DNA of 64,000 nt from Actinobacteria bacterium HGW-Actinobacteria-2 (lineage in GTDB: Bacteria; Actinomycetota; Actinomycetes; Propionibacteriales; Propionibacteriaceae). The notes below the pieces were generated by a model. That model searched no databases. It worked only from the letters and a program-made list of their open reading frames with translations, and was not told the origin of the DNA. Every line of letters begins with the position of its first letter. The stretch's first letter is position 1. Positions 1-64,000 of the stretch are shown here, piece by piece. The stretch covers positions 62,001 to 126,000 of the forward strand of contig PHEY01000009.1 of NCBI GenBank assembly GCA_002841335.1, given 5' to 3'. A program made the translations under genes and the position numbers.

Positions 1-5
1 CTCGA

Positions 6-1502
<1,497 letters not shown>

Positions 1503-1612
1503 TCAAGGGGAAAGTCCAAAAGTCACCCGAATGGGTACTCGCACTTGTCACCCGCAGATTGATAGCTTCCGACGCGGTGTACTTACCGTTCGATCCCGGG
1601 GGGGATTTTTTC

Positions 1613-2266
1613 ATGTCCAAAACCACTGCGCCTCGCCGCGCCCAACGACGTATCGCTGTCCCGGTCATCGTGGCCGGTGGCCTGAGCTCGCTGCTCCTGG
1701 CCTTCAGCCTGACTCCGACCTTCTCGGCGCTCACCGCCGCGATCACCAACAACGCCAACACCGCCGGCACCGGCACCCTGGTCATGGAGGAGACCGGCCC
1801 GAATGGCACCGGCGTCGCCACCACCTGCACCAGCGGCGCTACGGGCTCGGCCACCTGCACCGACATCAACAAGTACGGGGGCTCCAACCCGTCCACGTCG
1901 GGCTACCTGAAGATGAAGCCGGGCGACGCCCAGACCACGACCGTCACGATCAAGAACTCCGGCAGCCTCAATGCCTCGACCTTCACCGTGAAGGGCGGCA
2001 CCTGCACTGACGCCACCCAGGGCTCGGTGTCCGGCTCGGCCACCAACCTGTGCGACCTGTACACGATCGACATCAAGCAAGGCGCCACGTCGATCTACAG
2101 CGGCACGGCGACCGCGTTCGCTACTGCGGCGGCGTCCAGCATCGGCGCCGTCACCGCCGGCTCGTCGGTCACCCTGACGATCACTGCCACCCTGAACGCC
2201 TCGGCTACCGCGGCCAACCAGGGGCACACGATCACCCAGCCGATCACCTGGACGTTCAACGCCTGA
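1613..2266 (+). CDS. TasA-like secreted protein with SipW-type signal peptide
   Basis: A 217-residue exported protein. The start at ATG 1613 is chosen over an upstream ATG because a G-rich Shine-Dalgarno run (about 1598-1605) precedes it. Residues 14-33 are hydrophobic, followed by LAFSLTPTF at 29-37 and a predicted cleavage region at FSALTA, then NTAGTGTL; this resembles SipW-processed TasA/camelysin precursors. The mature part carries KPGD followed by NSGSL, a pattern seen in TasA (KPGD...NNGSL). Four cysteines may form two disulfides, and the chain ends ITWTFNA. A paralogue at 4228-4875 shares the signal segment, the cysteine pattern and the C-terminus. The peptidase gene follows after 119 bases. 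Role inferred: a fibre or matrix subunit at the cell surface. Confidence 0.8.
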   Translation: MSKTTAPRRAQRRIAVPVIVAGGLSSLLLAFSLTPTFSALTAAITNNANTAGTGTLVMEETGPNGTGVATTCTSGATGSATCTDINKYGGSNPSTSGYLKMKPGDAQTTTVTIKNSGSLNASTFTVKGGTCTDATQGSVSGSATNLCDLYTIDIKQGATSIYSGTATAFATAAASSIGAVTAGSSVTLTITATLNASATAANQGHTITQPITWTFNA

Positions 2267-2281
2267 TCCCGGCACCAGATC

Positions 2282-2313
2282 AGCCCTTCCGGCCACTCAG
2301 CGCCGGAAGGGCT
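2282..2313 (+). terminator. strong hairpin between the first substrate gene and sipW-lamG
   Basis: A perfect 12-bp stem, AGCCCTTCCGGC (2282-2293) with GCCGGAAGGGCT (2302-2313), and an 8-nt loop. It lacks a clean T tract. It could act as a partial terminator or 3' stabiliser, giving more of the structural protein than of the downstream peptidase. Confidence 0.55.
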
Positions 2314-2385
2314 GGTTCGGTTCGGCTATCCATCCCTCATTGCGAAGTATCTCGCCACTTCGCTGATGACTGAGTAGGTAGACCA

Positions 2386-4089
2386 ATGACCAGACGCGTC
2401 GTTCTGTGGGCAGCCACCACCGCGATCCTCATCGCGGTGCTCATGGGTGCGCTCTCCGGCATCGGCCTCCGCTTCTTCACCGTGTCCTCGCCGTCGATGG
2501 GGATGGTGGCTCCGGTCGGCACCCTGGTCGTAGCCAAATCCGCGACCTCCTATGGGCTCGGTGACATCGTGACCTACGAGCGCGGGGGCCGTTCCTACAC
2601 CCACCGCATCGTGGCGACCAATCCCGATGGGAGCTTCGTCACCAAGGGCGATCTCAACTCCGCCGCCGACGCCCTGCCCGTCACTCCCGAACTGATCGTC
2701 GGCCGGGCCGTGTGGATCGCGCCGGGACTCGGCTGGCTCTTCCAAGCGCTCCCGTGGCTCGCGATCGGCGCGATGGTGGTGTACCTGTTCTCGCTGTGGC
2801 ACCGTTTCGACCACAGCTGGCAATGGGTCGTCCGAATCAGCGGATGGAGCCTCGTGATCACGGCGGTCGCCGTGTGGCTACGCCCCTGGGTGAATCTGGT
2901 CATGCTCGCCTCCGTCAACTCCGGCCTGTTCCCCTTGGACGTGCTCGGCACCCGGTTGGTGAGCGGCCAGGACACCGTCGCCCATGTGACCTACCAGGAT
3001 GCCCGTGGCTACTACAGCCTCACTCCCACTTTGGCGCTGTACTGGTGGCAGCAGTTGTGGCTATATGTGTTGTGCTTGGTGCCGACGGGATTGGCGTTCC
3101 TGATCCGCCAGCCCGACACCGCACCTCCGGCCCGAGCGATCGAGTCCGAAGATGCACCTGCGGTCCCCGAGTTCGCACCGCTCACCGAGAGCGAGCAGAC
3201 GGCGCTGCGTCGGCGACGGGTACTCACGCTCGCCAGTATCGTCCTCGCCGTCCTGCTGAGCGTCGCGCTGACGGTGATCGGGGTCACCAGCGGCGCCCTC
3301 ACCGCCAAAGTCAACAACAACTCGAACACGGCGGGCACTCGCACCTACTTCACCTGCAAGAGCGCGATGAGCAGCACAGCCGTCCCGCGTCCGTACCTTG
3401 CCTGGGCCATGGGCACCACAGCCAACAACCAGACCGACCTGTCGGGAAACGGCCGAACCGGTCGTTTCAGCACCGCGGCCACCACCAGCACCAGCATCGG
3501 CTGCCTGCGAGACACCCCGACGGCGTCGGTGACCTTTGCGGGCAACAAGTGCCTCTACATCAACGCCAACTATGCCGCCAGCACCCCCAACACCTTCTCC
3601 ATCGAGGCTTGGTTCCGCACGTCCAGGACGAGCAACGGCAACATCATCGTGTTTGGCGATCGCACCGGTACAGCCGACTCCAACCATGACCGCAAGATCT
3701 ACCTCGACCGAGACGGCCGCGTGGTCTTCGGCGTGTACCCCGACGCGGTCAAGATCGTCTACACCGCAGCCGGCAAGAACTACGCCGACAACACCTGGCA
3801 CCACGTCGTGGCGACGCTGTCGTCCGCCGGCCAGTCGCTCTACGTCGATGGAGCCCTCGCCATGACCAACTCCGGCGTGACGACGGCCCAGAACTTCGCC
3901 GGCTATTGGAAGGTGGGTTGCGGTGCCCTGGGTGGCTGGCGCAACGCAGCTACCGACGAATCGGGTAGCACCAACAACGACTACTCCGGGCCGGTGTACT
4001 TCACCGGCCAGCTTCAGTACGCCGCCGTCTACACCGCTGCCCTCACCGCAGCGCAGGTCGAAGAGCACTACCTGGCCGGAGTCGACTGA
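2386..4089 (+). CDS. SipW-type signal peptidase fused to a LamG domain
   Basis: A 567-residue membrane protein. Residues 5-28 form a first membrane helix, followed by SSPSMG with the likely catalytic Ser37, THRIV with His73, and KGDLN with Asp89. This is the Ser-His-Asp arrangement of the SipW/ER-type family rather than the Ser-Lys dyad of ordinary LepB. Further helices lie near 115-135, 148-165 and 222-240. Near residues 280-302 there is another hydrophobic stretch, then SGALTA and NTAGTRT, which parallels the processing region of the upstream secreted protein (FSALTA, NTAGTGT). A LamG/concanavalin-like domain follows (about 335-567) with FSIEAWFRT, WHHVVATLS and a C-terminal QVEEHYLAG, plus four cysteines. 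Ordinary SipW proteins are about 190 residues. The fusion suggests that the LamG part is itself a substrate, possibly self-released. Confidence 0.82.
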   Translation: MTRRVVLWAATTAILIAVLMGALSGIGLRFFTVSSPSMGMVAPVGTLVVAKSATSYGLGDIVTYERGGRSYTHRIVATNPDGSFVTKGDLNSAADALPVTPELIVGRAVWIAPGLGWLFQALPWLAIGAMVVYLFSLWHRFDHSWQWVVRISGWSLVITAVAVWLRPWVNLVMLASVNSGLFPLDVLGTRLVSGQDTVAHVTYQDARGYYSLTPTLALYWWQQLWLYVLCLVPTGLAFLIRQPDTAPPARAIESEDAPAVPEFAPLTESEQTALRRRRVLTLASIVLAVLLSVALTVIGVTSGALTAKVNNNSNTAGTRTYFTCKSAMSSTAVPRPYLAWAMGTTANNQTDLSGNGRTGRFSTAATTSTSIGCLRDTPTASVTFAGNKCLYINANYAASTPNTFSIEAWFRTSRTSNGNIIVFGDRTGTADSNHDRKIYLDRDGRVVFGVYPDAVKIVYTAAGKNYADNTWHHVVATLSSAGQSLYVDGALAMTNSGVTTAQNFAGYWKVGCGALGGWRNAATDESGSTNNDYSGPVYFTGQLQYAAVYTAALTAAQVEEHYLAGVD

Positions 4090-4132
4090 GCGGGAATCCG
4101 CTCATCTGCGAGCGCAGCGGCTCACCCGGGAA

Positions 4133-4145
4133 TAGCCTGATGGTG
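4133..4145 (+). promoter_or_regulatory. candidate internal promoter for the second substrate gene
   Basis: TAGCCT at 4133-4138 has the spacing and form of the -10 boxes used elsewhere in this window. It would start a transcript about 83 bases before the ATG at 4228, giving that gene expression independent of the upstream hairpin. No convincing -35 was seen. Confidence 0.35.
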
Positions 4146-4227
4146 TGCCGCCGCCACGGCGTAAGAAACACAAAGTAGTACGTCCTGACGACGGTCCGAC
4201 CCACCTACCCCGGGGGAAGGCACCGAG

Positions 4228-4875
4228 ATGTCTGGTCTCAATGGCACTCACCGCGGCTACCGCCATGTCGCCGCCGGCCCGATCGTGGCCGCTGCCGTTG
4301 GCTCCATCGTGCTCGCCTTCAGCCTGACCCCCACCTTCGCCGCAGCCAGCGGTTACGTGCAGCAGCTCGTCCCCGCGACCAGCGCCGCGGTCAACATCCA
4401 AGAAGCCGCCGCCGATGGCTCCGCGGCCTGCTCCAGCTCCACCCTGGCCAGCGATACGGGCGGCGCGTCCTGCAGCGGCATCGATCTGTACGGTGGCAAG
4501 AACCTTCAGCCGGGCAAGGCGTCGCGTACCACCGTGGTCTTCACCAACAGCGGCACCGGACACGCCCATTCCTTCACCGCCGCCGGTGGCCAGTGCACGC
4601 AGAGCGCCACGGGCGCGAACAGCGGCTCGGCGACCGATCTGTGCGACAAGTTCCACCTGCTCATCTCCGCCGAAGGCGCCACCGTGTTCGACGGAACGGC
4701 AGCCGAGTTCGGTCGGATCGGCGCGCTTCCGGTGGTGGACGGTGCGGCCAACATGACCATTCCCGCCGGCGGGTCGGTGACGGTGACGGTGACGGTCACC
4801 TTGTCGTCCGATATCGACAACAGTCATGCGGGCCTGCAGATCGGTCAGCCGATCACCTGGACCTTCCAGAACTGA
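4228..4875 (+). CDS. second TasA-like secreted protein (paralogue)
   Basis: A 215-residue exported protein, paralogous to 1613-2266. Residues 14-33 are hydrophobic and residues 29-37 read LAFSLTPTF, identical in sequence and position to the paralogue; the predicted cleavage region is FAAAS. The mature part has PGK followed by FTNSGTG (the TasA-like PGD/NSG region), four cysteines in the same arrangement, GSATDLCDKF (GSATNLCDLY in the paralogue) and the ending QPITWTFQN (QPITWTFNA). The ATG at 4228 has a GGGGGAAGG ribosome-binding site. It lies 138 bases after the SipW-LamG gene and probably belongs to the same functional cluster. Role inferred: a minor or alternative surface subunit exported by Sec and trimmed by the SipW-type peptidase. 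Confidence 0.78.
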   Translation: MSGLNGTHRGYRHVAAGPIVAAAVGSIVLAFSLTPTFAAASGYVQQLVPATSAAVNIQEAAADGSAACSSSTLASDTGGASCSGIDLYGGKNLQPGKASRTTVVFTNSGTGHAHSFTAAGGQCTQSATGANSGSATDLCDKFHLLISAEGATVFDGTAAEFGRIGALPVVDGAANMTIPAGGSVTVTVTVTLSSDIDNSHAGLQIGQPITWTFQN

Positions 4876-4889
4876 CCTCAGCCACGACC

Positions 4890-4931
4890 AAGGGCCAGCC
4901 TTCGCGCCGATTGACGCGGAGGCTGGCCCTT
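4890..4931. terminator. bidirectional terminator between the surface cluster and leuA
   Basis: Arms AAGGGCCAGCCT (4890-4901) and AGGCTGGCCCTT (4920-4931) pair over 12 bp, with CGCG/CGCG extending the stem inward. It lies between two convergent genes and should stop both. Confidence 0.7.
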
Positions 4932-4947
4932 GATGTGGAACGAATCG

Positions 4948-6807
<1,860 letters not shown>

Positions 6808-6826
<19 letters not shown>

Positions 6827-6864
6827 CGACCAAGCAGGAGTCGCGCCCATGACATGTCAGCCAT
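6808..6864 (-). CDS. leuL: leuA leader peptide
   Basis: This short ORF reads MADMSWARLLLGRRSEAL followed by TAA. The three consecutive leucine codons (CTC CTG CTT) and a final TTG Leu codon lie immediately upstream of and inside the 5' arm of the 11-bp leader hairpin, 72 nt before the leuA start. A TTGACG-like -35 box (6888-6893) and TACCAT (6863-6868) upstream would place the transcript start at the second in-frame ATG (6855), giving a leaderless 15-residue version. Leu-rich leader peptides before leucine genes are a known attenuation device in actinobacteria and enterobacteria. The arrangement is seen directly; the regulatory role is inferred. The symbol is used by analogy. Confidence 0.75.
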
Positions 6865-6930
6865 GGTAGACGCACGCCGGGTGCAATCGTCAACCATCTC
6901 GGTGAAACGGTGCAGATGTTGCTCATCTGC

Positions 6931-7626
6931 TCAGACTCCTCGGGGGCCGAAAACCGCCGTGCCCACGCGGACGATGGTGGCGCCTTCGGCAATGGCGGCT
7001 TCCAGGTCACCGCTCATGCCCATCGACAACTCGGTGGCGGTGTCCAGGCCATCGGCCAGGGTCTGATCGCGGATCGCTCGCAACAGCGCGTAGCCGCGCC
7101 GAACCTCGTCCTGATCAGGGGTGTTGGCGCCGATCGTCATGAATCCCGTGAGCCGCAGCCCGGAGATCCCGGCGACCGCGTGAGCTACGTCCACGGCGTC
7201 GTCGGGCGGCAGTCCAGACTTGGTCGGTTCTGCGGAAACGTTGACCTGGATCATCACCTCCAGGACTCGCCCGGGCGCCAATCGGGACGCCAGCGCGTGG
7301 GCCAGCTCGACACTGGCCACCGACTCGACCGCGTCGACCCAGCGCAGCGCCGCGTTGATCTTGTTCGACTGCAGCGGCCCGATCAGGTGGGTGGGAATCG
7401 TCAGCCCGGCCAACGCCGGCCCCTTGGCGACCAGTTCCTGTACCCGGTTCTCACCGCGCAGCATGCCGGCGGTCTCCGGTAGCGCCAGCACGGCGGCGAC
7501 CAGGTCGGCCGGTTGGGTCTTGGTGGCCAGGAGCACCCGCACCGACCCGGTCGGACGTCCAGCTGCAGCCTCGGCCGCAGCCACCCGCTCCCGCACCCGC
7601 GTCAGTCGGTCGACGATCTCCTGCAC
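6931..7626 (-). CDS. yggS: YggS/PLPBP family pyridoxal-phosphate homeostasis protein
   Basis: A 231-residue cytosolic protein with the alanine-racemase N-terminal TIM-barrel fold. It binds PLP and buffers the vitamin B6 pool, with no established catalytic activity. The PLP lysine is in LLATKTQPA near residue 36; RGENRVQEL, HLIGPLQSNK and the C-terminal SMGMSGDLEAAI and VRVGTAVFG are family signatures. I chose GTG 7626, two bases after the era stop, because the longer reading frame would overlap era by 43 bases. YggS is often found in the division cluster of actinobacteria; here it follows era and is probably co-transcribed with it. Confidence 0.92.
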   Translation of the reverse strand: MQEIVDRLTRVRERVAAAEAAAGRPTGSVRVLLATKTQPADLVAAVLALPETAGMLRGENRVQELVAKGPALAGLTIPTHLIGPLQSNKINAALRWVDAVESVASVELAHALASRLAPGRVLEVMIQVNVSAEPTKSGLPPDDAVDVAHAVAGISGLRLTGFMTIGANTPDQDEVRRGYALLRAIRDQTLADGLDTATELSMGMSGDLEAAIAEGATIVRVGTAVFGPRGV

Positions 7627-7628
7627 GC

Positions 7629-8540
7629 TCAGAAACCCAGTCGATTGAGGTACTTGGGATTGCGCTGCCATTCCTTGAGCACCTTGACCCGGATGTCGAG
7701 GTGCACCGGCATCCCGACCAGCTCGGCGATCTGAAGGCGCGCGACGGTGCCGATCTGCTTAAGGCGTTCGCCCTTGTGGCCGATGATGATGCCCTTTTGG
7801 GAGTCCCGCTCGACGACCATCGAGGCGAAGATGTCGAGCAGCGGCTTGTCCGCCGGACGATCCGGACGCTCACCCATCTCGTCGATGACGACCATCAGCG
7901 AGTGCGGAAGCTCGTCGTTGACGCCTTCGAGGGCCGCCTCGCGGATGAGTTCGGCGATGCGCGTCTCGGTGGGCTCGTCGGTGACCTCACCATCGGGGAA
8001 GTACTGCGGCCCCTCGGGGAGCAGCCGGATCAACTCTGAGGCCACCACATCGACCTGATCGTCGGTGAGGGCTGAGACCGGGATGATCGCCTCCCAGCGA
8101 ATGCCCAACTCCTCCTCCAGCGAGGCGATCTTCAGCAGGTGCTCGGCCAGGCGAGACTTGCTGACCAGGTCGGACTTGGTGGCCAACGCCACCAGCTGGG
8201 GACGCTTGGGCAGCTTGGCGATCTCGGCGACCAGGTAGGTATCGCCCGGCCCCACCCGCTGGTTGGACGGCAGGCAGACGCCGATCACGTCCACCTCGGA
8301 CCAGGTGTCGTGGACCAGGTCGTTGAGGCGCTCACCCAGCAGTGTGCGGGGTTTGTGGAGTCCCGGGGTGTCGACGACGATCAGCTGGGCGTCGGGGGTG
8401 TTCACGATGCCGCGCACCACATGACGGGTGGTCTGTGGCTTGGAGGACGCGATCGCGATCTTCTCCCCCACCAGCGCGTTGGTCAGCGTCGACTTGCCCG
8501 CGTTCGGACGTCCGACGAAACAAGCGAATCCGGATTTCAT
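7629..8540 (-). CDS. era: GTPase Era
   Basis: A 303-residue ribosome-assembly GTPase that binds the 3' end of 16S rRNA. The G1 motif GRPNAGKST is at residues 10-18, DTPG (G3) near 58-61, and SAL (G5) near 151; G4 reads TKSD in place of the usual NKxD. A C-terminal KH domain is marked by GIIIGHKGERLKQIG near 258-272. The start codon overlaps the stop of the upstream CNNM/CorC gene (ATGA), and the stop is followed two bases later by yggS, so the three genes probably form one operon. Order and length are usual for actinobacteria. Confidence 0.97.
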   Translation of the reverse strand: MKSGFACFVGRPNAGKSTLTNALVGEKIAIASSKPQTTRHVVRGIVNTPDAQLIVVDTPGLHKPRTLLGERLNDLVHDTWSEVDVIGVCLPSNQRVGPGDTYLVAEIAKLPKRPQLVALATKSDLVSKSRLAEHLLKIASLEEELGIRWEAIIPVSALTDDQVDVVASELIRLLPEGPQYFPDGEVTDEPTETRIAELIREAALEGVNDELPHSLMVVIDEMGERPDRPADKPLLDIFASMVVERDSQKGIIIGHKGERLKQIGTVARLQIAELVGMPVHLDIRVKVLKEWQRNPKYLNRLGF

Positions 8541-9868
8541 GTACGCCGCCTTGCAGATTCTTCAGCCAGTTTGGCTGCGGCCTCGGCAGCCTCGTCCACC
8601 TCGTCGACGGCGCGGCTGGCGAGCACCGTCTGGATGGAATGCCTTCGATCGGCGCCACGTTCGGCGACCAGTTTGATCCCGTTCCAGGTGATCACCGAAC
8701 CCGGGATCGGCACCAGGTTCAGTTCCTTGGCCATCAGACCGAGCACCGTGTCGACATCATCATCGTCGACCTTGAGGCCGAACAGCTCGCCCAGATCCTC
8801 CACACCCAACCGGGAGGAGACTCGGAATCGATCCTGGCCCAGCTCGGTGACCGGCGCCACCTCGTCGTCGTACTCGTCGACGATCTCGCCGACGATCTCC
8901 TCCAGCACGTCCTCGATGGTGGCCAGCCCCGCGGTGCCGCCGAACTCGTCGATGACGATCACCACATGGCTGCGGGTGAGCTGCATCTCGCGGAGCAACT
9001 CATCGACCGGCTTGGAGTCCGGGCAGAAGATCGGGGTGCGCATCAAGGTGTCGACCAACTGGGACGTCTGGGTCGTCGGGTCGTCGTACAGCCGCTGGAT
9101 CGCGTCCTTCAGATACAGGATGCCGACCACATCGTCGATGTCGTCGCCGATCACCGGAATGCGGCTGAAGCCGGACCGCAGGGCCAGCGAAACCGCTTGT
9201 CGCAGGGTCTTGTCGCGCTCGACGTAGACCATCTCGGTGCGCGGCACCATGACTTCCTTGACGATGGTGTCGCCGAGTTCGAAGACCGAGTGGATCATCT
9301 CGCGCTCCTCGGCCTCGATCAGGTCTCGGGCCTCAGCCATGTCGACCAGCTCGCGCAGCTCGGCCTCCGAGCTGAACGGACCTTCGGTGAAGCCCTTGCC
9401 CGGAGTCAGCGCATTGCCGATCAGGATCATCAGTTGCGAGACCGGACCGAGCACCGTGGTCAAAGCCCCCACCGGGCCGGCGGCGGCCAACGCCACCCGA
9501 TCGGCGTGCTGGCGTCCCAGGGTGCGCGGGGCCACGCCCAGGCCGATGAAGGAGACCAAAACCATGGTCAGGGTCGGGTAGAGCACCTGCTCCCACAGCT
9601 GGTCGAAGTGGTCGACGAAGACCACGGTGACCAACACCGTCGCGACCACCTCGAACAGGATGCGCAGGAAGAGGGTCGTGTTCAGGTGTGGGGCGGCGTC
9701 CTCGGCGAGCAACAGCAGCCGTGGCGCACCGCGGCGCCCCTCGTCCACCAGCCGCTCGGCACGGGAGCGCGATACCGAAGCGAGCGCGGACTCCGCCGCG
9801 GTGAGAAGCCCGGCGAGCAGCACGCACACCGCAGCGACGGCCAGCAATATCCACTGGGTCTGACTCAA
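8537..9868 (-). CDS. CNNM/CorC-HlyC family membrane protein with CBS domains
   Basis: A 443-residue protein with an N-terminal DUF21/CNNM membrane domain (hydrophobic segments near 5-25, 60-85 and 95-140), a CBS-domain pair (about 200-330, including VMVPRTEMVYVE and DDVVGILYLKDAI) and a C-terminal CorC_HlyC transporter-associated domain (about 345-430). The family is linked to Mg2+/Co2+ efflux; the older hemolysin label is misleading. The start appears to be TTG 9868 because the sequence SQTQWILLAVAAV opens the first membrane helix and no better start exists. It lies directly before era with a 4-base overlap, a conserved neighbourhood (phoH-ybeY-CNNM-era) that is broken here upstream by the yczE/mocR pair. 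Confidence 0.9.
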   Translation of the reverse strand: MSQTQWILLAVAAVCVLLAGLLTAAESALASVSRSRAERLVDEGRRGAPRLLLLAEDAAPHLNTTLFLRILFEVVATVLVTVVFVDHFDQLWEQVLYPTLTMVLVSFIGLGVAPRTLGRQHADRVALAAAGPVGALTTVLGPVSQLMILIGNALTPGKGFTEGPFSSEAELRELVDMAEARDLIEAEEREMIHSVFELGDTIVKEVMVPRTEMVYVERDKTLRQAVSLALRSGFSRIPVIGDDIDDVVGILYLKDAIQRLYDDPTTQTSQLVDTLMRTPIFCPDSKPVDELLREMQLTRSHVVIVIDEFGGTAGLATIEDVLEEIVGEIVDEYDDEVAPVTELGQDRFRVSSRLGVEDLGELFGLKVDDDDVDTVLGLMAKELNLVPIPGSVITWNGIKLVAERGADRRHSIQTVLASRAVDEVDEAAEAAAKLAEESARRRT

Positions 9869-9913
9869 GCCTGGATCACGCGCCTCAATCGAGTGTCGAT
9901 GGTGGACTCGAGT

Positions 9914-10627
9914 CTATCGGCAACCGGGCTCGACCGGCTCAGGATCGTCCTGGCGCACCGTGGGTTGGCGAGCTGCCACGTCGAGCTTCACCACCACGTA
10001 GGGCAGGAAGAACTGCACCAGTGGCCCGATGGCAACCGCGTAGACGACCGTGCCGATGCCGACCACCCCGCCCAGCGCCCAACCGATCCCCAGAACGCTC
10101 AGTTCCAGCCCGGTGCGGACCAACCGCAGCGACCAGCCGGTTCTGCGGGCCAGCCCGGTCATCAGCCCGTCGCGGGGACCGGGCCCGAGTTGCGCGCCGA
10201 TGTACAACGCCCCGGCGATGCCGTTCACGACCATGCCGCCCAGCAGCAACGTCCACGCCATCACGAAGTCGGTGGCCGGCGGGACCCAGGCGAGAGTGGC
10301 ATCGGTGGCCACCCCGATCACGACGGCATTGGCGATGGTTCCCAACCCCGGCGCCTGACGCAACGGAATCCACAGCAGCAGCACGGCGAAGCCGACCACG
10401 ATCACCACTGTGCCGAACGACCAGCCCACCAGGCGTTGGACGCCGGCATGAAACACGTCCCACGGATCAAGGCCCAGGCCACTGCGGACGAACAGCGCCA
10501 TCGCGGTGCCGTAGAGCCACAACCCGACCAACAGCTGGGCCAGCCGCCGCCCCATCCGACCGGCGCGCAGTTGCTGCACCGGGCCGAGGTTGGCCAGCAG
10601 CGAGACGGACGGCTGTGGACGAGTCAT
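9914..10627 (-). CDS. YczE/YitT-like integral membrane protein
   Basis: A 237-residue protein with about five predicted membrane helices and the motif SGLGLDPWDVFHAG, typical of the YczE family; GPGPRDGLMTGL is a second family signature. Function in the family is unsettled (a transport role is suspected). The start could be ATG 10627 or ATG 10636; an upstream in-frame extension crosses the divergent promoter and is rejected. The gene is divergent from a MocR-type regulator, a recurrent pairing in which the regulator probably controls the membrane protein. An inverted repeat (10647-10671) lies over the presumed -10 region. Confidence 0.82.
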   Translation of the reverse strand: MTRPQPSVSLLANLGPVQQLRAGRMGRRLAQLLVGLWLYGTAMALFVRSGLGLDPWDVFHAGVQRLVGWSFGTVVIVVGFAVLLLWIPLRQAPGLGTIANAVVIGVATDATLAWVPPATDFVMAWTLLLGGMVVNGIAGALYIGAQLGPGPRDGLMTGLARRTGWSLRLVRTGLELSVLGIGWALGGVVGIGTVVYAVAIGPLVQFFLPYVVVKLDVAARQPTVRQDDPEPVEPGCR

Positions 10628-10646
10628 AGCACCCATCGTCGAGCAG

Positions 10647-10671
10647 ATTGGCCTTGCCATAAAGGGCCAAT
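10647..10671. promoter_or_regulatory. inverted-repeat operator in the yczE/mocR divergent promoter
   Basis: ATTGGCC (10647-10653) and GGCCAAT (10665-10671) form a perfect 7-bp inverted repeat with an 11-base spacer. On the plus strand it overlaps the expected -35 of mocR (its -10 is CAGAGT 10677-10682, six bases from ATG). On the minus strand it overlaps CAATCT (10645-10650), a candidate -10 of yczE. This position suits one regulator controlling both genes. Confidence 0.6.
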
Positions 10672-10688
10672 CCGAGCAGAGTGGCCTC

Positions 10689-12137
10689 ATGCCACTTCCC
10701 GGAATCACCGCAGCACGGATCGAGGAACTGCTGCCCGTCCGCGATCCTGGCGTGCCCACCTACCGCTGGCTGGCCGACGGTCTGCGCCTGCTGATCGCCG
10801 ACGGCCGCATTCCCCTCGGCCACTCCTTGCCGGCCGAGCGTCGGCTCAGCGAGGCGCTCCACCTGAGCCGGACGACGGTGACCCGGGCGTACGCCGTGCT
10901 GACCGAGTCGGGCTTCCTGAGCGCTCGGCAAGGCTCAGCCCACTTGGCCAATCTGCCGCTCGATCAACATCGGCGCGGGGTCGGCGGTGCCCTCCTGCCG
11001 GGAGCTGACTCCGATCCGGACGCGCTCGATCTCACCTGCGCGGCCTCCCGCGCCCCCGCGGGCACCATCGAGGCCTACACCGCCGCGCTCGCGGCGCTGC
11101 CCGGCTACCTGACCGGCACCGGCTACGCCACCGCCGGCCTGCCGGAACTGCGGGAGCTGATCGCGGCCCGCTACGGCCAACGCGGGCTGCCCACGTCCGC
11201 TGATCAGATCGTGGTGGTGAACGGCGGGCTGGCCGGGGTGAACCTGGCCGCCCGCGCCTTGATTCGCGCCGGCGATCGGGTCCTGGTCGAGAGCCCGTCC
11301 TACCCGAACAGCTTGCAGGCCGTCCGGCGCAGCGGCGGACGCTTGGTGCCGCTTCCGGTCGAGGCCAGCGGCTGGGACCTCGAGCTGGCCGAGTCGACGA
11401 TCGCGGCCAGCAAGCCGACCGTGGCTGTCCTGATACCCGACTTTCACAACCCGACCGGCAACCTGCTCAGCGACGAACACCGCTCCCGGCTGGCGGCCGC
11501 GCTTCGCCGGGCCGGCACCGTGCCGATCGTCGACGAGACCATGCTGGAGGTCCGGTTGGACGACGCCGGGCACCCACTGCCCTTCGCCGCCCACCTGTCC
11601 CGCACCGTGTTGGTGGGCAGCGCGTCCAAGTCGCATTGGGGTGGGCTGCGGATCGGCTGGCTACGAGTTCCGCCCGGTCTGCGAACGCGACTGGCCCAAC
11701 TGCGCCTCACCGAGGACCTCGGCGCCCCGCTGATCGAACAGCTGGCCACCATCGAGCTCCTGCGGCAGCGCTTCACGCTGCACCCGGAGCGCCGGGCCGA
11801 ACTCATCGCTGCCCGGCAGACCATGGCCGAGTTGCTGCCCACTGCCGTGCCCGGTGCACGCTGGGTGCTGCCGTCCGGCGGGTTGAGTCTGTGGGTGGAG
11901 TTGCCCGAGTCCGCCGCTACTGCGCTGGCCCGCGCCGCTGCCCGGGATGGTCTCCTCCTCAGCCCCGGTTCGCAGTTCGCGGCCGCCGGCGGCCTGGAGC
12001 GTTTCGTCCGGTTGCCGTACAAGGACCCCGCCCCGGTGGTCGCTGAGGCGATGAGCCGGCTGGGCGAGGCGTGGCGGCGTCGCCACGAGCACGCCGATCC
12101 GGGCGTGCGGTCGCAGCCGCGTCCGGTGGTGGCCTGA
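10689..12137 (+). CDS. MocR-type GntR/aminotransferase transcriptional regulator
   Basis: A 482-residue fusion of an N-terminal GntR winged helix (about 18-80, with LPAERRLSEALHLSRTTVTRAY) and a class I aminotransferase-like domain that should bind PLP (HNPTGN near 258; SASKSHWGGLRIGW contains the PLP lysine). MocR proteins use PLP or an amino acid as effector; PdxR is the best-known type, but there is no vitamin B6 synthase gene adjacent here. The start at ATG 10689 is six bases after a CAGAGT -10 box, with no ribosome-binding site, so it is probably leaderless. It is divergent from the YczE-like gene, the likely target. The exact ligand cannot be read from sequence. Confidence 0.88.
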   Translation: MPLPGITAARIEELLPVRDPGVPTYRWLADGLRLLIADGRIPLGHSLPAERRLSEALHLSRTTVTRAYAVLTESGFLSARQGSAHLANLPLDQHRRGVGGALLPGADSDPDALDLTCAASRAPAGTIEAYTAALAALPGYLTGTGYATAGLPELRELIAARYGQRGLPTSADQIVVVNGGLAGVNLAARALIRAGDRVLVESPSYPNSLQAVRRSGGRLVPLPVEASGWDLELAESTIAASKPTVAVLIPDFHNPTGNLLSDEHRSRLAAALRRAGTVPIVDETMLEVRLDDAGHPLPFAAHLSRTVLVGSASKSHWGGLRIGWLRVPPGLRTRLAQLRLTEDLGAPLIEQLATIELLRQRFTLHPERRAELIAARQTMAELLPTAVPGARWVLPSGGLSLWVELPESAATALARAAARDGLLLSPGSQFAAAGGLERFVRLPYKDPAPVVAEAMSRLGEAWRRRHEHADPGVRSQPRPVVA

Positions 12138-12149
12138 GGCCACCCCCAC

Positions 12150-12602
12150 TCAGGCGCGAGAAGCGTTCCAGGCGGCGATGATCTTGTCGTTCAGGTCGAA
12201 CATCACTTTGTGCTCGGCCGGTTCGAGGTGATCGTGGCCGAGCAGGTGCAGCAGGCCGTGGATGAGCAGGTAGTCGGCCTCCTCCTCCGGGGTGCGACCC
12301 ATGCTCGCGGCTTGCGCCGCGGTGACGGTCGGGCACAGCACGATGTCGCCCAGCAATCCCAGCGGCGGCTCTTCGTCCGGCTCGGGCGCGCGTAGTTCGT
12401 CCATCGGGAAGCTGAGCACGTCGGTGGGGCCGGGCTCGTCCATGAACTTCTCGTGGTAGGCGCTCATGGTGTCCTCATCGACCAGCAGGATCGACAGCTC
12501 AGCTTCAGGGTGGATCCGCAGCAGATCGAGGGCGAAGCTGGCCAGCTGCACCAAACGGTTGGTGTCCACCTCGACCCCGGACTCGTTGTTGAGATCGATC
12601 AT
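12150..12602 (-). CDS. ybeY: endoribonuclease YbeY
   Basis: A 150-residue metal-dependent endoribonuclease for 16S rRNA 3' maturation and ribosome quality control. The zinc motif H-x3-H-x5-H is visible in HGLLHLLGHDH near residues 115-125, preceded by the family TDVLSFPMDE near 60-69. It overlaps phoH by four bases, a nearly universal pair in actinobacteria. The 3' end converges with the mocR gene only 12 bases away. Confidence 0.96.
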   Translation of the reverse strand: MIDLNNESGVEVDTNRLVQLASFALDLLRIHPEAELSILLVDEDTMSAYHEKFMDEPGPTDVLSFPMDELRAPEPDEEPPLGLLGDIVLCPTVTAAQAASMGRTPEEEADYLLIHGLLHLLGHDHLEPAEHKVMFDLNDKIIAAWNASRA

Positions 12603-13591
12603 CGGTTCTTCCTCCCTGGGGACAGCCGCGCCTCGAAGCGGTCGTAGGCGGCCACGATCCGACCGACCAACTTGTGCCGAACCACATCATGGCTGGTCAG
12701 GCGGCAGAAAGCGATGTCGTTGACTCCGTCGAGGATCTCCTCCACCACGGTCAGACCCGACCGCACCCCGCCGGGCAGGTCGATCTGAGTGACGTCACCG
12801 GTGACCACGATCTTGGAGCCGAAACCCAAGCGGGTCAGGAACATCTTCATCTGCTCGGTCGAGGTGTTCTGCGCCTCGTCCAGGATGATGAAGGCGTCGT
12901 TCAGCGTCCGGCCACGCATGTACGCCAGCGGCGCCACCTCGATCGTCCCGGACGTGAGCAGCTTGGGCACCGAGTCCGGATCGAGCATGTCGTGCAGCGC
13001 GTCGTACAACGGACGCAGGTAGGGATCGATCTTGTCGTTGAGCGTGCCCGGCAGGAAGCCCAGTCGCTCACCGGCCTCGATCGCCGGACGAGTCAGGATG
13101 ATCCGGTTGACCTGCTTGGCCTGCAACGCCTGCACCGCCTTGGCCACGGCGAGGTAGGTCTTCCCGGTGCCGGCCGGCCCGATGCCGAAGATCACCGTGT
13201 GGGCGTCGATGGCGTCGACATAGCGCTTCTGATTCAGGGTCTTGGCGCGGATGGTCTTGCCGCGGCTGGACAAGATGTCGTGGGTCAGCACCTCGGCGGC
13301 ACTCACCTCGGGGTTGCCGGTCATGCCGAGCACCCGCTCGACGGTGTCGGCGGCTAGCCCCTGACCGGTGCGCACGATGGTGATGAGTTCGGTGAGCACC
13401 TCGGCGGCGACCGTGACCGCCTCCGCAGTACCGGAGAAGGTCACCTCGTTGCCCCGCACATGGATCTCGGCAGCCAGTTCACGCTCCAGAATGCGCAAGT
13501 ACTCGTCGTGAGGTCCCAGGACCGACACCATGTTGATCGAAGCCGGAATGGCGACACGGCGCTCTGCGACCGGGTTTGCTGATTCGTTCAG
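12599..13591 (-). CDS. phoH: PhoH-like ATPase, probable CTG start
   Basis: A PhoH-family P-loop ATPase, a probable RNA-linked NTPase. The Walker A motif [15 protein letters not shown] and Walker B segment [10 protein letters not shown] are present. The first ATG (13531) would begin [11 protein letters not shown] and has no ribosome-binding site. The frame is open further upstream through [10 protein letters not shown], which matches the normal N-terminus of the family. The only usable upstream codon is CTG 13591, five bases after a strong AGGAGG (about 13597-13602); an in-frame TAG lies before it. I therefore give a 330-residue product with an unusual CTG start. It is co-transcribed with ybeY, as is usual. 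Confidence 0.9.
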
Positions 13592-13658
13592 CGGATCCTC
13601 CTGCTAGCTGGAAAGCCCATCCTAATCACTCACGTCCCTCGCGCCGCCTCAACGGATC

Positions 13659-13719
13659 TGCCCCCGATACGCGCAACTGCCCCCGAAATTTCGGTAGCGG
13701 CTGCGCGATTCGGGGGCAG
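13659..13719. repeat. hairpin repeat between pip and phoH
   Basis: CTGCCCCCGA (13659-13668) pairs with TCGGGGGCAG (13710-13719), and inner arms GCGCA and TGCGC extend the structure. A second CTGCCCCCGA copy starts at 13678. It lies after pip and before the phoH ribosome-binding site, so it may terminate the pip transcript. Repetition within the segment suggests a mobile-type intergenic repeat. Confidence 0.5.
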
Positions 13720-13737
13720 CCGGTCACGCTCGGGGTG

Positions 13738-14715
13738 TCAGCGGGTGGCGAAACGGTTGGTGGCTGCTACCAGCTCGGTGGCGATCGCTGGCTCGCCGGC
13801 GGCGTGCCCGGCTAGGACCACGTGGTACTCGGCCTCGGGCCAGGCGCGATGCAGGGCATCGGCGGTCGTCACCGGGCAGGGCAGGTCGTAGCGGCCCTGG
13901 ACGATCACGCCCGGGATGTGCCGGATCTTGTCCGCGTCGGCGAGCAACTGGCCCTCAGTCATCCAGCCGCCGTTGACGAAGTAGTGGTTCTCGATCCGGG
14001 CGAAAGCCACCGCGAACTCCGGCTCGGCGAAGTCGGCCACGTGCTCGGCGGAGAACTCCAGAGTGGAGGTCGCGGCCTCCCAGGTGCTCCACGCCACTCC
14101 GGCCGGAAGATGGACGGCAGGGTCGGGATCGAACAGCAGCTCGTGGAACTTCGCCACCCGATCGCCGTCGAAGCCGTCGGGAAGTGGCGCGCAGAACTTC
14201 TCCCACCACTCCGGAGCCAGGTTCGCTGCACCACCGTTGTAGTACCAGTCGATCTCACTGCGGCGCAGGGTGAAGATGCCCCGCAACACCAACTCGGTGA
14301 CCCGATCGGGATGGGTCTCGGCGTATGCCAAGGCCAGCGCACTCCCCCAGGAGCCGCCGAAGACCTGCCAGCGCTCGATGCCGCGCGCCTCCCGCAACTT
14401 CTCCATGTCGGAGACCAGGTGCCAGGTGGTGTTGGTGCTCAAGTCCGCCGTCGGCTCGGCCGCGTGCGGCAGGCTGTGCCCGCAGCCGCGCTGGTCGAAC
14501 AGCACGATCCGATAGCGCGCCGGATCGAAGTAACGCCGGTATGCCGGGACGATGCCGCCGCCGGGCCCGCCGTGGACGAACACCACCGGCTTGCCCTCGG
14601 GGTTGCCGCATTCCTCCCAATAGATGAGCTGACCATCGCCCACGTCGAGGCGACCATGCGCGTAAGGCTCGATCGGCGGATAGAGGATCTGGTCCAGGGT
14701 CCGCGGCTCACTCAT
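13738..14715 (-). CDS. pip: proline iminopeptidase (alpha/beta hydrolase)
   Basis: A 325-residue S33-family peptidase that removes N-terminal proline from peptides. The oxyanion segment VHGGPGGG, the nucleophile elbow GGSWGS (Ser of the triad), DQRGCGHS and the late GRYDLPCP and AGHAAGEP (Asp and His regions) are all present. The start at ATG 14715 overlaps the stop of the upstream DUF5709 gene; a longer in-frame start is rejected because the extension shows no family similarity. Cytosolic, as no signal peptide is visible. Confidence 0.93.
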   Translation of the reverse strand: MSEPRTLDQILYPPIEPYAHGRLDVGDGQLIYWEECGNPEGKPVVFVHGGPGGGIVPAYRRYFDPARYRIVLFDQRGCGHSLPHAAEPTADLSTNTTWHLVSDMEKLREARGIERWQVFGGSWGSALALAYAETHPDRVTELVLRGIFTLRRSEIDWYYNGGAANLAPEWWEKFCAPLPDGFDGDRVAKFHELLFDPDPAVHLPAGVAWSTWEAATSTLEFSAEHVADFAEPEFAVAFARIENHYFVNGGWMTEGQLLADADKIRHIPGVIVQGRYDLPCPVTTADALHRAWPEAEYHVVLAGHAAGEPAIATELVAATNRFATR

Positions 14716-15148
14716 CGTCGAACTCGTCACCGGTGTCGATGATGTGCATGGCAGCTTCCTCAGCAGTGGCCGCACCGCCGTCGATGCCCACGTCGTGACC
14801 GATGCTGGTGGCCTCGGTGTCCTCGCCGTCGACGCCGCCGTTAGCGTCCACCAGGCGACCGGCTCTCGCGCGTCCGACCTCGCGGGGTTCGGTGGGATCG
14901 GGGTTCCACGGGCCTTCCAGAACGACCGGCGGCACCTCTTCTTGAGCCAGTCGCATCTCCAGCGTCTCGCCCTCCCGCATCTCCGCGGGAGTGTTGCCGA
15001 AGCCCTGAGCCGGCGACCAGTTCTCGCCCGTCACGTACCCCTCATCGAGGACGTCACTCACGCCGCGATCGACCAACGTCTCGTCGCTCTGCAACTGGTC
15101 CAGCTGCTCGGATTCCTCCGGCACGCTCTCTTCGTCATACTCGCTCAT
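14708..15148 (-). CDS. DUF5709 family acidic protein
   Basis: A 146-residue, strongly acidic, probably largely disordered protein of the actinobacterial DUF5709 type, with the segments LDEGYVTGENWSP and EMREGETLEMRLAQEEP-like motifs. Function is unknown. The start at ATG 15148 has CAGGCT (15155-15160, minus strand) six bases upstream and no ribosome-binding site, so it is probably leaderless. It overlaps pip by eight bases and is divergent from the queuosine-precursor transporter. Confidence 0.8.
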   Translation of the reverse strand: MSEYDEESVPEESEQLDQLQSDETLVDRGVSDVLDEGYVTGENWSPAQGFGNTPAEMREGETLEMRLAQEEVPPVVLEGPWNPDPTEPREVGRARAGRLVDANGGVDGEDTEATSIGHDVGIDGGAATAEEAAMHIIDTGDEFDDE

Positions 15149-15280
15149 GCCTCTAGCCTGCCACGCCACTGATGGCTTGTCGCACGTTGCGAGAGGTTGT
15201 TTTCCCGCGTCGGAAAAGGTTGCCGAAGAATGCGGACGCCCCGGCGCCGACAAGGGTGGATCGGGCTAGAATCCGCTCTC
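15149..15280. promoter_or_regulatory. divergent promoters of DUF5709 and the VUT transporter
   Basis: The minus-strand CAGGCT (15155-15160) and the plus-strand TAGAAT (15267-15272) each lie close to a start codon without a ribosome-binding site. I see no preQ1-riboswitch-like sequence between TAGAAT and the GTG start, since only eight bases are left. Confidence 0.45.
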
Positions 15281-15991
15281 GTGTCCGATGTTCCCGCCGC
15301 CGACCGCGGCCGCCCTGCCGGCTCCTACGATCTGGTGGTGGCGGCGTTCGTCGGCATGCTGTTGATCTCCAACATCGGCGCCACCAAACTCATCTCCTTC
15401 GGGCCGACCTGGGCCCCCGGCGGGGTGCCGATCCTGCCGATCATCACCGACGGCGGAGCGATCCTGTTCCCGCTGACCTACATCCTCGGTGACGTGCTCG
15501 CCGAGGTGTACGGCCTGCGTCGGGCCAACCGGGCGATCATCACCGGCTTCGTCTTGGCCGCGGTGATGTCGGTGACCTTCCTGATCGTGGACGCCGCCCC
15601 GCCGGCGGCCGACTGGCCCAACCAGGACGCCTGGCACGCCGTGCTGGGCTTCGTGCCCCGGATCGTGGTGGCCAGCTTGCTGGGTTACCTGGCCGGCCAG
15701 CTGCTGAACGCGCTGGTGCTGGTGCGGATCAAGCAGCGTTGGGGCGAGGAGCGACTGTGGGTGCGACTGATCGGCTCCACCCTGATCGGCGAGTTCGCCG
15801 ACACCATGGTGTTCTGCCTGATCGCCTTCGGCCCGCTGGGCAATGTGCTGGGTGGCGAGTCGATCCCCTGGCCGGCGTTGATCAACTACATCGCCGTCGG
15901 CTGGCTGTACAAGGTCGGCGTCGAAGTGATCTTCCTGCCGCTCACCTACCGGGTGATCGCCGCGATCAAGCGCCGCGAGATCGCCGCCTGA
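15281..15991 (+). CDS. queuosine precursor transporter (VUT/YhhQ family)
   Basis: A 236-residue membrane protein of the YhhQ/VUT family (VUT = vitamin uptake transporter), which imports queuine or pre-queuosine bases for tRNA modification. About six helices are visible, with the family features NIGATKLI near the N-terminus, TDGGAILFPLTYILGDVLAEVYG, and EFADTMVFCLIAFG. GTG 15281 is chosen because TAGAAT lies eight bases before it and the upstream frame shows no family similarity. A tRNA-guanine transglycosylase gene lies 2 kb away (17985-19211), while no queCDEF biosynthesis genes are present here; salvage of the base is the likely strategy. Confidence 0.9.
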   Translation: MSDVPAADRGRPAGSYDLVVAAFVGMLLISNIGATKLISFGPTWAPGGVPILPIITDGGAILFPLTYILGDVLAEVYGLRRANRAIITGFVLAAVMSVTFLIVDAAPPAADWPNQDAWHAVLGFVPRIVVASLLGYLAGQLLNALVLVRIKQRWGEERLWVRLIGSTLIGEFADTMVFCLIAFGPLGNVLGGESIPWPALINYIAVGWLYKVGVEVIFLPLTYRVIAAIKRREIAA

Positions 15992-16102
15992 TCGCGTTCA
16001 CCGCCGCCGCTCTGCCGATGGTCGCCGGACAGAGGGGACGGCTCCGAGCGTCCCGACCATGAGGCATCGGTCACGCCGAAGTCGGCCGGGCCACCGCTGC
16101 GC

Positions 16103-16134
16103 CTGGGGACACCAGGAACCGTCCCCGTCGTCCC
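16103..16134. repeat. dispersed repeat, copy 1 (partner at 60843-60873)
   Basis: A segment containing GACACCAGGAACCGTCCCC closely matches one at 60843-60873 containing GACACCAAGAACCGTCCCC; both are followed by a GTCCCA tail. Both copies are intergenic and lie within 60 bases of a GCTGGTT(T)GAGCAGACCG unit. Confidence 0.6.
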
Positions 16135-16147
16135 ACGCTCCCCCGCC

Positions 16148-16186
16148 GCTGGTTTGAGCAGACCGCGCAGCGGTCGTGTCGAAACC
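16148..16186. repeat. REP-like palindromic unit
   Basis: The unit begins GCTGGTTTGAGC, contains the hairpin core GACCGCGCAGCGGTC, and ends GTGTCGAAACC. The same end sequences bracket the 38-bp array at 50152-50345. It sits between convergent genes, as REP units often do. Confidence 0.6.
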
Positions 16187-16223
16187 ACTCGCACGCCGCC
16201 TCGAATCCGGCTGCGACCAGCGC

Positions 16224-17864
16224 TTACGACCGAGCGACTCGCAGCGACCAGGTCGCGCCGTCCCCGCTGGGCACCACGCTCACACCGGCGCTGGTGAGTG
16301 CCTTGAGGAACGGTGCCTGATCGGCATACTCGCTCGGCAGCTGATCCACCAGGCTGGCGAACGGGGCGAAGTCGACGTACGCGGCGTAGGTGGACTTGGA
16401 GGCCTCCGGCACCACCGCGGTGAACTTGGCCACGCCGGACAGCTTCGGTGCGGACGGATCGGTCAGCTGGGCCGCATAGTCGTCGGTCGTGGACACCGTG
16501 ACCTTGCCCGCATCGCTGCGGACCTTGAGCGTCCCGGTGGGGTCGGACATGCCGACCAGCTGGGTCACTCGATCAGCCTGATCGGTGGTCAGCCGCAACC
16601 CCAGCGACGGCAGTTGCTGGCCCGTACCCTGGAAGAGGTCTGTCGCCGCCTGAACGAAATCCGGACCGGCACAGAGGGTTGCTTGGCTCCCCAGGACGGC
16701 CACCAGGTCGTCGGGCAGCGTCCACCCCATCGAGGTCAGCGAGTCGGTCGGCACCGAACTCTTGATCCGCTCCCAGTTCGCCGCCACCCAGGGGCCGCCG
16801 CCTTGAATGCTGACCGCCGCAGCGGTGTCTGCCGGCAGGTCTGCCAGGTCGGTCCCGCCGGTCGCGGTGGGCATGTCGCCAGCCTTCATGCCGAAGACAT
16901 TGCCGCCCCACTCCAGGGTGTTGTTCGCAAACCGAAGCGCGAAGGCGGTCCGGCCCTCACCGAGCTGGCTGTCCTGGATGGAACTCAGACCCTTGAGATC
17001 AGCCCAGCCCATGGCGAAGCCGGTGGCACCCAAACGGCCCAGGTCACCGGTGAAAGTGGGGTTCTGGGCCAAGGTGCCGACGGCAAGGGCGGCCTTCACC
17101 GCGTCCACATCGCCCGGCTTGGTGATCACCACATAGCCGTTCAGGGTGGTCACGATGGAGGCGTCAGAGCCGAGTAGTTGCGGAAGCTTCTGGTTGGCCG
17201 CGGCCGCATCGGTCACCTCGACGGCGACCGCCACGATCGGCTCCGAGCCGCTGGCCGCCGGGACGAGGGTGGCCATTCCGATCCGCTGCCCCAGCCAGGG
17301 CTTGATGTCGGTGGCGTAGCTCAGACCGTGGGTGTCGTTGCTCTTGGCCCACTCGTTCCAGATCACTTCGCGATAGTCGAAGTTGGGGTTGGTGGCGTCC
17401 TTCAGCTGCGGCAACTCGCGGAAGAAGGCGATCGCCGCCGCCTTCTGCTCCGCGGACGGGTTGAGGTCGATCTGGCCGTAGGCGACGGCGTCCTTGGGCA
17501 GGGCCTCGAACGGCTTCTTGCCGCCCCCACCGAACCAGCCGAGCTGCCAACCGGCGAAGGCCACGCCGCCACCGATGAGCAGCACCACCAGGACGCCCAC
17601 CAGCGCGATCACCAGGCCCCGCCGCTTCTGGGGCGCGGGGGCCGGCACTGGTGGCGCCACGGCGGTCGGGAAGGCCAGCGTCGGCTCCCCGGTCAGGATC
17701 GCCGTCGGCTCGTTCACCGGCGCCCCGCTCGGAGTCTGTGATGCCAGAGATGCCGACGGGGCGGCGACACCCGGGGCGTCGCCAGGCAGCGCCGGAACCG
17801 CCCCACAACTGGGACATGGCTGGCCGACGGTGGCTTCAGGAAATCGACAGGTGGGGCAGATCAT
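16224..17864 (-). CDS. zinc-ribbon membrane protein with DUF3352-like extracellular domain
   Basis: A 546-residue protein. The N-terminus is a small zinc ribbon (CPTC near residue 3, CPSC near 17), followed by an Ala/Pro-rich linker, a single membrane helix near 88-110 (GLVIALVGVLVVLLIGGGVAFAG begins it) and a large C-terminal domain from about 125 resembling DUF3352 proteins. The zinc ribbon would be cytosolic and the large domain outside. The start at ATG 17864 is chosen because CPTC follows directly and GGGAG lies upstream. Function is unknown. It follows tgt on the same strand after 120 bases. Confidence 0.72.
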   Translation of the reverse strand: MICPTCRFPEATVGQPCPSCGAVPALPGDAPGVAAPSASLASQTPSGAPVNEPTAILTGEPTLAFPTAVAPPVPAPAPQKRRGLVIALVGVLVVLLIGGGVAFAGWQLGWFGGGGKKPFEALPKDAVAYGQIDLNPSAEQKAAAIAFFRELPQLKDATNPNFDYREVIWNEWAKSNDTHGLSYATDIKPWLGQRIGMATLVPAASGSEPIVAVAVEVTDAAAANQKLPQLLGSDASIVTTLNGYVVITKPGDVDAVKAALAVGTLAQNPTFTGDLGRLGATGFAMGWADLKGLSSIQDSQLGEGRTAFALRFANNTLEWGGNVFGMKAGDMPTATGGTDLADLPADTAAAVSIQGGGPWVAANWERIKSSVPTDSLTSMGWTLPDDLVAVLGSQATLCAGPDFVQAATDLFQGTGQQLPSLGLRLTTDQADRVTQLVGMSDPTGTLKVRSDAGKVTVSTTDDYAAQLTDPSAPKLSGVAKFTAVVPEASKSTYAAYVDFAPFASLVDQLPSEYADQAPFLKALTSAGVSVVPSGDGATWSLRVARS

Positions 17865-17984
17865 GCGACGCGCTCCCTCACGGTGGGGTGGGTTCCACGA
17901 ACAGGGTGGATTCGCGCCCACTCTAGCCAGCGAGCTCGACGGCGTCCGGTCAACGCGTGTGCAGTAGCCAAACCGTGACCGTGC

Positions 17985-19211
17985 TCAGCGACGACGGGCG
18001 TAGAACCGTCCCAGATAGGCGTCCCGGAACTCGTCGAACCGCCCGTCCTCGATGCTGGCGCGGATGTTGTCGACCAAGCGGACGGTGAAACGCTCGTTGT
18101 GGATCGTGGCCAAGGTGGCGGCCAGCATCTCCTTCGCCTTGAACAGGTGATGCAGGTAGGCCCGGGTGTAGTGAGCGCAGGTGTAGCAGTCGCAGCCCTC
18201 CTCCAACGGCACGAAACTGCGCCGGTGGGCGGCGGTGTTCACGTTGTAGCGGCCGTCAGCGGTGTAGATCGCGGCGTTGCGGGCCACCCGGGACGGCATC
18301 ACGCAGTCGAAGGTGTCGGCCCCAGCGGCGATGGCGGCGAAGAAGTCGTCCGGCTCGGAGATGCCCAACAGGTGTCGCGGCTTGTCGAAGGGCAGTTCTT
18401 CGGCCACCCAGCCGACGATGGTGCCCAGATTCTCCTTCTCCAGCGCCCCGCCGATCCCGAAGCCGTCGAAGCGCCGTCCGTCCACTTCGAGCTCGGCCAG
18501 ATCGCGGGCAGCCTTGCGGCGCAGATCCTCGTACTGAGCACCCTGGACGACCCCGAACAGCGCCTGGTACGGCTTGTCGGCGCGTTCGGCGGTGAGCTCG
18601 GAGTGCGCGGCCAGACAGCGCACCGCCCACGCCTGCGTCCGCTCCAACGAGCGCTCCTGATAGACGCGGGTGTTCATCAAGGTGGTGCACTCGTCGAAAG
18701 CGAACATGATGTCCGCCCCCAACTGATGCTGGATCCGCATCGACACTTCCGGGGTGAACCGGTGCTGGTCGCCGTTGAGGTGCGAGGTGAAGGTGACGCC
18801 TTCGTCGTCGACGTGGGCCAACCGATTCTTGCCGGGCGCGATCACGTCGTCGTCGGCCAGCCCGGCGGTGTCCATGGCCAGCACCTTCTTGAAGCCGACC
18901 CCCAGGCTCATCACCTGGAAGCCGCCGGAGTCGGTGAAGGTCGGGCCGGGCCAGTTCATGAAGGCACCCAGTCCGCCGGCCTCGTCGACCAGGTCCGAGC
19001 CCGGCTGCAGGTAGAGGTGGTAGGCGTTCGCCAGCACCGCCTGGGCACCGACACCGGCCACCGATTCGGGCAGGACGGCCTTGACCGTCGCCTTGGTGCC
19101 GACCGCGATGAACGCCGGGGTACGGATATCGCCGTGCGGAGTGTGAATGACCCCCGTGCGTCCCAGCCCGTTAGGCAGCACCGCGCCCGGGGTGAAACCG
19201 AAATCAGTCAC
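17985..19211 (-). CDS. tgt: tRNA-guanine transglycosylase
   Basis: A 408-residue enzyme that exchanges guanine-34 of GUN-anticodon tRNAs for a queuosine precursor or queuine. Seen: TDSGGFQVMSLG (active-site Asp region), FDECT, GIGGALEKE in the base-binding region, DCVMPSRVARN, and the zinc ligands CDCYTCAHY plus a downstream His. The start is GTG 19211, overlapping the rsmE stop by eight bases. It is thus the last gene of the tight hrcA-dnaJ-rsmE-tgt string, so heat-shock control could reach it. The VUT transporter at 15281 is the likely source of its substrate. Confidence 0.96.
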   Translation of the reverse strand: MTDFGFTPGAVLPNGLGRTGVIHTPHGDIRTPAFIAVGTKATVKAVLPESVAGVGAQAVLANAYHLYLQPGSDLVDEAGGLGAFMNWPGPTFTDSGGFQVMSLGVGFKKVLAMDTAGLADDDVIAPGKNRLAHVDDEGVTFTSHLNGDQHRFTPEVSMRIQHQLGADIMFAFDECTTLMNTRVYQERSLERTQAWAVRCLAAHSELTAERADKPYQALFGVVQGAQYEDLRRKAARDLAELEVDGRRFDGFGIGGALEKENLGTIVGWVAEELPFDKPRHLLGISEPDDFFAAIAAGADTFDCVMPSRVARNAAIYTADGRYNVNTAAHRRSFVPLEEGCDCYTCAHYTRAYLHHLFKAKEMLAATLATIHNERFTVRLVDNIRASIEDGRFDEFRDAYLGRFYARRR

Positions 19212-19934
19212 GCGCAGCCAATGCCTGCAGCTGGGCCAGCGCGACCACTCCGGCGGTCGAGGTGCGCAGCACCGCGTCGGCGATCAGCGCCACCTGCGCG
19301 CCCGCGGCGGCAAAGGTGGCGACCTCGTCCTCGCTGAGCCCGCCTTCGGGCCCGACGATGAACATCACTTCGCCCTCACTGGGCAGATCGAGGGCGGCCA
19401 GCGGCGTGGTCGCAGTCTCGTGCAGGACGATGGTGGCCGCGGTCTGCTTGATCCGCAGGGCCAGCTCAGCGGTGGTCATCGGCATAGACACCGTCGGCAC
19501 CCGGAAGCGCCGCGACTGCTTGGCCGCTTCTCGCGCCGAAGCCCGCCACCGGGTCAGGCCGCGTTCGGCGCGTTCGCTCGACCAGCGCACCACCGACCGG
19601 GACGCCTGCCAGGGCACAATCTCGTCGATGCCGAGTTCGGTGAGCATCTCCACCGCCAACTCGGCCCGATCGCCCTTGGGTAACGCCTGGACGGCCACAT
19701 AGCGCACCGCCCGCTGCGGCGAACGCAGCACCTCGTCGACAGCGATGGTGATGCTGCCCTTCTCGGTCGAGCTCACCGGGCCGCGCACTGCGGTGCCATT
19801 GCCGTCGGAGATCCAGATGATCTCGCCGACCTTGATCCGGCGGACGTCGGCGGCGTGGTGGCCCTCCGACCCGCTCAGCACCACCGCTGTGCCGACCTGA
19901 GGGTCTTCCAACGGCGCCAGGAACAGCGGCTCGG

Positions 19935-19938
<4 letters not shown>
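19204..19938 (-). CDS. rsmE: 16S rRNA m3U1498 methyltransferase
   Basis: A 244-residue SPOUT-family methyltransferase that methylates N3 of U1498 of 16S rRNA. An N-terminal PUA-like domain ([13 protein letters not shown]) precedes the SPOUT knot, with [12 protein letters not shown] as the SAM-binding trefoil motif near 195-206. GTG 19938 overlaps the dnaJ stop by four bases; the 3' end overlaps tgt. The position after dnaJ is conserved widely in bacteria. Confidence 0.95.
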
Positions 19939-21095
<1,157 letters not shown>

Positions 21096-21098
21096 GCA

Positions 21099-22115
21099 TC
21101 ATCCTTCAGCTAGATAGCGGCTGATGTACCGAGCCACCGCTCGCACGGCAGCCATGGTCGAGGGGTAATCCATGCGGGTCGGTCCGACCACACCCAAACT
21201 GGCGTGCTGACCGGGTCCGACACCGTAGCCACTGGCCACCATCGAGGTGGTCCGTAGCGGTTCGTAGGGGTTCTCCTGGCCGATCCGGACGTTCACTTCG
21301 CCGGCACCGGCCACCTCCCCCAACAGCTTCAGCAGCACGACTTGTTCCTCCAGCGCCTCCAGCACCGGACGCACAGCGGTGTCGTACTGATCGGCGAAGC
21401 GCGTCAGGTTGGGCACGCCACCGATCACCACGCGGGTGGAGTGGGTGTCGGCCTGCAGGTCCTTCACCGCCGGGCACACCGTCGCGGCCAGTTCGGCCAG
21501 GGACTCGGGCAGCTCAGTCAGTAACTGATCGACCCGGGCGCAGGCTGCGGTAGGACTGAGCCCGACCAGGGCCACGTTCAACCGTCCGCGCAGGTCGGCC
21601 ACCAGGGACTCGTCGGCCGTGCCGAGGTCGAAAGGATGCTGATCGACCTGACCTGAAGAGTTCACCACGATCAGCAGGCCACGGCCGGCGCCCAGGTGCA
21701 CCAGTTCGATGTGCCGGATCACCGAGTTGGTCAGCACCGGGTACTGCACGATGGCCACCTGGTGGGTGATCTGGGCCAGTGCGCGCACCGTCTTGGCGAC
21801 GAGGTCGTCGATGTCGCTGACCCCGTCCATGAAGCTCTGAATCGCCCGTCGTTCGGCCGGCGACAGCGGCTTGACCGCGCCGAGGCGATCCACGAACAGC
21901 CGATAGCCCTTGTCAGTGGGGATTCGCCCGGCACTGGTGTGCGGCTGGGTGATGTAGCCCTCTTCTTCGAGGACGGCCATGTCGTTGCGGACGGTCGCCG
22001 GCGAGACGTCCAGGTCGTAGCGCTCGACCAGCGCGCGCGAGCCCACCGGTTCCCGCATGGACACATAGTCGGTGACGATGGCACGCAGGATGGTCAGCTT
22101 GCGGTCATCCAACAT
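21099..22115 (-). CDS. hrcA: heat-inducible transcription repressor HrcA
   Basis: A 338-residue repressor of class I heat-shock genes that binds CIRCE and needs GroE for activity. An N-terminal winged helix (MLDDRKLTILRAIVTDY to about 75, including VSPATVRNDMAVLEEEGYI) is followed by a GAF-like dimerisation domain and the C-terminal IGQENPYEPL. The start at ATG 22115 is chosen over ATG 22175 because family similarity begins there and because the longer form would read through the CIRCE element (22135-22161). Confidence 0.96.
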   Translation of the reverse strand: MLDDRKLTILRAIVTDYVSMREPVGSRALVERYDLDVSPATVRNDMAVLEEEGYITQPHTSAGRIPTDKGYRLFVDRLGAVKPLSPAERRAIQSFMDGVSDIDDLVAKTVRALAQITHQVAIVQYPVLTNSVIRHIELVHLGAGRGLLIVVNSSGQVDQHPFDLGTADESLVADLRGRLNVALVGLSPTAACARVDQLLTELPESLAELAATVCPAVKDLQADTHSTRVVIGGVPNLTRFADQYDTAVRPVLEALEEQVVLLKLLGEVAGAGEVNVRIGQENPYEPLRTTSMVASGYGVGPGQHASLGVVGPTRMDYPSTMAAVRAVARYISRYLAEG

Positions 22116-22134
22116 GCCGATCCTTTCCTGATTG

Positions 22135-22161
22135 CTAGCACTCTGGGTGGCTGAGTGCCAG
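22135..22161 (-). promoter_or_regulatory. CIRCE operator of hrcA-dnaJ
   Basis: CTAGCACTC and GAGTGCCAG are separated by nine bases, matching the TTAGCACTC-N9-GAGTGCTAA consensus at most positions. It lies 20 bases before the hrcA start and ends about 20 bases before the -10 of the divergent MBL-fold gene. Confidence 0.92.
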
Positions 22162-22182
22162 TCTAACTCAGGCACCCCAGGT

Positions 22183-22195
22183 TAGGCTGACCGCC
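22183..22195 (+). promoter_or_regulatory. leaderless -10 promoter of the MBL-fold gene
   Basis: TAGGCT (22183-22188) is seven bases before ATG 22196 with no ribosome-binding site. Confidence 0.55.
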
Positions 22196-23035
22196 ATGAC
22201 GCAGTTCCGTGTGGGTCCGTTCGAGCCGATCGCCGAAGGCATTTACCTCGCCGTGGCTGAACCGGCCGGCGTGAACGTCGGCTTGGTGGTCGGCCCCGAG
22301 GGCGCCCTGGTGATCGACACCGGCTCCTCCCCCGAGCAAGGTGCAGCCATCCGCGCGGCCGCCGAGGCGGTCGCCGGAGTTCCGGTCACGGCGGTGGTGG
22401 TGACCCATTGGCACTACGACCACCTGTTCGGCCTGGCCGGCTTCACCGGCGTAGCCAGCTTCGGCCACGAGAACCTCACCGCCTGGCTGAGCCGACCCGA
22501 GGCACACCACGACGCCGCCGAACTCGGCGTTGATCCGACGTCTTTGGTCGCCCCGAACACCACCTTCGCGCTGGCCAAGGTCATCGACGCCGGCGGGCGG
22601 CGGGTCGAAGCGCTGCACTTCGGACCGGCCCACACCGATGGCGACGTGGTGGTCTTCGTCCCCGACGCCGGGGTGGTGTTCGTCGGCGACCTCCTGGAGA
22701 GTGCCGACGACCCGTCCTTCGGGCCCGACTGCCATCTGCGCGACTGGCCGGTCGCCCTGGACGGCATCTTGGGCATGACCCGCGCCGAAAGCGTGATCAT
22801 TCCCGGGCACGGGCCGGCCATGGATCGGATGGACGCTTTCGACCAGCGCTCGCGCATCTCAGCGCTCTACGGACAGGTCGAGTTCGTGATCAATCAAGGC
22901 AAGTTGGTCGACGACGCCTACGAGGCAGCCGAATGGCCGTTCACTGAAGCCACCGTGCGCACGGCACTGCCGGTGGCCTATGCCCAGTTCGCCGCAGCGG
23001 GAGTCACTCCCAAGCGGCAACTCCCACTGGTGTAG
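22196..23035 (+). CDS. MBL-fold metallohydrolase
   Basis: A 279-residue metallo-beta-lactamase-fold hydrolase. The dinuclear metal motif THWHYDHLFG (near 63-72), the later GPAHTDGDVV with a metal His (near 143), GDLLES and the C-terminal IIPGHGPAMD are all visible. The substrate cannot be told; related proteins include quinoprotein-linked and glyoxalase-like hydrolases. It is divergent from hrcA; its promoter lies within 30 bases of CIRCE, so partial heat-shock control is possible. No signal peptide. Confidence 0.88.
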   Translation: MTQFRVGPFEPIAEGIYLAVAEPAGVNVGLVVGPEGALVIDTGSSPEQGAAIRAAAEAVAGVPVTAVVVTHWHYDHLFGLAGFTGVASFGHENLTAWLSRPEAHHDAAELGVDPTSLVAPNTTFALAKVIDAGGRRVEALHFGPAHTDGDVVVFVPDAGVVFVGDLLESADDPSFGPDCHLRDWPVALDGILGMTRAESVIIPGHGPAMDRMDAFDQRSRISALYGQVEFVINQGKLVDDAYEAAEWPFTEATVRTALPVAYAQFAAAGVTPKRQLPLV

Positions 23036-23048
23036 CGGCGTCCGCGGC

Positions 23049-23219
23049 CTAGCCGCCGGCCTTGCGGCGGAACATGCTGTTGCCGCTGCCTTGGCGCCCG
23101 CGAGCGGCCGGGCCCTTCTGCTTGGAGTGCTGGGTGTCAGCGACACCGTCATGGCCTTGCTTGGCCTCCAGCGCGGCTTTCATCCGAGCCTTGAGGTCGT
23201 CATTGGAGTTCTCTTCCAT
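23049..23219 (-). CDS. DUF5302 small protein
   Basis: A 56-residue basic protein with the helix DDLKARMKAALEAK and the C-terminal FRRKAGG tail typical of the actinobacterial DUF5302 family; function unknown. ATG 23219 has an AAAGGA ribosome-binding site; a longer in-frame reading is not supported. It lies 45 bases after the start of, and downstream from, the inositol-phosphatase-like gene on the same strand. Confidence 0.78.
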   Translation of the reverse strand: MEENSNDDLKARMKAALEAKQGHDGVADTQHSKQKGPAARGRQGSGNSMFRRKAGG

Positions 23220-23264
23220 GGCTGTGTCCTTTCGCGAGCTTCCAGTATCGCCGCTGGGCGGCAC

Positions 23265-24032
23265 TCACGCACCGAACAACGCGTCTTGCGCTTCTTCCCA
23301 CAGCAATGCGGTGTTGGCGGCGAGCAGGCGTCGTCCGACGACCCCGGCCCGATAGGCCTCGCCGGAATCGGTCGCGGCGCGTCCGCCCAGCTCGGTGAGC
23401 ATCAGCACTCCAGCCAGATGGTCCCAGGGGAACATCGAGCGGTAGCTGAGGAAGTCGACATCACCGGAGATCAGCTTGGGATAGTCGATCCCGCACGATC
23501 CCCAGGAGCGGATCACCTTCACCGGCGCGCGTTCCTCGCCCGGTACCGGCAGATAGGTGGCGCCCAGCGGCACCGTCCGCGGTTGGGCCGGATGGGCCAT
23601 CGGCACACCGTTGCAGGTCACGCCCGCGCCAGCCTCGGCGACGTAGAGCAACTCGTGGGCCGGTTGCCAGATCCAGCCACGAATGGTCTCCCCGTAGCGC
23701 AGCTCGGCCAGGATCACCGCGAAGTCGCGCTTGCCCTTGGTGAAGTTACGGGTGCCGTCGACCGGGTCGATCACCCACGCGTGCGCCGCGGTCGGCAGGA
23801 CGTCGAGGATCCGCGGATCGCAGAAGACGCCTTCTTCGCCGACCACCAGGGCGGAGGGGTCAATCTGCCGCAGCCGACTGGTGAGTTCGGCCTCGGCCTC
23901 GCGATCGGCGACAGTGACCAGGTCGCCGGGTTGCTTCTCCATGACATCGGCACAGTCCAGCGCACCGAATCGGGGCATGATCAGTCGCTCGGCGACCTCC
24001 TTGAGGAGGTCCGAGACCTGATCTGCCTGCAC
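23265..24032 (-). CDS. inositol monophosphatase family protein
   Basis: A 255-residue Mg2+-dependent phosphatase. Family motifs: VGEEG (metal Glu), DPVDGTRNF (metal site 1 and 2) and the late PWDHLAGVLML. It could be an inositol monophosphatase or histidinol-phosphatase (HisN-type); sequence alone does not decide, and no his genes are nearby. I chose GTG 24032 because AAGGAGG ends five bases before it; the upstream TTG at 24059 would place that ribosome-binding site inside the coding sequence. Confidence 0.88.
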   Translation of the reverse strand: MQADQVSDLLKEVAERLIMPRFGALDCADVMEKQPGDLVTVADREAEAELTSRLRQIDPSALVVGEEGVFCDPRILDVLPTAAHAWVIDPVDGTRNFTKGKRDFAVILAELRYGETIRGWIWQPAHELLYVAEAGAGVTCNGVPMAHPAQPRTVPLGATYLPVPGEERAPVKVIRSWGSCGIDYPKLISGDVDFLSYRSMFPWDHLAGVLMLTELGGRAATDSGEAYRAGVVGRRLLAANTALLWEEAQDALFGA

Positions 24033-24113
24033 GGGTGCCTCCTTGGGGGTGCCGGTCAACCCAGGCTAGCGACCCTGGATGGCTTCCCCGGACCGCGTCC
24101 GCCCCTCAACCTG

Positions 24114-24932
24114 TTATCCCGATGTGACAAAGTCGATGAGACGTTCCACTTCCCGCGGCAAAGCCGGATCGAGGTCGCGCCAATCGCGCACCTTGCCCAG
24201 AATCCACGCCCAAGTGGCGGCGATATCAGCCTGATCCTTGACCGGACGATTGAGGGCCCGACAGATCCCGCGCTTCCATTCCACGTCTCGACTGATGGAC
24301 GGCCAGGCCGCCAGCCCGACACGTTCGGGACGGACCGCAGCCCAGATGTCGATGAAGGGATGCCCGGTGACCAGCACGTGCGGATTGTTCAACCCGGCGA
24401 CGATCCGGCTCTCCTTGCTGCCGGCCACCAGATGGTCGACCAGGACGCCCAGTCGACGTCCCGGCTCAGGGGCGAACTCGTCGACGATCTGCGGCAGTTC
24501 GTCGACGCCGTTGAGGAGTTCGACCACGACCCCGACGTGACGCAGGTCGTCACCCCAGATCTTCTCCACCAGCTCGGCATCGTGGCGGCCTTCGACGTAG
24601 ATCCGCGATGCCAGGGCGACCTTGGCCGGTTCAACGCCGCCGACGCGCGACCCGGAGGCGGTGTGCGTGGCGCGGGCCGGTGCCGCCAGCTTGGGCGGAC
24701 GCAGGTCGACGGGCTTGCCGTCCAGCCAGAAGCCGGGTCCGAACGGGAAGCTGCGCTTGGCACCCTTGCGGTCCTCCAGGACGACCAGCCCGTTCTCCCA
24801 CCGGGTCACCGCACCGACCCAGCCGGAGGTCGGATCCTCCAGGACCATGCCCTTGACCACCTCGACCGGAGCGCTGGTCAGCTTCCCCGCGTCCCGCCAG
24901 CCCGGGCGCAGCACATCATCGCCGTAACGCAT
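24114..24932 (-). CDS. DUF3097 family protein
   Basis: A 272-residue protein of an actinobacterial family of unknown function. An N-terminal SH3-like segment (VLEDPTSGWVGAV) precedes a Toprim-like core: YVEGRHDAELVEKIWGDDL (Glu/His/Asp rich) near 112-130 and LGVLVDHLVAGSKE near 161-174. The resemblance to the Toprim fold suggests a nucleic-acid enzyme, but this is inference. ATG 24932 has TAGGCT (24939-24944, minus strand) six bases upstream and no ribosome-binding site, so it is probably leaderless. Confidence 0.85.
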   Translation of the reverse strand: MRYGDDVLRPGWRDAGKLTSAPVEVVKGMVLEDPTSGWVGAVTRWENGLVVLEDRKGAKRSFPFGPGFWLDGKPVDLRPPKLAAPARATHTASGSRVGGVEPAKVALASRIYVEGRHDAELVEKIWGDDLRHVGVVVELLNGVDELPQIVDEFAPEPGRRLGVLVDHLVAGSKESRIVAGLNNPHVLVTGHPFIDIWAAVRPERVGLAAWPSISRDVEWKRGICRALNRPVKDQADIAATWAWILGKVRDWRDLDPALPREVERLIDFVTSG

Positions 24933-25027
24933 TCGTTCAGCCTAAGCAGCCCAGCCACTCAACCCCGCCACGGACACCCCGGATCGCGAAACCCCACAGA
25001 TCGTGAAAGCCCACCCCTAGGCAAGGA
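24933..25027 (-). promoter_or_regulatory. DUF3097 promoter region
   Basis: TAGGCT at 24939-24944 precedes the DUF3097 ATG by six bases. Beyond it, up to the repeat region at 25028, nothing else was recognised. Confidence 0.5.
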
Positions 25028-25135
25028 GCTGGGAGGGCCGAGGTGCGTGCAGTGGCAAGGCAGACGACGCCGCGCATAGTTCTCTATGCGCAAGGAGGAC
25101 AACGCCGCCAATGCGCGTGCATCGGCCCTCCCAGC
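25028..25135. repeat. long imperfect palindrome overlapping the tandem repeat
   Basis: GCTGGGAGGGCCGA (25028-25041) pairs perfectly over 14 bp with TCGGCCCTCCCAGC (25122-25135), and further partial pairing runs inwards to the central hairpin at 25072-25091. The first repeat copy and its inverted partner could therefore fold into one large structure. Confidence 0.65.
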
Positions 25136-25236
25136 GGAGACCCCGAATCAGACGACGCCGCGCATAGTTGTCTATGCGCAAGGAGGATAACGCCGCCAAT
25201 GCGCGTGCATCGGCCCTCCCAGCGGGGACCCTAATC
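25061..25236. repeat. 88-bp tandem duplication with nested hairpins
   Basis: Two head-to-tail copies (25061-25148 and 25149-25236) differ by a few substitutions and one indel. Each contains GCGCATAG-4nt-CTATGCGC, a perfect 8-bp hairpin (25072-25091 and 25160-25179), then an AAGGAGGA tract and a CGGCCCTCCCAGC end. The second copy reaches the livF stop codon. It may terminate the liv transcript or be a mobile-type repeat. Confidence 0.85.
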
Positions 25237-25942
25237 AATCGGCGCCCAGGTACGCCTTTCGAACGCGGTCGTCGCCGAGGAGGGCCTTGCCGGTGTCGGA
25301 GAACATGATCTGACCGACCTCCAGCACATAGCCACGATCAGCCAGGCTGAGCGCCGCTTGCGCGTTCTGCTCGACCAGCAGGATCGTGACGCCGTCGGCT
25401 TGAAGGTCCTGGATGGTCTTCATGATCGTCTGGGTCATGATCGGGCTCAAGCCCATCGACGGCTCGTCCAGCATGAGTAGCTTGGGTCGGCTCATCATCG
25501 CCCGTCCGATGGCCAGCATCTGCTGCTCGCCACCGGAGAACAGGCCGGCCGCCTCGCTTCGCCGCTCCCCCAGCACCGGGAACAGGTCGTAGACCCGGTC
25601 CATGTCGGCCTTGATCCCGCTGGTGTCCTTGCGGGAGTAGGCACCGAGTTTGAGGTTGTCCTCCACCGACATCTGCCGGAACAGTCGACGGCCTTCCGGA
25701 GACTGGGCGATGCCGCGCTCGACGATCTTGTGAGCGGGCAGTCCGTCGATGCGCTCACCTTCGAACCAGATCTCACCCGAGACGGGCTTGAGCAGTCCGG
25801 AAATGGTGCGCAGGGTGGTCGACTTGCCGGCACCGTTGGTGCCCAGCAGCGAGACGATCTGCCCCTGCTCGACGGCGAAGTCGATGCCCTTGACCGCGTT
25901 CACTCGGCCGTAGGCGACCACGATCTGCTTGATCTCAAGCAT
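25235..25942 (-). CDS. livF: branched-chain amino acid ABC transporter ATP-binding protein LivF
   Basis: A 235-residue ABC ATPase. Walker A GTNGAGKST, signature SGGEQQM, and Walker B LLMLDEPSMGLSP are present; the sequence resembles LivF more than LivG (short, with QNAQAAL after the H-loop region). ATG 25942 overlaps the end of livG by eight bases. Together with LivG it powers import of branched-chain or other hydrophobic amino acids through LivH/LivM. It is the last gene of the livK-H-M-G-F operon. Confidence 0.95.
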   Translation of the reverse strand: MLEIKQIVVAYGRVNAVKGIDFAVEQGQIVSLLGTNGAGKSTTLRTISGLLKPVSGEIWFEGERIDGLPAHKIVERGIAQSPEGRRLFRQMSVEDNLKLGAYSRKDTSGIKADMDRVYDLFPVLGERRSEAAGLFSGGEQQMLAIGRAMMSRPKLLMLDEPSMGLSPIMTQTIMKTIQDLQADGVTILLVEQNAQAALSLADRGYVLEVGQIMFSDTGKALLGDDRVRKAYLGAD

Positions 25943-26783
25943 CAGCGTCCTCCTCGGTGGCTGCGGTCGGCTTGGCGGCAACGTCGTTGGCCGGCATGCC
26001 GATGTAGGCCTCGATCACCCGCGGATCGTTCTGGACGACGGCCGGCGGGCCCTCCACCAGGACGGCACCGCGCACCAGGCAGGCGACTCGATCGCACAGG
26101 TTGAAGATGAACCGCATGTCATGCTCGATCACCAGCACCGCCAGACCCAGATCCCGAATCTTGAAGATCAGTTCCTCCGCCTGCCGGGTCTCCTGCGGGT
26201 TCATGCCCGCGGTGGGCTCGTCCAGCAACAGCAGTTGCGGGTCGGTGGCCAAGGCGCGCGCGATCTCGAGGCGTCGCTGATCGCCGTAGGGCAGGTTGCG
26301 GGAGAGACTGTCGCCGGAGCCGGTCAGACCGACGAACTCCAGCAGGTCCTTCGCACGCTGGGTCGATTCCTCCTCTTCGCGGCGGTGCCGCGGAAGACGG
26401 AGGATGGCGTCGATCGCATTGGTCTTGGTGCGGCTGTACATGCCGACCATCACGTTCTCGATGGCGGTCATGTTGTGGAACAGCCGGATGTTCTGGAAGG
26501 TCCGCGCCATGCCGGCCCGAACGACCAACCGAGGCTTCGGCGGCAGCGCCTGGCCGGCGAACTCCACCGCACCTGAGGTCGGCTGATAGAGCCCGGTGAG
26601 GCAGTTGAAGAAGGTCGTCTTGCCCGCGCCATTCGGCCCGATCAGACCGACGATCTCGCCAGTGTGCACCTGCAGGCTCACATCGTTGACCGCCCGCAGA
26701 CCGCCGAACTGCATGGTGACGTTGCGGGCGTCCAGCAACACCTCGCGGGAGACCTCAGGACGTTCGTTCACTACGGCGCTCAC
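25935..26783 (-). CDS. livG: branched-chain amino acid ABC transporter ATP-binding protein LivG
   Basis: A 282-residue ABC ATPase. Walker [23 protein letters not shown], and Walker [17 protein letters not shown] are present; the C-terminal IEAYIGMPA is a hallmark of LivG. GTG 26783 overlaps the livM stop by four bases. The signature motif reads [15 protein letters not shown] in the usual Liv form. Confidence 0.96.
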
Positions 26784-28510
26784 AGCTCAAACCCCTTCCG
26801 CTCCGGATTGAGATGAGCGTGATGGGTGATCAACTCTTCCTCGATCTCATCGGCGAGTTCCTCGTCGTCATCGTGGAACTCCAACTGCCGTCGCTCGTCG
26901 GCGATGATGCCCTCTGGACGGAAGCGCATCATCAGGATCATCAGCAGGCCGAACAACAGCAACCGATAGTCGGAGAAGAAGCGCAGCTTCTCGGGCAACA
27001 CCTTCAAGATCACGGCACCGATCAGCACACCGCTGACGGTGCCCATGCCACCCAGCACGACGGCGGCAAGCAGGAAGGCCGACTCCAGGAACACATATTG
27101 TTCCGGAGTCACCGACACATCGTGGTGAGCCTTGATCGCGCCGGCGATGCCGGCCAGGAAGGCGCCGCCGGCGAAGGCGAGCAGCTTCAACGCGAAAGTG
27201 TTGACACCCATCGCCTCGGCGGCCATCTCGTCTTCACGGATGGCCACCCAACCACGCCCGATGCGGGAGTGGTTGATGTTGGTGAACACCAGGATGATCA
27301 ACGCCATCACCAGAAGCATCAACCAGAAGTAGTTGGCGAAGCGGCCGATCTCGATGCCGGCGATGATGTGCGCCTGCCCGAAGTCGAAACCGAAGAGGTT
27401 CAGATCAGGAATGCCCGGGATACCCGCCGAACCGTGGGTGATGTTGGGGCCGTCGCTGCCGTCCAGGTTCAGCATGCTGATTCGGAAGATCTCACCGAAA
27501 GCCAAGGTCACGATCGCCAGGTAGTCACCCGACACCCGCAGAGTCGGGGCGCCGATCATCAAGCCCAGCAACGAGGAGACCGTGCCGGCGATCAGCACCG
27601 TCACGATGAACGGCGGATGGAAGTTGATCGTGGCGAAGGCCGAGTCGGACAGCACCGCTGCGGTGAACGCACCGGCGCCGAGGAAGGCGATGTAGCCCAG
27701 GTCGAGCAGACCCACCAGGCCGACCACAATGTTCAACCCCAGTGCGGTGGCCGCGAAGATCAACACCTGCGCGGCGATCGACATGTTCGCGTTGGAGCCG
27801 TTCTGGGTGAACGGGAAGGCGAAGGCCACCACGAAGGCGGACATCACCAGCACCCGGTTGTTGTTGGCCGAGGCAATACCCAGCCACCCGAACACTCCGA
27901 ACTGCCGCAGGGTCAAGATGATGCCCACCAGCAAGGCGGCCAGGGTGAGGAAGGCACCGGCGTCGTCCATGCCCAGGGCATACGCCGAACCGAACAACAC
28001 GATGGCCATCACCACGACGATCGCGGTGATCTGCAGCCACCGGGGGCTCTTCACCCGGCTCAAGGTGGGCTCGGGAGAATCGGGCAGGAACACGGTGGCC
28101 GCCGCGGCGAGGATCGCACCGACCAGAGCCAGCCACCCGCCGGTCTCGATATTGACCAGTCCGCCGAGTTCGATGGCGATCGCGGCCAGTGCCACGACCA
28201 CGGTGGCCAGGGCACCCAGCGAGGCCGTCTTCGCCGTGGTGTTCCAGGCCACGATCTTGGCCCACCGGCCCAGCTTGGCCTTACCGACCAAGGGGATCCC
28301 CAGCAGCGCCAGGATTGCGATCGGCAGGATCAGGAAGACGAACTGGAGCGGCGAGGGCAGGCCGGTGAAACCGACATCATCGAGTGCCTCGTGGCCGTAC
28401 GACCACGGCAGGAAGACCGAAGCCACCATGGCCGCAGCCCCGGCCAGCCCGACCGCACGGGCCGGGTAACGCAGCTGAACCTTGAGCTGATCAGGGATGA
28501 CGGTTCTCAT
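26780..28510 (-). CDS. livM: branched-chain amino acid ABC transporter permease LivM
   Basis: A 576-residue inner-membrane permease. The C-terminal half (from about 250) is the standard LivM permease with [40 protein letters not shown] and [11 protein letters not shown]-like [11 protein letters not shown] motifs. The N-terminal 240 residues add about six extra predicted helices, making it longer than the usual 320-420 residues; actinobacterial LivM proteins can have such an extension. The cytosolic C-terminal tail is acidic ([14 protein letters not shown]). ATG 28510 overlaps the livH stop. Confidence 0.93.
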
Positions 28511-29454
28511 GCTCGGTCCACCACCTTGGCGCCGAGCAGACCCTGCGGTCGGAAGACCAGCACCAGGATCAACAGGACGAAGGCCCACACGTCTTTCCAG
28601 GCCGTGGTGCCCAGGTAGTTACTGGCCATGGCTTCGGCCAAGCCGAGCACCAGGCCGCCGACCACAGCACCGTTGATGTTGCCGATGCCTCCCAAGACTG
28701 CGGCGGTGAACGCCTTCAAGCCGGCCAAAAAACCCATCCGGAAGCCGATGTTGCCGTTCATCAGCCCATGGGCGACGCCGGCGATTGCGGCCAGTGCGGC
28801 GCCAACGGCGAAGGCGGCCATGATCACGCGGTCGACGTTGATACCCATCAGCCGGGCGGTGTCAGGATCCTGGGACGTCGCCACCATGGCGCGTCCGGTC
28901 TTGGTGCGGTTCACGAAATACCACAGGAAGACAGTGCTGACCGCCAGCGCAGCGAGTGTGAAGATGGCCGGCATCTGAATGATGACGCCACCAAGGGTGA
29001 TGGTCGCGCCACTGATGCCGGCGATGTCGGGGAAGGGCACCGAGCTCTTGGCGTCGGGCATCCCCGGGATCTTTCCGAAGAACAGGCGAACGAGTTCTTG
29101 GAGGAAGACCGAGACTCCGATTGCGGAAATCAGCGGCGCCAGCCGTGGGGCACCGCGCAAGGGGCGATAGGCGAAACGTTCGGTGGCAAGTGCAGTCGCC
29201 ACCGAGGCGACCATGCCTCCGATGATCATCATCGGTAGCAGGACCAACAGTGACGTCGTCGCCGTCCAGTCACTGGGACTACCCATCAACACCCAGGTGG
29301 CATAGGCACCGAAGGCGCCGATCATGAAGATCTCGCCATGGGCGAAGTTGATCAACTGGACGATGCCGTACACCACCGTGTAGCCCACGGCGACCAATGC
29401 GTACAGCGCCCCCAACGACAGACCGTTGATTAGCTGCTGGAAGAACAGTTCCAC
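28507..29454 (-). CDS. livH: branched-chain amino acid ABC transporter permease LivH
   Basis: A 315-residue permease with about eight helices. The family motifs NGLSLGALYALVAVGYTVVYG, INFAHGEIFMIGAFGAY and GVAHGLMNG are present. GTG 29454 is the start, consistent with the MELFFQQLINGLSLGA-like N-terminus; it forms the membrane channel with LivM. Separated from livK by a strong hairpin (29479-29519). Confidence 0.95.
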   Translation of the reverse strand: MELFFQQLINGLSLGALYALVAVGYTVVYGIVQLINFAHGEIFMIGAFGAYATWVLMGSPSDWTATTSLLVLLPMMIIGGMVASVATALATERFAYRPLRGAPRLAPLISAIGVSVFLQELVRLFFGKIPGMPDAKSSVPFPDIAGISGATITLGGVIIQMPAIFTLAALAVSTVFLWYFVNRTKTGRAMVATSQDPDTARLMGINVDRVIMAAFAVGAALAAIAGVAHGLMNGNIGFRMGFLAGLKAFTAAVLGGIGNINGAVVGGLVLGLAEAMASNYLGTTAWKDVWAFVLLILVLVFRPQGLLGAKVVDRA

Positions 29455-29478
29455 GCTCGAAGCCCCTCTTGAGGTAAC

Positions 29479-29519
29479 GGCCCGTTGGCGCCCATCAGGA
29501 GGACGGGCGCCAACGGGCC
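29479..29519 (-). terminator. intra-operon hairpin after livK
   Basis: GGCCCGTTGGCGCCC (29479-29493) and GGGCGCCAACGGGCC (29505-29519) form a perfect 15-bp stem with an 11-nt loop, seven bases beyond the livK stop. It probably reduces transcription into livHMGF or protects the livK message, giving excess binding protein. Confidence 0.75.
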
Positions 29520-29525
29520 ATCAAA

Positions 29526-30734
29526 CTACTTCAGCTCGCCGGTCTTCTCAGCGACCCACTTGCCGTCGACGACCTTGTAGACCGTCAGGACGCGGGCAAC
29601 CGAGTCACCGTACTTGTCGAAGCCCACCTTGCCGGTGGCGCCGTCGAAGCTGACCGAGGCGAGGGCGGTGATGGTGCCCTCCCGAGCCGACTTGGCGTCG
29701 CTGGCCGAGGCCAGGCTGGTCTTCAAGGCCGCGATGATCGCATTGGCAGCGTCGTAGGCGTAGGCGCCGTAGGCGGAGTAGCCGTCAGCGTAGGCAGCAG
29801 CCTTGTAGCCATCGAGGAATGCCTTGGCCGAAGACAGGGTCTCCACCGGAGCACCCACCGACGTCGCCAAGTCACCGTCGTTGCCACCGAGCTTCATGAA
29901 GTTGCCGTCGTAGATGCCGTCGCCGCCCATCAGCGGAACCGACAGGCCAGCGCCCTTCATCTGCTTGGCCAGCGGGCCAGCTTCGGCGTACACGCCGCCG
30001 TAGTAGACCGCATCCGGACCGGCAGCCTTCACCTTGGAGATCACCGCGGAGAAGTTGTCGTCATCGGGGTTGATCGTCTCGGCGTCCACCACGGTGCCGC
30101 CACCAGCGGTGAAGGCCTTGGTGAACTCGGTGACCAGGCCCTGACCGTACGGGGTCTTGTCGTGGACGGTCGCAACCTTCTTGATGCCGGCGCCGAGCAG
30201 GTACTGGGCCGCGAACGGGCCCTGCACGTCATCGGTGGTGCAGGTACGGAAGTAGTTGGCGTTCGGACGTGCCGGCGCAGTGGTGTAGTCCGCACCCTTG
30301 GTCAGTGCCGGGTTGGTGTTGGCCGGGGAGACCTGCGCGATGTGAGCCGCGTCCAGCACCGGAATGGTGCTCTGGGCGACGCCGGAGTTCAGGGTGCCGA
30401 CAACGCCAATGACCTGATCGTCAGAGGCGAGCTTGGTGGCAGCGTTCTTGCCGACGTCAGGAGTGGCCTGATCGTCCTCAGCAGCCAGTTCGAGCTTCCA
30501 GCCAGGAATCGCGTTGCTGGCGTTGGCCTGCTTGATGGCCAGGTCCACCGAGTTCTTGATGCCGAGGCCCATTGCCGAGAGATCACCCGACAGTGGGGCA
30601 ATCACGCCGATCTTGGCGACCTTGGTGGCCGTGCCACCACCGGTACCGGCATCGGTGCGTGCACCACAGCCGGTCAGAGCCAGCGAAGCAGCCAGAACGG
30701 CCACCCCAGCCAGCGAGTAGATACGCTTGTTCAC
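29526..30734 (-). CDS. livK: branched-chain amino acid ABC transporter substrate-binding lipoprotein
   Basis: A 402-residue periplasmic-binding-type protein (Leu/Ile/Val-binding fold). The signal peptide ends in the lipobox LTGC (Cys near residue 23), so it is a surface lipoprotein. Family features include GVIAPLSGDLSAMG, GVVGTLNSGVAQSTIPV, TVHDKTPYGQGLV, and AYAYDAANAIIAAL. GTG 30734 has GGAGGG five bases upstream. The exact ligand (branched-chain amino acids, or a relative such as amides) cannot be read. Confidence 0.94.
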   Translation of the reverse strand: MNKRIYSLAGVAVLAASLALTGCGARTDAGTGGGTATKVAKIGVIAPLSGDLSAMGLGIKNSVDLAIKQANASNAIPGWKLELAAEDDQATPDVGKNAATKLASDDQVIGVVGTLNSGVAQSTIPVLDAAHIAQVSPANTNPALTKGADYTTAPARPNANYFRTCTTDDVQGPFAAQYLLGAGIKKVATVHDKTPYGQGLVTEFTKAFTAGGGTVVDAETINPDDDNFSAVISKVKAAGPDAVYYGGVYAEAGPLAKQMKGAGLSVPLMGGDGIYDGNFMKLGGNDGDLATSVGAPVETLSSAKAFLDGYKAAAYADGYSAYGAYAYDAANAIIAALKTSLASASDAKSAREGTITALASVSFDGATGKVGFDKYGDSVARVLTVYKVVDGKWVAEKTGELK

Positions 30735-30902
30735 TTTTTCCCTCCTGTAAGGCGATCTGCCCCTCCGTCCGCCAGGTTGGACGGTTGGGGCCGCGGGGAT
30801 ATTGCAGCACCCGTTTATCTCAGACCGGTTACGGTGTCACCAGCCGGAGCCAGGCGTTACCGAATCGTTGTCATTCACGTCCGTCAATAACCGAACCCGT
30901 GC

Positions 30903-32117
30903 TCAGTACCCTAAAACGCCACGAATCACGTGGTCGGCGAGCAATCTACCGGTAGCCGTCAAGACCAGCCGGTCGTCCCGAAACTCAGCCACTCCATCGG
31001 CGACCTTCGCCGCTGCCCGCTGCCGCTCGTCGGCACTCAGCTCATCCAGCGGCAGGCCCTCGGCAAGCCGGAGCGCGAGCATCACTCGTTCCACATGGCG
31101 CTCATCAGGCTCCAGGATCTCGCGAGCCTCGGCGGGGCTCTCCCCCTGGCCGAGCCGAGCCGCGTAGGTGCGTGGGTGTCGGACGTTCCACCAGCGCACT
31201 CCGCCCACATGGGAATGCGCGCCCGGACCAGCACCCCACCAGTCGTCGTTGTGCCAATAGGCCAGGTTGTGGCGGCACTCGTGTCCCGGCCGGGCCCAGT
31301 TGGAGGTCTCGTAGTTGGCGTACCCGGCCGAGGTCAGCAATTCTTCGGCCAACTGATAGCGATCGGCCTGCTCATCAGGGTCGATGCCGGGCAACTCGCC
31401 CCGCGAAACCCGCGCCGCCAACCGGGTGCCGTCCTCGATGGTGAGGGAGTAGGCGCTGACGTGCTCTGGGGCCATCGCGATCACCGACTCCAGGCTGGCC
31501 CGCCAGTCATCCTCGGCCTCGCCGGGCGTGCCGTAGATCAGGTCGAGGCTGATCGAGCCGAAGCCGGCCGCGCGAGCCTGGGCGACGACCTCTGCCACCC
31601 GCCCCGGGGTGTGCTGCCGCTCCAACAGGGCCAGCACATTGGTGCGCGCCGACTGCATGCCGAGGCTCAGCCGGTTGAAGCCGGCGCCGGCCAGTACTTC
31701 GAGGTACTCCCCGTCCACCGATTCGGGGTTCGCCTCGGTGGTGATTTCAGCGCCAGGGGATAAATCGAAACGTCCAGTGATAGCGGTCAACAATCCCGCC
31801 AGGTCGGCCGCGGGCAGGACGGTCGGGGTCCCGCCGCCGAAGAAGATTGATTGCACCCGTGGCGGCACACCCAGAACCTTTGCGGCCAGGTCCAGTTCGG
31901 CATTCACCGCGGCCAGGTAGTCCCGCTGGCGCGCACCAGGCGCGGCCCCCAACTCGGCGGCGGTGTAGGTGTTGAAGTCGCAGTAGCCACACCGGGACGC
32001 ACAGAACGGCACATGGACGTAGATGCTGAAGCCGCGCTCCCCAAGACCGGCCAGCGCGGCGGCGGGCAGCCGTCCATCGGGCGGGGCGGGCTGACCCTCG
32101 GGCGGTGTGGACGGCAT
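30903..32117 (-). CDS. hemW: HemW-like radical SAM protein
   Basis: A 404-residue radical SAM protein, often annotated as oxygen-independent coproporphyrinogen oxidase but now regarded as the heme chaperone HemW. The Fe-S motif is CASRCGYCDF (C-x3-C-x2-C) near residue 38, preceded by YVHVPFC; FFGGGTPTVLP and SISLDLIYGTPGE follow. It lacks the N-terminal extra Cys region of true HemN. ATG 32117 has TAGGCT (32124-32129, minus strand) six bases upstream and no ribosome-binding site, so it is probably leaderless. It sits between lepA and hrcA, as in other actinobacteria, with the liv operon inserted. Confidence 0.94.
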   Translation of the reverse strand: MPSTPPEGQPAPPDGRLPAAALAGLGERGFSIYVHVPFCASRCGYCDFNTYTAAELGAAPGARQRDYLAAVNAELDLAAKVLGVPPRVQSIFFGGGTPTVLPAADLAGLLTAITGRFDLSPGAEITTEANPESVDGEYLEVLAGAGFNRLSLGMQSARTNVLALLERQHTPGRVAEVVAQARAAGFGSISLDLIYGTPGEAEDDWRASLESVIAMAPEHVSAYSLTIEDGTRLAARVSRGELPGIDPDEQADRYQLAEELLTSAGYANYETSNWARPGHECRHNLAYWHNDDWWGAGPGAHSHVGGVRWWNVRHPRTYAARLGQGESPAEAREILEPDERHVERVMLALRLAEGLPLDELSADERQRAAAKVADGVAEFRDDRLVLTATGRLLADHVIRGVLGY

Positions 32118-32170
32118 GGTCGAAGCCTAAGCCCGCGTCGCTGTCAGCCGTCGCTGGCAGACTGCCGTTC
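32118..32170. promoter_or_regulatory. divergent leaderless promoters of hemW and the GNAT gene
   Basis: The minus strand has TAGGCT at 32124-32129, six bases from the hemW ATG. The plus strand has CAGACT at 32158-32163, seven bases from the GNAT ATG. Confidence 0.5.
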
Positions 32171-32746
32171 ATGACCATCGAGGTTCGCCCGGCATCGGCC
32201 TTCACCGATGTCGCCACCATGCTCGGCCCGAAGAAGAGTGCCGACGCCAACATCTGCTGGTGCCTGAGCTACCGGGTGCCCCACAAGGTGAATCAGTCGC
32301 TGGTCGGCCAAGAACGCGGCGAGTATGTGGCCAGACTGTGCCGCGAGGACCCGCCACCAGGGGTGCTCGCCTACGACGGCGACGAGGTGGTCGGTTGGGC
32401 CGCGGTCCATCCCCGCGCCGACACCACCTTCGCCAACAGCCGCAAGATTCCCCACGTCGATCAGTCCGACGTGTGGTCGGTGTGGTGTTTCCGGGTGCGT
32501 CCGGGGCATCGGAAGCATGGCATCGTGCACCACCTGCTGGCCGGAGCCGTCGAGTTCGCCCGCGCGAACGGCGCCACGGCGATCGAGGGCTACCCCGTCG
32601 ACAACGGGCAGGCGCGAGTAGATCTCACCATGGCCTACGTGGGAACCCGGGCGGTGTTCGAGGCGGCTGGTTTCACCAAAGCGGCCGACACCACATCGGT
32701 GCTGGCCGGATTCCCCCGGGTGCTGATGCGTCTGGAGTTGAACTAG
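32171..32746 (+). CDS. GNAT family N-acetyltransferase
   Basis: A 191-residue protein with an acetyl-CoA-binding core: VWCFRVRPGHRKHGIVHHLL is a typical motif A (R/Q-x2-G-x-G/A variant RKHGI), after VGWAAVHPR and before AIEGYPVDN. It starts with MTIEVRPAS at ATG 32171; a longer in-frame start lies inside the divergent promoter. The substrate is unknown. N-terminal cysteines in NICWCLSY resemble a subgroup of unassigned acetyltransferases. Confidence 0.83.
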   Translation: MTIEVRPASAFTDVATMLGPKKSADANICWCLSYRVPHKVNQSLVGQERGEYVARLCREDPPPGVLAYDGDEVVGWAAVHPRADTTFANSRKIPHVDQSDVWSVWCFRVRPGHRKHGIVHHLLAGAVEFARANGATAIEGYPVDNGQARVDLTMAYVGTRAVFEAAGFTKAADTTSVLAGFPRVLMRLELN

Positions 32747-32767
32747 GCGTTGCCACCTGACGGTATC

Positions 32768-32813
32768 GACCCTTCGACGCTCGACCGAAGACCCCTGAGC
32801 CTGTCGAAGGGTC
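32768..32813. repeat. dispersed repeat with 11-bp inverted ends
   Basis: GACCCTTCGAC (32768-32778) pairs with GTCGAAGGGTC (32803-32813). The minus strand from 32794 to 32810 reads CCTTCGACAGGCTCAGG, one base different from the segment inside nadB at 61955-61971. It lies between convergent genes and could also terminate transcription. Confidence 0.65.
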
Positions 32814-32833
32814 AACACTGACAGCCAGCTGAC

Positions 32834-34669
32834 CTACTTCTTCTTTTCGCCGCCCTCGCCGGTGGATAACGCGGCCACGAACGCCTCTTGGGGCACCTCC
32901 ACGCGGCCGACCATCTTCATCCGTTTCTTGCCGACCTTCTGCTTCTCGAGCAGCTTGCGCTTGCGGGTGATGTCACCGCCGTAGCACTTGGCCAGCACGT
33001 CCTTGCGCATTGCTCGAACGCTTTCGCGAGCGATGACCCGGGAACCGATGGCTGCCTGAATCGGCACCTCGAACTGCTGCCGCGGAATGAGTTCCTTCAG
33101 CTTCTTGGCCATGGCCACGCCATAGGCGTAGGCGGCGTCGGTGTGCACGATCGAGCTGAAGGCGTCCACCGGTTCGCCGTGCAGCAGGATGTCGACCTTG
33201 ACCAACTTGGCGGTCTGCTCGCCGGCCTGGTCGTAGTCGAGGGACGCGTAGCCCTTGGTGCGGGACTTCAACGCGTCGAAGAAGTCGAAGACGATCTCGG
33301 CCAGCGGGAGCAGGTAGCGGATCTCGACCCGGTCCTCACTGAGATAGTCCAGGCCTTGCTGCTCGCCGCGGCGGGCTTGGCACAGCTCCAGGATGGTTCC
33401 GATGAACTCGCTCGGCGCCAGGATGGTGGCTCGCACCACCGGCTCGTAGACGTCGGCGATCTTGCCCTCGGGATACTCGCTGGGGTTGGTGACGGTGTGC
33501 TCGCTGCCGTCCTCCATCACCACCCGGTAGACCACGTTCGGGGCAGTGGAGATCAGATCCAGGTTGAACTCCCGCTCCAGCCGCTCACGGACGATCTCCA
33601 TGTGCAGCAAGCCGAGGAAGCCGACCCGGAAGCCGAAGCCGAGCGCGCCGGAAGTCTCCGGCTCGTAGGTGAGCGCGGCGTCGTTGAGCTGCAGCTTGTC
33701 CAGCGCCTCACGCAGTTCGGGGAAGTCGGCGCCGTCGATCGGGTACAGGCCGGCGTAGACCATCGGGTTGGGCGGACGGTAGCCGCCCAAGTCCTTGGTG
33801 GCCGGACGCGAGGCGATGGTGACGGTGTCACCGACTCGCGACTGGCGCACCTCCTTCACCCCGGTGATCAGATAGCCCACCTCGCCGACCCCCAGGGCCG
33901 GGGACTTGATCGGCTCGGGCGAGATGACGCCCACTTCCAAGGTCTCGTGCGTCGCCTTGGTCGACATCATCAAGACCTTCTCGCGGTGGTTCAGTTCACC
34001 GTCGACCACCCGGACGTAAGTGACCACGCCGCGGTAGGTGTCGTAGACCGAGTCGAAGATCAGCGCGCGGGCCGGCGCCTTCGGGTCACCGACCGGAGCC
34101 GGGATGTCGGCCACCACCTGGTCGAGCAACTCGGCCACGCCGATGCCGGTCTTCGCCGAGACCCGCAGCACGTCGCCGGGCTGGCAACCGACCAGGTTGG
34201 CGATCTCGAGGGCGTACTTCTCAGGCTGGGCGCTGGGCAGGTCGATCTTGTTCAGCACCGGAATGATGTGGAGATCGGCGTCGATGGCCAGGTAGAGGTT
34301 GGCCAGGGTCTGGGCTTCGATGCCTTGCGCGGCGTCGATCAGCAAGATCGCACCCTCGCAGGCTGCCAGCGACCGGGACACCTCGTAGGTGAAGTCCACG
34401 TGGCCGGGGGTGTCGATCATGTTCAGCACGTAGTCGGCGCCGTCCACCTGCCAGGGCATCCGCACCGCCTGGGACTTGATGGTGATGCCGCGCTCGCGCT
34501 CGATGTCCATCCGATCGAGGTACTGGGCGCGCATCGAACGCTCATCCACGACACCGGTGAGCTGGAGCATCCGGTCGGCCAGGGTGGACTTGCCGTGGTC
34601 AATGTGGGCGATGATGCAGAAGTTGCGGATCATCGCCGGCGGAGTCTTGCCGGGTACGGGTTTGGCCAT
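32834..34669 (-). CDS. lepA: elongation factor 4 (LepA)
   Basis: A 611-residue translational GTPase that back-translocates or rescues ribosomes. G1 AHIDHGKST near residue 20, DTPGHVDF (G3), NKID (G4), domains II to V, and the unique C-terminal domain ([22 protein letters not shown] begins after a basic stretch) are visible. ATG 34669 is the start because [17 protein letters not shown] precedes the GTPase directly; the longer frame runs across the divergent rpsT gene. Divergent from rpsT, as commonly found. Confidence 0.96.
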
Positions 34670-34809
34670 GCTCGTTCTCGGTGCTGCTTCCTGTTCGGTC
34701 GCTGCCTGTTCGCAGGACAGCCGACCAAGGATATCGTGGCCTTGGCGCCGCTGGTCGCACTCGCCAGCGGGCCTGGTCACGCTGCCAGCCCACCCTTGGC
34801 CCCGCGGAT

Positions 34810-34839
34810 TTGAGGGGGCGTCGGAGTTGTTGATAGAGT
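34810..34839 (+). promoter_or_regulatory. rpsT promoter
   Basis: TTGAGG (34810-34815) and TAGAGT (34834-34839) with an 18-base spacer lie about 58 bases before the rpsT start, leaving a short untranslated leader. Confidence 0.6.
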
Positions 34840-34897
34840 GCGTAGTCGCGTCCGTGCGGCGCACCTTGCACCAACACTGCGAAAAGGGCTCACCCAA

Positions 34898-35158
34898 GTG
34901 GCAAACATCAAGTCTCAGAAGAAGCGGATCCTGACCAACGAGAAGGCCAGGCTGCGCAACAAGGCCGTCAAGTCCGGTCTGCGCACTCACGTCCGCAAGT
35001 TCAACGAGGCCGTCGCCGAGGGTGACACTGCCAAGGCGCAGGAAGCCGCCAAGGCCGCAACCAAGGCGCTCGACAAGGCTGCGACCAAGGGCGTCATCCA
35101 CGCCAACCAGGCCGCCAACCGCAAGTCGGCGATCGCCAGCAAGGCCGCCGCTCTCTGA
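34898..35158 (+). CDS. rpsT: 30S ribosomal protein S20
   Basis: An 86-residue, lysine- and alanine-rich helical protein that binds 16S rRNA near the 5' domain. The N-terminus [21 protein letters not shown] is the family signature and begins at GTG 34898, so the initiating residue is Met in the protein. Upstream AAAGGG serves as ribosome-binding site. The gene is monocistronic between its own promoter and an intrinsic terminator. Confidence 0.97.
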
Positions 35159-35168
35159 TCTTCACACC

Positions 35169-35200
35169 AAGCGCCGCTCGGGATTCCGGGCGGCGCTTTT
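35169..35200 (+). terminator. intrinsic terminator of rpsT
   Basis: AAGCGCCGC (35169-35177) pairs with GCGGCGCTT (35190-35198), followed by TTTT. Confidence 0.85.
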
Positions 35201-35261
35201 GGTTGCCCTGACACTGCCGGCTGGGACACCGGCGAAGCCGGGTGTCGAAACCTCTGACGCG

Positions 35262-36278
35262 TCAGAGACGAGCCGGGGTACGGCGCTTGGTCACGATTGC
35301 CAGCACCACCTGCTCCAGGGCGAAGCCGGGGTCACTACCGGCGCCCTTGATCTGCGCGTCGGCCACCGCCACCGCCTGGATGGCACTGGCCACCGCGGAC
35401 GGCGTCCATTCCCGAGACAGGCGGGCCAGATCCTTCAACTTCCACGGCGGTACGCCGACGGCACGGGCCAGGTCGGCATCGCGCAGGCGGGCGTCGCGAG
35501 CGTCGAAGTACTTGCCGAGCCCGCGCAGATTGTTGGCCAGGGCACTGGTGATCAGCACCGGCGCCACGCCGGTGACCAGCGCCCAGCGCAGCTTGCCGAG
35601 AGCCTGATCGGCCCGGCCGTTCACCGCGTCGTCGGCCACCGCGAAGCTGGTCACCTCGGCCCGTCCGGCGAAGTAGCGGGTGATCGCCGCGGTGGTCAGC
35701 TGCCTGTCGGCAGAATCGTCCAGCAACTGGCGGACGGCCCCGGCCAGCGCGCGCGTGTCGGTGCCGATGGCCTGCACCAGCACCTCGGCCACCGCCGGGG
35801 TTGCTTTGCCACCATTGCGACGAGTCTCGGCGACCACGAACTGGGGCAGCTCCCACGGCTTGATCGATGGGCAATCGACGATCGGCGGCTTGAGCTTCTT
35901 CAACCCGTCAAGGATTGCCTTGCCCTTCACTCCGCCGCCGTGAACCACCAGCAGCGCCAAGTCTTCGCCGGGGTCGGCGGCCAGTTGTAGCAACTGGGGA
36001 TTGAGATCGTTGGGTAGTTCAGCCAGATCGTTGAGCACCAGCACGGTCGCCGAGGCGAACAGCGAGGCTCCCGCGGCTTCGGCCAGGGACCCGGCGTCCA
36101 AACCGCTGGACTCCAGACGAACGACTGAGGCATCGGGACGCTCCGCGGTGGCCGCGGCGACGAAGTCGGTCACCGCCCGTTCGGCCAGCAGTGACTCCGG
36201 CCCTGTGACCAAGCCGAAGGTCCCAAATATGCTCTGCGCCGCCACGCCCCTAAGCATGCCAGTCTCTGCCGACATCAT
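35262..36278 (-). CDS. holA: DNA polymerase III delta subunit
   Basis: A 338-residue clamp-loader subunit that opens the beta clamp. Features are the N-terminal FGLVTGPESLLAERAV, the LEAASLFASATVLVLNDLAEL-like segment, GKAILDGLKKLKPP, and the C-terminal helical collar with RLRDADLARAVGVPPWKLKDLAR. The start is uncertain: ATG 36278, ATG 36257 or a GTG at 36245 are all possible, and none has a good ribosome-binding site. In actinobacteria holA usually follows comEC; here the GntR, giant surface protein and two-component genes intervene. Confidence 0.9.
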   Translation of the reverse strand: MMSAETGMLRGVAAQSIFGTFGLVTGPESLLAERAVTDFVAAATAERPDASVVRLESSGLDAGSLAEAAGASLFASATVLVLNDLAELPNDLNPQLLQLAADPGEDLALLVVHGGGVKGKAILDGLKKLKPPIVDCPSIKPWELPQFVVAETRRNGGKATPAVAEVLVQAIGTDTRALAGAVRQLLDDSADRQLTTAAITRYFAGRAEVTSFAVADDAVNGRADQALGKLRWALVTGVAPVLITSALANNLRGLGKYFDARDARLRDADLARAVGVPPWKLKDLARLSREWTPSAVASAIQAVAVADAQIKGAGSDPGFALEQVVLAIVTKRRTPARL

Positions 36279-36310
36279 GCGCCCGGCAACGCTCGGGCCC
36301 CTCGCTGGCC

Positions 36311-36985
36311 TCAGGGAACGTCAAGCTGAGTTGCGACGAAGGCGGCAGTGAAGCCGTCGACTTCGCCCGCGATAGCCTCACCAATCTGGGCACTGGAGCC
36401 GGCTCGCAGGGCCGCACGCAGGTTATCGTGCCAGGCCAGGAACTGATCGACAGCAAGGCTTTCACTCACCGCCAGGCGATAGCGGGAACCGAGCTCGCGG
36501 GTCAGCGAGGCCATGCGACGCAGGCGCAGCGACGGGTTCGGCTGGGCGGCCCGGTCGAAGAAGGCGCGATAGGTGATCTCGGCACCGCGGGAGTGGCCAC
36601 CGTCCCGTTGCCAGGCCCCGCGTAACAGCCGGGAGGCGACCTCGATGTCAGCCCAATCGTGGGGCTGGTACTGCTCTGCTGCACCGCTGAGCAAAGCACT
36701 GTCGAGTAGCTTGCGAACCTCAGCCAGTTCCTGGGCGTCACGAACGGTGAGCTGACTCACCCGGGCACCCTTCTGCGGGGTGAAGTCGACCAGACCCTCA
36801 CCGGCAAACCGCTGCAGAACCTCACGGAGCGGAGTGGGGCTCACCGAGTAGGACTCCGCCAGGCTGACCGTCCGCAGCCGCTGCCCCGGCTCGTACTCCC
36901 CGCCCAGAATGGCGCGACGAAGCTCCCGCTCGACCCACTCGATGCGGCTCACCGGGCCACCTGCAGCAGGGTGCAACTCGCTCAT
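36311..36985 (-). CDS. GntR family (FadR/FCD) transcriptional regulator
   Basis: A 224-residue regulator. The N-terminal winged helix (VERELRRAILGGEYEPGQRL, then SPTPLREVLQRFAGEGLVDF) is followed by an all-helical FCD ligand domain (about 85-215) whose metal/ligand residues are only partly clear (EVRKLLDSALL, HDNLRAAL). ATG 36985 is chosen for its GGAAGG ribosome-binding site. The regulator lies downstream of the giant surface gene on the same strand, beyond a terminator. Target and ligand are unknown. Confidence 0.86.
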   Translation of the reverse strand: MSELHPAAGGPVSRIEWVERELRRAILGGEYEPGQRLRTVSLAESYSVSPTPLREVLQRFAGEGLVDFTPQKGARVSQLTVRDAQELAEVRKLLDSALLSGAAEQYQPHDWADIEVASRLLRGAWQRDGGHSRGAEITYRAFFDRAAQPNPSLRLRRMASLTRELGSRYRLAVSESLAVDQFLAWHDNLRAALRAGSSAQIGEAIAGEVDGFTAAFVATQLDVP

Positions 36986-37057
36986 CGCGCCACCTTCCTG
37001 CTGCCTCACCGCTCGGTCGCGGAGTCGCGCACCATGTTAGTCACCGGCAAGCCAGCT

Positions 37058-37091
37058 CGTGGGGCCGCCACCCGCCAGCGGCGGCCCCACG
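37058..37091 (-). terminator. terminator hairpin of the giant surface gene
   Basis: CGTGGGGCCGCC (37058-37069) and GGCGGCCCCACG (37080-37091) form a perfect 12-bp stem just beyond the stop codon. No T tract is present. Confidence 0.65.
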
Positions 37092-37096
37092 ATGAC

Positions 37097-40000
37097 TCAA
37101 CTGAACAAGTGCACCTTCTGCGGCGTGTTGTAGCTGGTGAGGTTCCCGAGGCCCAACTGGCCGTCGCCGTTCAGCCCCCAGCAGTACGCCAGGCCCCCAA
37201 CCAGCGCGCAACTGTGGCTGGTTCCGCCGGTGATCTCGGTGGCACCGCTGGTCAACCCCGTCACCTGGGTCGGCACGTTCCGCTGCGTGTACGTCCCGTC
37301 GCCCAGGCGGCCGTCGGCATTGGAGCCCCAACACTTCACCGCGCCACTCGACTGCAGGGCGCACATGTGGAACTGCCCGGAAGTGAGGGCGGTGACACCG
37401 CTGGTCAGACCACTGACCTGGGTCGGAGCCCAACGCTCGGTGGTGGTGTTATCGCCCAGCTCGCCGTAGGCGTTGCCGCCCCAGCATTTGACCCCGCCAG
37501 TGGACAGCAGCGCGCACGCATGAGTGGAACGCAATGCCATCGCGGCCACGCCGCTGGTCAACCCCGTCACCTGGGTCGGCACGTTCCGCTGCGTGTTCGT
37601 CCCGTCGCCGACTTGGCCGTGGACGTTCAGGCCCCAACACTTGGCTGCGCCCGAGACCACCGCACAGGTGCCGTTGGAGCCTGCCACGATCGCGGTCACG
37701 TTGCTGGTCAGCCCACTCACCTGAACCGGCGTCACCCGGTTCGTGGTGCTGTTGTCACCCAACTGGCCGTCGGAGTTGCGGCCCCAGCACTTGGCTGCAC
37801 TCCCCACCTTCGCGCAGGTGAAGGTCAGGCCGACGGAAATGGCGCTGACTCCGCTGGTCAGGCCACTGACCTGAGTCGGGGTCCACCGCTCGACTGTGGT
37901 GCCGTCACCGATCTCTCCGTCGGGGTTCTCACCCCAACACTTCATCGCGCCGGTGTCGAGGAGCGCACAGGTGTGGTTACCCAAGGCCGAAATCTGCGTC
38001 ACGCCACTGGTCAACCCGGTCACTTGCACCGGAGTGGACGAGGAGTTCTTGGTTCCGTTACCAAGCTGGCCGTTGCCATTCAGACCCCAACACTTCACCC
38101 CACCAGAAGAGAGCAGCGCACAGGTGTGGAAGCCACCGCCCCCACCGGCCAGAGCTTCCACGCCTTCGATCCAGATCGTGAGTTCTCGCGTGCTGGTCTT
38201 GGTGTGGGCGTCAGTCACGGTCACCGTTGCGGTCGAGCTCTTGGTGACCGACGTCGTTCCAGAGATCACCCCGGTGTCGGCGTCGATGCTCAAGCCCGTC
38301 GGCAGCCCCGTGGCCGACCACTGATACGGAGCGGTGCCACCAGAGGCAGCCACCGTCTGGCTGTAGTTCGCTTGCGCAACCCCATCGGCCAGGCTGGTGG
38401 TCGTGATCGCGACCGCCGCAGTCACGTTCACTGCGATTTCTGCGGTTGCCGTCCTGGCCTTGGCATCGGTGACCGAGATCGAGAAGGTGAAAGCGCCCGA
38501 CTCGCTCGGCGTTCCGGTGACCTGTCCGGTGCTGGCATCGACGCTCAGTCCACTCGGCATTCCCGTCACCTGCCAGGTGTACGGGCTGACACCTCCGCTT
38601 GCGCCGAGGGTCTGGTCATAAGCCTCGTTCTGCAAGGCGGAAGCAAGGCTGGTCGTGCTGATCACCACCGGAGTGGCCACCTCCAGCGACAGCTCGACCG
38701 AGGCCGTCCGTCCGGTTGCGTCGGTGACCTTCGTCGTAAAGGTGCTGGACGCTGCCGCGCTCGGCGTTCCCGAGATCGTCCCGTCGGCAGCCAAGGACAA
38801 CCCATCAGGCAACGCACCAGCAGTGATCGACCAGGTGTAACTGCCATCGCCACCACTCGCTGCCAGGCTCTGGCTGTAGGCCACCGTCGTCGTGCCATCC
38901 GGCAGGCCGGTGGTGGTGATCGCAACCGGGTCCTTCACTGAGATGGTGAGTTCAGCAGTCGCGGTACGACCGACACTGTCGGTCGCCTTCACCGTCACCA
39001 CACTGTCGCCAGCGATCGACGGCGTACCCGAAACCACACCGCCCGCCGACAAGCTCACGCCACCGGGCAAGACACCCTCGGCAACACTCCACACCAGCGG
39101 AGTCGCGCCACCAGTCGCGGCCAGCGTCTGCTCGTACGCAACACCCACCGTGCCGGCCGGCAAGGTCGCGGTCGAAACCGCCAGCGGGTCCGACACCCTC
39201 AGCGACAGCTCGGCAGAGGCCGAACGTCCGGTCGCGTCGGTGACCGTCACCGTGAAGGTGCTGGACGACGCGGCGCTCGGCGTTCCCGAGATCGTCCCGT
39301 CGGCAGCCAAGCTCAACCCATCGGGCAACGATCCATTGGTGATCGACCAGGTGTAACTGCCATCGCCACCACTCGCTGCCAAGCTCTGGCTGTAGGCCAC
39401 GGTCACGGTGCCATCCGGCAGGCTGGCGGTGGTGATCGCGACCGGATCCTTCACTGAGATGGTGAGTTCAGCAGTCGCGGTACGACCGACGCTGTCGGTC
39501 GCGCTCACCGTCACCACACTGTCGCCGGCAGCCGACGGCGTGCCCGAGATCAGGCCCGCAGCCGACAAGTTCACGCCCGCCGGCAGGGTGCCCGAGGCGA
39601 TGCTCCACACCAGCGGGCTGGTGCCACCAGACTCGGCCAGCGTCTGCTCGTACGCAACACCCACCGTGCCAGCCGGCAACGTCGCGGTCGAAACCGCCAA
39701 CGGGTCGGCCACCTTCAGCGTCAGCGTGGTGCTGCCGTTCAACTGCGGATCCGACGAGTCGTGCACCTGGACGACGATGTCGTAGGAGCCCGCGGCGTCC
39801 GGGGTTCCGAAGAGCCGCCCAGTGTCGCTCAACACGACGCCATCAGGCAGCGTCGAGGTCGTCGACCAGGTGTAGGGACCAACCCCACCACCAGGGGTCA
39901 AGGTGACGTCGTAGCCGGCGCCAACCGTCGCCTCCGGCAGAGTGGACTCCACTACCGCCACCGGCACCAGCACGTCCAGTTCCACGGTCGCCGTCGCGGT

Positions 40001-43000
40001 CTTGCTGTGAGCATCCGTGACCGTCACCACGACGCTGGCGGTGGTGTTTCCGGCCGCATCGGAGGGAATGCCGGTCAGCTCACCGGTTCCGGGCTTGAGT
40101 TCCAGTCCTGCGGGCAGGCCCTCGGCCGACCAGGTGTAGGGCTCGGTTCCGCCACTGGCCGCCAGGGTCGCGCCATAGCCGACGGTGGTCACCGCGTGCG
40201 GCAGTGACGTCGTGGTCACCGCTACCTTCGGACCAACCACCAGCGCAAACGTGCCGTTCACCACCCGTCCAGCCTCATCAGAGACCGAGACCCCGACCTG
40301 GTAGGTACCAGGCGCGGCCGGCGCCCCCGATAGCTCGACACCGTTGCGTGCGATTCCGTTCGGCAGGCCGGTCACGACCCAGGTGTAGGCACCACTGCCA
40401 CCGGCAGCCTCCAAGGTCGCCGCGTAGTCGTCCTCCGCAACGCCGCTCGGCAGCGAAGCGGTCACCAACGACAGGGGGCCGGAGACCTTCAGCGTCAACG
40501 CCTTCGAGGCCGTCCGACCGACGTGGTCGGTGACCTTCACCGTGATCGACGCACCGTTGGTCGCCGAGGTCGGCGTACCGCTCAACACGCCACCGGTGGA
40601 CAGCGACAACCCGTCAGGAAGGGCCTCCTCGGCGTTCCACTCGAAGGGGGTCGTCCCACCTGTCGCGGCGAAGGTTGCCTCATAGGCGGCCCCCACGGTG
40701 CCCTCGCTCAGGCTGGTGGTGGTGATACTCACCGGATCCTTCACCGTGACCGTCATCGGCAAGGACGCGGTACGGCCGACGTGGTCGGTGACCTTGACAC
40801 TGATCGAAACCGATTGGCTGGACGTCGGCGTCCCGGACAGCGTCCCGTCCGTCGACAACGACAGGCCCTCCGGCAACGTGCCACCGACAACCGACCACGC
40901 GTACGGGCTCGTGCCACCAGAAGCCGCCAGGCTCTGGTCATGGGCCCCACCCACGGTCGCCTCCGACACGGACGTGGTCGTGATGCTGACCGGGTCCTTC
41001 ACCGTCAACACCAGGGTGGCTGTGGAGGTCAGCGCGGGATCCGACGCATCGGTCACCTTCACTTCGATGTTCGAGTCACCGGTCGCAGTCGGCGTACCCG
41101 ACAGCACTCCGCCGGTCGACAGACTCATGCCCGACGGCAGGCCCGAAACCACACTCCACGAGTACGGCGCCAACCCACCGGCAGCGGCCAAGGTCTGCGT
41201 GTAGGCCACATTCACGGTGCCCTCGGGAAGCGTGCTCGTGGTGACTCCCAGCGAACCGCGCAACGCGAGCTGGACCGTCGCCGTGGCCGTCTTGTGATGT
41301 GCATCGCTCACCGTCAGCTCGACAGTGGCCGTCGTCCCCGCCTCAGAGCCGGCCGGGGTACCCGACAACACACCCGTCTCACTGTTCACCGAGATCCCAC
41401 TCGGCAGCCCCGTCGCAGCCCACGTGTAGGGAGCCGTACCACCGGACGCGCCCAGCGTTGCCGAGTACAGCTCGGAGGCAACCGCATACGGCAATGACGT
41501 GGTCGTGACCGCGACCGCCGGCCCCACGACCAGCTCCAAACTGGCCGTGGCTGTCCGCCCGGCGTCATCGCTGACCGTCAACTCCACCGTCGACGACCCA
41601 GCCGCCGTGGGAATCCCGACCAGCTTGCCGCCACTCAGCTCGATGCCGAGCGGCAGACCCGTCGCCTGCCAGGTGTACGGACCACTGCCGCCAGCCGCGG
41701 CCAACGTGACCGAGTAGTCATCACCGACGACACCGGCCGCCAGCGTGGTGTTGGAGACCTCCAACACCCCGGCGATCTTCACCGTCAAGGTGGCCGAAGC
41801 GGCGCGGCTCTTGCCGTCGGTCACCGTGAAGGTCACCTCGCCCGAGGACGCCGCCGTGGCCGTCCCGGAGATCGTGCCGTCACTGGCCAAGGACAACCCG
41901 TCCGGCAGCGTCCCCGACGTCACCGACCAGGAGTAGCTGGCATCTCCACCCGAGGCGGCCAGTTCCTGGCTGTAGGCCTGACCGACCGTCCCTTCGGCCA
42001 GCGAAGTGCTGGTGACCTGCAGTCCAGTGACGGTGATGTTGAGATCGGCGCTCGCGGTGCGGCCGCCAGTATCAGTCACGGTCACGGTGAAGCCCGCCGA
42101 TTCGGTCGCGGTCGGAGTACCCGACACCAGCCCCGCAGAGCTCAATGCCAGGCCCGCAGGCAACGAGCCTGCCGTGACCGCCCAGGCGTAGGTGCCATCG
42201 CCGCCACCGGCGGCCAGTTGCTGGCTGTAGGTGTCGCCCACTTCGCCGTTGGCAAGGCTGGTGGTCGTGATCGCCACCGGATCCACCACCACCAAGTTGA
42301 GGGTGGCCTCAGCGGTCTTGCCGTTGCTATCGGTCACGGTCAGCTGAACCTCAGACGTGCCCGTCGCCGTCGGCTGACCACTGATCGTGTCGTCGCCCTC
42401 AATCGAAAGCCCGGCCGGAAGGCCGGTCGCAACCCAGGTGAACGGCGCCGTACCACCCGCCGCCGTCAACGCCAACAAGTAATCGATGCCGACAACGCCA
42501 TCAGGCAACGTCGACGTGGCCACCGACACCGCCGGCTTGATCGTGAACGTGATCGTCTTCGAGGCTGACTTCCCCTCCGAGTCGGTCGCGATGAACGTGA
42601 CGTCGAAGGTGCCCGAATCTGACGGCGTACCCGTGAGGACGCCGGCGCTCGACAGGCTCAGGCCCGCAGGCAAACCCACCGCGGTCCAGGTCACCTCACC
42701 AATCCCGCCCGAACTGGACAGCGTGGTCTCGTATGACGTCCCAGCCACACCCACCGACAACGACGAGATCGAGATCACCGGCGCACCTGGACCGGCGTCC
42801 TGAACCACAACAGTCACCGGCGCCGACACCGACGCGGTCGCACCGTTGTAGGCCGCCGATACCGCCCGATACGACACCGTCCCCGCCGCCGTCGCTGCAA
42901 TGCTCAACGTCGTCCGATCCGCCGTCTGTGGACCGGAAGCGACATCAGTCCAGACAGCGCCAGAAAGCTGCTGAATCGTGACCGTCCGGCCAACTCGGAG

Positions 43001-43828
43001 CGGAGATCCCGCCACAACAGCACTCATCGCAACACTCACCGTCGCCGAGCTCGGCAACGACAACGAGATCGACTGCACAGCAACAGGCACAACGAACGAC
43101 GCCGAGGACGCCGCCCGGTACTTGCGCTTCTTGATCTTGACCTTGGGGACGTACACCCGCACCGTGGAGGTAGCCGACAGCACCGCCGTCGCTGTCACCG
43201 ACCCCCGAGAGGTCACTCGGCCCGACCCGATCGTCACCCACGAGCGCCCCGACTTGCGCTGGATCAACACCGACCGGGCCTTCTTCACCTGAGCCTTGGT
43301 CAACGAGTACGTCACCGAGAAACGCTCCGAAGCCATCGGAGCGGCCGGGGTGATTCCCACCGTCCGCACCAACACCGATCGCGACGTCGCCACCGCGTAC
43401 TGCCTGCTGGCGACCGTGGCCTTGCCCGCACGCACCCGGTAACGAACCACCGATGACGAGGTGGTCACCCGGAAGGTGAAGGCTCCCCGCGAACTGGTCA
43501 TGGTCGAGGCAACCTTCACCCATTTGCTGCCCGACTGCCGTTGCAGCGTGACCGGACGTGCCACCTTTGTGGACGCCTTGCCGCTGACCACGAAGGCCTG
43601 CCCCCGCACCGGCACGCGAGGCGAAAGCTTCGGCGTCGAGACGGAACCACGGATGATGGCGAATGCTTCAGCGGCGGTCGGTGTCGCCGTATCCGCCGCA
43701 GTGATCGGGCGGGCCGTCGAACTGGCTGTCATCTTGGGGAGAACTGCGATCGATGCCCCCATGAGCACCGCGGCCAGCCACAGAGCCAGTACCGAGAACA
43801 ACGCCGAACGCCGGACGGGGGTGCGCAT
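37097..43828 (-). CDS. giant secreted Ig-repeat/RCC1 surface protein
   Basis: A 2243-residue exported protein. A signal peptide (residues about 9-35) precedes a region to about 360 with bacterial Ig-like folds. Then come 18 tandem He_PIG-type Ig repeats of 83-88 residues with the pattern TTTSLPDGTVG...SGGTAPYTW...LPAGLSL...GTLSGTP...VTVTD. The C-terminus holds seven RCC1-like repeats, each with a CALL...KCWG pair of cysteines and TQVTGLTSGV, which should form a seven-bladed propeller. ATG 43828 has GGGAG five bases upstream; an upstream ATG is rejected. There is no LPXTG motif or C-terminal helix, so the mode of attachment is unknown. Repeats 13-14 and 15-16 are near-identical, indicating recent duplication. 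Role inferred: adhesion or matrix. Confidence 0.88.
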   Translation of the reverse strand: MRTPVRRSALFSVLALWLAAVLMGASIAVLPKMTASSTARPITAADTATPTAAEAFAIIRGSVSTPKLSPRVPVRGQAFVVSGKASTKVARPVTLQRQSGSKWVKVASTMTSSRGAFTFRVTTSSSVVRYRVRAGKATVASRQYAVATSRSVLVRTVGITPAAPMASERFSVTYSLTKAQVKKARSVLIQRKSGRSWVTIGSGRVTSRGSVTATAVLSATSTVRVYVPKVKIKKRKYRAASSASFVVPVAVQSISLSLPSSATVSVAMSAVVAGSPLRVGRTVTIQQLSGAVWTDVASGPQTADRTTLSIAATAAGTVSYRAVSAAYNGATASVSAPVTVVVQDAGPGAPVISISSLSVGVAGTSYETTLSSSGGIGEVTWTAVGLPAGLSLSSAGVLTGTPSDSGTFDVTFIATDSEGKSASKTITFTIKPAVSVATSTLPDGVVGIDYLLALTAAGGTAPFTWVATGLPAGLSIEGDDTISGQPTATGTSEVQLTVTDSNGKTAEATLNLVVVDPVAITTTSLANGEVGDTYSQQLAAGGGDGTYAWAVTAGSLPAGLALSSAGLVSGTPTATESAGFTVTVTDTGGRTASADLNITVTGLQVTSTSLAEGTVGQAYSQELAASGGDASYSWSVTSGTLPDGLSLASDGTISGTATAASSGEVTFTVTDGKSRAASATLTVKIAGVLEVSNTTLAAGVVGDDYSVTLAAAGGSGPYTWQATGLPLGIELSGGKLVGIPTAAGSSTVELTVSDDAGRTATASLELVVGPAVAVTTTSLPYAVASELYSATLGASGGTAPYTWAATGLPSGISVNSETGVLSGTPAGSEAGTTATVELTVSDAHHKTATATVQLALRGSLGVTTSTLPEGTVNVAYTQTLAAAGGLAPYSWSVVSGLPSGMSLSTGGVLSGTPTATGDSNIEVKVTDASDPALTSTATLVLTVKDPVSITTTSVSEATVGGAHDQSLAASGGTSPYAWSVVGGTLPEGLSLSTDGTLSGTPTSSQSVSISVKVTDHVGRTASLPMTVTVKDPVSITTTSLSEGTVGAAYEATFAATGGTTPFEWNAEEALPDGLSLSTGGVLSGTPTSATNGASITVKVTDHVGRTASKALTLKVSGPLSLVTASLPSGVAEDDYAATLEAAGGSGAYTWVVTGLPNGIARNGVELSGAPAAPGTYQVGVSVSDEAGRVVNGTFALVVGPKVAVTTTSLPHAVTTVGYGATLAASGGTEPYTWSAEGLPAGLELKPGTGELTGIPSDAAGNTTASVVVTVTDAHSKTATATVELDVLVPVAVVESTLPEATVGAGYDVTLTPGGGVGPYTWSTTSTLPDGVVLSDTGRLFGTPDAAGSYDIVVQVHDSSDPQLNGSTTLTLKVADPLAVSTATLPAGTVGVAYEQTLAESGGTSPLVWSIASGTLPAGVNLSAAGLISGTPSAAGDSVVTVSATDSVGRTATAELTISVKDPVAITTASLPDGTVTVAYSQSLAASGGDGSYTWSITNGSLPDGLSLAADGTISGTPSAASSSTFTVTVTDATGRSASAELSLRVSDPLAVSTATLPAGTVGVAYEQTLAATGGATPLVWSVAEGVLPGGVSLSAGGVVSGTPSIAGDSVVTVKATDSVGRTATAELTISVKDPVAITTTGLPDGTTTVAYSQSLAASGGDGSYTWSITAGALPDGLSLAADGTISGTPSAAASSTFTTKVTDATGRTASVELSLEVATPVVISTTSLASALQNEAYDQTLGASGGVSPYTWQVTGMPSGLSVDASTGQVTGTPSESGAFTFSISVTDAKARTATAEIAVNVTAAVAITTTSLADGVAQANYSQTVAASGGTAPYQWSATGLPTGLSIDADTGVISGTTSVTKSSTATVTVTDAHTKTSTRELTIWIEGVEALAGGGGGFHTCALLSSGGVKCWGLNGNGQLGNGTKNSSSTPVQVTGLTSGVTQISALGNHTCALLDTGAMKCWGENPDGEIGDGTTVERWTPTQVSGLTSGVSAISVGLTFTCAKVGSAAKCWGRNSDGQLGDNSTTNRVTPVQVSGLTSNVTAIVAGSNGTCAVVSGAAKCWGLNVHGQVGDGTNTQRNVPTQVTGLTSGVAAMALRSTHACALLSTGGVKCWGGNAYGELGDNTTTERWAPTQVSGLTSGVTALTSGQFHMCALQSSGAVKCWGSNADGRLGDGTYTQRNVPTQVTGLTSGATEITGGTSHSCALVGGLAYCWGLNGDGQLGLGNLTSYNTPQKVHLFS
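38684..39717 (-). repeat. internal tandem duplication within the giant gene (approx. limits)
   Basis: Ig repeats 13-14 and 15-16 encode nearly the same two-domain module. Blocks such as CTCGGCGTTCCCGAGATCGT occur in both copies (near 38760 and 39275), and GAGATGGTGAGTTCAGCAGT also recurs (near 38940 and 39457). The period is about 516 bases. The limits are approximate. Confidence 0.75.
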
Positions 43829-43846
43829 GGAGTCTCCCTTGATCAT

Positions 43847-43885
43847 GCAGACACGTACAATCTATAGATTATTTATCTATCACGT
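43847..43885 (-). promoter_or_regulatory. AT-rich promoter/operator of the giant gene
   Basis: The 12-bp palindrome AATCTATAGATT (43859-43870) sits in an AT-rich run that is exceptional for this GC-rich window. On the minus strand TATAGATT includes a plausible -10. It could be an operator, for example for the adjacent two-component system. Confidence 0.5.
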
Positions 43886-43975
43886 GCGTGCGGCACACCC
43901 ACTGACTCACAGAGGAATCCCGCTTCCTGATACGGCCCGAGGTCCAGCATTCGGATGCCCCCGGACGGGTGCGGA

Positions 43976-45352
43976 TCAGCCGACGGCTACCGGAGTGCGC
44001 TGCAGCCGAAGCACCACCGTGGCACCCCCGCCGTCGGTATCTTCAATGCTGATCGTGCCCTGATGCTGCTCGACCACTGCGCGGGTGATGGCCAAGCCCA
44101 GCCCTGCACCCGAGGTGCTCCCCGACTCAGGTGACCGATCAAGCCGATAGAACGCCTCGAAGACCTGCTCACGAGCCTCGACCGGGATGCCCGGGCCGTG
44201 ATCGATCACTCGAACCTCCACCGCCAGGTCGTCGGCAGACACCTCGACCCGTACACCACTGCCGGGTGGAGTGTGCTTGCAGGCATTCGCCCCCAGATTG
44301 AGCAACACCTGCTGCAGCGCTTCCGGGTCGCCCCACACGACGCACTCACCTGCGGGCACGTCCAGATCAATGACGCGACCAGAGAAGGCGGCCCGAAGAT
44401 CCGAGCACACACCCTCGGCAAGGTGGCGAAGATCAACCAAGTCCCACGAGGAGCGACTCGTCGCGCCCGCACGATCAAGGTTGGACACGCTCTGGACGAG
44501 AACAGTCAACCGTTGTGCGCCGGCACCAATGCGGCTCATTGCGTGATCGATGGCCGCCGGGGTGGTGAGCATGCCGCGCTCGTACAGCTGGGAGTAGCCG
44601 GCTACTGCTGTCAACGGGGTGAGCAACTCGTGCGCCATCTCGGCCACTACCCGCTTCTGCTCCGCCGCCGCCCGTCCTGCGCGAGCCAGAGCGTCGTCGC
44701 GGTCGCGAAGCTGGCTGCTGAGCTGATTCACCATCTCCTGCAAAGCCAGCGACAAGGTCCGGGTCTCACGAGTTTGCTGCATCTCAGGAATGCCGACCGA
44801 GAGGTCACCACCTGCGATCGACTGCGCGGCCGAGGCCAGCGCATCAACCGGCTTTGTGACCCGCCGACTTGCCAGCCACAGCACGAAGACTGTTCCGAGG
44901 AAGATCGCGAGACCGGCAACCACCAGCGTCACCCGCAGTTGCGTCAACGTTGCCGCCATCGGACGGAGGCTGAGCGCGAAGATGCGACTGCCACCGCCGT
45001 TGACATCCCGCACCGCCAGGGCGCGGTAACCCGGTGTAGCGCCGACGGTCTTGATCTCGCCCGGGGCCGCAACCAGCTCAGCAATCTCCTCGGGAGTGAA
45101 GACCGAGCTTCGCTCGACGGGGGTGACGGTACCGTCCGCACTGACCGTGAGTTGCTCCGGCTTGTAGTCGTCGATCGGTCCGGGCAGCGGCTCGATGCGC
45201 GAGCCGACCGCCGCCCGGTGAACTTCCCGGTCGAGGTCGGCCATCAGCTGAGCGCTGACCGTGCGCTCCACATAAGTGATGAGCGCGATGTTGCTGAGTG
45301 CGAGCAGCACGATCATCGGAAGGATGATCACCCACCGCAGCGGCAACCCCAT
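43976..45352 (-). CDS. sensor histidine kinase
   Basis: A 458-residue membrane kinase. Helix 1 (about 7-27), an extracellular sensor domain (28-145), and helix 2 (about 143-163) are followed by a HAMP domain (164-215), HisKA with the phosphorylated His in EMAHELLTPLTA (Leu in the usual Arg position of HELRTP), and a HATPase_c domain with NACKHTPPGSG, DHGPGIP and GLGLAIT. ATG 45352 overlaps the regulator stop (TGATG). The stimulus is not evident. It probably pairs with the preceding receiver and may control the giant surface gene downstream. Confidence 0.93.
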   Translation of the reverse strand: MGLPLRWVIILPMIVLLALSNIALITYVERTVSAQLMADLDREVHRAAVGSRIEPLPGPIDDYKPEQLTVSADGTVTPVERSSVFTPEEIAELVAAPGEIKTVGATPGYRALAVRDVNGGGSRIFALSLRPMAATLTQLRVTLVVAGLAIFLGTVFVLWLASRRVTKPVDALASAAQSIAGGDLSVGIPEMQQTRETRTLSLALQEMVNQLSSQLRDRDDALARAGRAAAEQKRVVAEMAHELLTPLTAVAGYSQLYERGMLTTPAAIDHAMSRIGAGAQRLTVLVQSVSNLDRAGATSRSSWDLVDLRHLAEGVCSDLRAAFSGRVIDLDVPAGECVVWGDPEALQQVLLNLGANACKHTPPGSGVRVEVSADDLAVEVRVIDHGPGIPVEAREQVFEAFYRLDRSPESGSTSGAGLGLAITRAVVEQHQGTISIEDTDGGGATVVLRLQRTPVAVG

Positions 45353-45762
45353 CACTTCTCCGGTCGTGGCTGCTGTCCGCTGGATCGGCGCAGGAGTGCC
45401 TCCACCCGCAAGGCGAGCTCATCGACGTTGAAGGGCTTGGCGAGGTAGTCATCGCCACCGGTGAGGAAACCCATGATGCGGTCACTGGGGGCGCTCAGCG
45501 CAGTGAGAAAGATCACCGGAGTATCCACCCCGGAGTTGCGGAGTTGCCGGCAGACGTCCAGGCCGTCTCCGCCGGGCAGCATGACGTCCAACACGATCAG
45601 GTCGTGTCGACGTGTCAGACCTTCGGCAATGGCCGCGGCCGAGTCGCTGACCTCAGTGACGTCATGGCCCTGGAAACGCAGTGTCGTGGCGACGATGTCT
45701 GCGATGGCGAGATCATCTTCGACCACCAACACGCGACGTGGCGCGACGGCGGAATCGCTCAT
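45352..45762 (-). CDS. response regulator, receiver domain only
   Basis: A 136-residue protein. The OmpR-type receiver contains the acidic pocket VVEDD, the phospho-acceptor Asp in LDVMLPGGDG, TAL, and the Lys in YLAKPFNVDEL; it ends ALLRRSSGQQPRPEK. OmpR regulators continue at this point into a winged helix of about 100 residues, which is absent: the stop overlaps the kinase start. The start at ATG 45762 is chosen over ATG 45810 because family similarity begins there. It may signal by protein contact, or a separate output protein may exist. Confidence 0.88.
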   Translation of the reverse strand: MSDSAVAPRRVLVVEDDLAIADIVATTLRFQGHDVTEVSDSAAAIAEGLTRRHDLIVLDVMLPGGDGLDVCRQLRNSGVDTPVIFLTALSAPSDRIMGFLTGGDDYLAKPFNVDELALRVEALLRRSSGQQPRPEK

Positions 45763-45852
45763 ACGCCTATCGAACCATGCCGAGCCAGGAGCATCTCGGT
45801 CATCCGCCACAGAGGACCGGAGTTTCTGCCTCGGCCGACCATTCGACGAGCC

Positions 45853-48177
45853 TCAAGGGCCGGACCGCTGAGTAGTGATCACGAGATCGGCTCCACTACG
45901 GGCAACGGCCACCGCCCCGGTTCGGTCGGTGCGAACGATGTGGGCCCCTGTGTTCTGGACGGCCACGACGGTGCGGGCTGCGGGGTGTCCGTAGTCGTTG
46001 TCGACGCCCACGCTGATCAGCGCGATCCGGGCGTGCGCGGCCGCCAGGAAGGCTGGGCTCTGGTGGGACGACCCGTGATGCGGTACCAACAGGACGTCCG
46101 CACTCAGGTCGGGCACCGCGGCCAAGGTTGCCGCCTGACCGGTCTCCTGCAGATCACCGGCCAGCAGGACCCGCATTCCCCCGGTCTCGGCCCGCAGCAC
46201 CAGGGACGAATCGTTCTCCTCGGCCGACTCGGCGGTAAGCACCGCGGGCGCCACGAAGCTCTGCTCGGCCAGCACCGTGAGCTGGGCTTGCCCGGCGGCC
46301 ACCACCAGCCCAGGCTGGGCCAACATCACCGGCACTCCGGCCAGCGCGGTGCGCACCTGCGTCCAGCCGGAGGCGTTGGGATTCACCGCCGGCAGCAGCA
46401 CCTGGTCGACGCGGCGTCCGTCGCCCACCCCGGACGCGCCACCGATGTGGTCGGCGTGCGGATGGGTGAACACCAACCAGGGCACCCGTTCGATGCCCAG
46501 CTGATCCAGGCAGCGATCGACCGCCCGTGGCTCCGGCCCGGCATCCACCACGATCGCCGCACCCGGCCCCGCCCGGATCACGGTGGCATCGCCCTGACCG
46601 ACATCGCAGGCAACCACCAGCCACCCGTCCGGCGGCCAGCCCGGCGGAGTGAGCGGACGCAGACAGGCCACCACCAGCGCCGCCGTCACCGCGAGCACCA
46701 GCCAGCGCCGGGCCAGAAACGCTGGCATCACCAGCACCAACAACACGCAGCCGAGGCCGAGCAACACCACCGCGAACACCGTCGCCGGCCAGGTCAGCCA
46801 CGCTCCCGGCAGTGCTGCCCCGGCCGCAGCGATCCAGCACAACGTCTGCGCGAAGCCGGCCGCACCCCACCCCAGCACCCGCGCCAACCAGGGCAACGGC
46901 ACCGCCGCCCACGCCGCGGCGAACCCTAACACCGTTCCCGGACCGACCAGCGGCCCGGCCAGCAGGTTCGCAGCCAACCCGACCAGGCTCACCTGTCCCG
47001 AGATCGCACTCACCACCGGCTGGGTCACCAGCTGTGCCGCCAACGGGACGGCGACCGCCTCGGCCAACCAGCGCGGCGCCCACGCCGCAGCCACGTCGGT
47101 CCACCGCCGCGAGAACAGCACGATGCCGCCGGTGGCCAGCACTGACAAGGCGAAACCCACCGAGCGGGCCAGCCACGGGTCGATCAACACCAGACCCACC
47201 ACCGACCACGACACATAGCGCAGCCCCTGACGTGGGCCGGCCCACCCGAGCCCGGCCAATCCGACCAGGCCCATCGCCGCGGCCCGCAACACGCTGGGTT
47301 CGGCCCGGCACAACACCACGAATCCGGCCACCACCACGACCGCCAACCCGCGCCGCCACCAGCCAAGAACGCCCGCCCGCCCGGCCAGCCAGAGAACTGC
47401 CGCCAGAAGCAACGTGAGGTTGGCACCGGATACTGCAGTCAAGTGAGTGAGCCCGGTGGCCTGGAAGTCGGCCTGCAGCCGCTCGGGCATGGCCGAGGTG
47501 TCCCCCAGTACCAGCGCCGGAACCAGAGCCGCCGGGTCAGCAGGCAGCCCCACCATGGCGTCCCGGAGGCCAGCGCGGATGGCGTTGACCGCCGCATCGA
47601 TGGGCGTCGGCGGTCTGATCAGCTGCGGCACCGACCGGGCCGCAGCCCACGCACTGACGTCCACGTCGTCGCAGGGGGCCAGCTTCACCACCGCCTCGAC
47701 GGTGCTCCCGGGCGCAAGCGCGCTCCATTGTTGGCCGCGCTCACCGGTCGCGCTCAGCCGCAGGGTCGCCCCGCTCCACCAGGACGTCCCCCGCCCGTCT
47801 ACGCGCTGCACGCGCAGCGGCACGAACCAGGTTGGGCCACCCAGCCCGGAGTGCCACTGTCCCTCGCCGACGACCACCTCGACGTTGACCACCGCTTGCT
47901 GGGCGGCCAGGTCGGTGATCGGCCCCGTACGGACGGCGGCCGTGCGGGCTGCTGAGGCGCCCAGCACGACCGCCACCATCAGCACCAGCGCCCAAACCAA
48001 CCGCGATCGCCGCCGCCAGCCGATCAGTATCAGGACGACGCCCGCAGCAACCCCGACCGACACCCATCCGGCCTCGATACCCGTGCCGAGCCAGGCCGCC
48101 GCCCATGCCGATACCCCGAGCGCGAGCGGAGCGACCGGGCGCGGCTCAGAGCTGGACGCGGTCGGCAAGGTCGGCAT
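45853..48177 (-). CDS. comEC: ComEC/Rec2 DNA uptake channel
   Basis: A 774-residue membrane protein for DNA uptake in competence. An N-terminal DUF4131-like region with soluble loop (to about 210) precedes the Competence domain with many helices (AVSGANLTLLLAAVLW is the family signature) and a C-terminal metallo-beta-lactamase domain (FTHPHADHIGG and LLVPHHGSSH). ATG 48177 overlaps the end of comEA; there is no clear ribosome-binding site and a later start is possible. Full-length, with no frameshift seen; whether the strain is naturally competent is unknown. Confidence 0.93.
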   Translation of the reverse strand: MPTLPTASSSEPRPVAPLALGVSAWAAAWLGTGIEAGWVSVGVAAGVVLILIGWRRRSRLVWALVLMVAVVLGASAARTAAVRTGPITDLAAQQAVVNVEVVVGEGQWHSGLGGPTWFVPLRVQRVDGRGTSWWSGATLRLSATGERGQQWSALAPGSTVEAVVKLAPCDDVDVSAWAAARSVPQLIRPPTPIDAAVNAIRAGLRDAMVGLPADPAALVPALVLGDTSAMPERLQADFQATGLTHLTAVSGANLTLLLAAVLWLAGRAGVLGWWRRGLAVVVVAGFVVLCRAEPSVLRAAAMGLVGLAGLGWAGPRQGLRYVSWSVVGLVLIDPWLARSVGFALSVLATGGIVLFSRRWTDVAAAWAPRWLAEAVAVPLAAQLVTQPVVSAISGQVSLVGLAANLLAGPLVGPGTVLGFAAAWAAVPLPWLARVLGWGAAGFAQTLCWIAAAGAALPGAWLTWPATVFAVVLLGLGCVLLVLVMPAFLARRWLVLAVTAALVVACLRPLTPPGWPPDGWLVVACDVGQGDATVIRAGPGAAIVVDAGPEPRAVDRCLDQLGIERVPWLVFTHPHADHIGGASGVGDGRRVDQVLLPAVNPNASGWTQVRTALAGVPVMLAQPGLVVAAGQAQLTVLAEQSFVAPAVLTAESAEENDSSLVLRAETGGMRVLLAGDLQETGQAATLAAVPDLSADVLLVPHHGSSHQSPAFLAAAHARIALISVGVDNDYGHPAARTVVAVQNTGAHIVRTDRTGAVAVARSGADLVITTQRSGP

Positions 48178-49024
48178 AGGTCTTGGGGCCGATGCCGTCA
48201 ACCTCTTGCAGCTCGGTGACGGCGGTGAAGCGGCCATGCGCCTTGCGCCAATCGAGGATCTTCTGTGCGGTCACCGGACCGATCCCGGGCAGGGCGTCCA
48301 GTTGTTGCAGCGTCGCCTTGTTGAGCGAGACCTTGCCTCCCCCTCCCGACGGTGCCTCGGCCGACCCGCCCGAGGCACCGCTCGCATCCCGGATCCAGGC
48401 CCCCGGATGTCGCGTGGAACCGATCTTCAGCTGGGTGCCGTCGGCGATCACCTGAGCCAGGTTCAACTCCCCCACTGATGCCTTCGCGGCCAGTCCACCG
48501 GCTGCGGCGATCGCATCGGCGACCCGCGCACCGTTCGGCAGCGTCACCACGCCCGGATGGTTCACCGCACCGATCACATGCACCAACACCTGCGGACCTG
48601 CCGTCCCGGCCGGAGCCGGGCTCGCTCCACTCGCGCTCGGGCTCGACTGGACGCGCGGTGCGGCATCAGCCACCGGCGTCGATCGCACCTGCAGCAGGCT
48701 GTAGGCGGTCCAGGCCACCCCGACCAGCAGCACCACAATCACCGTGGTCAAGTGATCCTTGGTGAACTCGACCACCCGTGACGGCAGCCCAGCCATCACC
48801 GACACCCCGGACCCGGCCTCGACCGGACCAACGTCGACCGGCCCAGCCTCGACCGGTTCAGCGACGGTTGGCGGCCGCAACCGCGCCAGCCATTCCTCCT
48901 CGGCAACCACCTCGCGCTCGGCGGTCGGCGGTGGCGAGACCGCCGGCGCCTGCAACTGGGCGAACAACTCCCCCAGCCGCCGTTGGACCACCTCACTGGC
49001 CACCGGCCCGCTACCTTCTCCCAT
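48146..49024 (-). CDS. comEA: ComEA-like DNA-binding protein
   Basis: A 292-residue membrane-anchored DNA receptor. A cytosolic N-terminus of about 90 residues leads into a membrane helix (TTVIVVLLVGVAWTAYSLL), a Pro/Ser/Ala-rich linker, an SLBB domain (VHVIGAVNHPGVVTLPNG) and a C-terminal helix-hairpin-helix pair (LNKATLQQLDALPGIGPVTAQKI, DGIGPKTYADL). The long N-terminal cytosolic region is usual in actinobacteria. Overlaps comEC, so the two are co-transcribed. Confidence 0.94.
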   Translation of the reverse strand: MGEGSGPVASEVVQRRLGELFAQLQAPAVSPPPTAEREVVAEEEWLARLRPPTVAEPVEAGPVDVGPVEAGSGVSVMAGLPSRVVEFTKDHLTTVIVVLLVGVAWTAYSLLQVRSTPVADAAPRVQSSPSASGASPAPAGTAGPQVLVHVIGAVNHPGVVTLPNGARVADAIAAAGGLAAKASVGELNLAQVIADGTQLKIGSTRHPGAWIRDASGASGGSAEAPSGGGGKVSLNKATLQQLDALPGIGPVTAQKILDWRKAHGRFTAVTELQEVDGIGPKTYADLADRVQL

Positions 49025-49144
49025 ACCGGTCAGTGTCGGCAGCTACCGGCCTCAAGGTTCAGCCGGAGGCCAGCTTGTGGATAGACCTGGCCCATGTCCA
49101 CAGCAGGACCACGAGACCGGTTCGCGGGTTTTGGGCTCGGCTGA

Positions 49145-49156
49145 CAGACTGAATCG
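49145..49156 (+). promoter_or_regulatory. leaderless -10 promoter of the EEP gene
   Basis: CAGACT (49145-49150) is six bases before GTG 49157, with no ribosome-binding site. Confidence 0.4.
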
Positions 49157-50143
49157 GTGATCAGCCGCCGCCCTCATCCGTTCGCGATGGTGGTGGCGAC
49201 GATCTTCATGCTCGCCGGGGCGGCCTTGTGGGCGCTGGACGCCTTCCCCACCCTGCAGGCAATTTCCCGACAGACCGCACTGGTGTCGTCCTTCACTCCC
49301 TACGGCATCGTCGCCTGGGTGATCGCAGCACTCATCCTGCTGCTCGCCGCGCGCGGCACCGGACGGCTGGTGTCGCTGGTGGCGTTCGCCGGGATGTTCA
49401 TCCACGCCGGCATCTTCCTGCCCTATTTCGAGACCAGCTATCAGGCACCGACGGGCGCGCCGCCGACCGTGAAGATGATCATGCTCAACCTTCACTACGG
49501 CCACGGCGACCTCGACCAGTTGTGGGCTCAAGTCAAAGCCGAGAAGCCCGACCTGGTCGTGCTCACCGAGTTCACCGAACAGTCCTCGACAGTCCTCACC
49601 GACCCTCAGTGGCAGGCCCTGCTGCCCTACCACCTCGGCACCACCGGCCGGTCGAGCAACCGCGACCAGTTCGGTGACTCCTCCGGCACCCAGGTCCTCT
49701 CCCGGACGCCGATCACCCTGCTCGGTCGGGCCAGCGGCACCGAGAACGCGAACCTTGCGATCCAGGTCACTTCCGGCGGGCACGAGTTCACCCTGATCGC
49801 CGCCCACCCGATCAACGCGGTACGCGGTGGGCTGGACGGTTGGCTGAACGAGGGCGCGATCCTGGCCGACTTCGTGGCCACCCAATCGGGTCACCCCCTG
49901 GTGGTCGCCGGCGACCTCAACTCCGTACCCGAGCACCTGACGATTCACAACCTGGTGGCTCGCACCGGACTGCACCAGGCCACGCAGGGCTGGCAGCCCA
50001 GCTACCCCGCCGATCGCATGGTGCCGCTGATCACCATCGATCAGGTGCTGGCCAGCAGCCAGTTCAGCACCGTACGAGTGGCCCGGTTCCGGGTCGCCAA
50101 CACCGACCATCTCGGCAGCGTCGTGGAGTTGGCCCAGTCCTGA
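49157..50143 (+). CDS. membrane-anchored endonuclease/exonuclease/phosphatase family protein
   Basis: A 328-residue protein with three N-terminal helices (about 9-30, 43-65, 70-88) and an extracellular EEP-fold domain. Family residues: MLNLHYG near 112 (Asn), VLTEFTE (metal Glu near 136), IAAHPIN (His), VAGDLNSVPEH (Asp/Asn), and NTDHLGSVV (Asp-His near the C-terminus). Such proteins cut DNA, lipids or phosphoesters; the substrate is not evident. GTG 49157 is the start. Divergent from comEA, whose DNA-uptake job might be related, but this is only context. Confidence 0.84.
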   Translation: MISRRPHPFAMVVATIFMLAGAALWALDAFPTLQAISRQTALVSSFTPYGIVAWVIAALILLLAARGTGRLVSLVAFAGMFIHAGIFLPYFETSYQAPTGAPPTVKMIMLNLHYGHGDLDQLWAQVKAEKPDLVVLTEFTEQSSTVLTDPQWQALLPYHLGTTGRSSNRDQFGDSSGTQVLSRTPITLLGRASGTENANLAIQVTSGGHEFTLIAAHPINAVRGGLDGWLNEGAILADFVATQSGHPLVVAGDLNSVPEHLTIHNLVARTGLHQATQGWQPSYPADRMVPLITIDQVLASSQFSTVRVARFRVANTDHLGSVVELAQS

Positions 50144-50151
50144 GCGGACGG

Positions 50152-50345
50152 GGTTTCGACACGGCCGCTTCGCGGCCTGCTCAACCAGCGGTCGTTGGGA
50201 AACCGCTTCGCGACCTGCTCAACTAGCTGTGGTCGGGAAGCCGCTTCGCGGCCTGCTCGGCCAGCGGTCGTTCAGAAACCGCGGCGCGCCCGCTCACCCA
50301 ACCCAAAGCTGGTTGAGCCGCGAGCGCAGCGAGCGAGTCGAAACC
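50152..50345. repeat. 38-bp tandem array bracketed by inverted REP-like units
   Basis: Four units of 38 bp begin at 50165, 50203, 50241 and 50279 (the fourth is degenerate); the first three start CCGCTTCGCG and contain CCTGCTC. The left unit (50152-50189) runs from GGTTTCGAC to GCTCAACCAGC. The right unit (50308-50345) is its inverse, GCTGGTTGAGC to GTCGAAACC. The array lies between the convergent EEP and leuS genes. Confidence 0.8.
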
Positions 50346-50360
50346 ACCGTCCGCCGAACG

Positions 50361-52832
50361 TCAGGCGGGGACGATGCTGACCAGCTTGGGCGCGCGGACG
50401 ATCACCTGACGCACAGCGCGGCCGTCCAGCGCTCGCTGAACGCCGGGATCGGCCAGCGCCAAAGCCTCGAGCTCGGCATCGGTCGCCGACGGCGAGACGT
50501 CCAGCTTGGCGCGGACCTTGCCCTGGACCTGCACCACGCAGGTCACCTGCTCGGCCACCAGCAGCGCCGGCTCGACGACCGGCCAGGTCGCATTCGCCAC
50601 GCTCGGAGCGTGTCCCAGCAACTCCCACATCTCCTCGGCGACGTAGGGCGCGATCGGGCTCAGTAGCACCGCGACGGTCTCGGCGGCCTCACGGACGGCC
50701 GAATCGCTCGGACCGGCACCGGTGTCGATGGCCTTGCGGGTGGCGTTGACCAGCTCCATGATGCGGGCCACAGCGACGTTGAAGCGCTGCGTGTCCAGGC
50801 ACTCGGTCACCTCGGCGATCGCCTTGTGGGTAGCCCGTCGCAGGCTCAACTCGCCAGCAGCCGGATCGGCGCCGACCGCGCTGGTCACCTCGGTGGCCAG
50901 CCGGTGGGCGCGTTGCAGGAACTTCAGCGTCGAGCTCGCCGACACGTCCGCCCAGTCGATGTCGTCCTCCGGCGGACCGGCGAACACCACGGTGGTGCGG
51001 ATCGCGTCCACGCCGTACTCGTCGATCTGCTTGCCCAGGTCGACACCGTTGCCCAGCGATTTGCTCATCGCCTTGCCCTGGTTGATCACCTGGCCCTGGT
51101 TCATCAGCCGGGTGAACGGCTCGGAGAAGTCCACCAAGCCGATGTCCTGCAACACCTTGGTGAAGAAGCGCGAGTACAGCAGGTGCAGGATCGCGTGCTC
51201 CACACCACCCACGTATTGGGCCACCGGCATCCACTTGGCCACCTCGGCCGGGTCGAACGGCCCGTCGTTGTAGCCCGGCGAGCAATACCGGAAGTAGTAC
51301 CACGAAGAGTCGACGAAGGTGTCCATGGTGTCGGTGTCGCGGGTAGCCGCGCCGCCACAGGTCGGGCAGGTGGTGTTCACCCAATCGGTGGCGCTGGCCA
51401 GCGGGCTGGTGCCCTTCGGTGCCAGTGCGGCACCGCGCAGATCGGGCAGTTCCACCGGCAGCTGATCGTCCGGCACCGGCACCTCGCCACAGGTGGCGCA
51501 GTGGATGATCGGGATCGGGCAGCCCCAGAAGCGCTGGCGACTCAGCAACCAGTCACGCAGTCGGAAGGTCACCGCCGATTCACCGGCACCCTTTTCGGCC
51601 AGCATCGCGGTGATCTTGGCCACGCCGTCGGCCTTATTGGTCAACCCGTCTAGGGCCGGGGAGTTCACATAGGCGCCATCGCCGGGGGTCGCCACGAAGG
51701 TCTGCGCCGGGTCGGGCTGGCCGGTTTCGACGACCACCCGCACCGGCAGATCGAACACCTTGGCGAAGTCCAGGTCGCGCTGGTCGTGCGCGGGTACGGC
51801 CATCACCGCGCCGGTACCGTAGTCGGCCAGCACGTAGTCGGCGGCATAGACCGGCAGCAGCTCGTTGTTGACCGGGTTGATCGCATGGATGCCCAGGAAG
51901 ACACCGGTCTTGGGTCGCTCGGACGACTGCCGCTCGATCTCGGTGGCGCGCTTGGTGACCTCCAGGTACTCCTCGAAGGCCGGACGCTGCGCGTCGGTGA
52001 CGATCTCAGCGGCCAGTGGCGCCTCGGGGGCGACCACGAAGAAGGTGGCACCGTACAGAGTGTCGGGTCGGGTGGTGAAGACGCGGACGGGCTCGTCGCG
52101 GCCTTCGATCTGGAAGTCGACGTAGGCACCTTCGGAGCGGCCGATCCAGTTGCGCTGCATCGCCAGCACCCGATCGGGCCACTTGCCCTCGATCAACTCC
52201 ATGTCGTCCAGCAGTCGCTGGGCGTAGTCGGTGATCTTGAAGTACCACTGGTTCAGCTTGCGCTTGGTGACCACGCCGTGGCACCGCTCGCACAGCCCCT
52301 GAACCACCTGCTCGTTGGCCAGCACCGTCTGATCGTTGGGGCACCAGTTGACGAAGGAGTCCTTGCGGTAGGCCAGGCCGCGCTCGTAGAAGCGCAGGAA
52401 CAGCCACTGGGTCCAGCGATAGTAGTCGGTGTCGGAGGTGTGCAGTCGACGCGACCAGTCGAAGCTCAGGCCGTAGCGGGCGAACGAGTTCGCCTGGGTG
52501 TCGATATTGGCGTACGTCCAGTCGGCGGGGTGGGCGTCCCGGGCGATCGCGGCGTTCTCGGCCGGCAGGCCGAAGGAATCCCAGCCGATCGGGTGCATGA
52601 CGTCATAGCCCTGGAGCCGCCAGTAGCGGGAAACGATGTCGCCCATGACGAAGGCCTCGGCGTGCCCCATGTGCAGGTCGCCGGAGGGGTAGGGGAACAT
52701 GTCGAGGACGTAGCGGCGCTCTTTACTGCCGTCATCGAGCGGCGTGAAGGTGCCGTCTTCGGCCCAGAACTGCTGCCACTTCACCTGCGCGGCGGCGGCG
52801 TCATAGCCGCTGCGCACTACCTCGCTGGTCAC
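50361..52832 (-). CDS. leuS: leucyl-tRNA synthetase
   Basis: An 823-residue class Ia synthetase that charges tRNA-Leu. The HIGH motif appears as HMGH in [15 protein letters not shown] near residue 52, the KMSKS loop as AMSKS in [12 protein letters not shown], and the CP1 editing domain lies between ([13 protein letters not shown]). Zinc cysteines occur in CPTCGG and CEQ/CHGV-type pairs. The length is normal for actinobacteria. The start at ATG 52832 follows a leader (52879-52970) with a possible leader peptide and an intrinsic terminator, so leucine-dependent attenuation is possible. Confidence 0.97.
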
Positions 52833-52878
52833 TTGATTCCTCGCTCCTTCTCACCGACTTCGCCCTGGGTGACACATG

Positions 52879-52914
52879 AAAAAGCCCCGGCGGGCCGTGA
52901 GGCTCGCCAGGGGC
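52879..52914 (-). terminator. intrinsic terminator just upstream of leuS
   Basis: On the minus strand GCCCC-T-GGCG-A-GCC folds on GGCCCGCCGGGGC with a TCAC loop, followed by TTTTT. It lies 46 bases before the leuS start, so it either ends the DUF4192 transcript or attenuates leuS. Confidence 0.75.
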
Positions 52915-52940
52915 CGCCGCGACTGACAATGCAGCCGCGG

Positions 52941-52970
52941 CTACGCAAGGTCCAGGGAGAATCCGTGCAT
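52941..52970 (-). CDS. candidate leuS leader peptide
   Basis: The ORF reads MHGFSLDLA and then TAG. A TAGACT -10 (52978-52983, minus strand) lies seven bases before the ATG, so the peptide would be translated from a leaderless transcript. A small stem (CCGCG with CGCGG, starting right after the stop) and the terminator at 52879-52914 follow. Two of nine codons are Leu (CTG, CTT). The layout fits attenuation, but the Leu codons are not adjacent and the size is minimal. Confidence 0.45.
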   Translation of the reverse strand: MHGFSLDLA

Positions 52971-53039
52971 GCCGGCAAGTCTATCCGATGGCGCGACACG
53001 CCAGCCCCAGGATCGGACGACGGCCCCACCACCCGCGCC

Positions 53040-54011
53040 TCAGGCCGAATCCGGTGCCGCCAGCAGTCGCGCATGGTCGGCCAGCGCCCCGACCAATGCC
53101 CGGCGGTACTGGGGCCAGGCCGACGGTGGCAGCACGGTGGCATTGATCCATTCCAGCATCGCCGCCAGCGGGACGTCCGCCGCCAGCTGGTCGAGCCGCT
53201 CCAGGCACACGGTCTGCAAGGCGCCGTCACCAGTCAGCCAACCCGCCACCCCCAACAACCCCACCGGTGCCGCCGCGAACCCCGGTGGGGTCACCGCGAC
53301 CACCGCCGTCCAACGCTCCACCGCCGCCGGCGCTCGGGCAGCATCCAACCCCTCCACGATCAACTGCTGAATCTCGGCCTCTGCGGCCAGCACCGCCAAA
53401 CGGACAAGGTCTGGGTGTGCGGTGGCTGTGGTCGCCAACGTCGACGCCCACCGACGGCGAGCCTCCGACCCCAGGGCAGCCACCTCGCCCGTGGCGATCA
53501 CGAAGTCCTCCGCCAGGCCAGGTATCTGCTCGGCCTGGGGCCCGGCCACCTGGGCCACCAACGCCGCACGCGACTCTCGCAACGGCAGTCCCAACGCGGC
53601 CGCCTGAGCGGCCACCTCAGCGGTTCCCACCTGACCGCTGAGCCCGGCGGCGTGATCGACCCGCCAGCGCTGGCGACCCACCTGCACCAACCGGCCGAGC
53701 CGATCCTCCCCCACCACCTCGGCGGCGACATCCAGCACTGCCCAGGCCAGGCCCAGATCCTCGGTGTAGGCCAGACACCAGGCCTCGCCGTCGGGAAACC
53801 GCTCGAACAGCCGGGAGATCAACTGGTTCATCGCCTCGGCCTCGGCCATCGGTGCCAGGTCGACCCGGGCGAGCACGCCCATCCGGCCGTCGTCGACCAT
53901 CAGCACCACGAGTGAGGAATGCGGGTGGAAGCCGACCAGGTAGGGCACCAGGCCGACCAAGTCGTCCACGTCATGAATGGCCAGCCGGGCCTCGGGTTCG
54001 ATTGCGCTCAT
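53040..54011 (-). CDS. DUF4192 family protein
   Basis: A 323-residue protein of an actinobacterial family of unknown function. The N-terminal DDLVGLVPYLVGFHPHSSLVVL is the family signature, followed by VDLAPM and a region rich in Ala/Leu helices. ATG 54011 is chosen because family similarity begins directly after it; GTG 54056 is also possible. Cytosolic, with no helix or signal. Its transcript may end at the hairpin 52879-52914 before leuS. Confidence 0.8.
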   Translation of the reverse strand: MSAIEPEARLAIHDVDDLVGLVPYLVGFHPHSSLVVLMVDDGRMGVLARVDLAPMAEAEAMNQLISRLFERFPDGEAWCLAYTEDLGLAWAVLDVAAEVVGEDRLGRLVQVGRQRWRVDHAAGLSGQVGTAEVAAQAAALGLPLRESRAALVAQVAGPQAEQIPGLAEDFVIATGEVAALGSEARRRWASTLATTATAHPDLVRLAVLAAEAEIQQLIVEGLDAARAPAAVERWTAVVAVTPPGFAAAPVGLLGVAGWLTGDGALQTVCLERLDQLAADVPLAAMLEWINATVLPPSAWPQYRRALVGALADHARLLAAPDSA

Positions 54012-54103
54012 GCCGGACAGCTTCGGGATCGCGACCCCGAAATCGTCACTATCCACAAGGGTGATTCCTTACCCACAGCCGAGCCGTTCGCCGCCTCGGC
54101 GGG

Positions 54104-54116
54104 TAGCCTGGCAACG
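54104..54116 (+). promoter_or_regulatory. leaderless -10 promoter of the 54117 gene
   Basis: TAGCCT (54104-54109) is seven bases before ATG 54117 with no ribosome-binding site. Confidence 0.5.
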
Positions 54117-54776
54117 ATGACTTTCACACCAGGCACCCCGAACCCCGACGGCCCGGACGAGGCACAGCCCCGTCCACCGGCCCCCGGTTGGGCACCTGTG
54201 CCCCTGTCGGCGGCCAGCGGTGCCGCCGCGTCGGTGCCGTCCCAGACCTCTGCTCCCGAACCACAAACGTCCGACTCGACCGAGATCGGACGATTCGCAC
54301 CCCGACGCAGTCTGCTGCCGCTCTTGGTGGGGGTGATCGGAGTCGCCGTGGCGGTACTCCTGGGTTACACCGCGCTCCGTCCCCCGACGCCCAACCCCAC
54401 CGCGAGCGCCCCGGTAAGCGCCACCCCGAAGCCAACTCCGCGTGACGGCACGCGGTTCACCGCGGAGAGCGACCGTGCCAGCGGGGTGTGGAAGATCACC
54501 GACAGCCGCTGGGACGCCACGGGCGTGTCCGCGCTCATCACGGTCACCGTCGACACCGGCACCCTGGACTGCTACTTCAGCGCTCTGCCCCACGACGGTT
54601 CCGACGTCAGCGACGGCGAAGAGTCTTCCTTGTCACCGCAGTTCCCGAACGGACCGATCTCAGCCGGCTCGTCAGCCAGCGGCTGGGTGCATTTCACCAT
54701 CGAGCACGGCACCACTTTGGTGTTCCTGCGGACCGCCGATCAGGCGCAGATCTCCGGTCTCGAAGTCGCCGGCTGA
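54117..54776 (+). CDS. single-pass membrane protein of unknown function
   Basis: A 219-residue protein. The N-terminal 65 residues are Pro/Ala/Ser-rich and disordered; one helix (about 67-85, LLPLLVGVIGVAVAVLLGY) is followed by a Pro/Thr linker and an extracellular beta-rich domain of about 110 residues with a single Cys (LDCYFSAL). The outer domain resembles DUF4352/telokin-like lipoprotein domains in general character, but I do not recognise it firmly. The start at ATG 54117 is supported by the nearby -10. It is divergent from the DUF4192 gene. Confidence 0.7.
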   Translation: MTFTPGTPNPDGPDEAQPRPPAPGWAPVPLSAASGAAASVPSQTSAPEPQTSDSTEIGRFAPRRSLLPLLVGVIGVAVAVLLGYTALRPPTPNPTASAPVSATPKPTPRDGTRFTAESDRASGVWKITDSRWDATGVSALITVTVDTGTLDCYFSALPHDGSDVSDGEESSLSPQFPNGPISAGSSASGWVHFTIEHGTTLVFLRTADQAQISGLEVAG

Positions 54777-54783
54777 ACTCCGC

Positions 54784-55755
54784 TCAGGCGGACGGTTCCA
54801 CGCCCGCCTCGACGGCGGCCTGTTTGGCCTGATTGCGCGCCAACGCGTCCGGGTGGTACTTGCTCAGCAGCACCACACCACCGATGGCGATCGCACCGGT
54901 GAGGAGCATTCCGAGGGCATACTCGGGGCGATCCGCCAAGAAGGCGCCCTCACCCAACACCAGGATGCCGAAGGAGACCGCGACGATCGGGTCGGTGGTG
55001 GTCATCGATCCGACCACGATCTCGGCCGGGCCGTTGGCGTAGGCCTGCTGCAGCATCCAGCCACCCACGGCGTAGCAGGTCAACAAGAACCCCAGGCCGA
55101 CATAAAGCAGCGGATCGGTCCAGTAGTTGTCCCTGCCGAGCACCTCGAACAGCACCTTCAGCATCGTCGGGCTCATGCCGTAGTAGAACGAGCCGGCCGA
55201 GGCCAGCAGCAGGCAGCGCCGGAAGCCACGACCACGAAAGCCGAGGTAGGCCAGCAGGGCACCGATCGTGTAGACGGTGAGCACTCCGACGATGATCTTG
55301 ACCAGGTCGAGTTCGACCACCTTCGCCGCGGTGGACGCCGAGAAGTAGGTGAACGACACGATGCCGATGATGGTCATCGCCACCGCACCCCAGATCACCT
55401 TGGTCGGACGGAAGCCGTGCAGCTTGGCCGCCAGCAGCACCGACCACGGCACCGCCAGAATGCCGACCGGCTGGACCACGGTCACTGGCGCCAATGCCAG
55501 TCCGACCGCGTGCAGGGTGGCGCCGACGACGATGGTCCCGGTGCCGACCAGCCACAGCTTGTTCGTCAGCAGGCCCAAGATTTCCCGCATGCTCATCGAC
55601 GGGTTTTCGGTGTCGGTGCGCGGCGTGCGGGACACCGCGAGGTGCTGGATGGTCGCGCCACCGGCAAAGCCCAGCGAGGAGAAAACCACGATGGCCAAGG
55701 CCAGCGGGATGTTCTGCTCCAGGTGGAACAGTGCTTCCAAGGCGATGAGGTTCAT
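54784..55755 (-). CDS. DMT superfamily transporter
   Basis: A 323-residue membrane protein with about nine to ten helices arranged as two EamA-like halves: SSLGFAGGATIQHLAV and LAPVTVVQPVGILAVPWSVLL in the first, and VGSMTTTDPIVAVSFGILVLGEG in the second (the last is the conserved end of the DMT repeat). Related actinobacterial proteins are unassigned; some resemble NIPA-type Mg2+ carriers. The substrate is unknown. The gene converges with the 54117 gene after seven bases. Confidence 0.85.
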   Translation of the reverse strand: MNLIALEALFHLEQNIPLALAIVVFSSLGFAGGATIQHLAVSRTPRTDTENPSMSMREILGLLTNKLWLVGTGTIVVGATLHAVGLALAPVTVVQPVGILAVPWSVLLAAKLHGFRPTKVIWGAVAMTIIGIVSFTYFSASTAAKVVELDLVKIIVGVLTVYTIGALLAYLGFRGRGFRRCLLLASAGSFYYGMSPTMLKVLFEVLGRDNYWTDPLLYVGLGFLLTCYAVGGWMLQQAYANGPAEIVVGSMTTTDPIVAVSFGILVLGEGAFLADRPEYALGMLLTGAIAIGGVVLLSKYHPDALARNQAKQAAVEAGVEPSA

Positions 55756-55831
55756 AGCGTCCTGTCACGTACGGGCAGCAGCGGGGCAGCGGCTGGGTCA
55801 GCCTAGCCGGTCGTGCCAATCCCGCTGACGA

Positions 55832-56704
55832 CTAGCTGCGTTCGGAGAATCGGACCGCGGCCAAGAGTTGCGCCGCCAGCGAGGCGCCCAGCCCGAGCGG
55901 CCACCGGTGCATCACGTACTCGGCAGCCTCGTTCACCGCCAGCTGGCGGGTGGAGTTGCCGGCCCGCCTCCAGAACTCCGGCGGCGCCGGTTTGGCCAAC
56001 TGCAGGTAGACCGGACGTGGCGAGGGACGGCAGCGCACCACGCATACCACGGCGCTCTCCCCGTCCGCCTTCGGCACCTCGGGGAACTCGGTGACGACCA
56101 TGGCGGCGGCATTGGCACCCAACGTGGTGGTGAGCAATTCCCGTAGCCACAGCTCGAAGCGATCCAGATCGGGGGTCTTCAGCGTGGCCAGGTCGGCATT
56201 CAGTCCGAGCGGGGTGGCGTTGTCGTCCACGCCGATCACCAACGAGCCACCCTCAGCGTTGAGGAAGCCGCAGACTGTCTTCAAGATGACGTGCTCGATG
56301 TTCGCGTCGCGCGCCCCGGTGCGGAGGTTCACCCGGGCGGTCGACTTGTACTCGACCTTCCCCGATTCACCTGCAGCCAGCAGTTCGGCCACCGGCACCT
56401 GCGGACGCCCCTGGAAATGCGCGGCCAACGCGGCGTAGGCGGCAATCCCCGCCACCGAGAACCCCAGCGCCAGCAAGATCGTCAGAATGCTGGTGAGTTG
56501 GAGTTCATGGTCAATGGCACCGGCGACCGCTGCGGCCAATGCGGTTGCCAGCGCTGCGATCACGATCCCGGCCGAGGGGCTGAGCTTGGCCCGTCCCCGC
56601 AAGATCAACGTGGCCGCCCCGCTGAGGACGGCAGCCACCAGCAGCATCAATGGCAGCGCAAGGGCGACGCCCCACAGCGGGACGTCCACGATTCGCTCAA
56701 GCAT
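55832..56704 (-). CDS. membrane protein with AlbA_2/Schlafen-like domain
   Basis: A 290-residue protein. Three N-terminal helices (about 10-35, 43-62, 70-95) are followed by a cytosolic AlbA_2-type (Schlafen AlbA, DUF4062-adjacent family) domain: VEYKSTARVNL near 117-127, then HVILKTVCGFLNAEGGSLVIGVDDN near 137-161, the usual core that binds nucleic acid or ATP. The C-terminus ends in a helical tail. ATG 56704 has GGAAGGAA upstream. AlbA_2 proteins are often soluble regulators; a membrane-tethered form is less usual. Confidence 0.78.
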   Translation of the reverse strand: MLERIVDVPLWGVALALPLMLLVAAVLSGAATLILRGRAKLSPSAGIVIAALATALAAAVAGAIDHELQLTSILTILLALGFSVAGIAAYAALAAHFQGRPQVPVAELLAAGESGKVEYKSTARVNLRTGARDANIEHVILKTVCGFLNAEGGSLVIGVDDNATPLGLNADLATLKTPDLDRFELWLRELLTTTLGANAAAMVVTEFPEVPKADGESAVVCVVRCRPSPRPVYLQLAKPAPPEFWRRAGNSTRQLAVNEAAEYVMHRWPLGLGASLAAQLLAAVRFSERS

Positions 56705-56731
56705 GAGTTCCTTCCTGCGGGCCTCGCCGGA

Positions 56732-58519
56732 TCACCAGCCGCCTCCGCCACCACCGCCGAAGCCGCCGCCACCGGAGAAGCCCGAGCCGCCGCTGGATGC
56801 CGCGGTGGCCGCCTGCAACGACGACGACATGCTGGACGACAGCGAACTCAGCGACGAGGTCAGACTGCCCAGCCCGAAGCCGGTGTTGTAGCCGTAGCCG
56901 TAGTACCAGTAGGGCGCGAACTCATAGCGACCCTCGGCGGCCAGTTGCTGGAAGATCGATGTCCACCGTTCGGCCACGCCGAAGACCATCGCGTAGGGCA
57001 GGTACCGGGAGAACACGTCGATGCCCTCTTCGAACTTGATCTGCTCGGCTTCGGCGGTGGTGAGGTACAGCTCGAAGCCCTTCGCCTGAGCCAGCACCGC
57101 CGAGCCGTCGGCCGTCCGCCGCCCGAAGGAGTTGTTGCGGATCAGCACGCCCAGACCCACGATGATCAGCGCCAGCCCGACCAGCCCCCAGCCGACCAGG
57201 CCCAGCAGCAGGCCCAACCCGGCGCCGGCGGCCATCAGCAGGATCCCACCGGCGATGGCCAGGCCCCGGATCAGCGCCGGGTTTCCGGTGAACCAGTGCA
57301 GCTCTTTGGTGACCCGGCTGTACATCTGCGAACGAACCTCGGTGAGCATCCCGGCGTAGGAGGAGTCACGCAGATCGTCGGTGGTCACTTGGCCGCCCTC
57401 GGCGAACAGCTTGGAGATCAACGTCGACTCGTAGCCGGCAAGCTCGTCGCTGCCCTGAGTCAGGGTGAAGGTGAAGTCCTTCTTGCCGGTCTGTTCGATG
57501 GTCAGGTGCTTGCGAACCGCGAGATCGACCATGGTCGCGGTGATGTCACGATCGTCGGCAGTGGCGTCCATCAACGTCCCGATCTCGCCAGGACGGGCAT
57601 CGCGCGGCGGAGTGAACGCGACCGCCACCGGAGCTCGGGAGTCGTCGTAGCCGATGGTGGCCTCCTGGCCGGGAGCCGGAGCGAGGCCCGGAGTCAGGCC
57701 GAGGTAGACCTGGTCGCGCGCGGCGCGGCGGGTGCGCCGCCACAGCAGGAACAGCCCAGCGCCGGCGAGCAGGGCGGTCACCGAGCCGGTGAAGCCGTTC
57801 ACCGGGAACATGTTCTGCACGGTCAGCCGCTTGGTGTAGCGCGGCTCAGCGTTGACGAAAGTGCCGGCCGGGAAGCCTGCGACCACCTGCATCCGGATGC
57901 CGTTGCCGGTACCCGTCGCCGTGTAGGTGGCCGAGTCGCCGGCCATGGTGTTGGCGCAGGTCCCGTTTCCCACGAAGCAGGCGGTCTGGGTGATCGCAGC
58001 CGGCCCGGTGACCTGCACCGACGCCTGGTCGATCGGCACCTGCCAGCCGGTACCGATCGCGTCCCAGTTGAACTCGTCCAGACCGGACGTGGCCTGCTTC
58101 GGCTCCACCAGCCCGCGGACGGTGTAGGTGATCTGGTAATCCTGCTGACCGGTGTAGGTGTGATTCTCACTGCCGACCCGGATTGTCAGCGTGCCGTCGC
58201 TCTCCTCGGTGGAGACCTCGGTGTTGGCGCCGGAGGGACTGGTCACCGGGCCCATCGTGTAGTCGTACATCCGCCACTGATCGTTGGGGGCGATCTGCCG
58301 CAAGGGGAAGACCAAGTACATCCCGTGCCCGGAGTCGGCACCGAAATCGAAGCGGACGTTGAGCTGGACGGTCGTCACGCCGTCGGCGGCGACGTTGGCC
58401 TTCACCTGATAATCGCGGATCGAATCGTCGTCGCTGTCGGCCCGACTCACCGTCGGCACCAAGATCAGCCAGCCAACAGAAAGCAGAAGCGCAGCAACCA
58501 TGCTCATCATCCGACGCAT
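56732..58519 (-). CDS. DUF2207 family membrane protein
   Basis: A 595-residue protein of the DUF2207 family (YciQ-type), function unknown. A signal peptide or first helix (7-27) leads to a large extracellular beta-rich domain (about 30-240), then one helix near 245-265, a cytosolic region (270-400), two more helices (about 410-450), and a C-terminal cytosolic part ending in a Ser- and Gly-rich tail with a final GGGGGGGW. ATG 58519 has TAGGCT (58526-58531, minus strand) six bases before it, so the message is probably leaderless. Confidence 0.88.
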   Translation of the reverse strand: MRRMMSMVAALLLSVGWLILVPTVSRADSDDDSIRDYQVKANVAADGVTTVQLNVRFDFGADSGHGMYLVFPLRQIAPNDQWRMYDYTMGPVTSPSGANTEVSTEESDGTLTIRVGSENHTYTGQQDYQITYTVRGLVEPKQATSGLDEFNWDAIGTGWQVPIDQASVQVTGPAAITQTACFVGNGTCANTMAGDSATYTATGTGNGIRMQVVAGFPAGTFVNAEPRYTKRLTVQNMFPVNGFTGSVTALLAGAGLFLLWRRTRRAARDQVYLGLTPGLAPAPGQEATIGYDDSRAPVAVAFTPPRDARPGEIGTLMDATADDRDITATMVDLAVRKHLTIEQTGKKDFTFTLTQGSDELAGYESTLISKLFAEGGQVTTDDLRDSSYAGMLTEVRSQMYSRVTKELHWFTGNPALIRGLAIAGGILLMAAGAGLGLLLGLVGWGLVGLALIIVGLGVLIRNNSFGRRTADGSAVLAQAKGFELYLTTAEAEQIKFEEGIDVFSRYLPYAMVFGVAERWTSIFQQLAAEGRYEFAPYWYYGYGYNTGFGLGSLTSSLSSLSSSMSSSLQAATAASSGGSGFSGGGGFGGGGGGGW

Positions 58520-58597
58520 GTGATGAGCCTAACAACGCCCACCAGCGCCCGGGGCCGAAGCCACGGCCAGTATTGTGAGCCGCGAAGGGAGGCGACG
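58520..58597. promoter_or_regulatory. divergent promoter region of DUF2207 and nrtR-like gene
   Basis: The minus strand carries TAGGCT at 58526-58531. The plus strand carries TATTGT near 58571 and a GGGAGG ribosome-binding site before ATG 58598. Confidence 0.45.
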
Positions 58598-59491
58598 ATG
58601 ACCGGTGCGCAGGTGAATGCCGAAGTGCTGGCCGTGATCGTGGCCCTGGTCGACGGACGTCCGACGGTGCTGACCCTGGGTGAACCGCCACGGTTGCCGT
58701 CCGGCCCGCTGCTGCCGGGCCACCGCTCACTGCAACAGGCCACGCGCGCCTGGGTGGAGGAGCAGACCGGACGCCGACTGGGCTTCCTGGAGCAGCTGTA
58801 CACCTTCGCCGACGTCGATCGCACCGACACCGGGCGTGAGCTGTCGATCTCCTACCTGGGCTTGACCACCGCCGGAGACCCCGGGATCGGTCGCTGGACC
58901 GACTGGTACGACCTGTTCGCCTGGGAGGATCGCCGCAACGGCGAACTCCTCCCCCAGGATCTCGAACGGGCCCTGTACGCCTGGGCGGACGTTGGCCCCG
59001 ACTCCGACGAGCGCCGACGTCGGGTGGCGATCACCTTTGGCCTGGCCGGACGTCCGTGGCAGCCGGATCTGGTGCTGCAACGCTACGAACTGCTTTACGA
59101 GGCCGGCCTGGTCGCCGAGGCCCCCGATGATCGCCGCGCCTCCGACGATGCGCTCGCCCCTGGCCTACGGATGTTGGGCGACCATCGCCGTGTGCTGGCC
59201 ACCGGCCTGGCCCGGCTGCGCGCCAAGATCAGCTACCGACCGGTGGTGTTCGAGCTGATGCCCGAGCAGTTCACCCTGCGGCAACTGCAGGACTGCGTGG
59301 AGGCGCTGGCCGGTCAGCAGGTCCACACCCAGAACTTCCGTCGCGTGATCGAGCAGCAGGAACTGGTCGAGGAAACCGATCAGCTCGCCGAGACCGGCGG
59401 ACGTCCGGCGCGGCTCTACCGCTTCCGACGCCAGGTGTTGGCCGAGCGCAGCATCGCCGGCACCAAGCTGCCCACGGCCCGCGCGCGCTAG
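58598..59491 (+). CDS. NrtR-like Nudix-related transcriptional regulator
   Basis: A 297-residue protein. The N-terminal half is Nudix-like (VLAVIVALVDGRPTVLTL, LPSGPLLPGHRSLQQA, WVEEQTG), without an intact catalytic Nudix box, so it probably senses a ligand such as ADP-ribose rather than hydrolysing it. The C-terminal quarter is a winged helix (MPEQFTLRQLQDCVEALAG, then QNFRRVIEQQELVE), typical of NrtR, the regulator of NAD synthesis. It lies 1.5 kb from nadA-nadB-nadC, which supports an NAD role. Its 3' end overlaps the next gene by one base. Confidence 0.83.
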   Translation: MTGAQVNAEVLAVIVALVDGRPTVLTLGEPPRLPSGPLLPGHRSLQQATRAWVEEQTGRRLGFLEQLYTFADVDRTDTGRELSISYLGLTTAGDPGIGRWTDWYDLFAWEDRRNGELLPQDLERALYAWADVGPDSDERRRRVAITFGLAGRPWQPDLVLQRYELLYEAGLVAEAPDDRRASDDALAPGLRMLGDHRRVLATGLARLRAKISYRPVVFELMPEQFTLRQLQDCVEALAGQQVHTQNFRRVIEQQELVEETDQLAETGGRPARLYRFRRQVLAERSIAGTKLPTARAR

Positions 59492-60735
59492 TGGTCGCCG
59501 ACACCGAACCGCTCACCCGAGCCGATGCCGCCACCCTGCAGTTGGAATCCGCTGACCAGGTCAATGTGGTCATCGCCACCGGGTTGCTGTCGCCCGGCGG
59601 TTTCGTCGGCATCGACGGCCGGCTGGACGTGGCGGCCGCCCGCGCCTGGGTCACCGAGCGTCTGGCCAGTGGTGACCCTGAACTACGCCGGCTGAGTCAG
59701 CGGGTCGTTGACGGCACCCATCCCTCCTGGCAGGCCGCAGACATCGACTTCGACCACCACGTCCGGTTGGTCGAGGCAGCTCCGGGAGCCGACGGATTGG
59801 CCGAGCTGTGTAGCCGGTTGATGACCCGTCCCCTGCCGCTGACGCGTCCGCTGTGGGAGTTGCTGCTCGTCCCCGGGTCGAGCGGCCAGCCTGCCGGCTT
59901 CGTCCTGCGTCTGCATCACAGCGTCGCCGATGGCACCGGCGGCGTGCGGCTGTTCCAGCGACTCGTCGGAGCGTTTGATGAACCGTCCAGCCCCCGTCCC
60001 CCGACCCGACCCGGGGTCGGCGCACGGCCGAGCCTCGGCTTGAGCCTGGTGCGCATCTTCGCCCTGCTCAGCCAACGAACTCGCCGTACGCCACTGCTGG
60101 GCCGAATCAGTCCGCGCCGCGAGGTGGCCTTTGCCCAGGTCGACCTGGCGGCCCTGGCCGCAGGGTCACGCAACCTGGGCGGCACGATCAACGACGCTCT
60201 GCTCGCCGCGGTCGCCATGGGCGTGACCTCGGCGCTGGCCGAGCGCGGCGCACCGATCCCGGACAGCCTCCGGGCGAGTGTGCCGGTCGCGTTGGCCGAT
60301 CGCGGCAACTCCGGGAACGCCACGGGGGTGATGGTGGTCGACCTCCCGACCGCACCCGCGGCGGTGGACACCCGCCTGGCGGCCATCGCCACCCAGACCG
60401 CCCGCGCCAAGCAGCAGGCACGCGCTCAAGGCACCTTCGAGCTGACGCGTAGTCGCTGGGGCACTCGCCTTTTCTGGTTCCTGGCCCGCTACCAACGCTT
60501 CGTCGCCCTGTTCGTCAGCAACGTGAAGGGGCCGGCTGCACGGCTGACCCTGGGTGGCGCTCCGATCGCAGCCATCTGGCCGGTGACCCCCATCCAAGGA
60601 AACATCCGGCTGGGCATCACCGCGTTGTCGTACCACGAACGGCTGTACTGCGGGATCCATTCCGACCTCGACGGGGTGAGCGCCGCGGTCATCGCCGCAG
60701 CGTTGCAGCGGGCCCTCGACGAGCTCGCTCACTGA
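59491..60735 (+). CDS. WS/DGAT-like acyltransferase
   Basis: A 414-residue protein of the wax ester synthase/diacylglycerol acyltransferase family, which esterifies fatty acyl-CoA to alcohols or diacylglycerol. The catalytic HHxxxDG motif is intact in LHHSVADGTGG near residue 148; the C-terminal DUF1298 part has LGGTINDALLAA, VPVALADRGN, and SNVKGPAARLTLGG. It is somewhat shorter than the usual 450-470 residues. It starts at GTG 59491, which shares its first base with the regulator stop (TAG), so the two are co-transcribed. Why an acyltransferase follows an NAD regulator is unclear. Confidence 0.85.
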   Translation: MVADTEPLTRADAATLQLESADQVNVVIATGLLSPGGFVGIDGRLDVAAARAWVTERLASGDPELRRLSQRVVDGTHPSWQAADIDFDHHVRLVEAAPGADGLAELCSRLMTRPLPLTRPLWELLLVPGSSGQPAGFVLRLHHSVADGTGGVRLFQRLVGAFDEPSSPRPPTRPGVGARPSLGLSLVRIFALLSQRTRRTPLLGRISPRREVAFAQVDLAALAAGSRNLGGTINDALLAAVAMGVTSALAERGAPIPDSLRASVPVALADRGNSGNATGVMVVDLPTAPAAVDTRLAAIATQTARAKQQARAQGTFELTRSRWGTRLFWFLARYQRFVALFVSNVKGPAARLTLGGAPIAAIWPVTPIQGNIRLGITALSYHERLYCGIHSDLDGVSAAVIAAALQRALDELAH

Positions 60736-60969
60736 CGCCTCCAGCTTCGACAAGCCCCAGCCGCACCGCCACTGCCTACCCGCTGGTTGAGCAGACCGTG
60801 GAACGGCGGGGACGGTTCCACCGTCCCACCTCGCGTGGGCCGCTGGGACACCAAGAACCGTCCCCGGCGTCCCAGCGGCAACCTAGGTATTTCGTCCACC
60901 TCCCGGACGGCTGGCTTGCCTTCCCCCTTTTGCTCAGTTGTAGCATAAGGACGAACGAGGGAGGATCCC
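60736..60969. promoter_or_regulatory. nadA upstream region with dispersed repeats
   Basis: A GCTGGTTGAGCAGACCG unit (near 60781) and the dispersed repeat copy at 60843-60873 fill the first part. Near the end, TAGCAT (60941-60946) is a plausible -10 with TTGCCT (60916-60921) as -35 (19-base spacing), then a GGGAGGA ribosome-binding site before ATG 60970. A clear NrtR palindrome was not found. Confidence 0.5.
60843..60873. repeat. dispersed repeat, copy 2 (partner at 16103-16134)
   Basis: Contains GACACCAAGAACCGTCCCC, differing from copy 1 by one base in that block. See the 16103 copy. Confidence 0.6.
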
Positions 60970-61953
60970 ATGACCACGACCGTGACTGCGGCCGATCTCT
61001 ACGAGCGCGTGAGCCACGTCATTCCCGCTATCGAGTGGGCGACCATGGTCGATGATGTCGAGGCGATCATGCGGCTGAAGGCCGAGCGCAACGCCGTCAT
61101 CCTGGCGCACAACTACATGACGCCAGAGATCTTCCATGCGGTCGCCGACATCACCGGTGACTCCCTCGCCCTGGCCCGCGAGGCCGTCGATGTCGACGCC
61201 GACGTGATCGTGCTGGCCGGCGTCCACTTCATGGCCGAGACCGCCAAGCTGCTCAACCCGGCCAAGACCGTGCTGATCCCCGATCTGCGCTCGGGCTGCT
61301 CGCTGGCCGAGTCGATCACCGCCGAGGACGTCCGTGCGCTGCGCGCGAAGCACCCCGGCGTGCCGGTGGTCACCTACGTGAACACCTCGGCCGCGGTGAA
61401 GGCCGAGTCCGACATCTGCTGCACCTCGGGCAACGCCGTGGAGATCATCGAGAGCCTCGGTGCGCCGAAGGTGATCATGATCCCCGACCGGTTCCTGGCG
61501 GCGAACATCGCCCGCAAGACCGGCGTCGAGGTGATCACCCATCCGGGCGCCTGCGAGGTGCACGAACGGTTCACTCCCCTCGACATCGCCGAGATCCGCA
61601 CCTCCTGGCCCGGCGTCACCGTGCTGGCGCACCCCGAGTGCCCGCCGGAGGTCGTGGACGTGGCCGACTACGCCGGCTCGACCGCCCAGATGGTGAACTT
61701 CGTGTCCACCGAGCACCCGGCCAAGGTCGCCTTGATCACCGAATGCTCGATGAGCGACAACGTCGCCCAGCAGTTCCCCGGCACCGAGTTCGTGCGTCCG
61801 TGCAATCTGTGCCCGCACATGAAGCGCAACACCCTGGCCAGCATCCGTCACGCCCTGGAGACCCTGACCAACGAGGTCACCGTGCCTGCCGACGTGGCCG
61901 ACCGGGCACGCGCCGCGGTGGAGCGGATGCTCGCAGTGAAGGTGGCGAAGTGA
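60970..61953 (+). CDS. nadA: quinolinate synthase
   Basis: A 327-residue enzyme that makes quinolinate from iminoaspartate and dihydroxyacetone phosphate using a 4Fe-4S cluster. The three conserved cysteine regions are DLRSGCSLAES, DICCTSGNAVE and PCNLCPHMKRNTLA. HNYMTPEI near residue 44 and HPGACEVHE are substrate-site motifs. The ribosome-binding site GGGAGGA precedes ATG 60970. The gene overlaps nadB by four bases (GTGA); nadA-nadB-nadC form one operon for de novo NAD synthesis from aspartate. Confidence 0.97.
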   Translation: MTTTVTAADLYERVSHVIPAIEWATMVDDVEAIMRLKAERNAVILAHNYMTPEIFHAVADITGDSLALAREAVDVDADVIVLAGVHFMAETAKLLNPAKTVLIPDLRSGCSLAESITAEDVRALRAKHPGVPVVTYVNTSAAVKAESDICCTSGNAVEIIESLGAPKVIMIPDRFLAANIARKTGVEVITHPGACEVHERFTPLDIAEIRTSWPGVTVLAHPECPPEVVDVADYAGSTAQMVNFVSTEHPAKVALITECSMSDNVAQQFPGTEFVRPCNLCPHMKRNTLASIRHALETLTNEVTVPADVADRARAAVERMLAVKVAK

Positions 61954-63491
61954 TCCTTCGACAAGCTCAGGAAACGCCGACGGTCATCGACGCCGGCGGA
62001 CCGGTGATCATCGGCGCCGGCCTGGCCGGGCTCACCGCCGCTTTGGAGTACAGCCCCCGACCCTGCGTGGTGCTGAGTGCCGGCGCGATCAGCACCGGCA
62101 CCTCCACCGGCTGGGCACAAGGCGGCGTGGCGGCCGCCATCGGCCCCGACGATTCCGCCGAACTGCACACCGTCGACACCATCGCGGCCGGTGCCGGGTT
62201 GTGTGAGCCGGACGTCGTGGCCGCGATCACCCAGGCAGCACCGCGGGCCATCGCCTGGCTGACCGAGCAGGGTGCCCGTTTCGACCACAACGCCGACGGA
62301 TCGATCAAACTCGGCCTGGAGGGCGCCCACGGCCGTCGGCGCATCGTCCACGCCCTGGGCGATTCCACCGGTGCAGAACTGCTGCGCGCCGTGGTGACCG
62401 CCGCCCGCGCCACCGCGTCGATCTCCCTGTGGGAGTACTCCGCGGCCACCAAGATCCTCACCGACGCCCACGGAGTGACCGGCGTGCGGGTGCGCACTCT
62501 CGCCGGCGAGGTGGTTCTGCGTACCTCGACGGTGCTGCTGGCCACCGGCGGCATCGGCGGCCTGTTCCAGCACACCACCAACCCGCTGTCCTCCCGCGGC
62601 CAGGGCCTCGCCTTGGCGCATCGCGCCGGCGCGACCCTGCGTGATGTCGAGATGGTGCAGTTCCATCCCACCGCCCTCAACGTCGGCATCGACCCGATGC
62701 CCCTGGTCAGCGAGGCCGTCCGCGGCGAAGGCGCGATCCTGATCGACGAGACCGGCGCGCGAGTGATCGAGAACCCGCTGTCGGCCCGCGACGTCGTCTC
62801 CCGCGCCGAATGGGCCGCTCTGCAGGCCGGCCACCAGGTGTTCCTGGACGCCCGCGAGGAGCCCGGCGCCCGCTTCGACGAGTTGTTCGCCTCCATCGCC
62901 GCCACCGCTCGGGACGCCGGCTTCGACCCGGTCACCCAGCCGCTGCCGGTGCACCCGGCCGCGCACTACCACATGGGTGGGGTCCGGGTTGATCTGGCTG
63001 GACGCACCGACGTCCCCGGCCTGTACGCCGCCGGCGAGGTGGCCTCCACCGGCCTGCACGGCGCGAACCGGCTGGCGTCCAACTCGCTGCTGGAAGCGGT
63101 GGTCTGCGGGCGCTGGACCGCCCAACACTGGCTCAGCCTTCCGGCCGGCGGTGAGGTCGCGGCGGCGGCACCGTCCAGCCTGCACCCGGTGAGCGAGGCA
63201 CCGACCGACCCGGTCGCGGTGCAAGTGCGCGCCATCGTCTCCGAGGCCGCCGGCGTGCTGCGCGACCACGATCGACTCACCGTTGCCCTGGCCGAACTAG
63301 CTTCGCTGCGCCATCACGACGCCGGCCTGGTCGGCTACCTGCTGGTGCAGGCGGCGCTCACCCGTACCGAGTCCCGCGGCGGACACACCCGCACCGACTA
63401 CCCCGCAGCGTCCGAGCCGGCCGAGCACCTGTTGATCCCGGGCCAGGGCCACAACGTCGTCGTTGCCGAACCGATCGGAGCCGTTGCATGA
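61950..63491 (+). CDS. nadB: L-aspartate oxidase
   Basis: A 513-residue flavoprotein that oxidises aspartate to iminoaspartate for NadA. The FAD loop VIIGAGLAGLTAAL lies near residue 18, followed by STGTSTGWAQGGVAA, the active-site ETGARV region and the late HYHMGGVRVDLAGRTDVPGLYAAGEV. GTG 61950 overlaps the nadA stop. The N-terminal residues ILRQAQETP are encoded by the dispersed repeat CTTCGACAAGCTCAGG, which appears to have been taken into the coding sequence without harming the fold. Confidence 0.96.
   Translation: MILRQAQETPTVIDAGGPVIIGAGLAGLTAALEYSPRPCVVLSAGAISTGTSTGWAQGGVAAAIGPDDSAELHTVDTIAAGAGLCEPDVVAAITQAAPRAIAWLTEQGARFDHNADGSIKLGLEGAHGRRRIVHALGDSTGAELLRAVVTAARATASISLWEYSAATKILTDAHGVTGVRVRTLAGEVVLRTSTVLLATGGIGGLFQHTTNPLSSRGQGLALAHRAGATLRDVEMVQFHPTALNVGIDPMPLVSEAVRGEGAILIDETGARVIENPLSARDVVSRAEWAALQAGHQVFLDAREEPGARFDELFASIAATARDAGFDPVTQPLPVHPAAHYHMGGVRVDLAGRTDVPGLYAAGEVASTGLHGANRLASNSLLEAVVCGRWTAQHWLSLPAGGEVAAAAPSSLHPVSEAPTDPVAVQVRAIVSEAAGVLRDHDRLTVALAELASLRHHDAGLVGYLLVQAALTRTESRGGHTRTDYPAASEPAEHLLIPGQGHNVVVAEPIGAVA
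61955..61971 (+). repeat. dispersed repeat inside the nadB N-terminus
   Basis: The 17-base segment CCTTCGACAAGCTCAGG differs by one base from the minus-strand segment at 32794-32810. In nadB it encodes part of ILRQAQETP, immediately after the start codon. Confidence 0.6.
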
Positions 63492-64000
63492 GAACCCTCC
63501 CCCGCATCGTTATCGAACCGTTGGTTCGCGCCACCCTGCTGGAGGATCTCGGTCGCGCCGGCGACCTCACCACCGACTCGGTGATCAGCCCGGACGCCCG
63601 CGCCGAGGTGGCCCTGGTCGCCCGCGAGCCCGGGGTCATCGCCGGCGTCGACTGCGCCCGGTTGGCCTGGGAACTGGTCGACCCCCGCATCGAGGTGCGC
63701 GACCTGTTGCCCGACGGATCACGGGTGGAGCCCGGCACCGTGATCGGGACTGCGGTCGGCCCGGCCCGGGGGCTGCTCAGCGGCGAACGCACCGCGCTGA
63801 ACTTCCTGGGCCATCTGTCCGGCGTGGCCACCGGCACCGCCACCATCGCCGACGCGATCGCCCACACCAAAGCTCGGGTGGCCGACACCCGCAAGACGAT
63901 TCCGGGCCTGCGTGCCCTGCAGAAGCACGCCGTGGTCGCCGGCGGTGGCTCCAACCACCGCTTCGGGCTGGACGATGCGGTGCTGATCAAGGACAACCAC
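63488..64000 (+). CDS. nadC: nicotinate-nucleotide pyrophosphorylase (partial)
   Basis: The first 171 residues of quinolinate phosphoribosyltransferase, which converts quinolinate and PRPP to nicotinate mononucleotide; the rest lies beyond the window. The frame reads LVRATLLEDLGRAGDLTT, LNFLGHLSGVAT, DTRKTIPGLRALQKHAV and ends at DDAVLIKDNH, all conserved QPRTase motifs with PRPP- and quinolinate-binding Arg/Lys. ATG 63488 overlaps the nadB stop (ATGA). Completes the nadABC operon. Confidence 0.95.
   Translation, partial: MRTLPRIVIEPLVRATLLEDLGRAGDLTTDSVISPDARAEVALVAREPGVIAGVDCARLAWELVDPRIEVRDLLPDGSRVEPGTVIGTAVGPARGLLSGERTALNFLGHLSGVATGTATIADAIAHTKARVADTRKTIPGLRALQKHAVVAGGGSNHRFGLDDAVLIKDNH

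Follow-up and report, generated by a model that had tools for sequence, protein, structure and literature searches.

Fusion of a SipW-type signal peptidase with a LamG module that it may release for a TasA-like fibre in Actinobacteria

In the window, by which we mean the whole stretch of 64,000 nucleotides that was analysed, one open reading frame (gene B) joins a SipW-type signal peptidase to a LamG module and lies between two genes for TasA-like proteins (genes A and C). Our main reading, to which we assign a probability of roughly 0.6, is that gene B encodes a self-processing membrane polyprotein whose freed LamG part joins a TasA-like fibre. The N-terminal part of the chain would be a SipW-type signal peptidase, its catalytic residues intact. 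The C-terminal part, a LamG module, would be a secreted protein that depends on SipW, and the last transmembrane segment of the chain would be its signal peptide. The chain would insert with LamG outside, and SipW of the same or of a neighbouring molecule (in cis or in trans) would cut after about Gly303 and set free a 28-kDa LamG protein; the SipW left in the membrane would also process the TasA-like subunit encoded by gene A, as suggested by the gene order. The fusion, its conservation, the gene order, the motif with its co-variation and the gene overlap at split loci were all observed directly in the sequences.

Genes A, B and C, whose positions were confirmed, are on the + strand, like all features described below, and are bracketed on the opposite strand by argG and leuA, names that were assigned from the translations. 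Gene A (1613..2266, 217 aa) encodes a TasA-like secreted protein, gene C (4228..4875, 215 aa) a second TasA-like protein, and gene B (2386..4089) is a single frame of 567 aa with no internal stop. The sequence-only reading had described a SipW-type peptidase (Ser37, His73 and Asp89) followed by a second hydrophobic stretch and then by a LamG domain, and we found each of these parts in gene B. The catalytic part (2401..2781) matched TIGR02228 over residues 6-132 (E 1.9e-12; 47.3 bits, slightly below the cut-off of 51.85) as well as NF046067, the SipW profile (E 1.4e-6; 28 bits, far below the cut-off of 190), and both profiles matched all nine fusions of alignment A2 (E<=0.01). The catalytic set, with His73 and not Lys beside Ser37 and Asp89, is that of SipW and the ER-type signal peptidase I. 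Between TM3 and TM4, an additional segment on the extracytoplasmic side (residues ~175-215, 2908..3030) was present in the six long types of alignment A2 and missing from its three short types; it was also found in L026 and in the separate SipW of L033.

In the C-terminal part, Pfam Laminin_G_3 (PF13385) matched residues 392-558 (E 1.1e-16; 61.7 bits, above the gathering score of 27.6). LPXTG-type wall anchoring of LamG was considered and rejected, as the sequence past the domain has no such tail. TafC (NCBIfam NF052521, 'fimbrial protein') matched six of the nine fusions at E<=0.01 (best 1.4e-9), and in the window this match fell on the LamG part and scored 21.1 bits, with the cut-off at 410; our literature search found no paper that names TafC together with fimbriae, and TafC was therefore not used as the family for gene B. 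The AF2 model of gene B (pLDDT 35) was unusable for a fold search.

The comparative analysis covered 47 fusions, namely 39 SipW-LamG fusions and eight further SipW ORFs with other cargo (RCC1, WD40, glycine-rich or unassigned). L032, a duplicate of L084, was dropped before counting, and five DUF5305-like SipW ORFs and L128 were left out. The catalytic columns of the 47 held Ser in 46 (Thr in L077), His in 47 and Asp in 47.

Between the peptidase and LamG lies the putative internal SipW-type signal (3205..3297), with a candidate site at TSG303/A304LTA. It has RRRR and a hydrophobic core (residues ~282-298), and this positive N-region and core, together with permitted residues at -3 and -1 and a partner-like mature N-terminus, make the segment look like a SipW-dependent signal peptide. 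In 45/47 fusions, K and R residues were more numerous before than after the segment, and in two they were equal. An HMM built solely from the signals of TasA-like partners matched the segment of gene B (iE 4.1e-4); across the C-terminal parts of SipW ORFs it matched 23/87 at iE<1e-3, all 23 being fusions, compared with 0/88 for N-terminal parts and 0/87 for reversed sequences, and 24 of the 47 fusions fell short of this threshold. Among the ORFs with other cargo, L065, L069, L074, L077 and L142 passed it, L076 gave an iE of 0.19, and L068 and L073 had no match among those listed, so that the internal signal in the last two rests on a hand-placed motif; L128, a possible further cargo, gave an iE of 0.15. 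At E<=1, TIGR04088 matched none of the three genes of the locus, and it matched 5/29 members of the A4 set (E<=0.1, best 1.3e-4), which comprises TasA-like proteins adjoining fused or unfused SipW.

Cleavage at the candidate site would yield a mature LamG protein of 264 aa and a computed mass of 28.0 kDa (predicted at 3295..4086), starting with the donor-strand-like segment ALTAKVNNNSNTAGTRT. A motif mirrored between genes B and A had been pointed out earlier, and it was confirmed: ALTAKVNNNSNTAGTRTY of gene B and ALTAAITNNANTAGTGTL of gene A are identical at 12 of 18 positions. Over the 18 residues past the site, the similarity of fusion and partner was 35.3 within loci and 21.5 across loci. 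This comparison took 39 of the 47 fusions, as the non-redundant partner set contained no upstream partner for the other eight; none of 20,000 global permutations and two of 20,000 within-class permutations were as high, for pairs that are not independent, since related species and tandem copies occur among them, and some of which were no closer than chance (e.g. L097, score 3). The motif positions agree within one residue with F29, I32 and F39 of TasA, and the N-terminal donor strand of gene A is a putative polymerising strand. As the freed LamG would start with a donor-strand-like segment resembling that of gene A, it likely gives gene A its first strand, perhaps at one end of the fibre. By analogy with TapA, the N-terminal motif together with the LamG domain would perhaps make it an initiator and a lectin-like tip. 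Against this main reading, the mean donor-strand score of fused cargo was 12.6, well below the 29.3 of upstream TasA-like proteins.

Alternatively, SipW may free a LamG that is secreted merely as a lectin or adhesin outside the TasA-like fibre, and the shared motif would then reflect the needs of SipW recognition only. We regard this as doubtful, if worth serious consideration. It is favoured by the diversity of the cargo and by its departure from the TasA-like pattern away from the site: G at P16' occurred in 13/47 fusions compared with 65/75 TasA-like proteins. However, a TasA-like ORF was located upstream on the same strand at 36/36 LamG-fusion loci, the likeness to the partner of the same locus was measured over 18 residues, and an aromatic residue at P11'-P14', where TasA is described to have its donor-strand contact Phe39, was found in 26/47 fusions and 42/75 TasA-like proteins.

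The cleavage sites in the 47 fusions were placed by hand, and at these sites -3 was A, T, S or V and -1 was A, S or G in every case. A strict site motif was present in 35/47 fused segments, compared with 1/47 for TM1, 11/47 for TM2, 27/521 for other ORFs and 13.9% of shuffled flanks. A looser motif (46/47 fused, 24/47 TM1, 23/47 TM2, 163/521 other ORFs, 59.7% of shuffles) discriminates little and is therefore too weak as an argument. These data also bear on the notion that the last hydrophobic segment anchors the chain in the membrane for good, with LamG staying on SipW at the cell surface as a fibre base or docking lectin that offers its donor-strand-like segment from the membrane. Such an arrangement, which we consider unlikely, would suit a LamG that carries no separate wall anchor and whose chain stops nine residues past the Pfam match. 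It would also suit P1 in the window, which is atypically Gly, the rarest residue at this position and the sole case in 47, and the existence of SipW-like proteins with a DUF5305-like, seemingly membrane-held ectodomain (L078-L081 and L139; called by eye, with a Pfam test on L079 only). Nevertheless, a plain anchor requires neither the invariably permitted -3 and -1 residues nor the aromatic P2' that the diverged fusions have kept in 39/47 cases (66/75 in TasA-like proteins), and the strict motif is missing in 46/47 from TM1 of these proteins, which has the same orientation.

Split loci also argue against a permanent anchor. At eight of them LamG is a separate gene 3' of SipW and carries the same kind of signal at its own N-terminus. 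In 8/8, one candidate start of LamG lies in a different frame and overlaps with the stop of SipW (RTGA), and these genes also offer other candidate starts. The fusion, or the stop-start overlap in the split relatives, would tie the number of LamG molecules to that of SipW.

An AxA-type site suits any type I signal peptidase, and P2' in genes A and B of the window is the non-aromatic Leu. A housekeeping signal peptidase could thus cut the internal site, the fusion to SipW serving co-expression only; we find this quite improbable. The site of Bacillus subtilis TasA, TWA-AFND, combines small residues at -3 and -1 with an aromatic P2' (PMC10269814). The predominance of aromatic P2' residues among the fusions disfavours an ordinary signal peptidase, since E. 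coli LepB (not the enzyme of these organisms) is described as handling such sites poorly and TasA as needing SipW (PMC10269814). Moreover, the motif tracks the partner locus by locus, which also argues against a housekeeping enzyme.

The fusion is no isolated join: among the matches listed there were at least 39 SipW-LamG fusions in at least 36 genomes. End-to-end matches of the gene B profile (start 2-9, end 567-568 of 569) were found in at least 10 other genomes of the family, and an assembly artefact or isolated gene join can practically be discounted, being ruled out by the end-to-end long-type fusion in at least 11 genomes of the family, that of the window included, a total that the short type raises to at least 36. 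The SipW-LamG fusions fell into two separate SipW clades (SH-aLRT 99 and 98). The searches used fusion queries (gene B of the window and profile A2) and the large ones scored three to six candidates per genome, and the sequences read were a part of the matches listed; for this reason the counts of fusions are not frequencies. In an even sample of the phylum (396 genomes), about 127 SipW-containing entries were counted by hand among the matches listed, of which 39, the window included, had an open frame of at least 300 aa. Cargo behind a SipW-type internal signal, called by reading these 39 sequences together with the HMM result, was present in 11 of the about 127 entries (window included; 12 with L128), and in three of the 11 the cargo was LamG.

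For gene A, with a candidate SipW site at TFS/ALTA, a moderate AF2 model was obtained (pLDDT 65.7, built from 5 sequences). Foldseek with this model ranked the TasA fibre 8aur first (prob 1.00, E 1.5e-3, TM 0.45), with the TasA monomers 5of2 and 5of1 also at prob 1.00. The model thus places gene A within the TasA jelly-roll fold, and gene A is probably the major fibre subunit. In profile searches, the top two PDB matches of profile A3 were TasA, at a weak E of 0.7-0.9. Gene A had no match at E<=1 in NCBIfam, NF046066 included, and Peptidase_M73 reached only E 0.14 against it; NF046066 matched 10/29 members of A4 (E<=0.1, best 7.7e-6) and Peptidase_M73 3/24 members of A3 (best 0.0016).

The claim that two TasA-like proteins flank the fusion held, with one correction. 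Gene C is TasA-like, with 39% identity to gene A in alignment A3, but it does not have the motif common to A and B. The donor-strand signature was not found at its mature N-terminus, where it scored -8.0 (average of 59 upstream TasA-like proteins, 29.3) with an ungapped PWM, gene C having a one-residue gap at those positions in A3. Genes A and C are therefore probably not equivalent, and gene C may be a terminator or anchor subunit that ends or anchors the fibre. Likewise, of the proposed three-gene, two-substrate system the upstream TasA-like gene proved constant, but TasA-like genes on the same strand flanked both sides at only 9/36 LamG-fusion loci (some loci reach contig ends), so this layout is not general.

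A strong RNA hairpin was located directly 3' of the gene A stop, ahead of gene B (2262..2340; -42 kcal/mol, z -6.1), and 0/200 shuffles were equally stable. With mononucleotide shuffles, a hairpin at this position had z <= -3.6 in 8/11 long-type loci, and L086, L087 and L093 had no such hairpin after the equivalent of gene A. A second strong hairpin, 3' of gene C (4870..4945; -46.5 kcal/mol, z -9.1), is probably the end of the A-B-C unit. A sigma-70 promoter scan of 1400-5000 found none; the same interval held four terminator-like sites (1.4 expected), none of which coincides with the hairpins after A and C.

The earlier proposal that a single chain unites a peptidase with a substrate of its own, with release of LamG, is well supported by comparison, owing to the split-locus signals, the -3 and -1 residues, the mostly aromatic P2', the co-variation with the partner and the fusions with other cargo. 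In several actinobacterial families, a SipW-type enzyme probably frees its fused lectin-like partner for the fibre. A wider interpretation, which we offer tentatively and at less than even odds, is that actinobacteria make general use of SipW-cargo polyproteins, in which the peptidase frees a co-made fibre-tip protein, one tip per enzyme, with swappable cargo (LamG, RCC1, a WD40 propeller or a glycine-rich part). The three proteins of the window locus would then make up all parts of a donor-strand pilus, here from a Gram-positive lineage, with LamG as the initiator (strand, no groove), A as the polymer and C as the terminator (groove, no proper strand). SipW/TasA-type fibres have so far been known mainly from Bacillus, and the putative related system in several actinobacterial families, where peptidase and substrate would form one molecule, may offer a natural substrate map for SipW, as enzyme and site are in the same chain. 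It may also provide a simple means of matching fibre starts in number to the peptidase and, by cargo swapping, a possible scaffold for the display of chosen modules; the start and the end of TasA-type fibres become testable in a single three-gene locus.

The sequence-only reading did not recognise the arrangement as described, and the papers listed in our literature search likewise included no description of a signal peptidase fused to its own LamG substrate. In tapA-sipW-tasA of Bacillus subtilis, a dedicated SipW adjoins a TasA-fold protein and removes the signal of TasA (PMC9674648, PMC10151520, PMC10269814). TapA is described there as a minor partner with a TasA-like N-terminal donor strand that starts the filament, and the tapA and sipW codons overlap (PMC9674648, PMC10151520). 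The window locus similarly pairs SipW with a TasA-like protein and a proposed minor partner; unlike TapA, this partner would be a LamG protein, 3' of SipW and fused to it with an internal signal. The operon sipW-calY1-bc_1280-calY2 of Bacillus cereus has two camelysins and one SipW, in separate genes and with no LamG in the operon as described (PMC10151520). The window resembles it in having two TasA-like genes per SipW and differs in that one of them, gene C, does not have the donor-strand motif. SipW-dependent signal peptides (TIGR04088) are known as N-terminal signals, whereas the putative signal of gene B sits inside the peptidase's own chain. The DUF5305 SipW-like proteins, like gene B, join the peptidase to a large extracytoplasmic module (L079: DUF5305, E 9e-16), but they have no partner-signal HMM match at the junction, carry a second membrane anchor (by eye) and occupy a separate part of the tree. 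In viral self-processing polyproteins a protease releases its own fused partner; in gene B, by contrast, a signal peptidase of the cell would act as the protease, and it would cut by signal-peptide cleavage.

We examined the three ORFs that the sequence-only reading had described as a SipW-LamG fusion between two TasA-like proteins, and the window sequence bore out that description for gene A (1613-2266, + strand), gene B (2386-4089, +) and gene C (4228-4875, +). Gene B was a single unbroken frame that ran from a SipW-type peptidase through more hydrophobic helices to LamG, as indicated by matches to TIGR02228 (residues 6-132, E 1.9e-12, slightly short of the model cut-off), the SipW model NF046067 (E 1.4e-6, far under the cut-off) and PF13385 for LamG (392-558, E 1.1e-16). 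For gene A, the Pfam and NCBIfam sequence models by themselves gave no TasA placement, and the profile of the TasA-like alignment (A3) reached TasA at E 0.7-0.9 only. The proposed TasA-likeness came out of structure prediction: when an AF2 model of gene A of moderate quality (pLDDT 65.7, built from five sequences) was compared by Foldseek, the TasA fibre 8aur ranked first (probability 1.00, E 1.5e-3, TM 0.45) and TasA in monomeric form ranked 11th and 20th (probability 1.00 each), so that the model resembles TasA. Gene C was 39% identical to gene A.

The genome holding the window is 2.9 Mb, and the nearest named relative found was a Propionibacteriales MAG (L032), whose gene B is 85% identical. 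A second, unfused SipW was located elsewhere in the window's own genome (L002; contig C6, ~144875), flanked on both sides by small exported-looking proteins with LAAWTDTEYATGxFT after a hydrophobic segment; the genome therefore has at least two SipW enzymes.

SipW, TasA-type fibres, SipW-dependent signals and LamG are each already known. Among the matches listed from full-text searches of the open PMC library, no paper was seen to describe one chain that joins a signal peptidase to the substrate it cuts, and no paper in that library had SipW together with LamG.

The fusion was not isolated but kept in close relatives, and the SipW-LamG arrangement is conserved and widespread. The long type, with an extra extracytoplasmic TM3-TM4 segment, was matched end to end in 11 of the 198 genomes of the family (the window's genome counted), and the fetched loci of 10 further genomes of the family carried the short type without this insert. 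One extra short-type genome, 12 genomes from an order search and two from a phylum sample brought the loci read to 36 genomes, with 39 SipW-LamG fusions among them. The expectation that fusions stand beside paired TasA-like genes held for the upstream partner, a same-strand TasA-like ORF being present in 36/36 SipW-LamG loci, but a same-strand downstream one was also found in just 9/36. In a quick tree of 87 SipW domains, collected with fusion queries, the long-type domains grouped together (SH-aLRT 99; 14 fused and 9 split), apart from a group that held the short type (SH-aLRT 98; 25 LamG fusions, 8 with other cargo and 2 unfused), and the tree calls for five or more switches from fused to unfused or back.

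We also observed that in one related genus (L088, L089, L090) the fusions occur in tandem pairs, behind at least one TasA-like gene. In its TM3-TM4 ectodomain, gene B is missing 11-14 residues present in the five other long types of the fusion alignment (at ~2911-2920, near residues 176-177). NCBIfam TafC 'fimbrial protein', whose match in gene B falls in the LamG region, matches 6 of the 9 fusions of that alignment at E<=0.01 (best 1.4e-9).

The hydrophobic stretch before LamG looks like a signal peptide in its sequence. An HMM built from 75 TasA-like signals, with no fusions among them, matched the C-terminal part of 23/87 SipW ORFs at iE<1e-3, every one a fusion; the N-terminal (0/88) and reversed (0/87) controls gave no match, and 24/47 fusions fell short of this threshold. 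With sites placed by hand, position -3 was A/T/S/V and -1 was A/S/G in 47/47 fusions, and a strict site motif was present in 35/47 versus 1/47 for TM1, 11/47 for TM2, 27/521 other ORFs and 13.9% of shuffled flanks; with a loose motif, fusions and controls were hardly told apart. P2' was aromatic in 39/47 fusions and in 66/75 TasA-like proteins. According to the available portion of PMC10269814, the ordinary E. coli enzyme is hindered by aromatic P2' residues, and SipW is the enzyme that processes TasA (site TWA-AFND). At the window's own candidate site, TSG|ALTA, P1 is Gly and P2' is Leu, a residue that gene A shares at P2'. K/R residues were more numerous before the internal segment than after it in 45/47 fusions (equal in two), which suggests that LamG lies on the outer side.

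Split relatives likewise speak for a signal peptide: in eight loci (L105-L111 and L083), LamG was encoded separately, behind SipW, and its N-terminus carried the hydrophobic segment and motif. In 8/8, a candidate LamG start lay in another frame and overlapped the stop codon of SipW (RTGA), more candidate starts lying close by. A TasA-like ORF was upstream in 7/8; none was detected upstream in L110. In an Acidimicrobiales MAG (L033) and in L064 the genes were separate with LamG first, and the LamG proteins ahead of these long-type SipW genes had two and three LamG matches. One further long-type SipW with the TM3-TM4 ectodomain (L026, ORF 1444-2445) had no LamG in its own frame.

The peptidase-carrying chain and its TasA-like partner co-vary. 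Over the first 18 residues past the site, 39 fusion/upstream-partner pairs scored 35.3 within a locus versus 21.5 with others (BLOSUM62 sum), and this similarity was reached in 0/20,000 global and 2/20,000 within-class permutations, the pairs being not fully independent owing to related species and tandem copies. Examples are the window pair, ALTAKVNNNSNTAGTRTY versus ALTAAITNNANTAGTGTL, and the short-type L113 pair, GFTGHTRNSGWTWATGAW versus AFTGQTRNSGNEWATGSV. Weak pairs exist (e.g. L097, score 3), mostly in class 'g260', whose similarity within the class (15.8) was barely above that to other classes (14.2).

Eight other SipW ORFs follow, judging by their sequences, the same design of cargo behind a SipW-type internal signal, and 5/8 passed the partner-signal HMM at iE<1e-3. 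Their cargo comprised RCC1 repeats (L065, E 1.4e-62), a glycine-rich domain (L074, E 2.5e-20), WD40 repeats with fn3 (L077, ORF 1804-4329) and modules without domain assignment (L068, L069, L073, L076, L142). In the SipW part of L077, Thr replaces the catalytic Ser, so this fusion with WD40 repeats may lack activity or behave differently. SipW-like proteins with a DUF5305-like ectodomain (L079, tested; L078, L080, L081 and L139, by eye) are a distinct class of peptidase-ectodomain fusion; they apparently have a second anchor.

In B. subtilis, TasA polymerises by giving its N-terminal strand (residues 28-38; contacts F29, I32, F39) to the next subunit, the filament is started by the TapA N-terminus, which is similar to this strand, and the tapA and sipW genes have overlapping codons (available portions of PMC9674648 and PMC10151520). 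Upstream TasA-like proteins had a mean donor-strand score of 29.3 and the remaining downstream ones (those of L002 aside) 21 to 35. The signature was absent from gene C, its L032 and L085 counterparts and the L067 downstream gene (-4.4 to -15.6 by ungapped scoring, which is crude for these proteins), so that gene C may serve to terminate the fibre or to anchor it. Hairpins without a T-run follow gene A (2262-2340; -42 kcal/mol, z -6.1) and gene C (4870-4945; very stable). One like that after gene A was present in 8/11 long-type loci and some split loci, and was missing from most short-type loci; the strong hairpin after gene A could hold gene B scarce relative to gene A.

By this comparison, LamG would most likely be the counterpart of TapA, tied to SipW through fusion or stop-start overlap. 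It would donate the first strand of the fibre and receive none, and would therefore be located at one fibre end. The predicted mature LamG opens with a strand like that of B. subtilis TasA, on a jelly-roll of another family.
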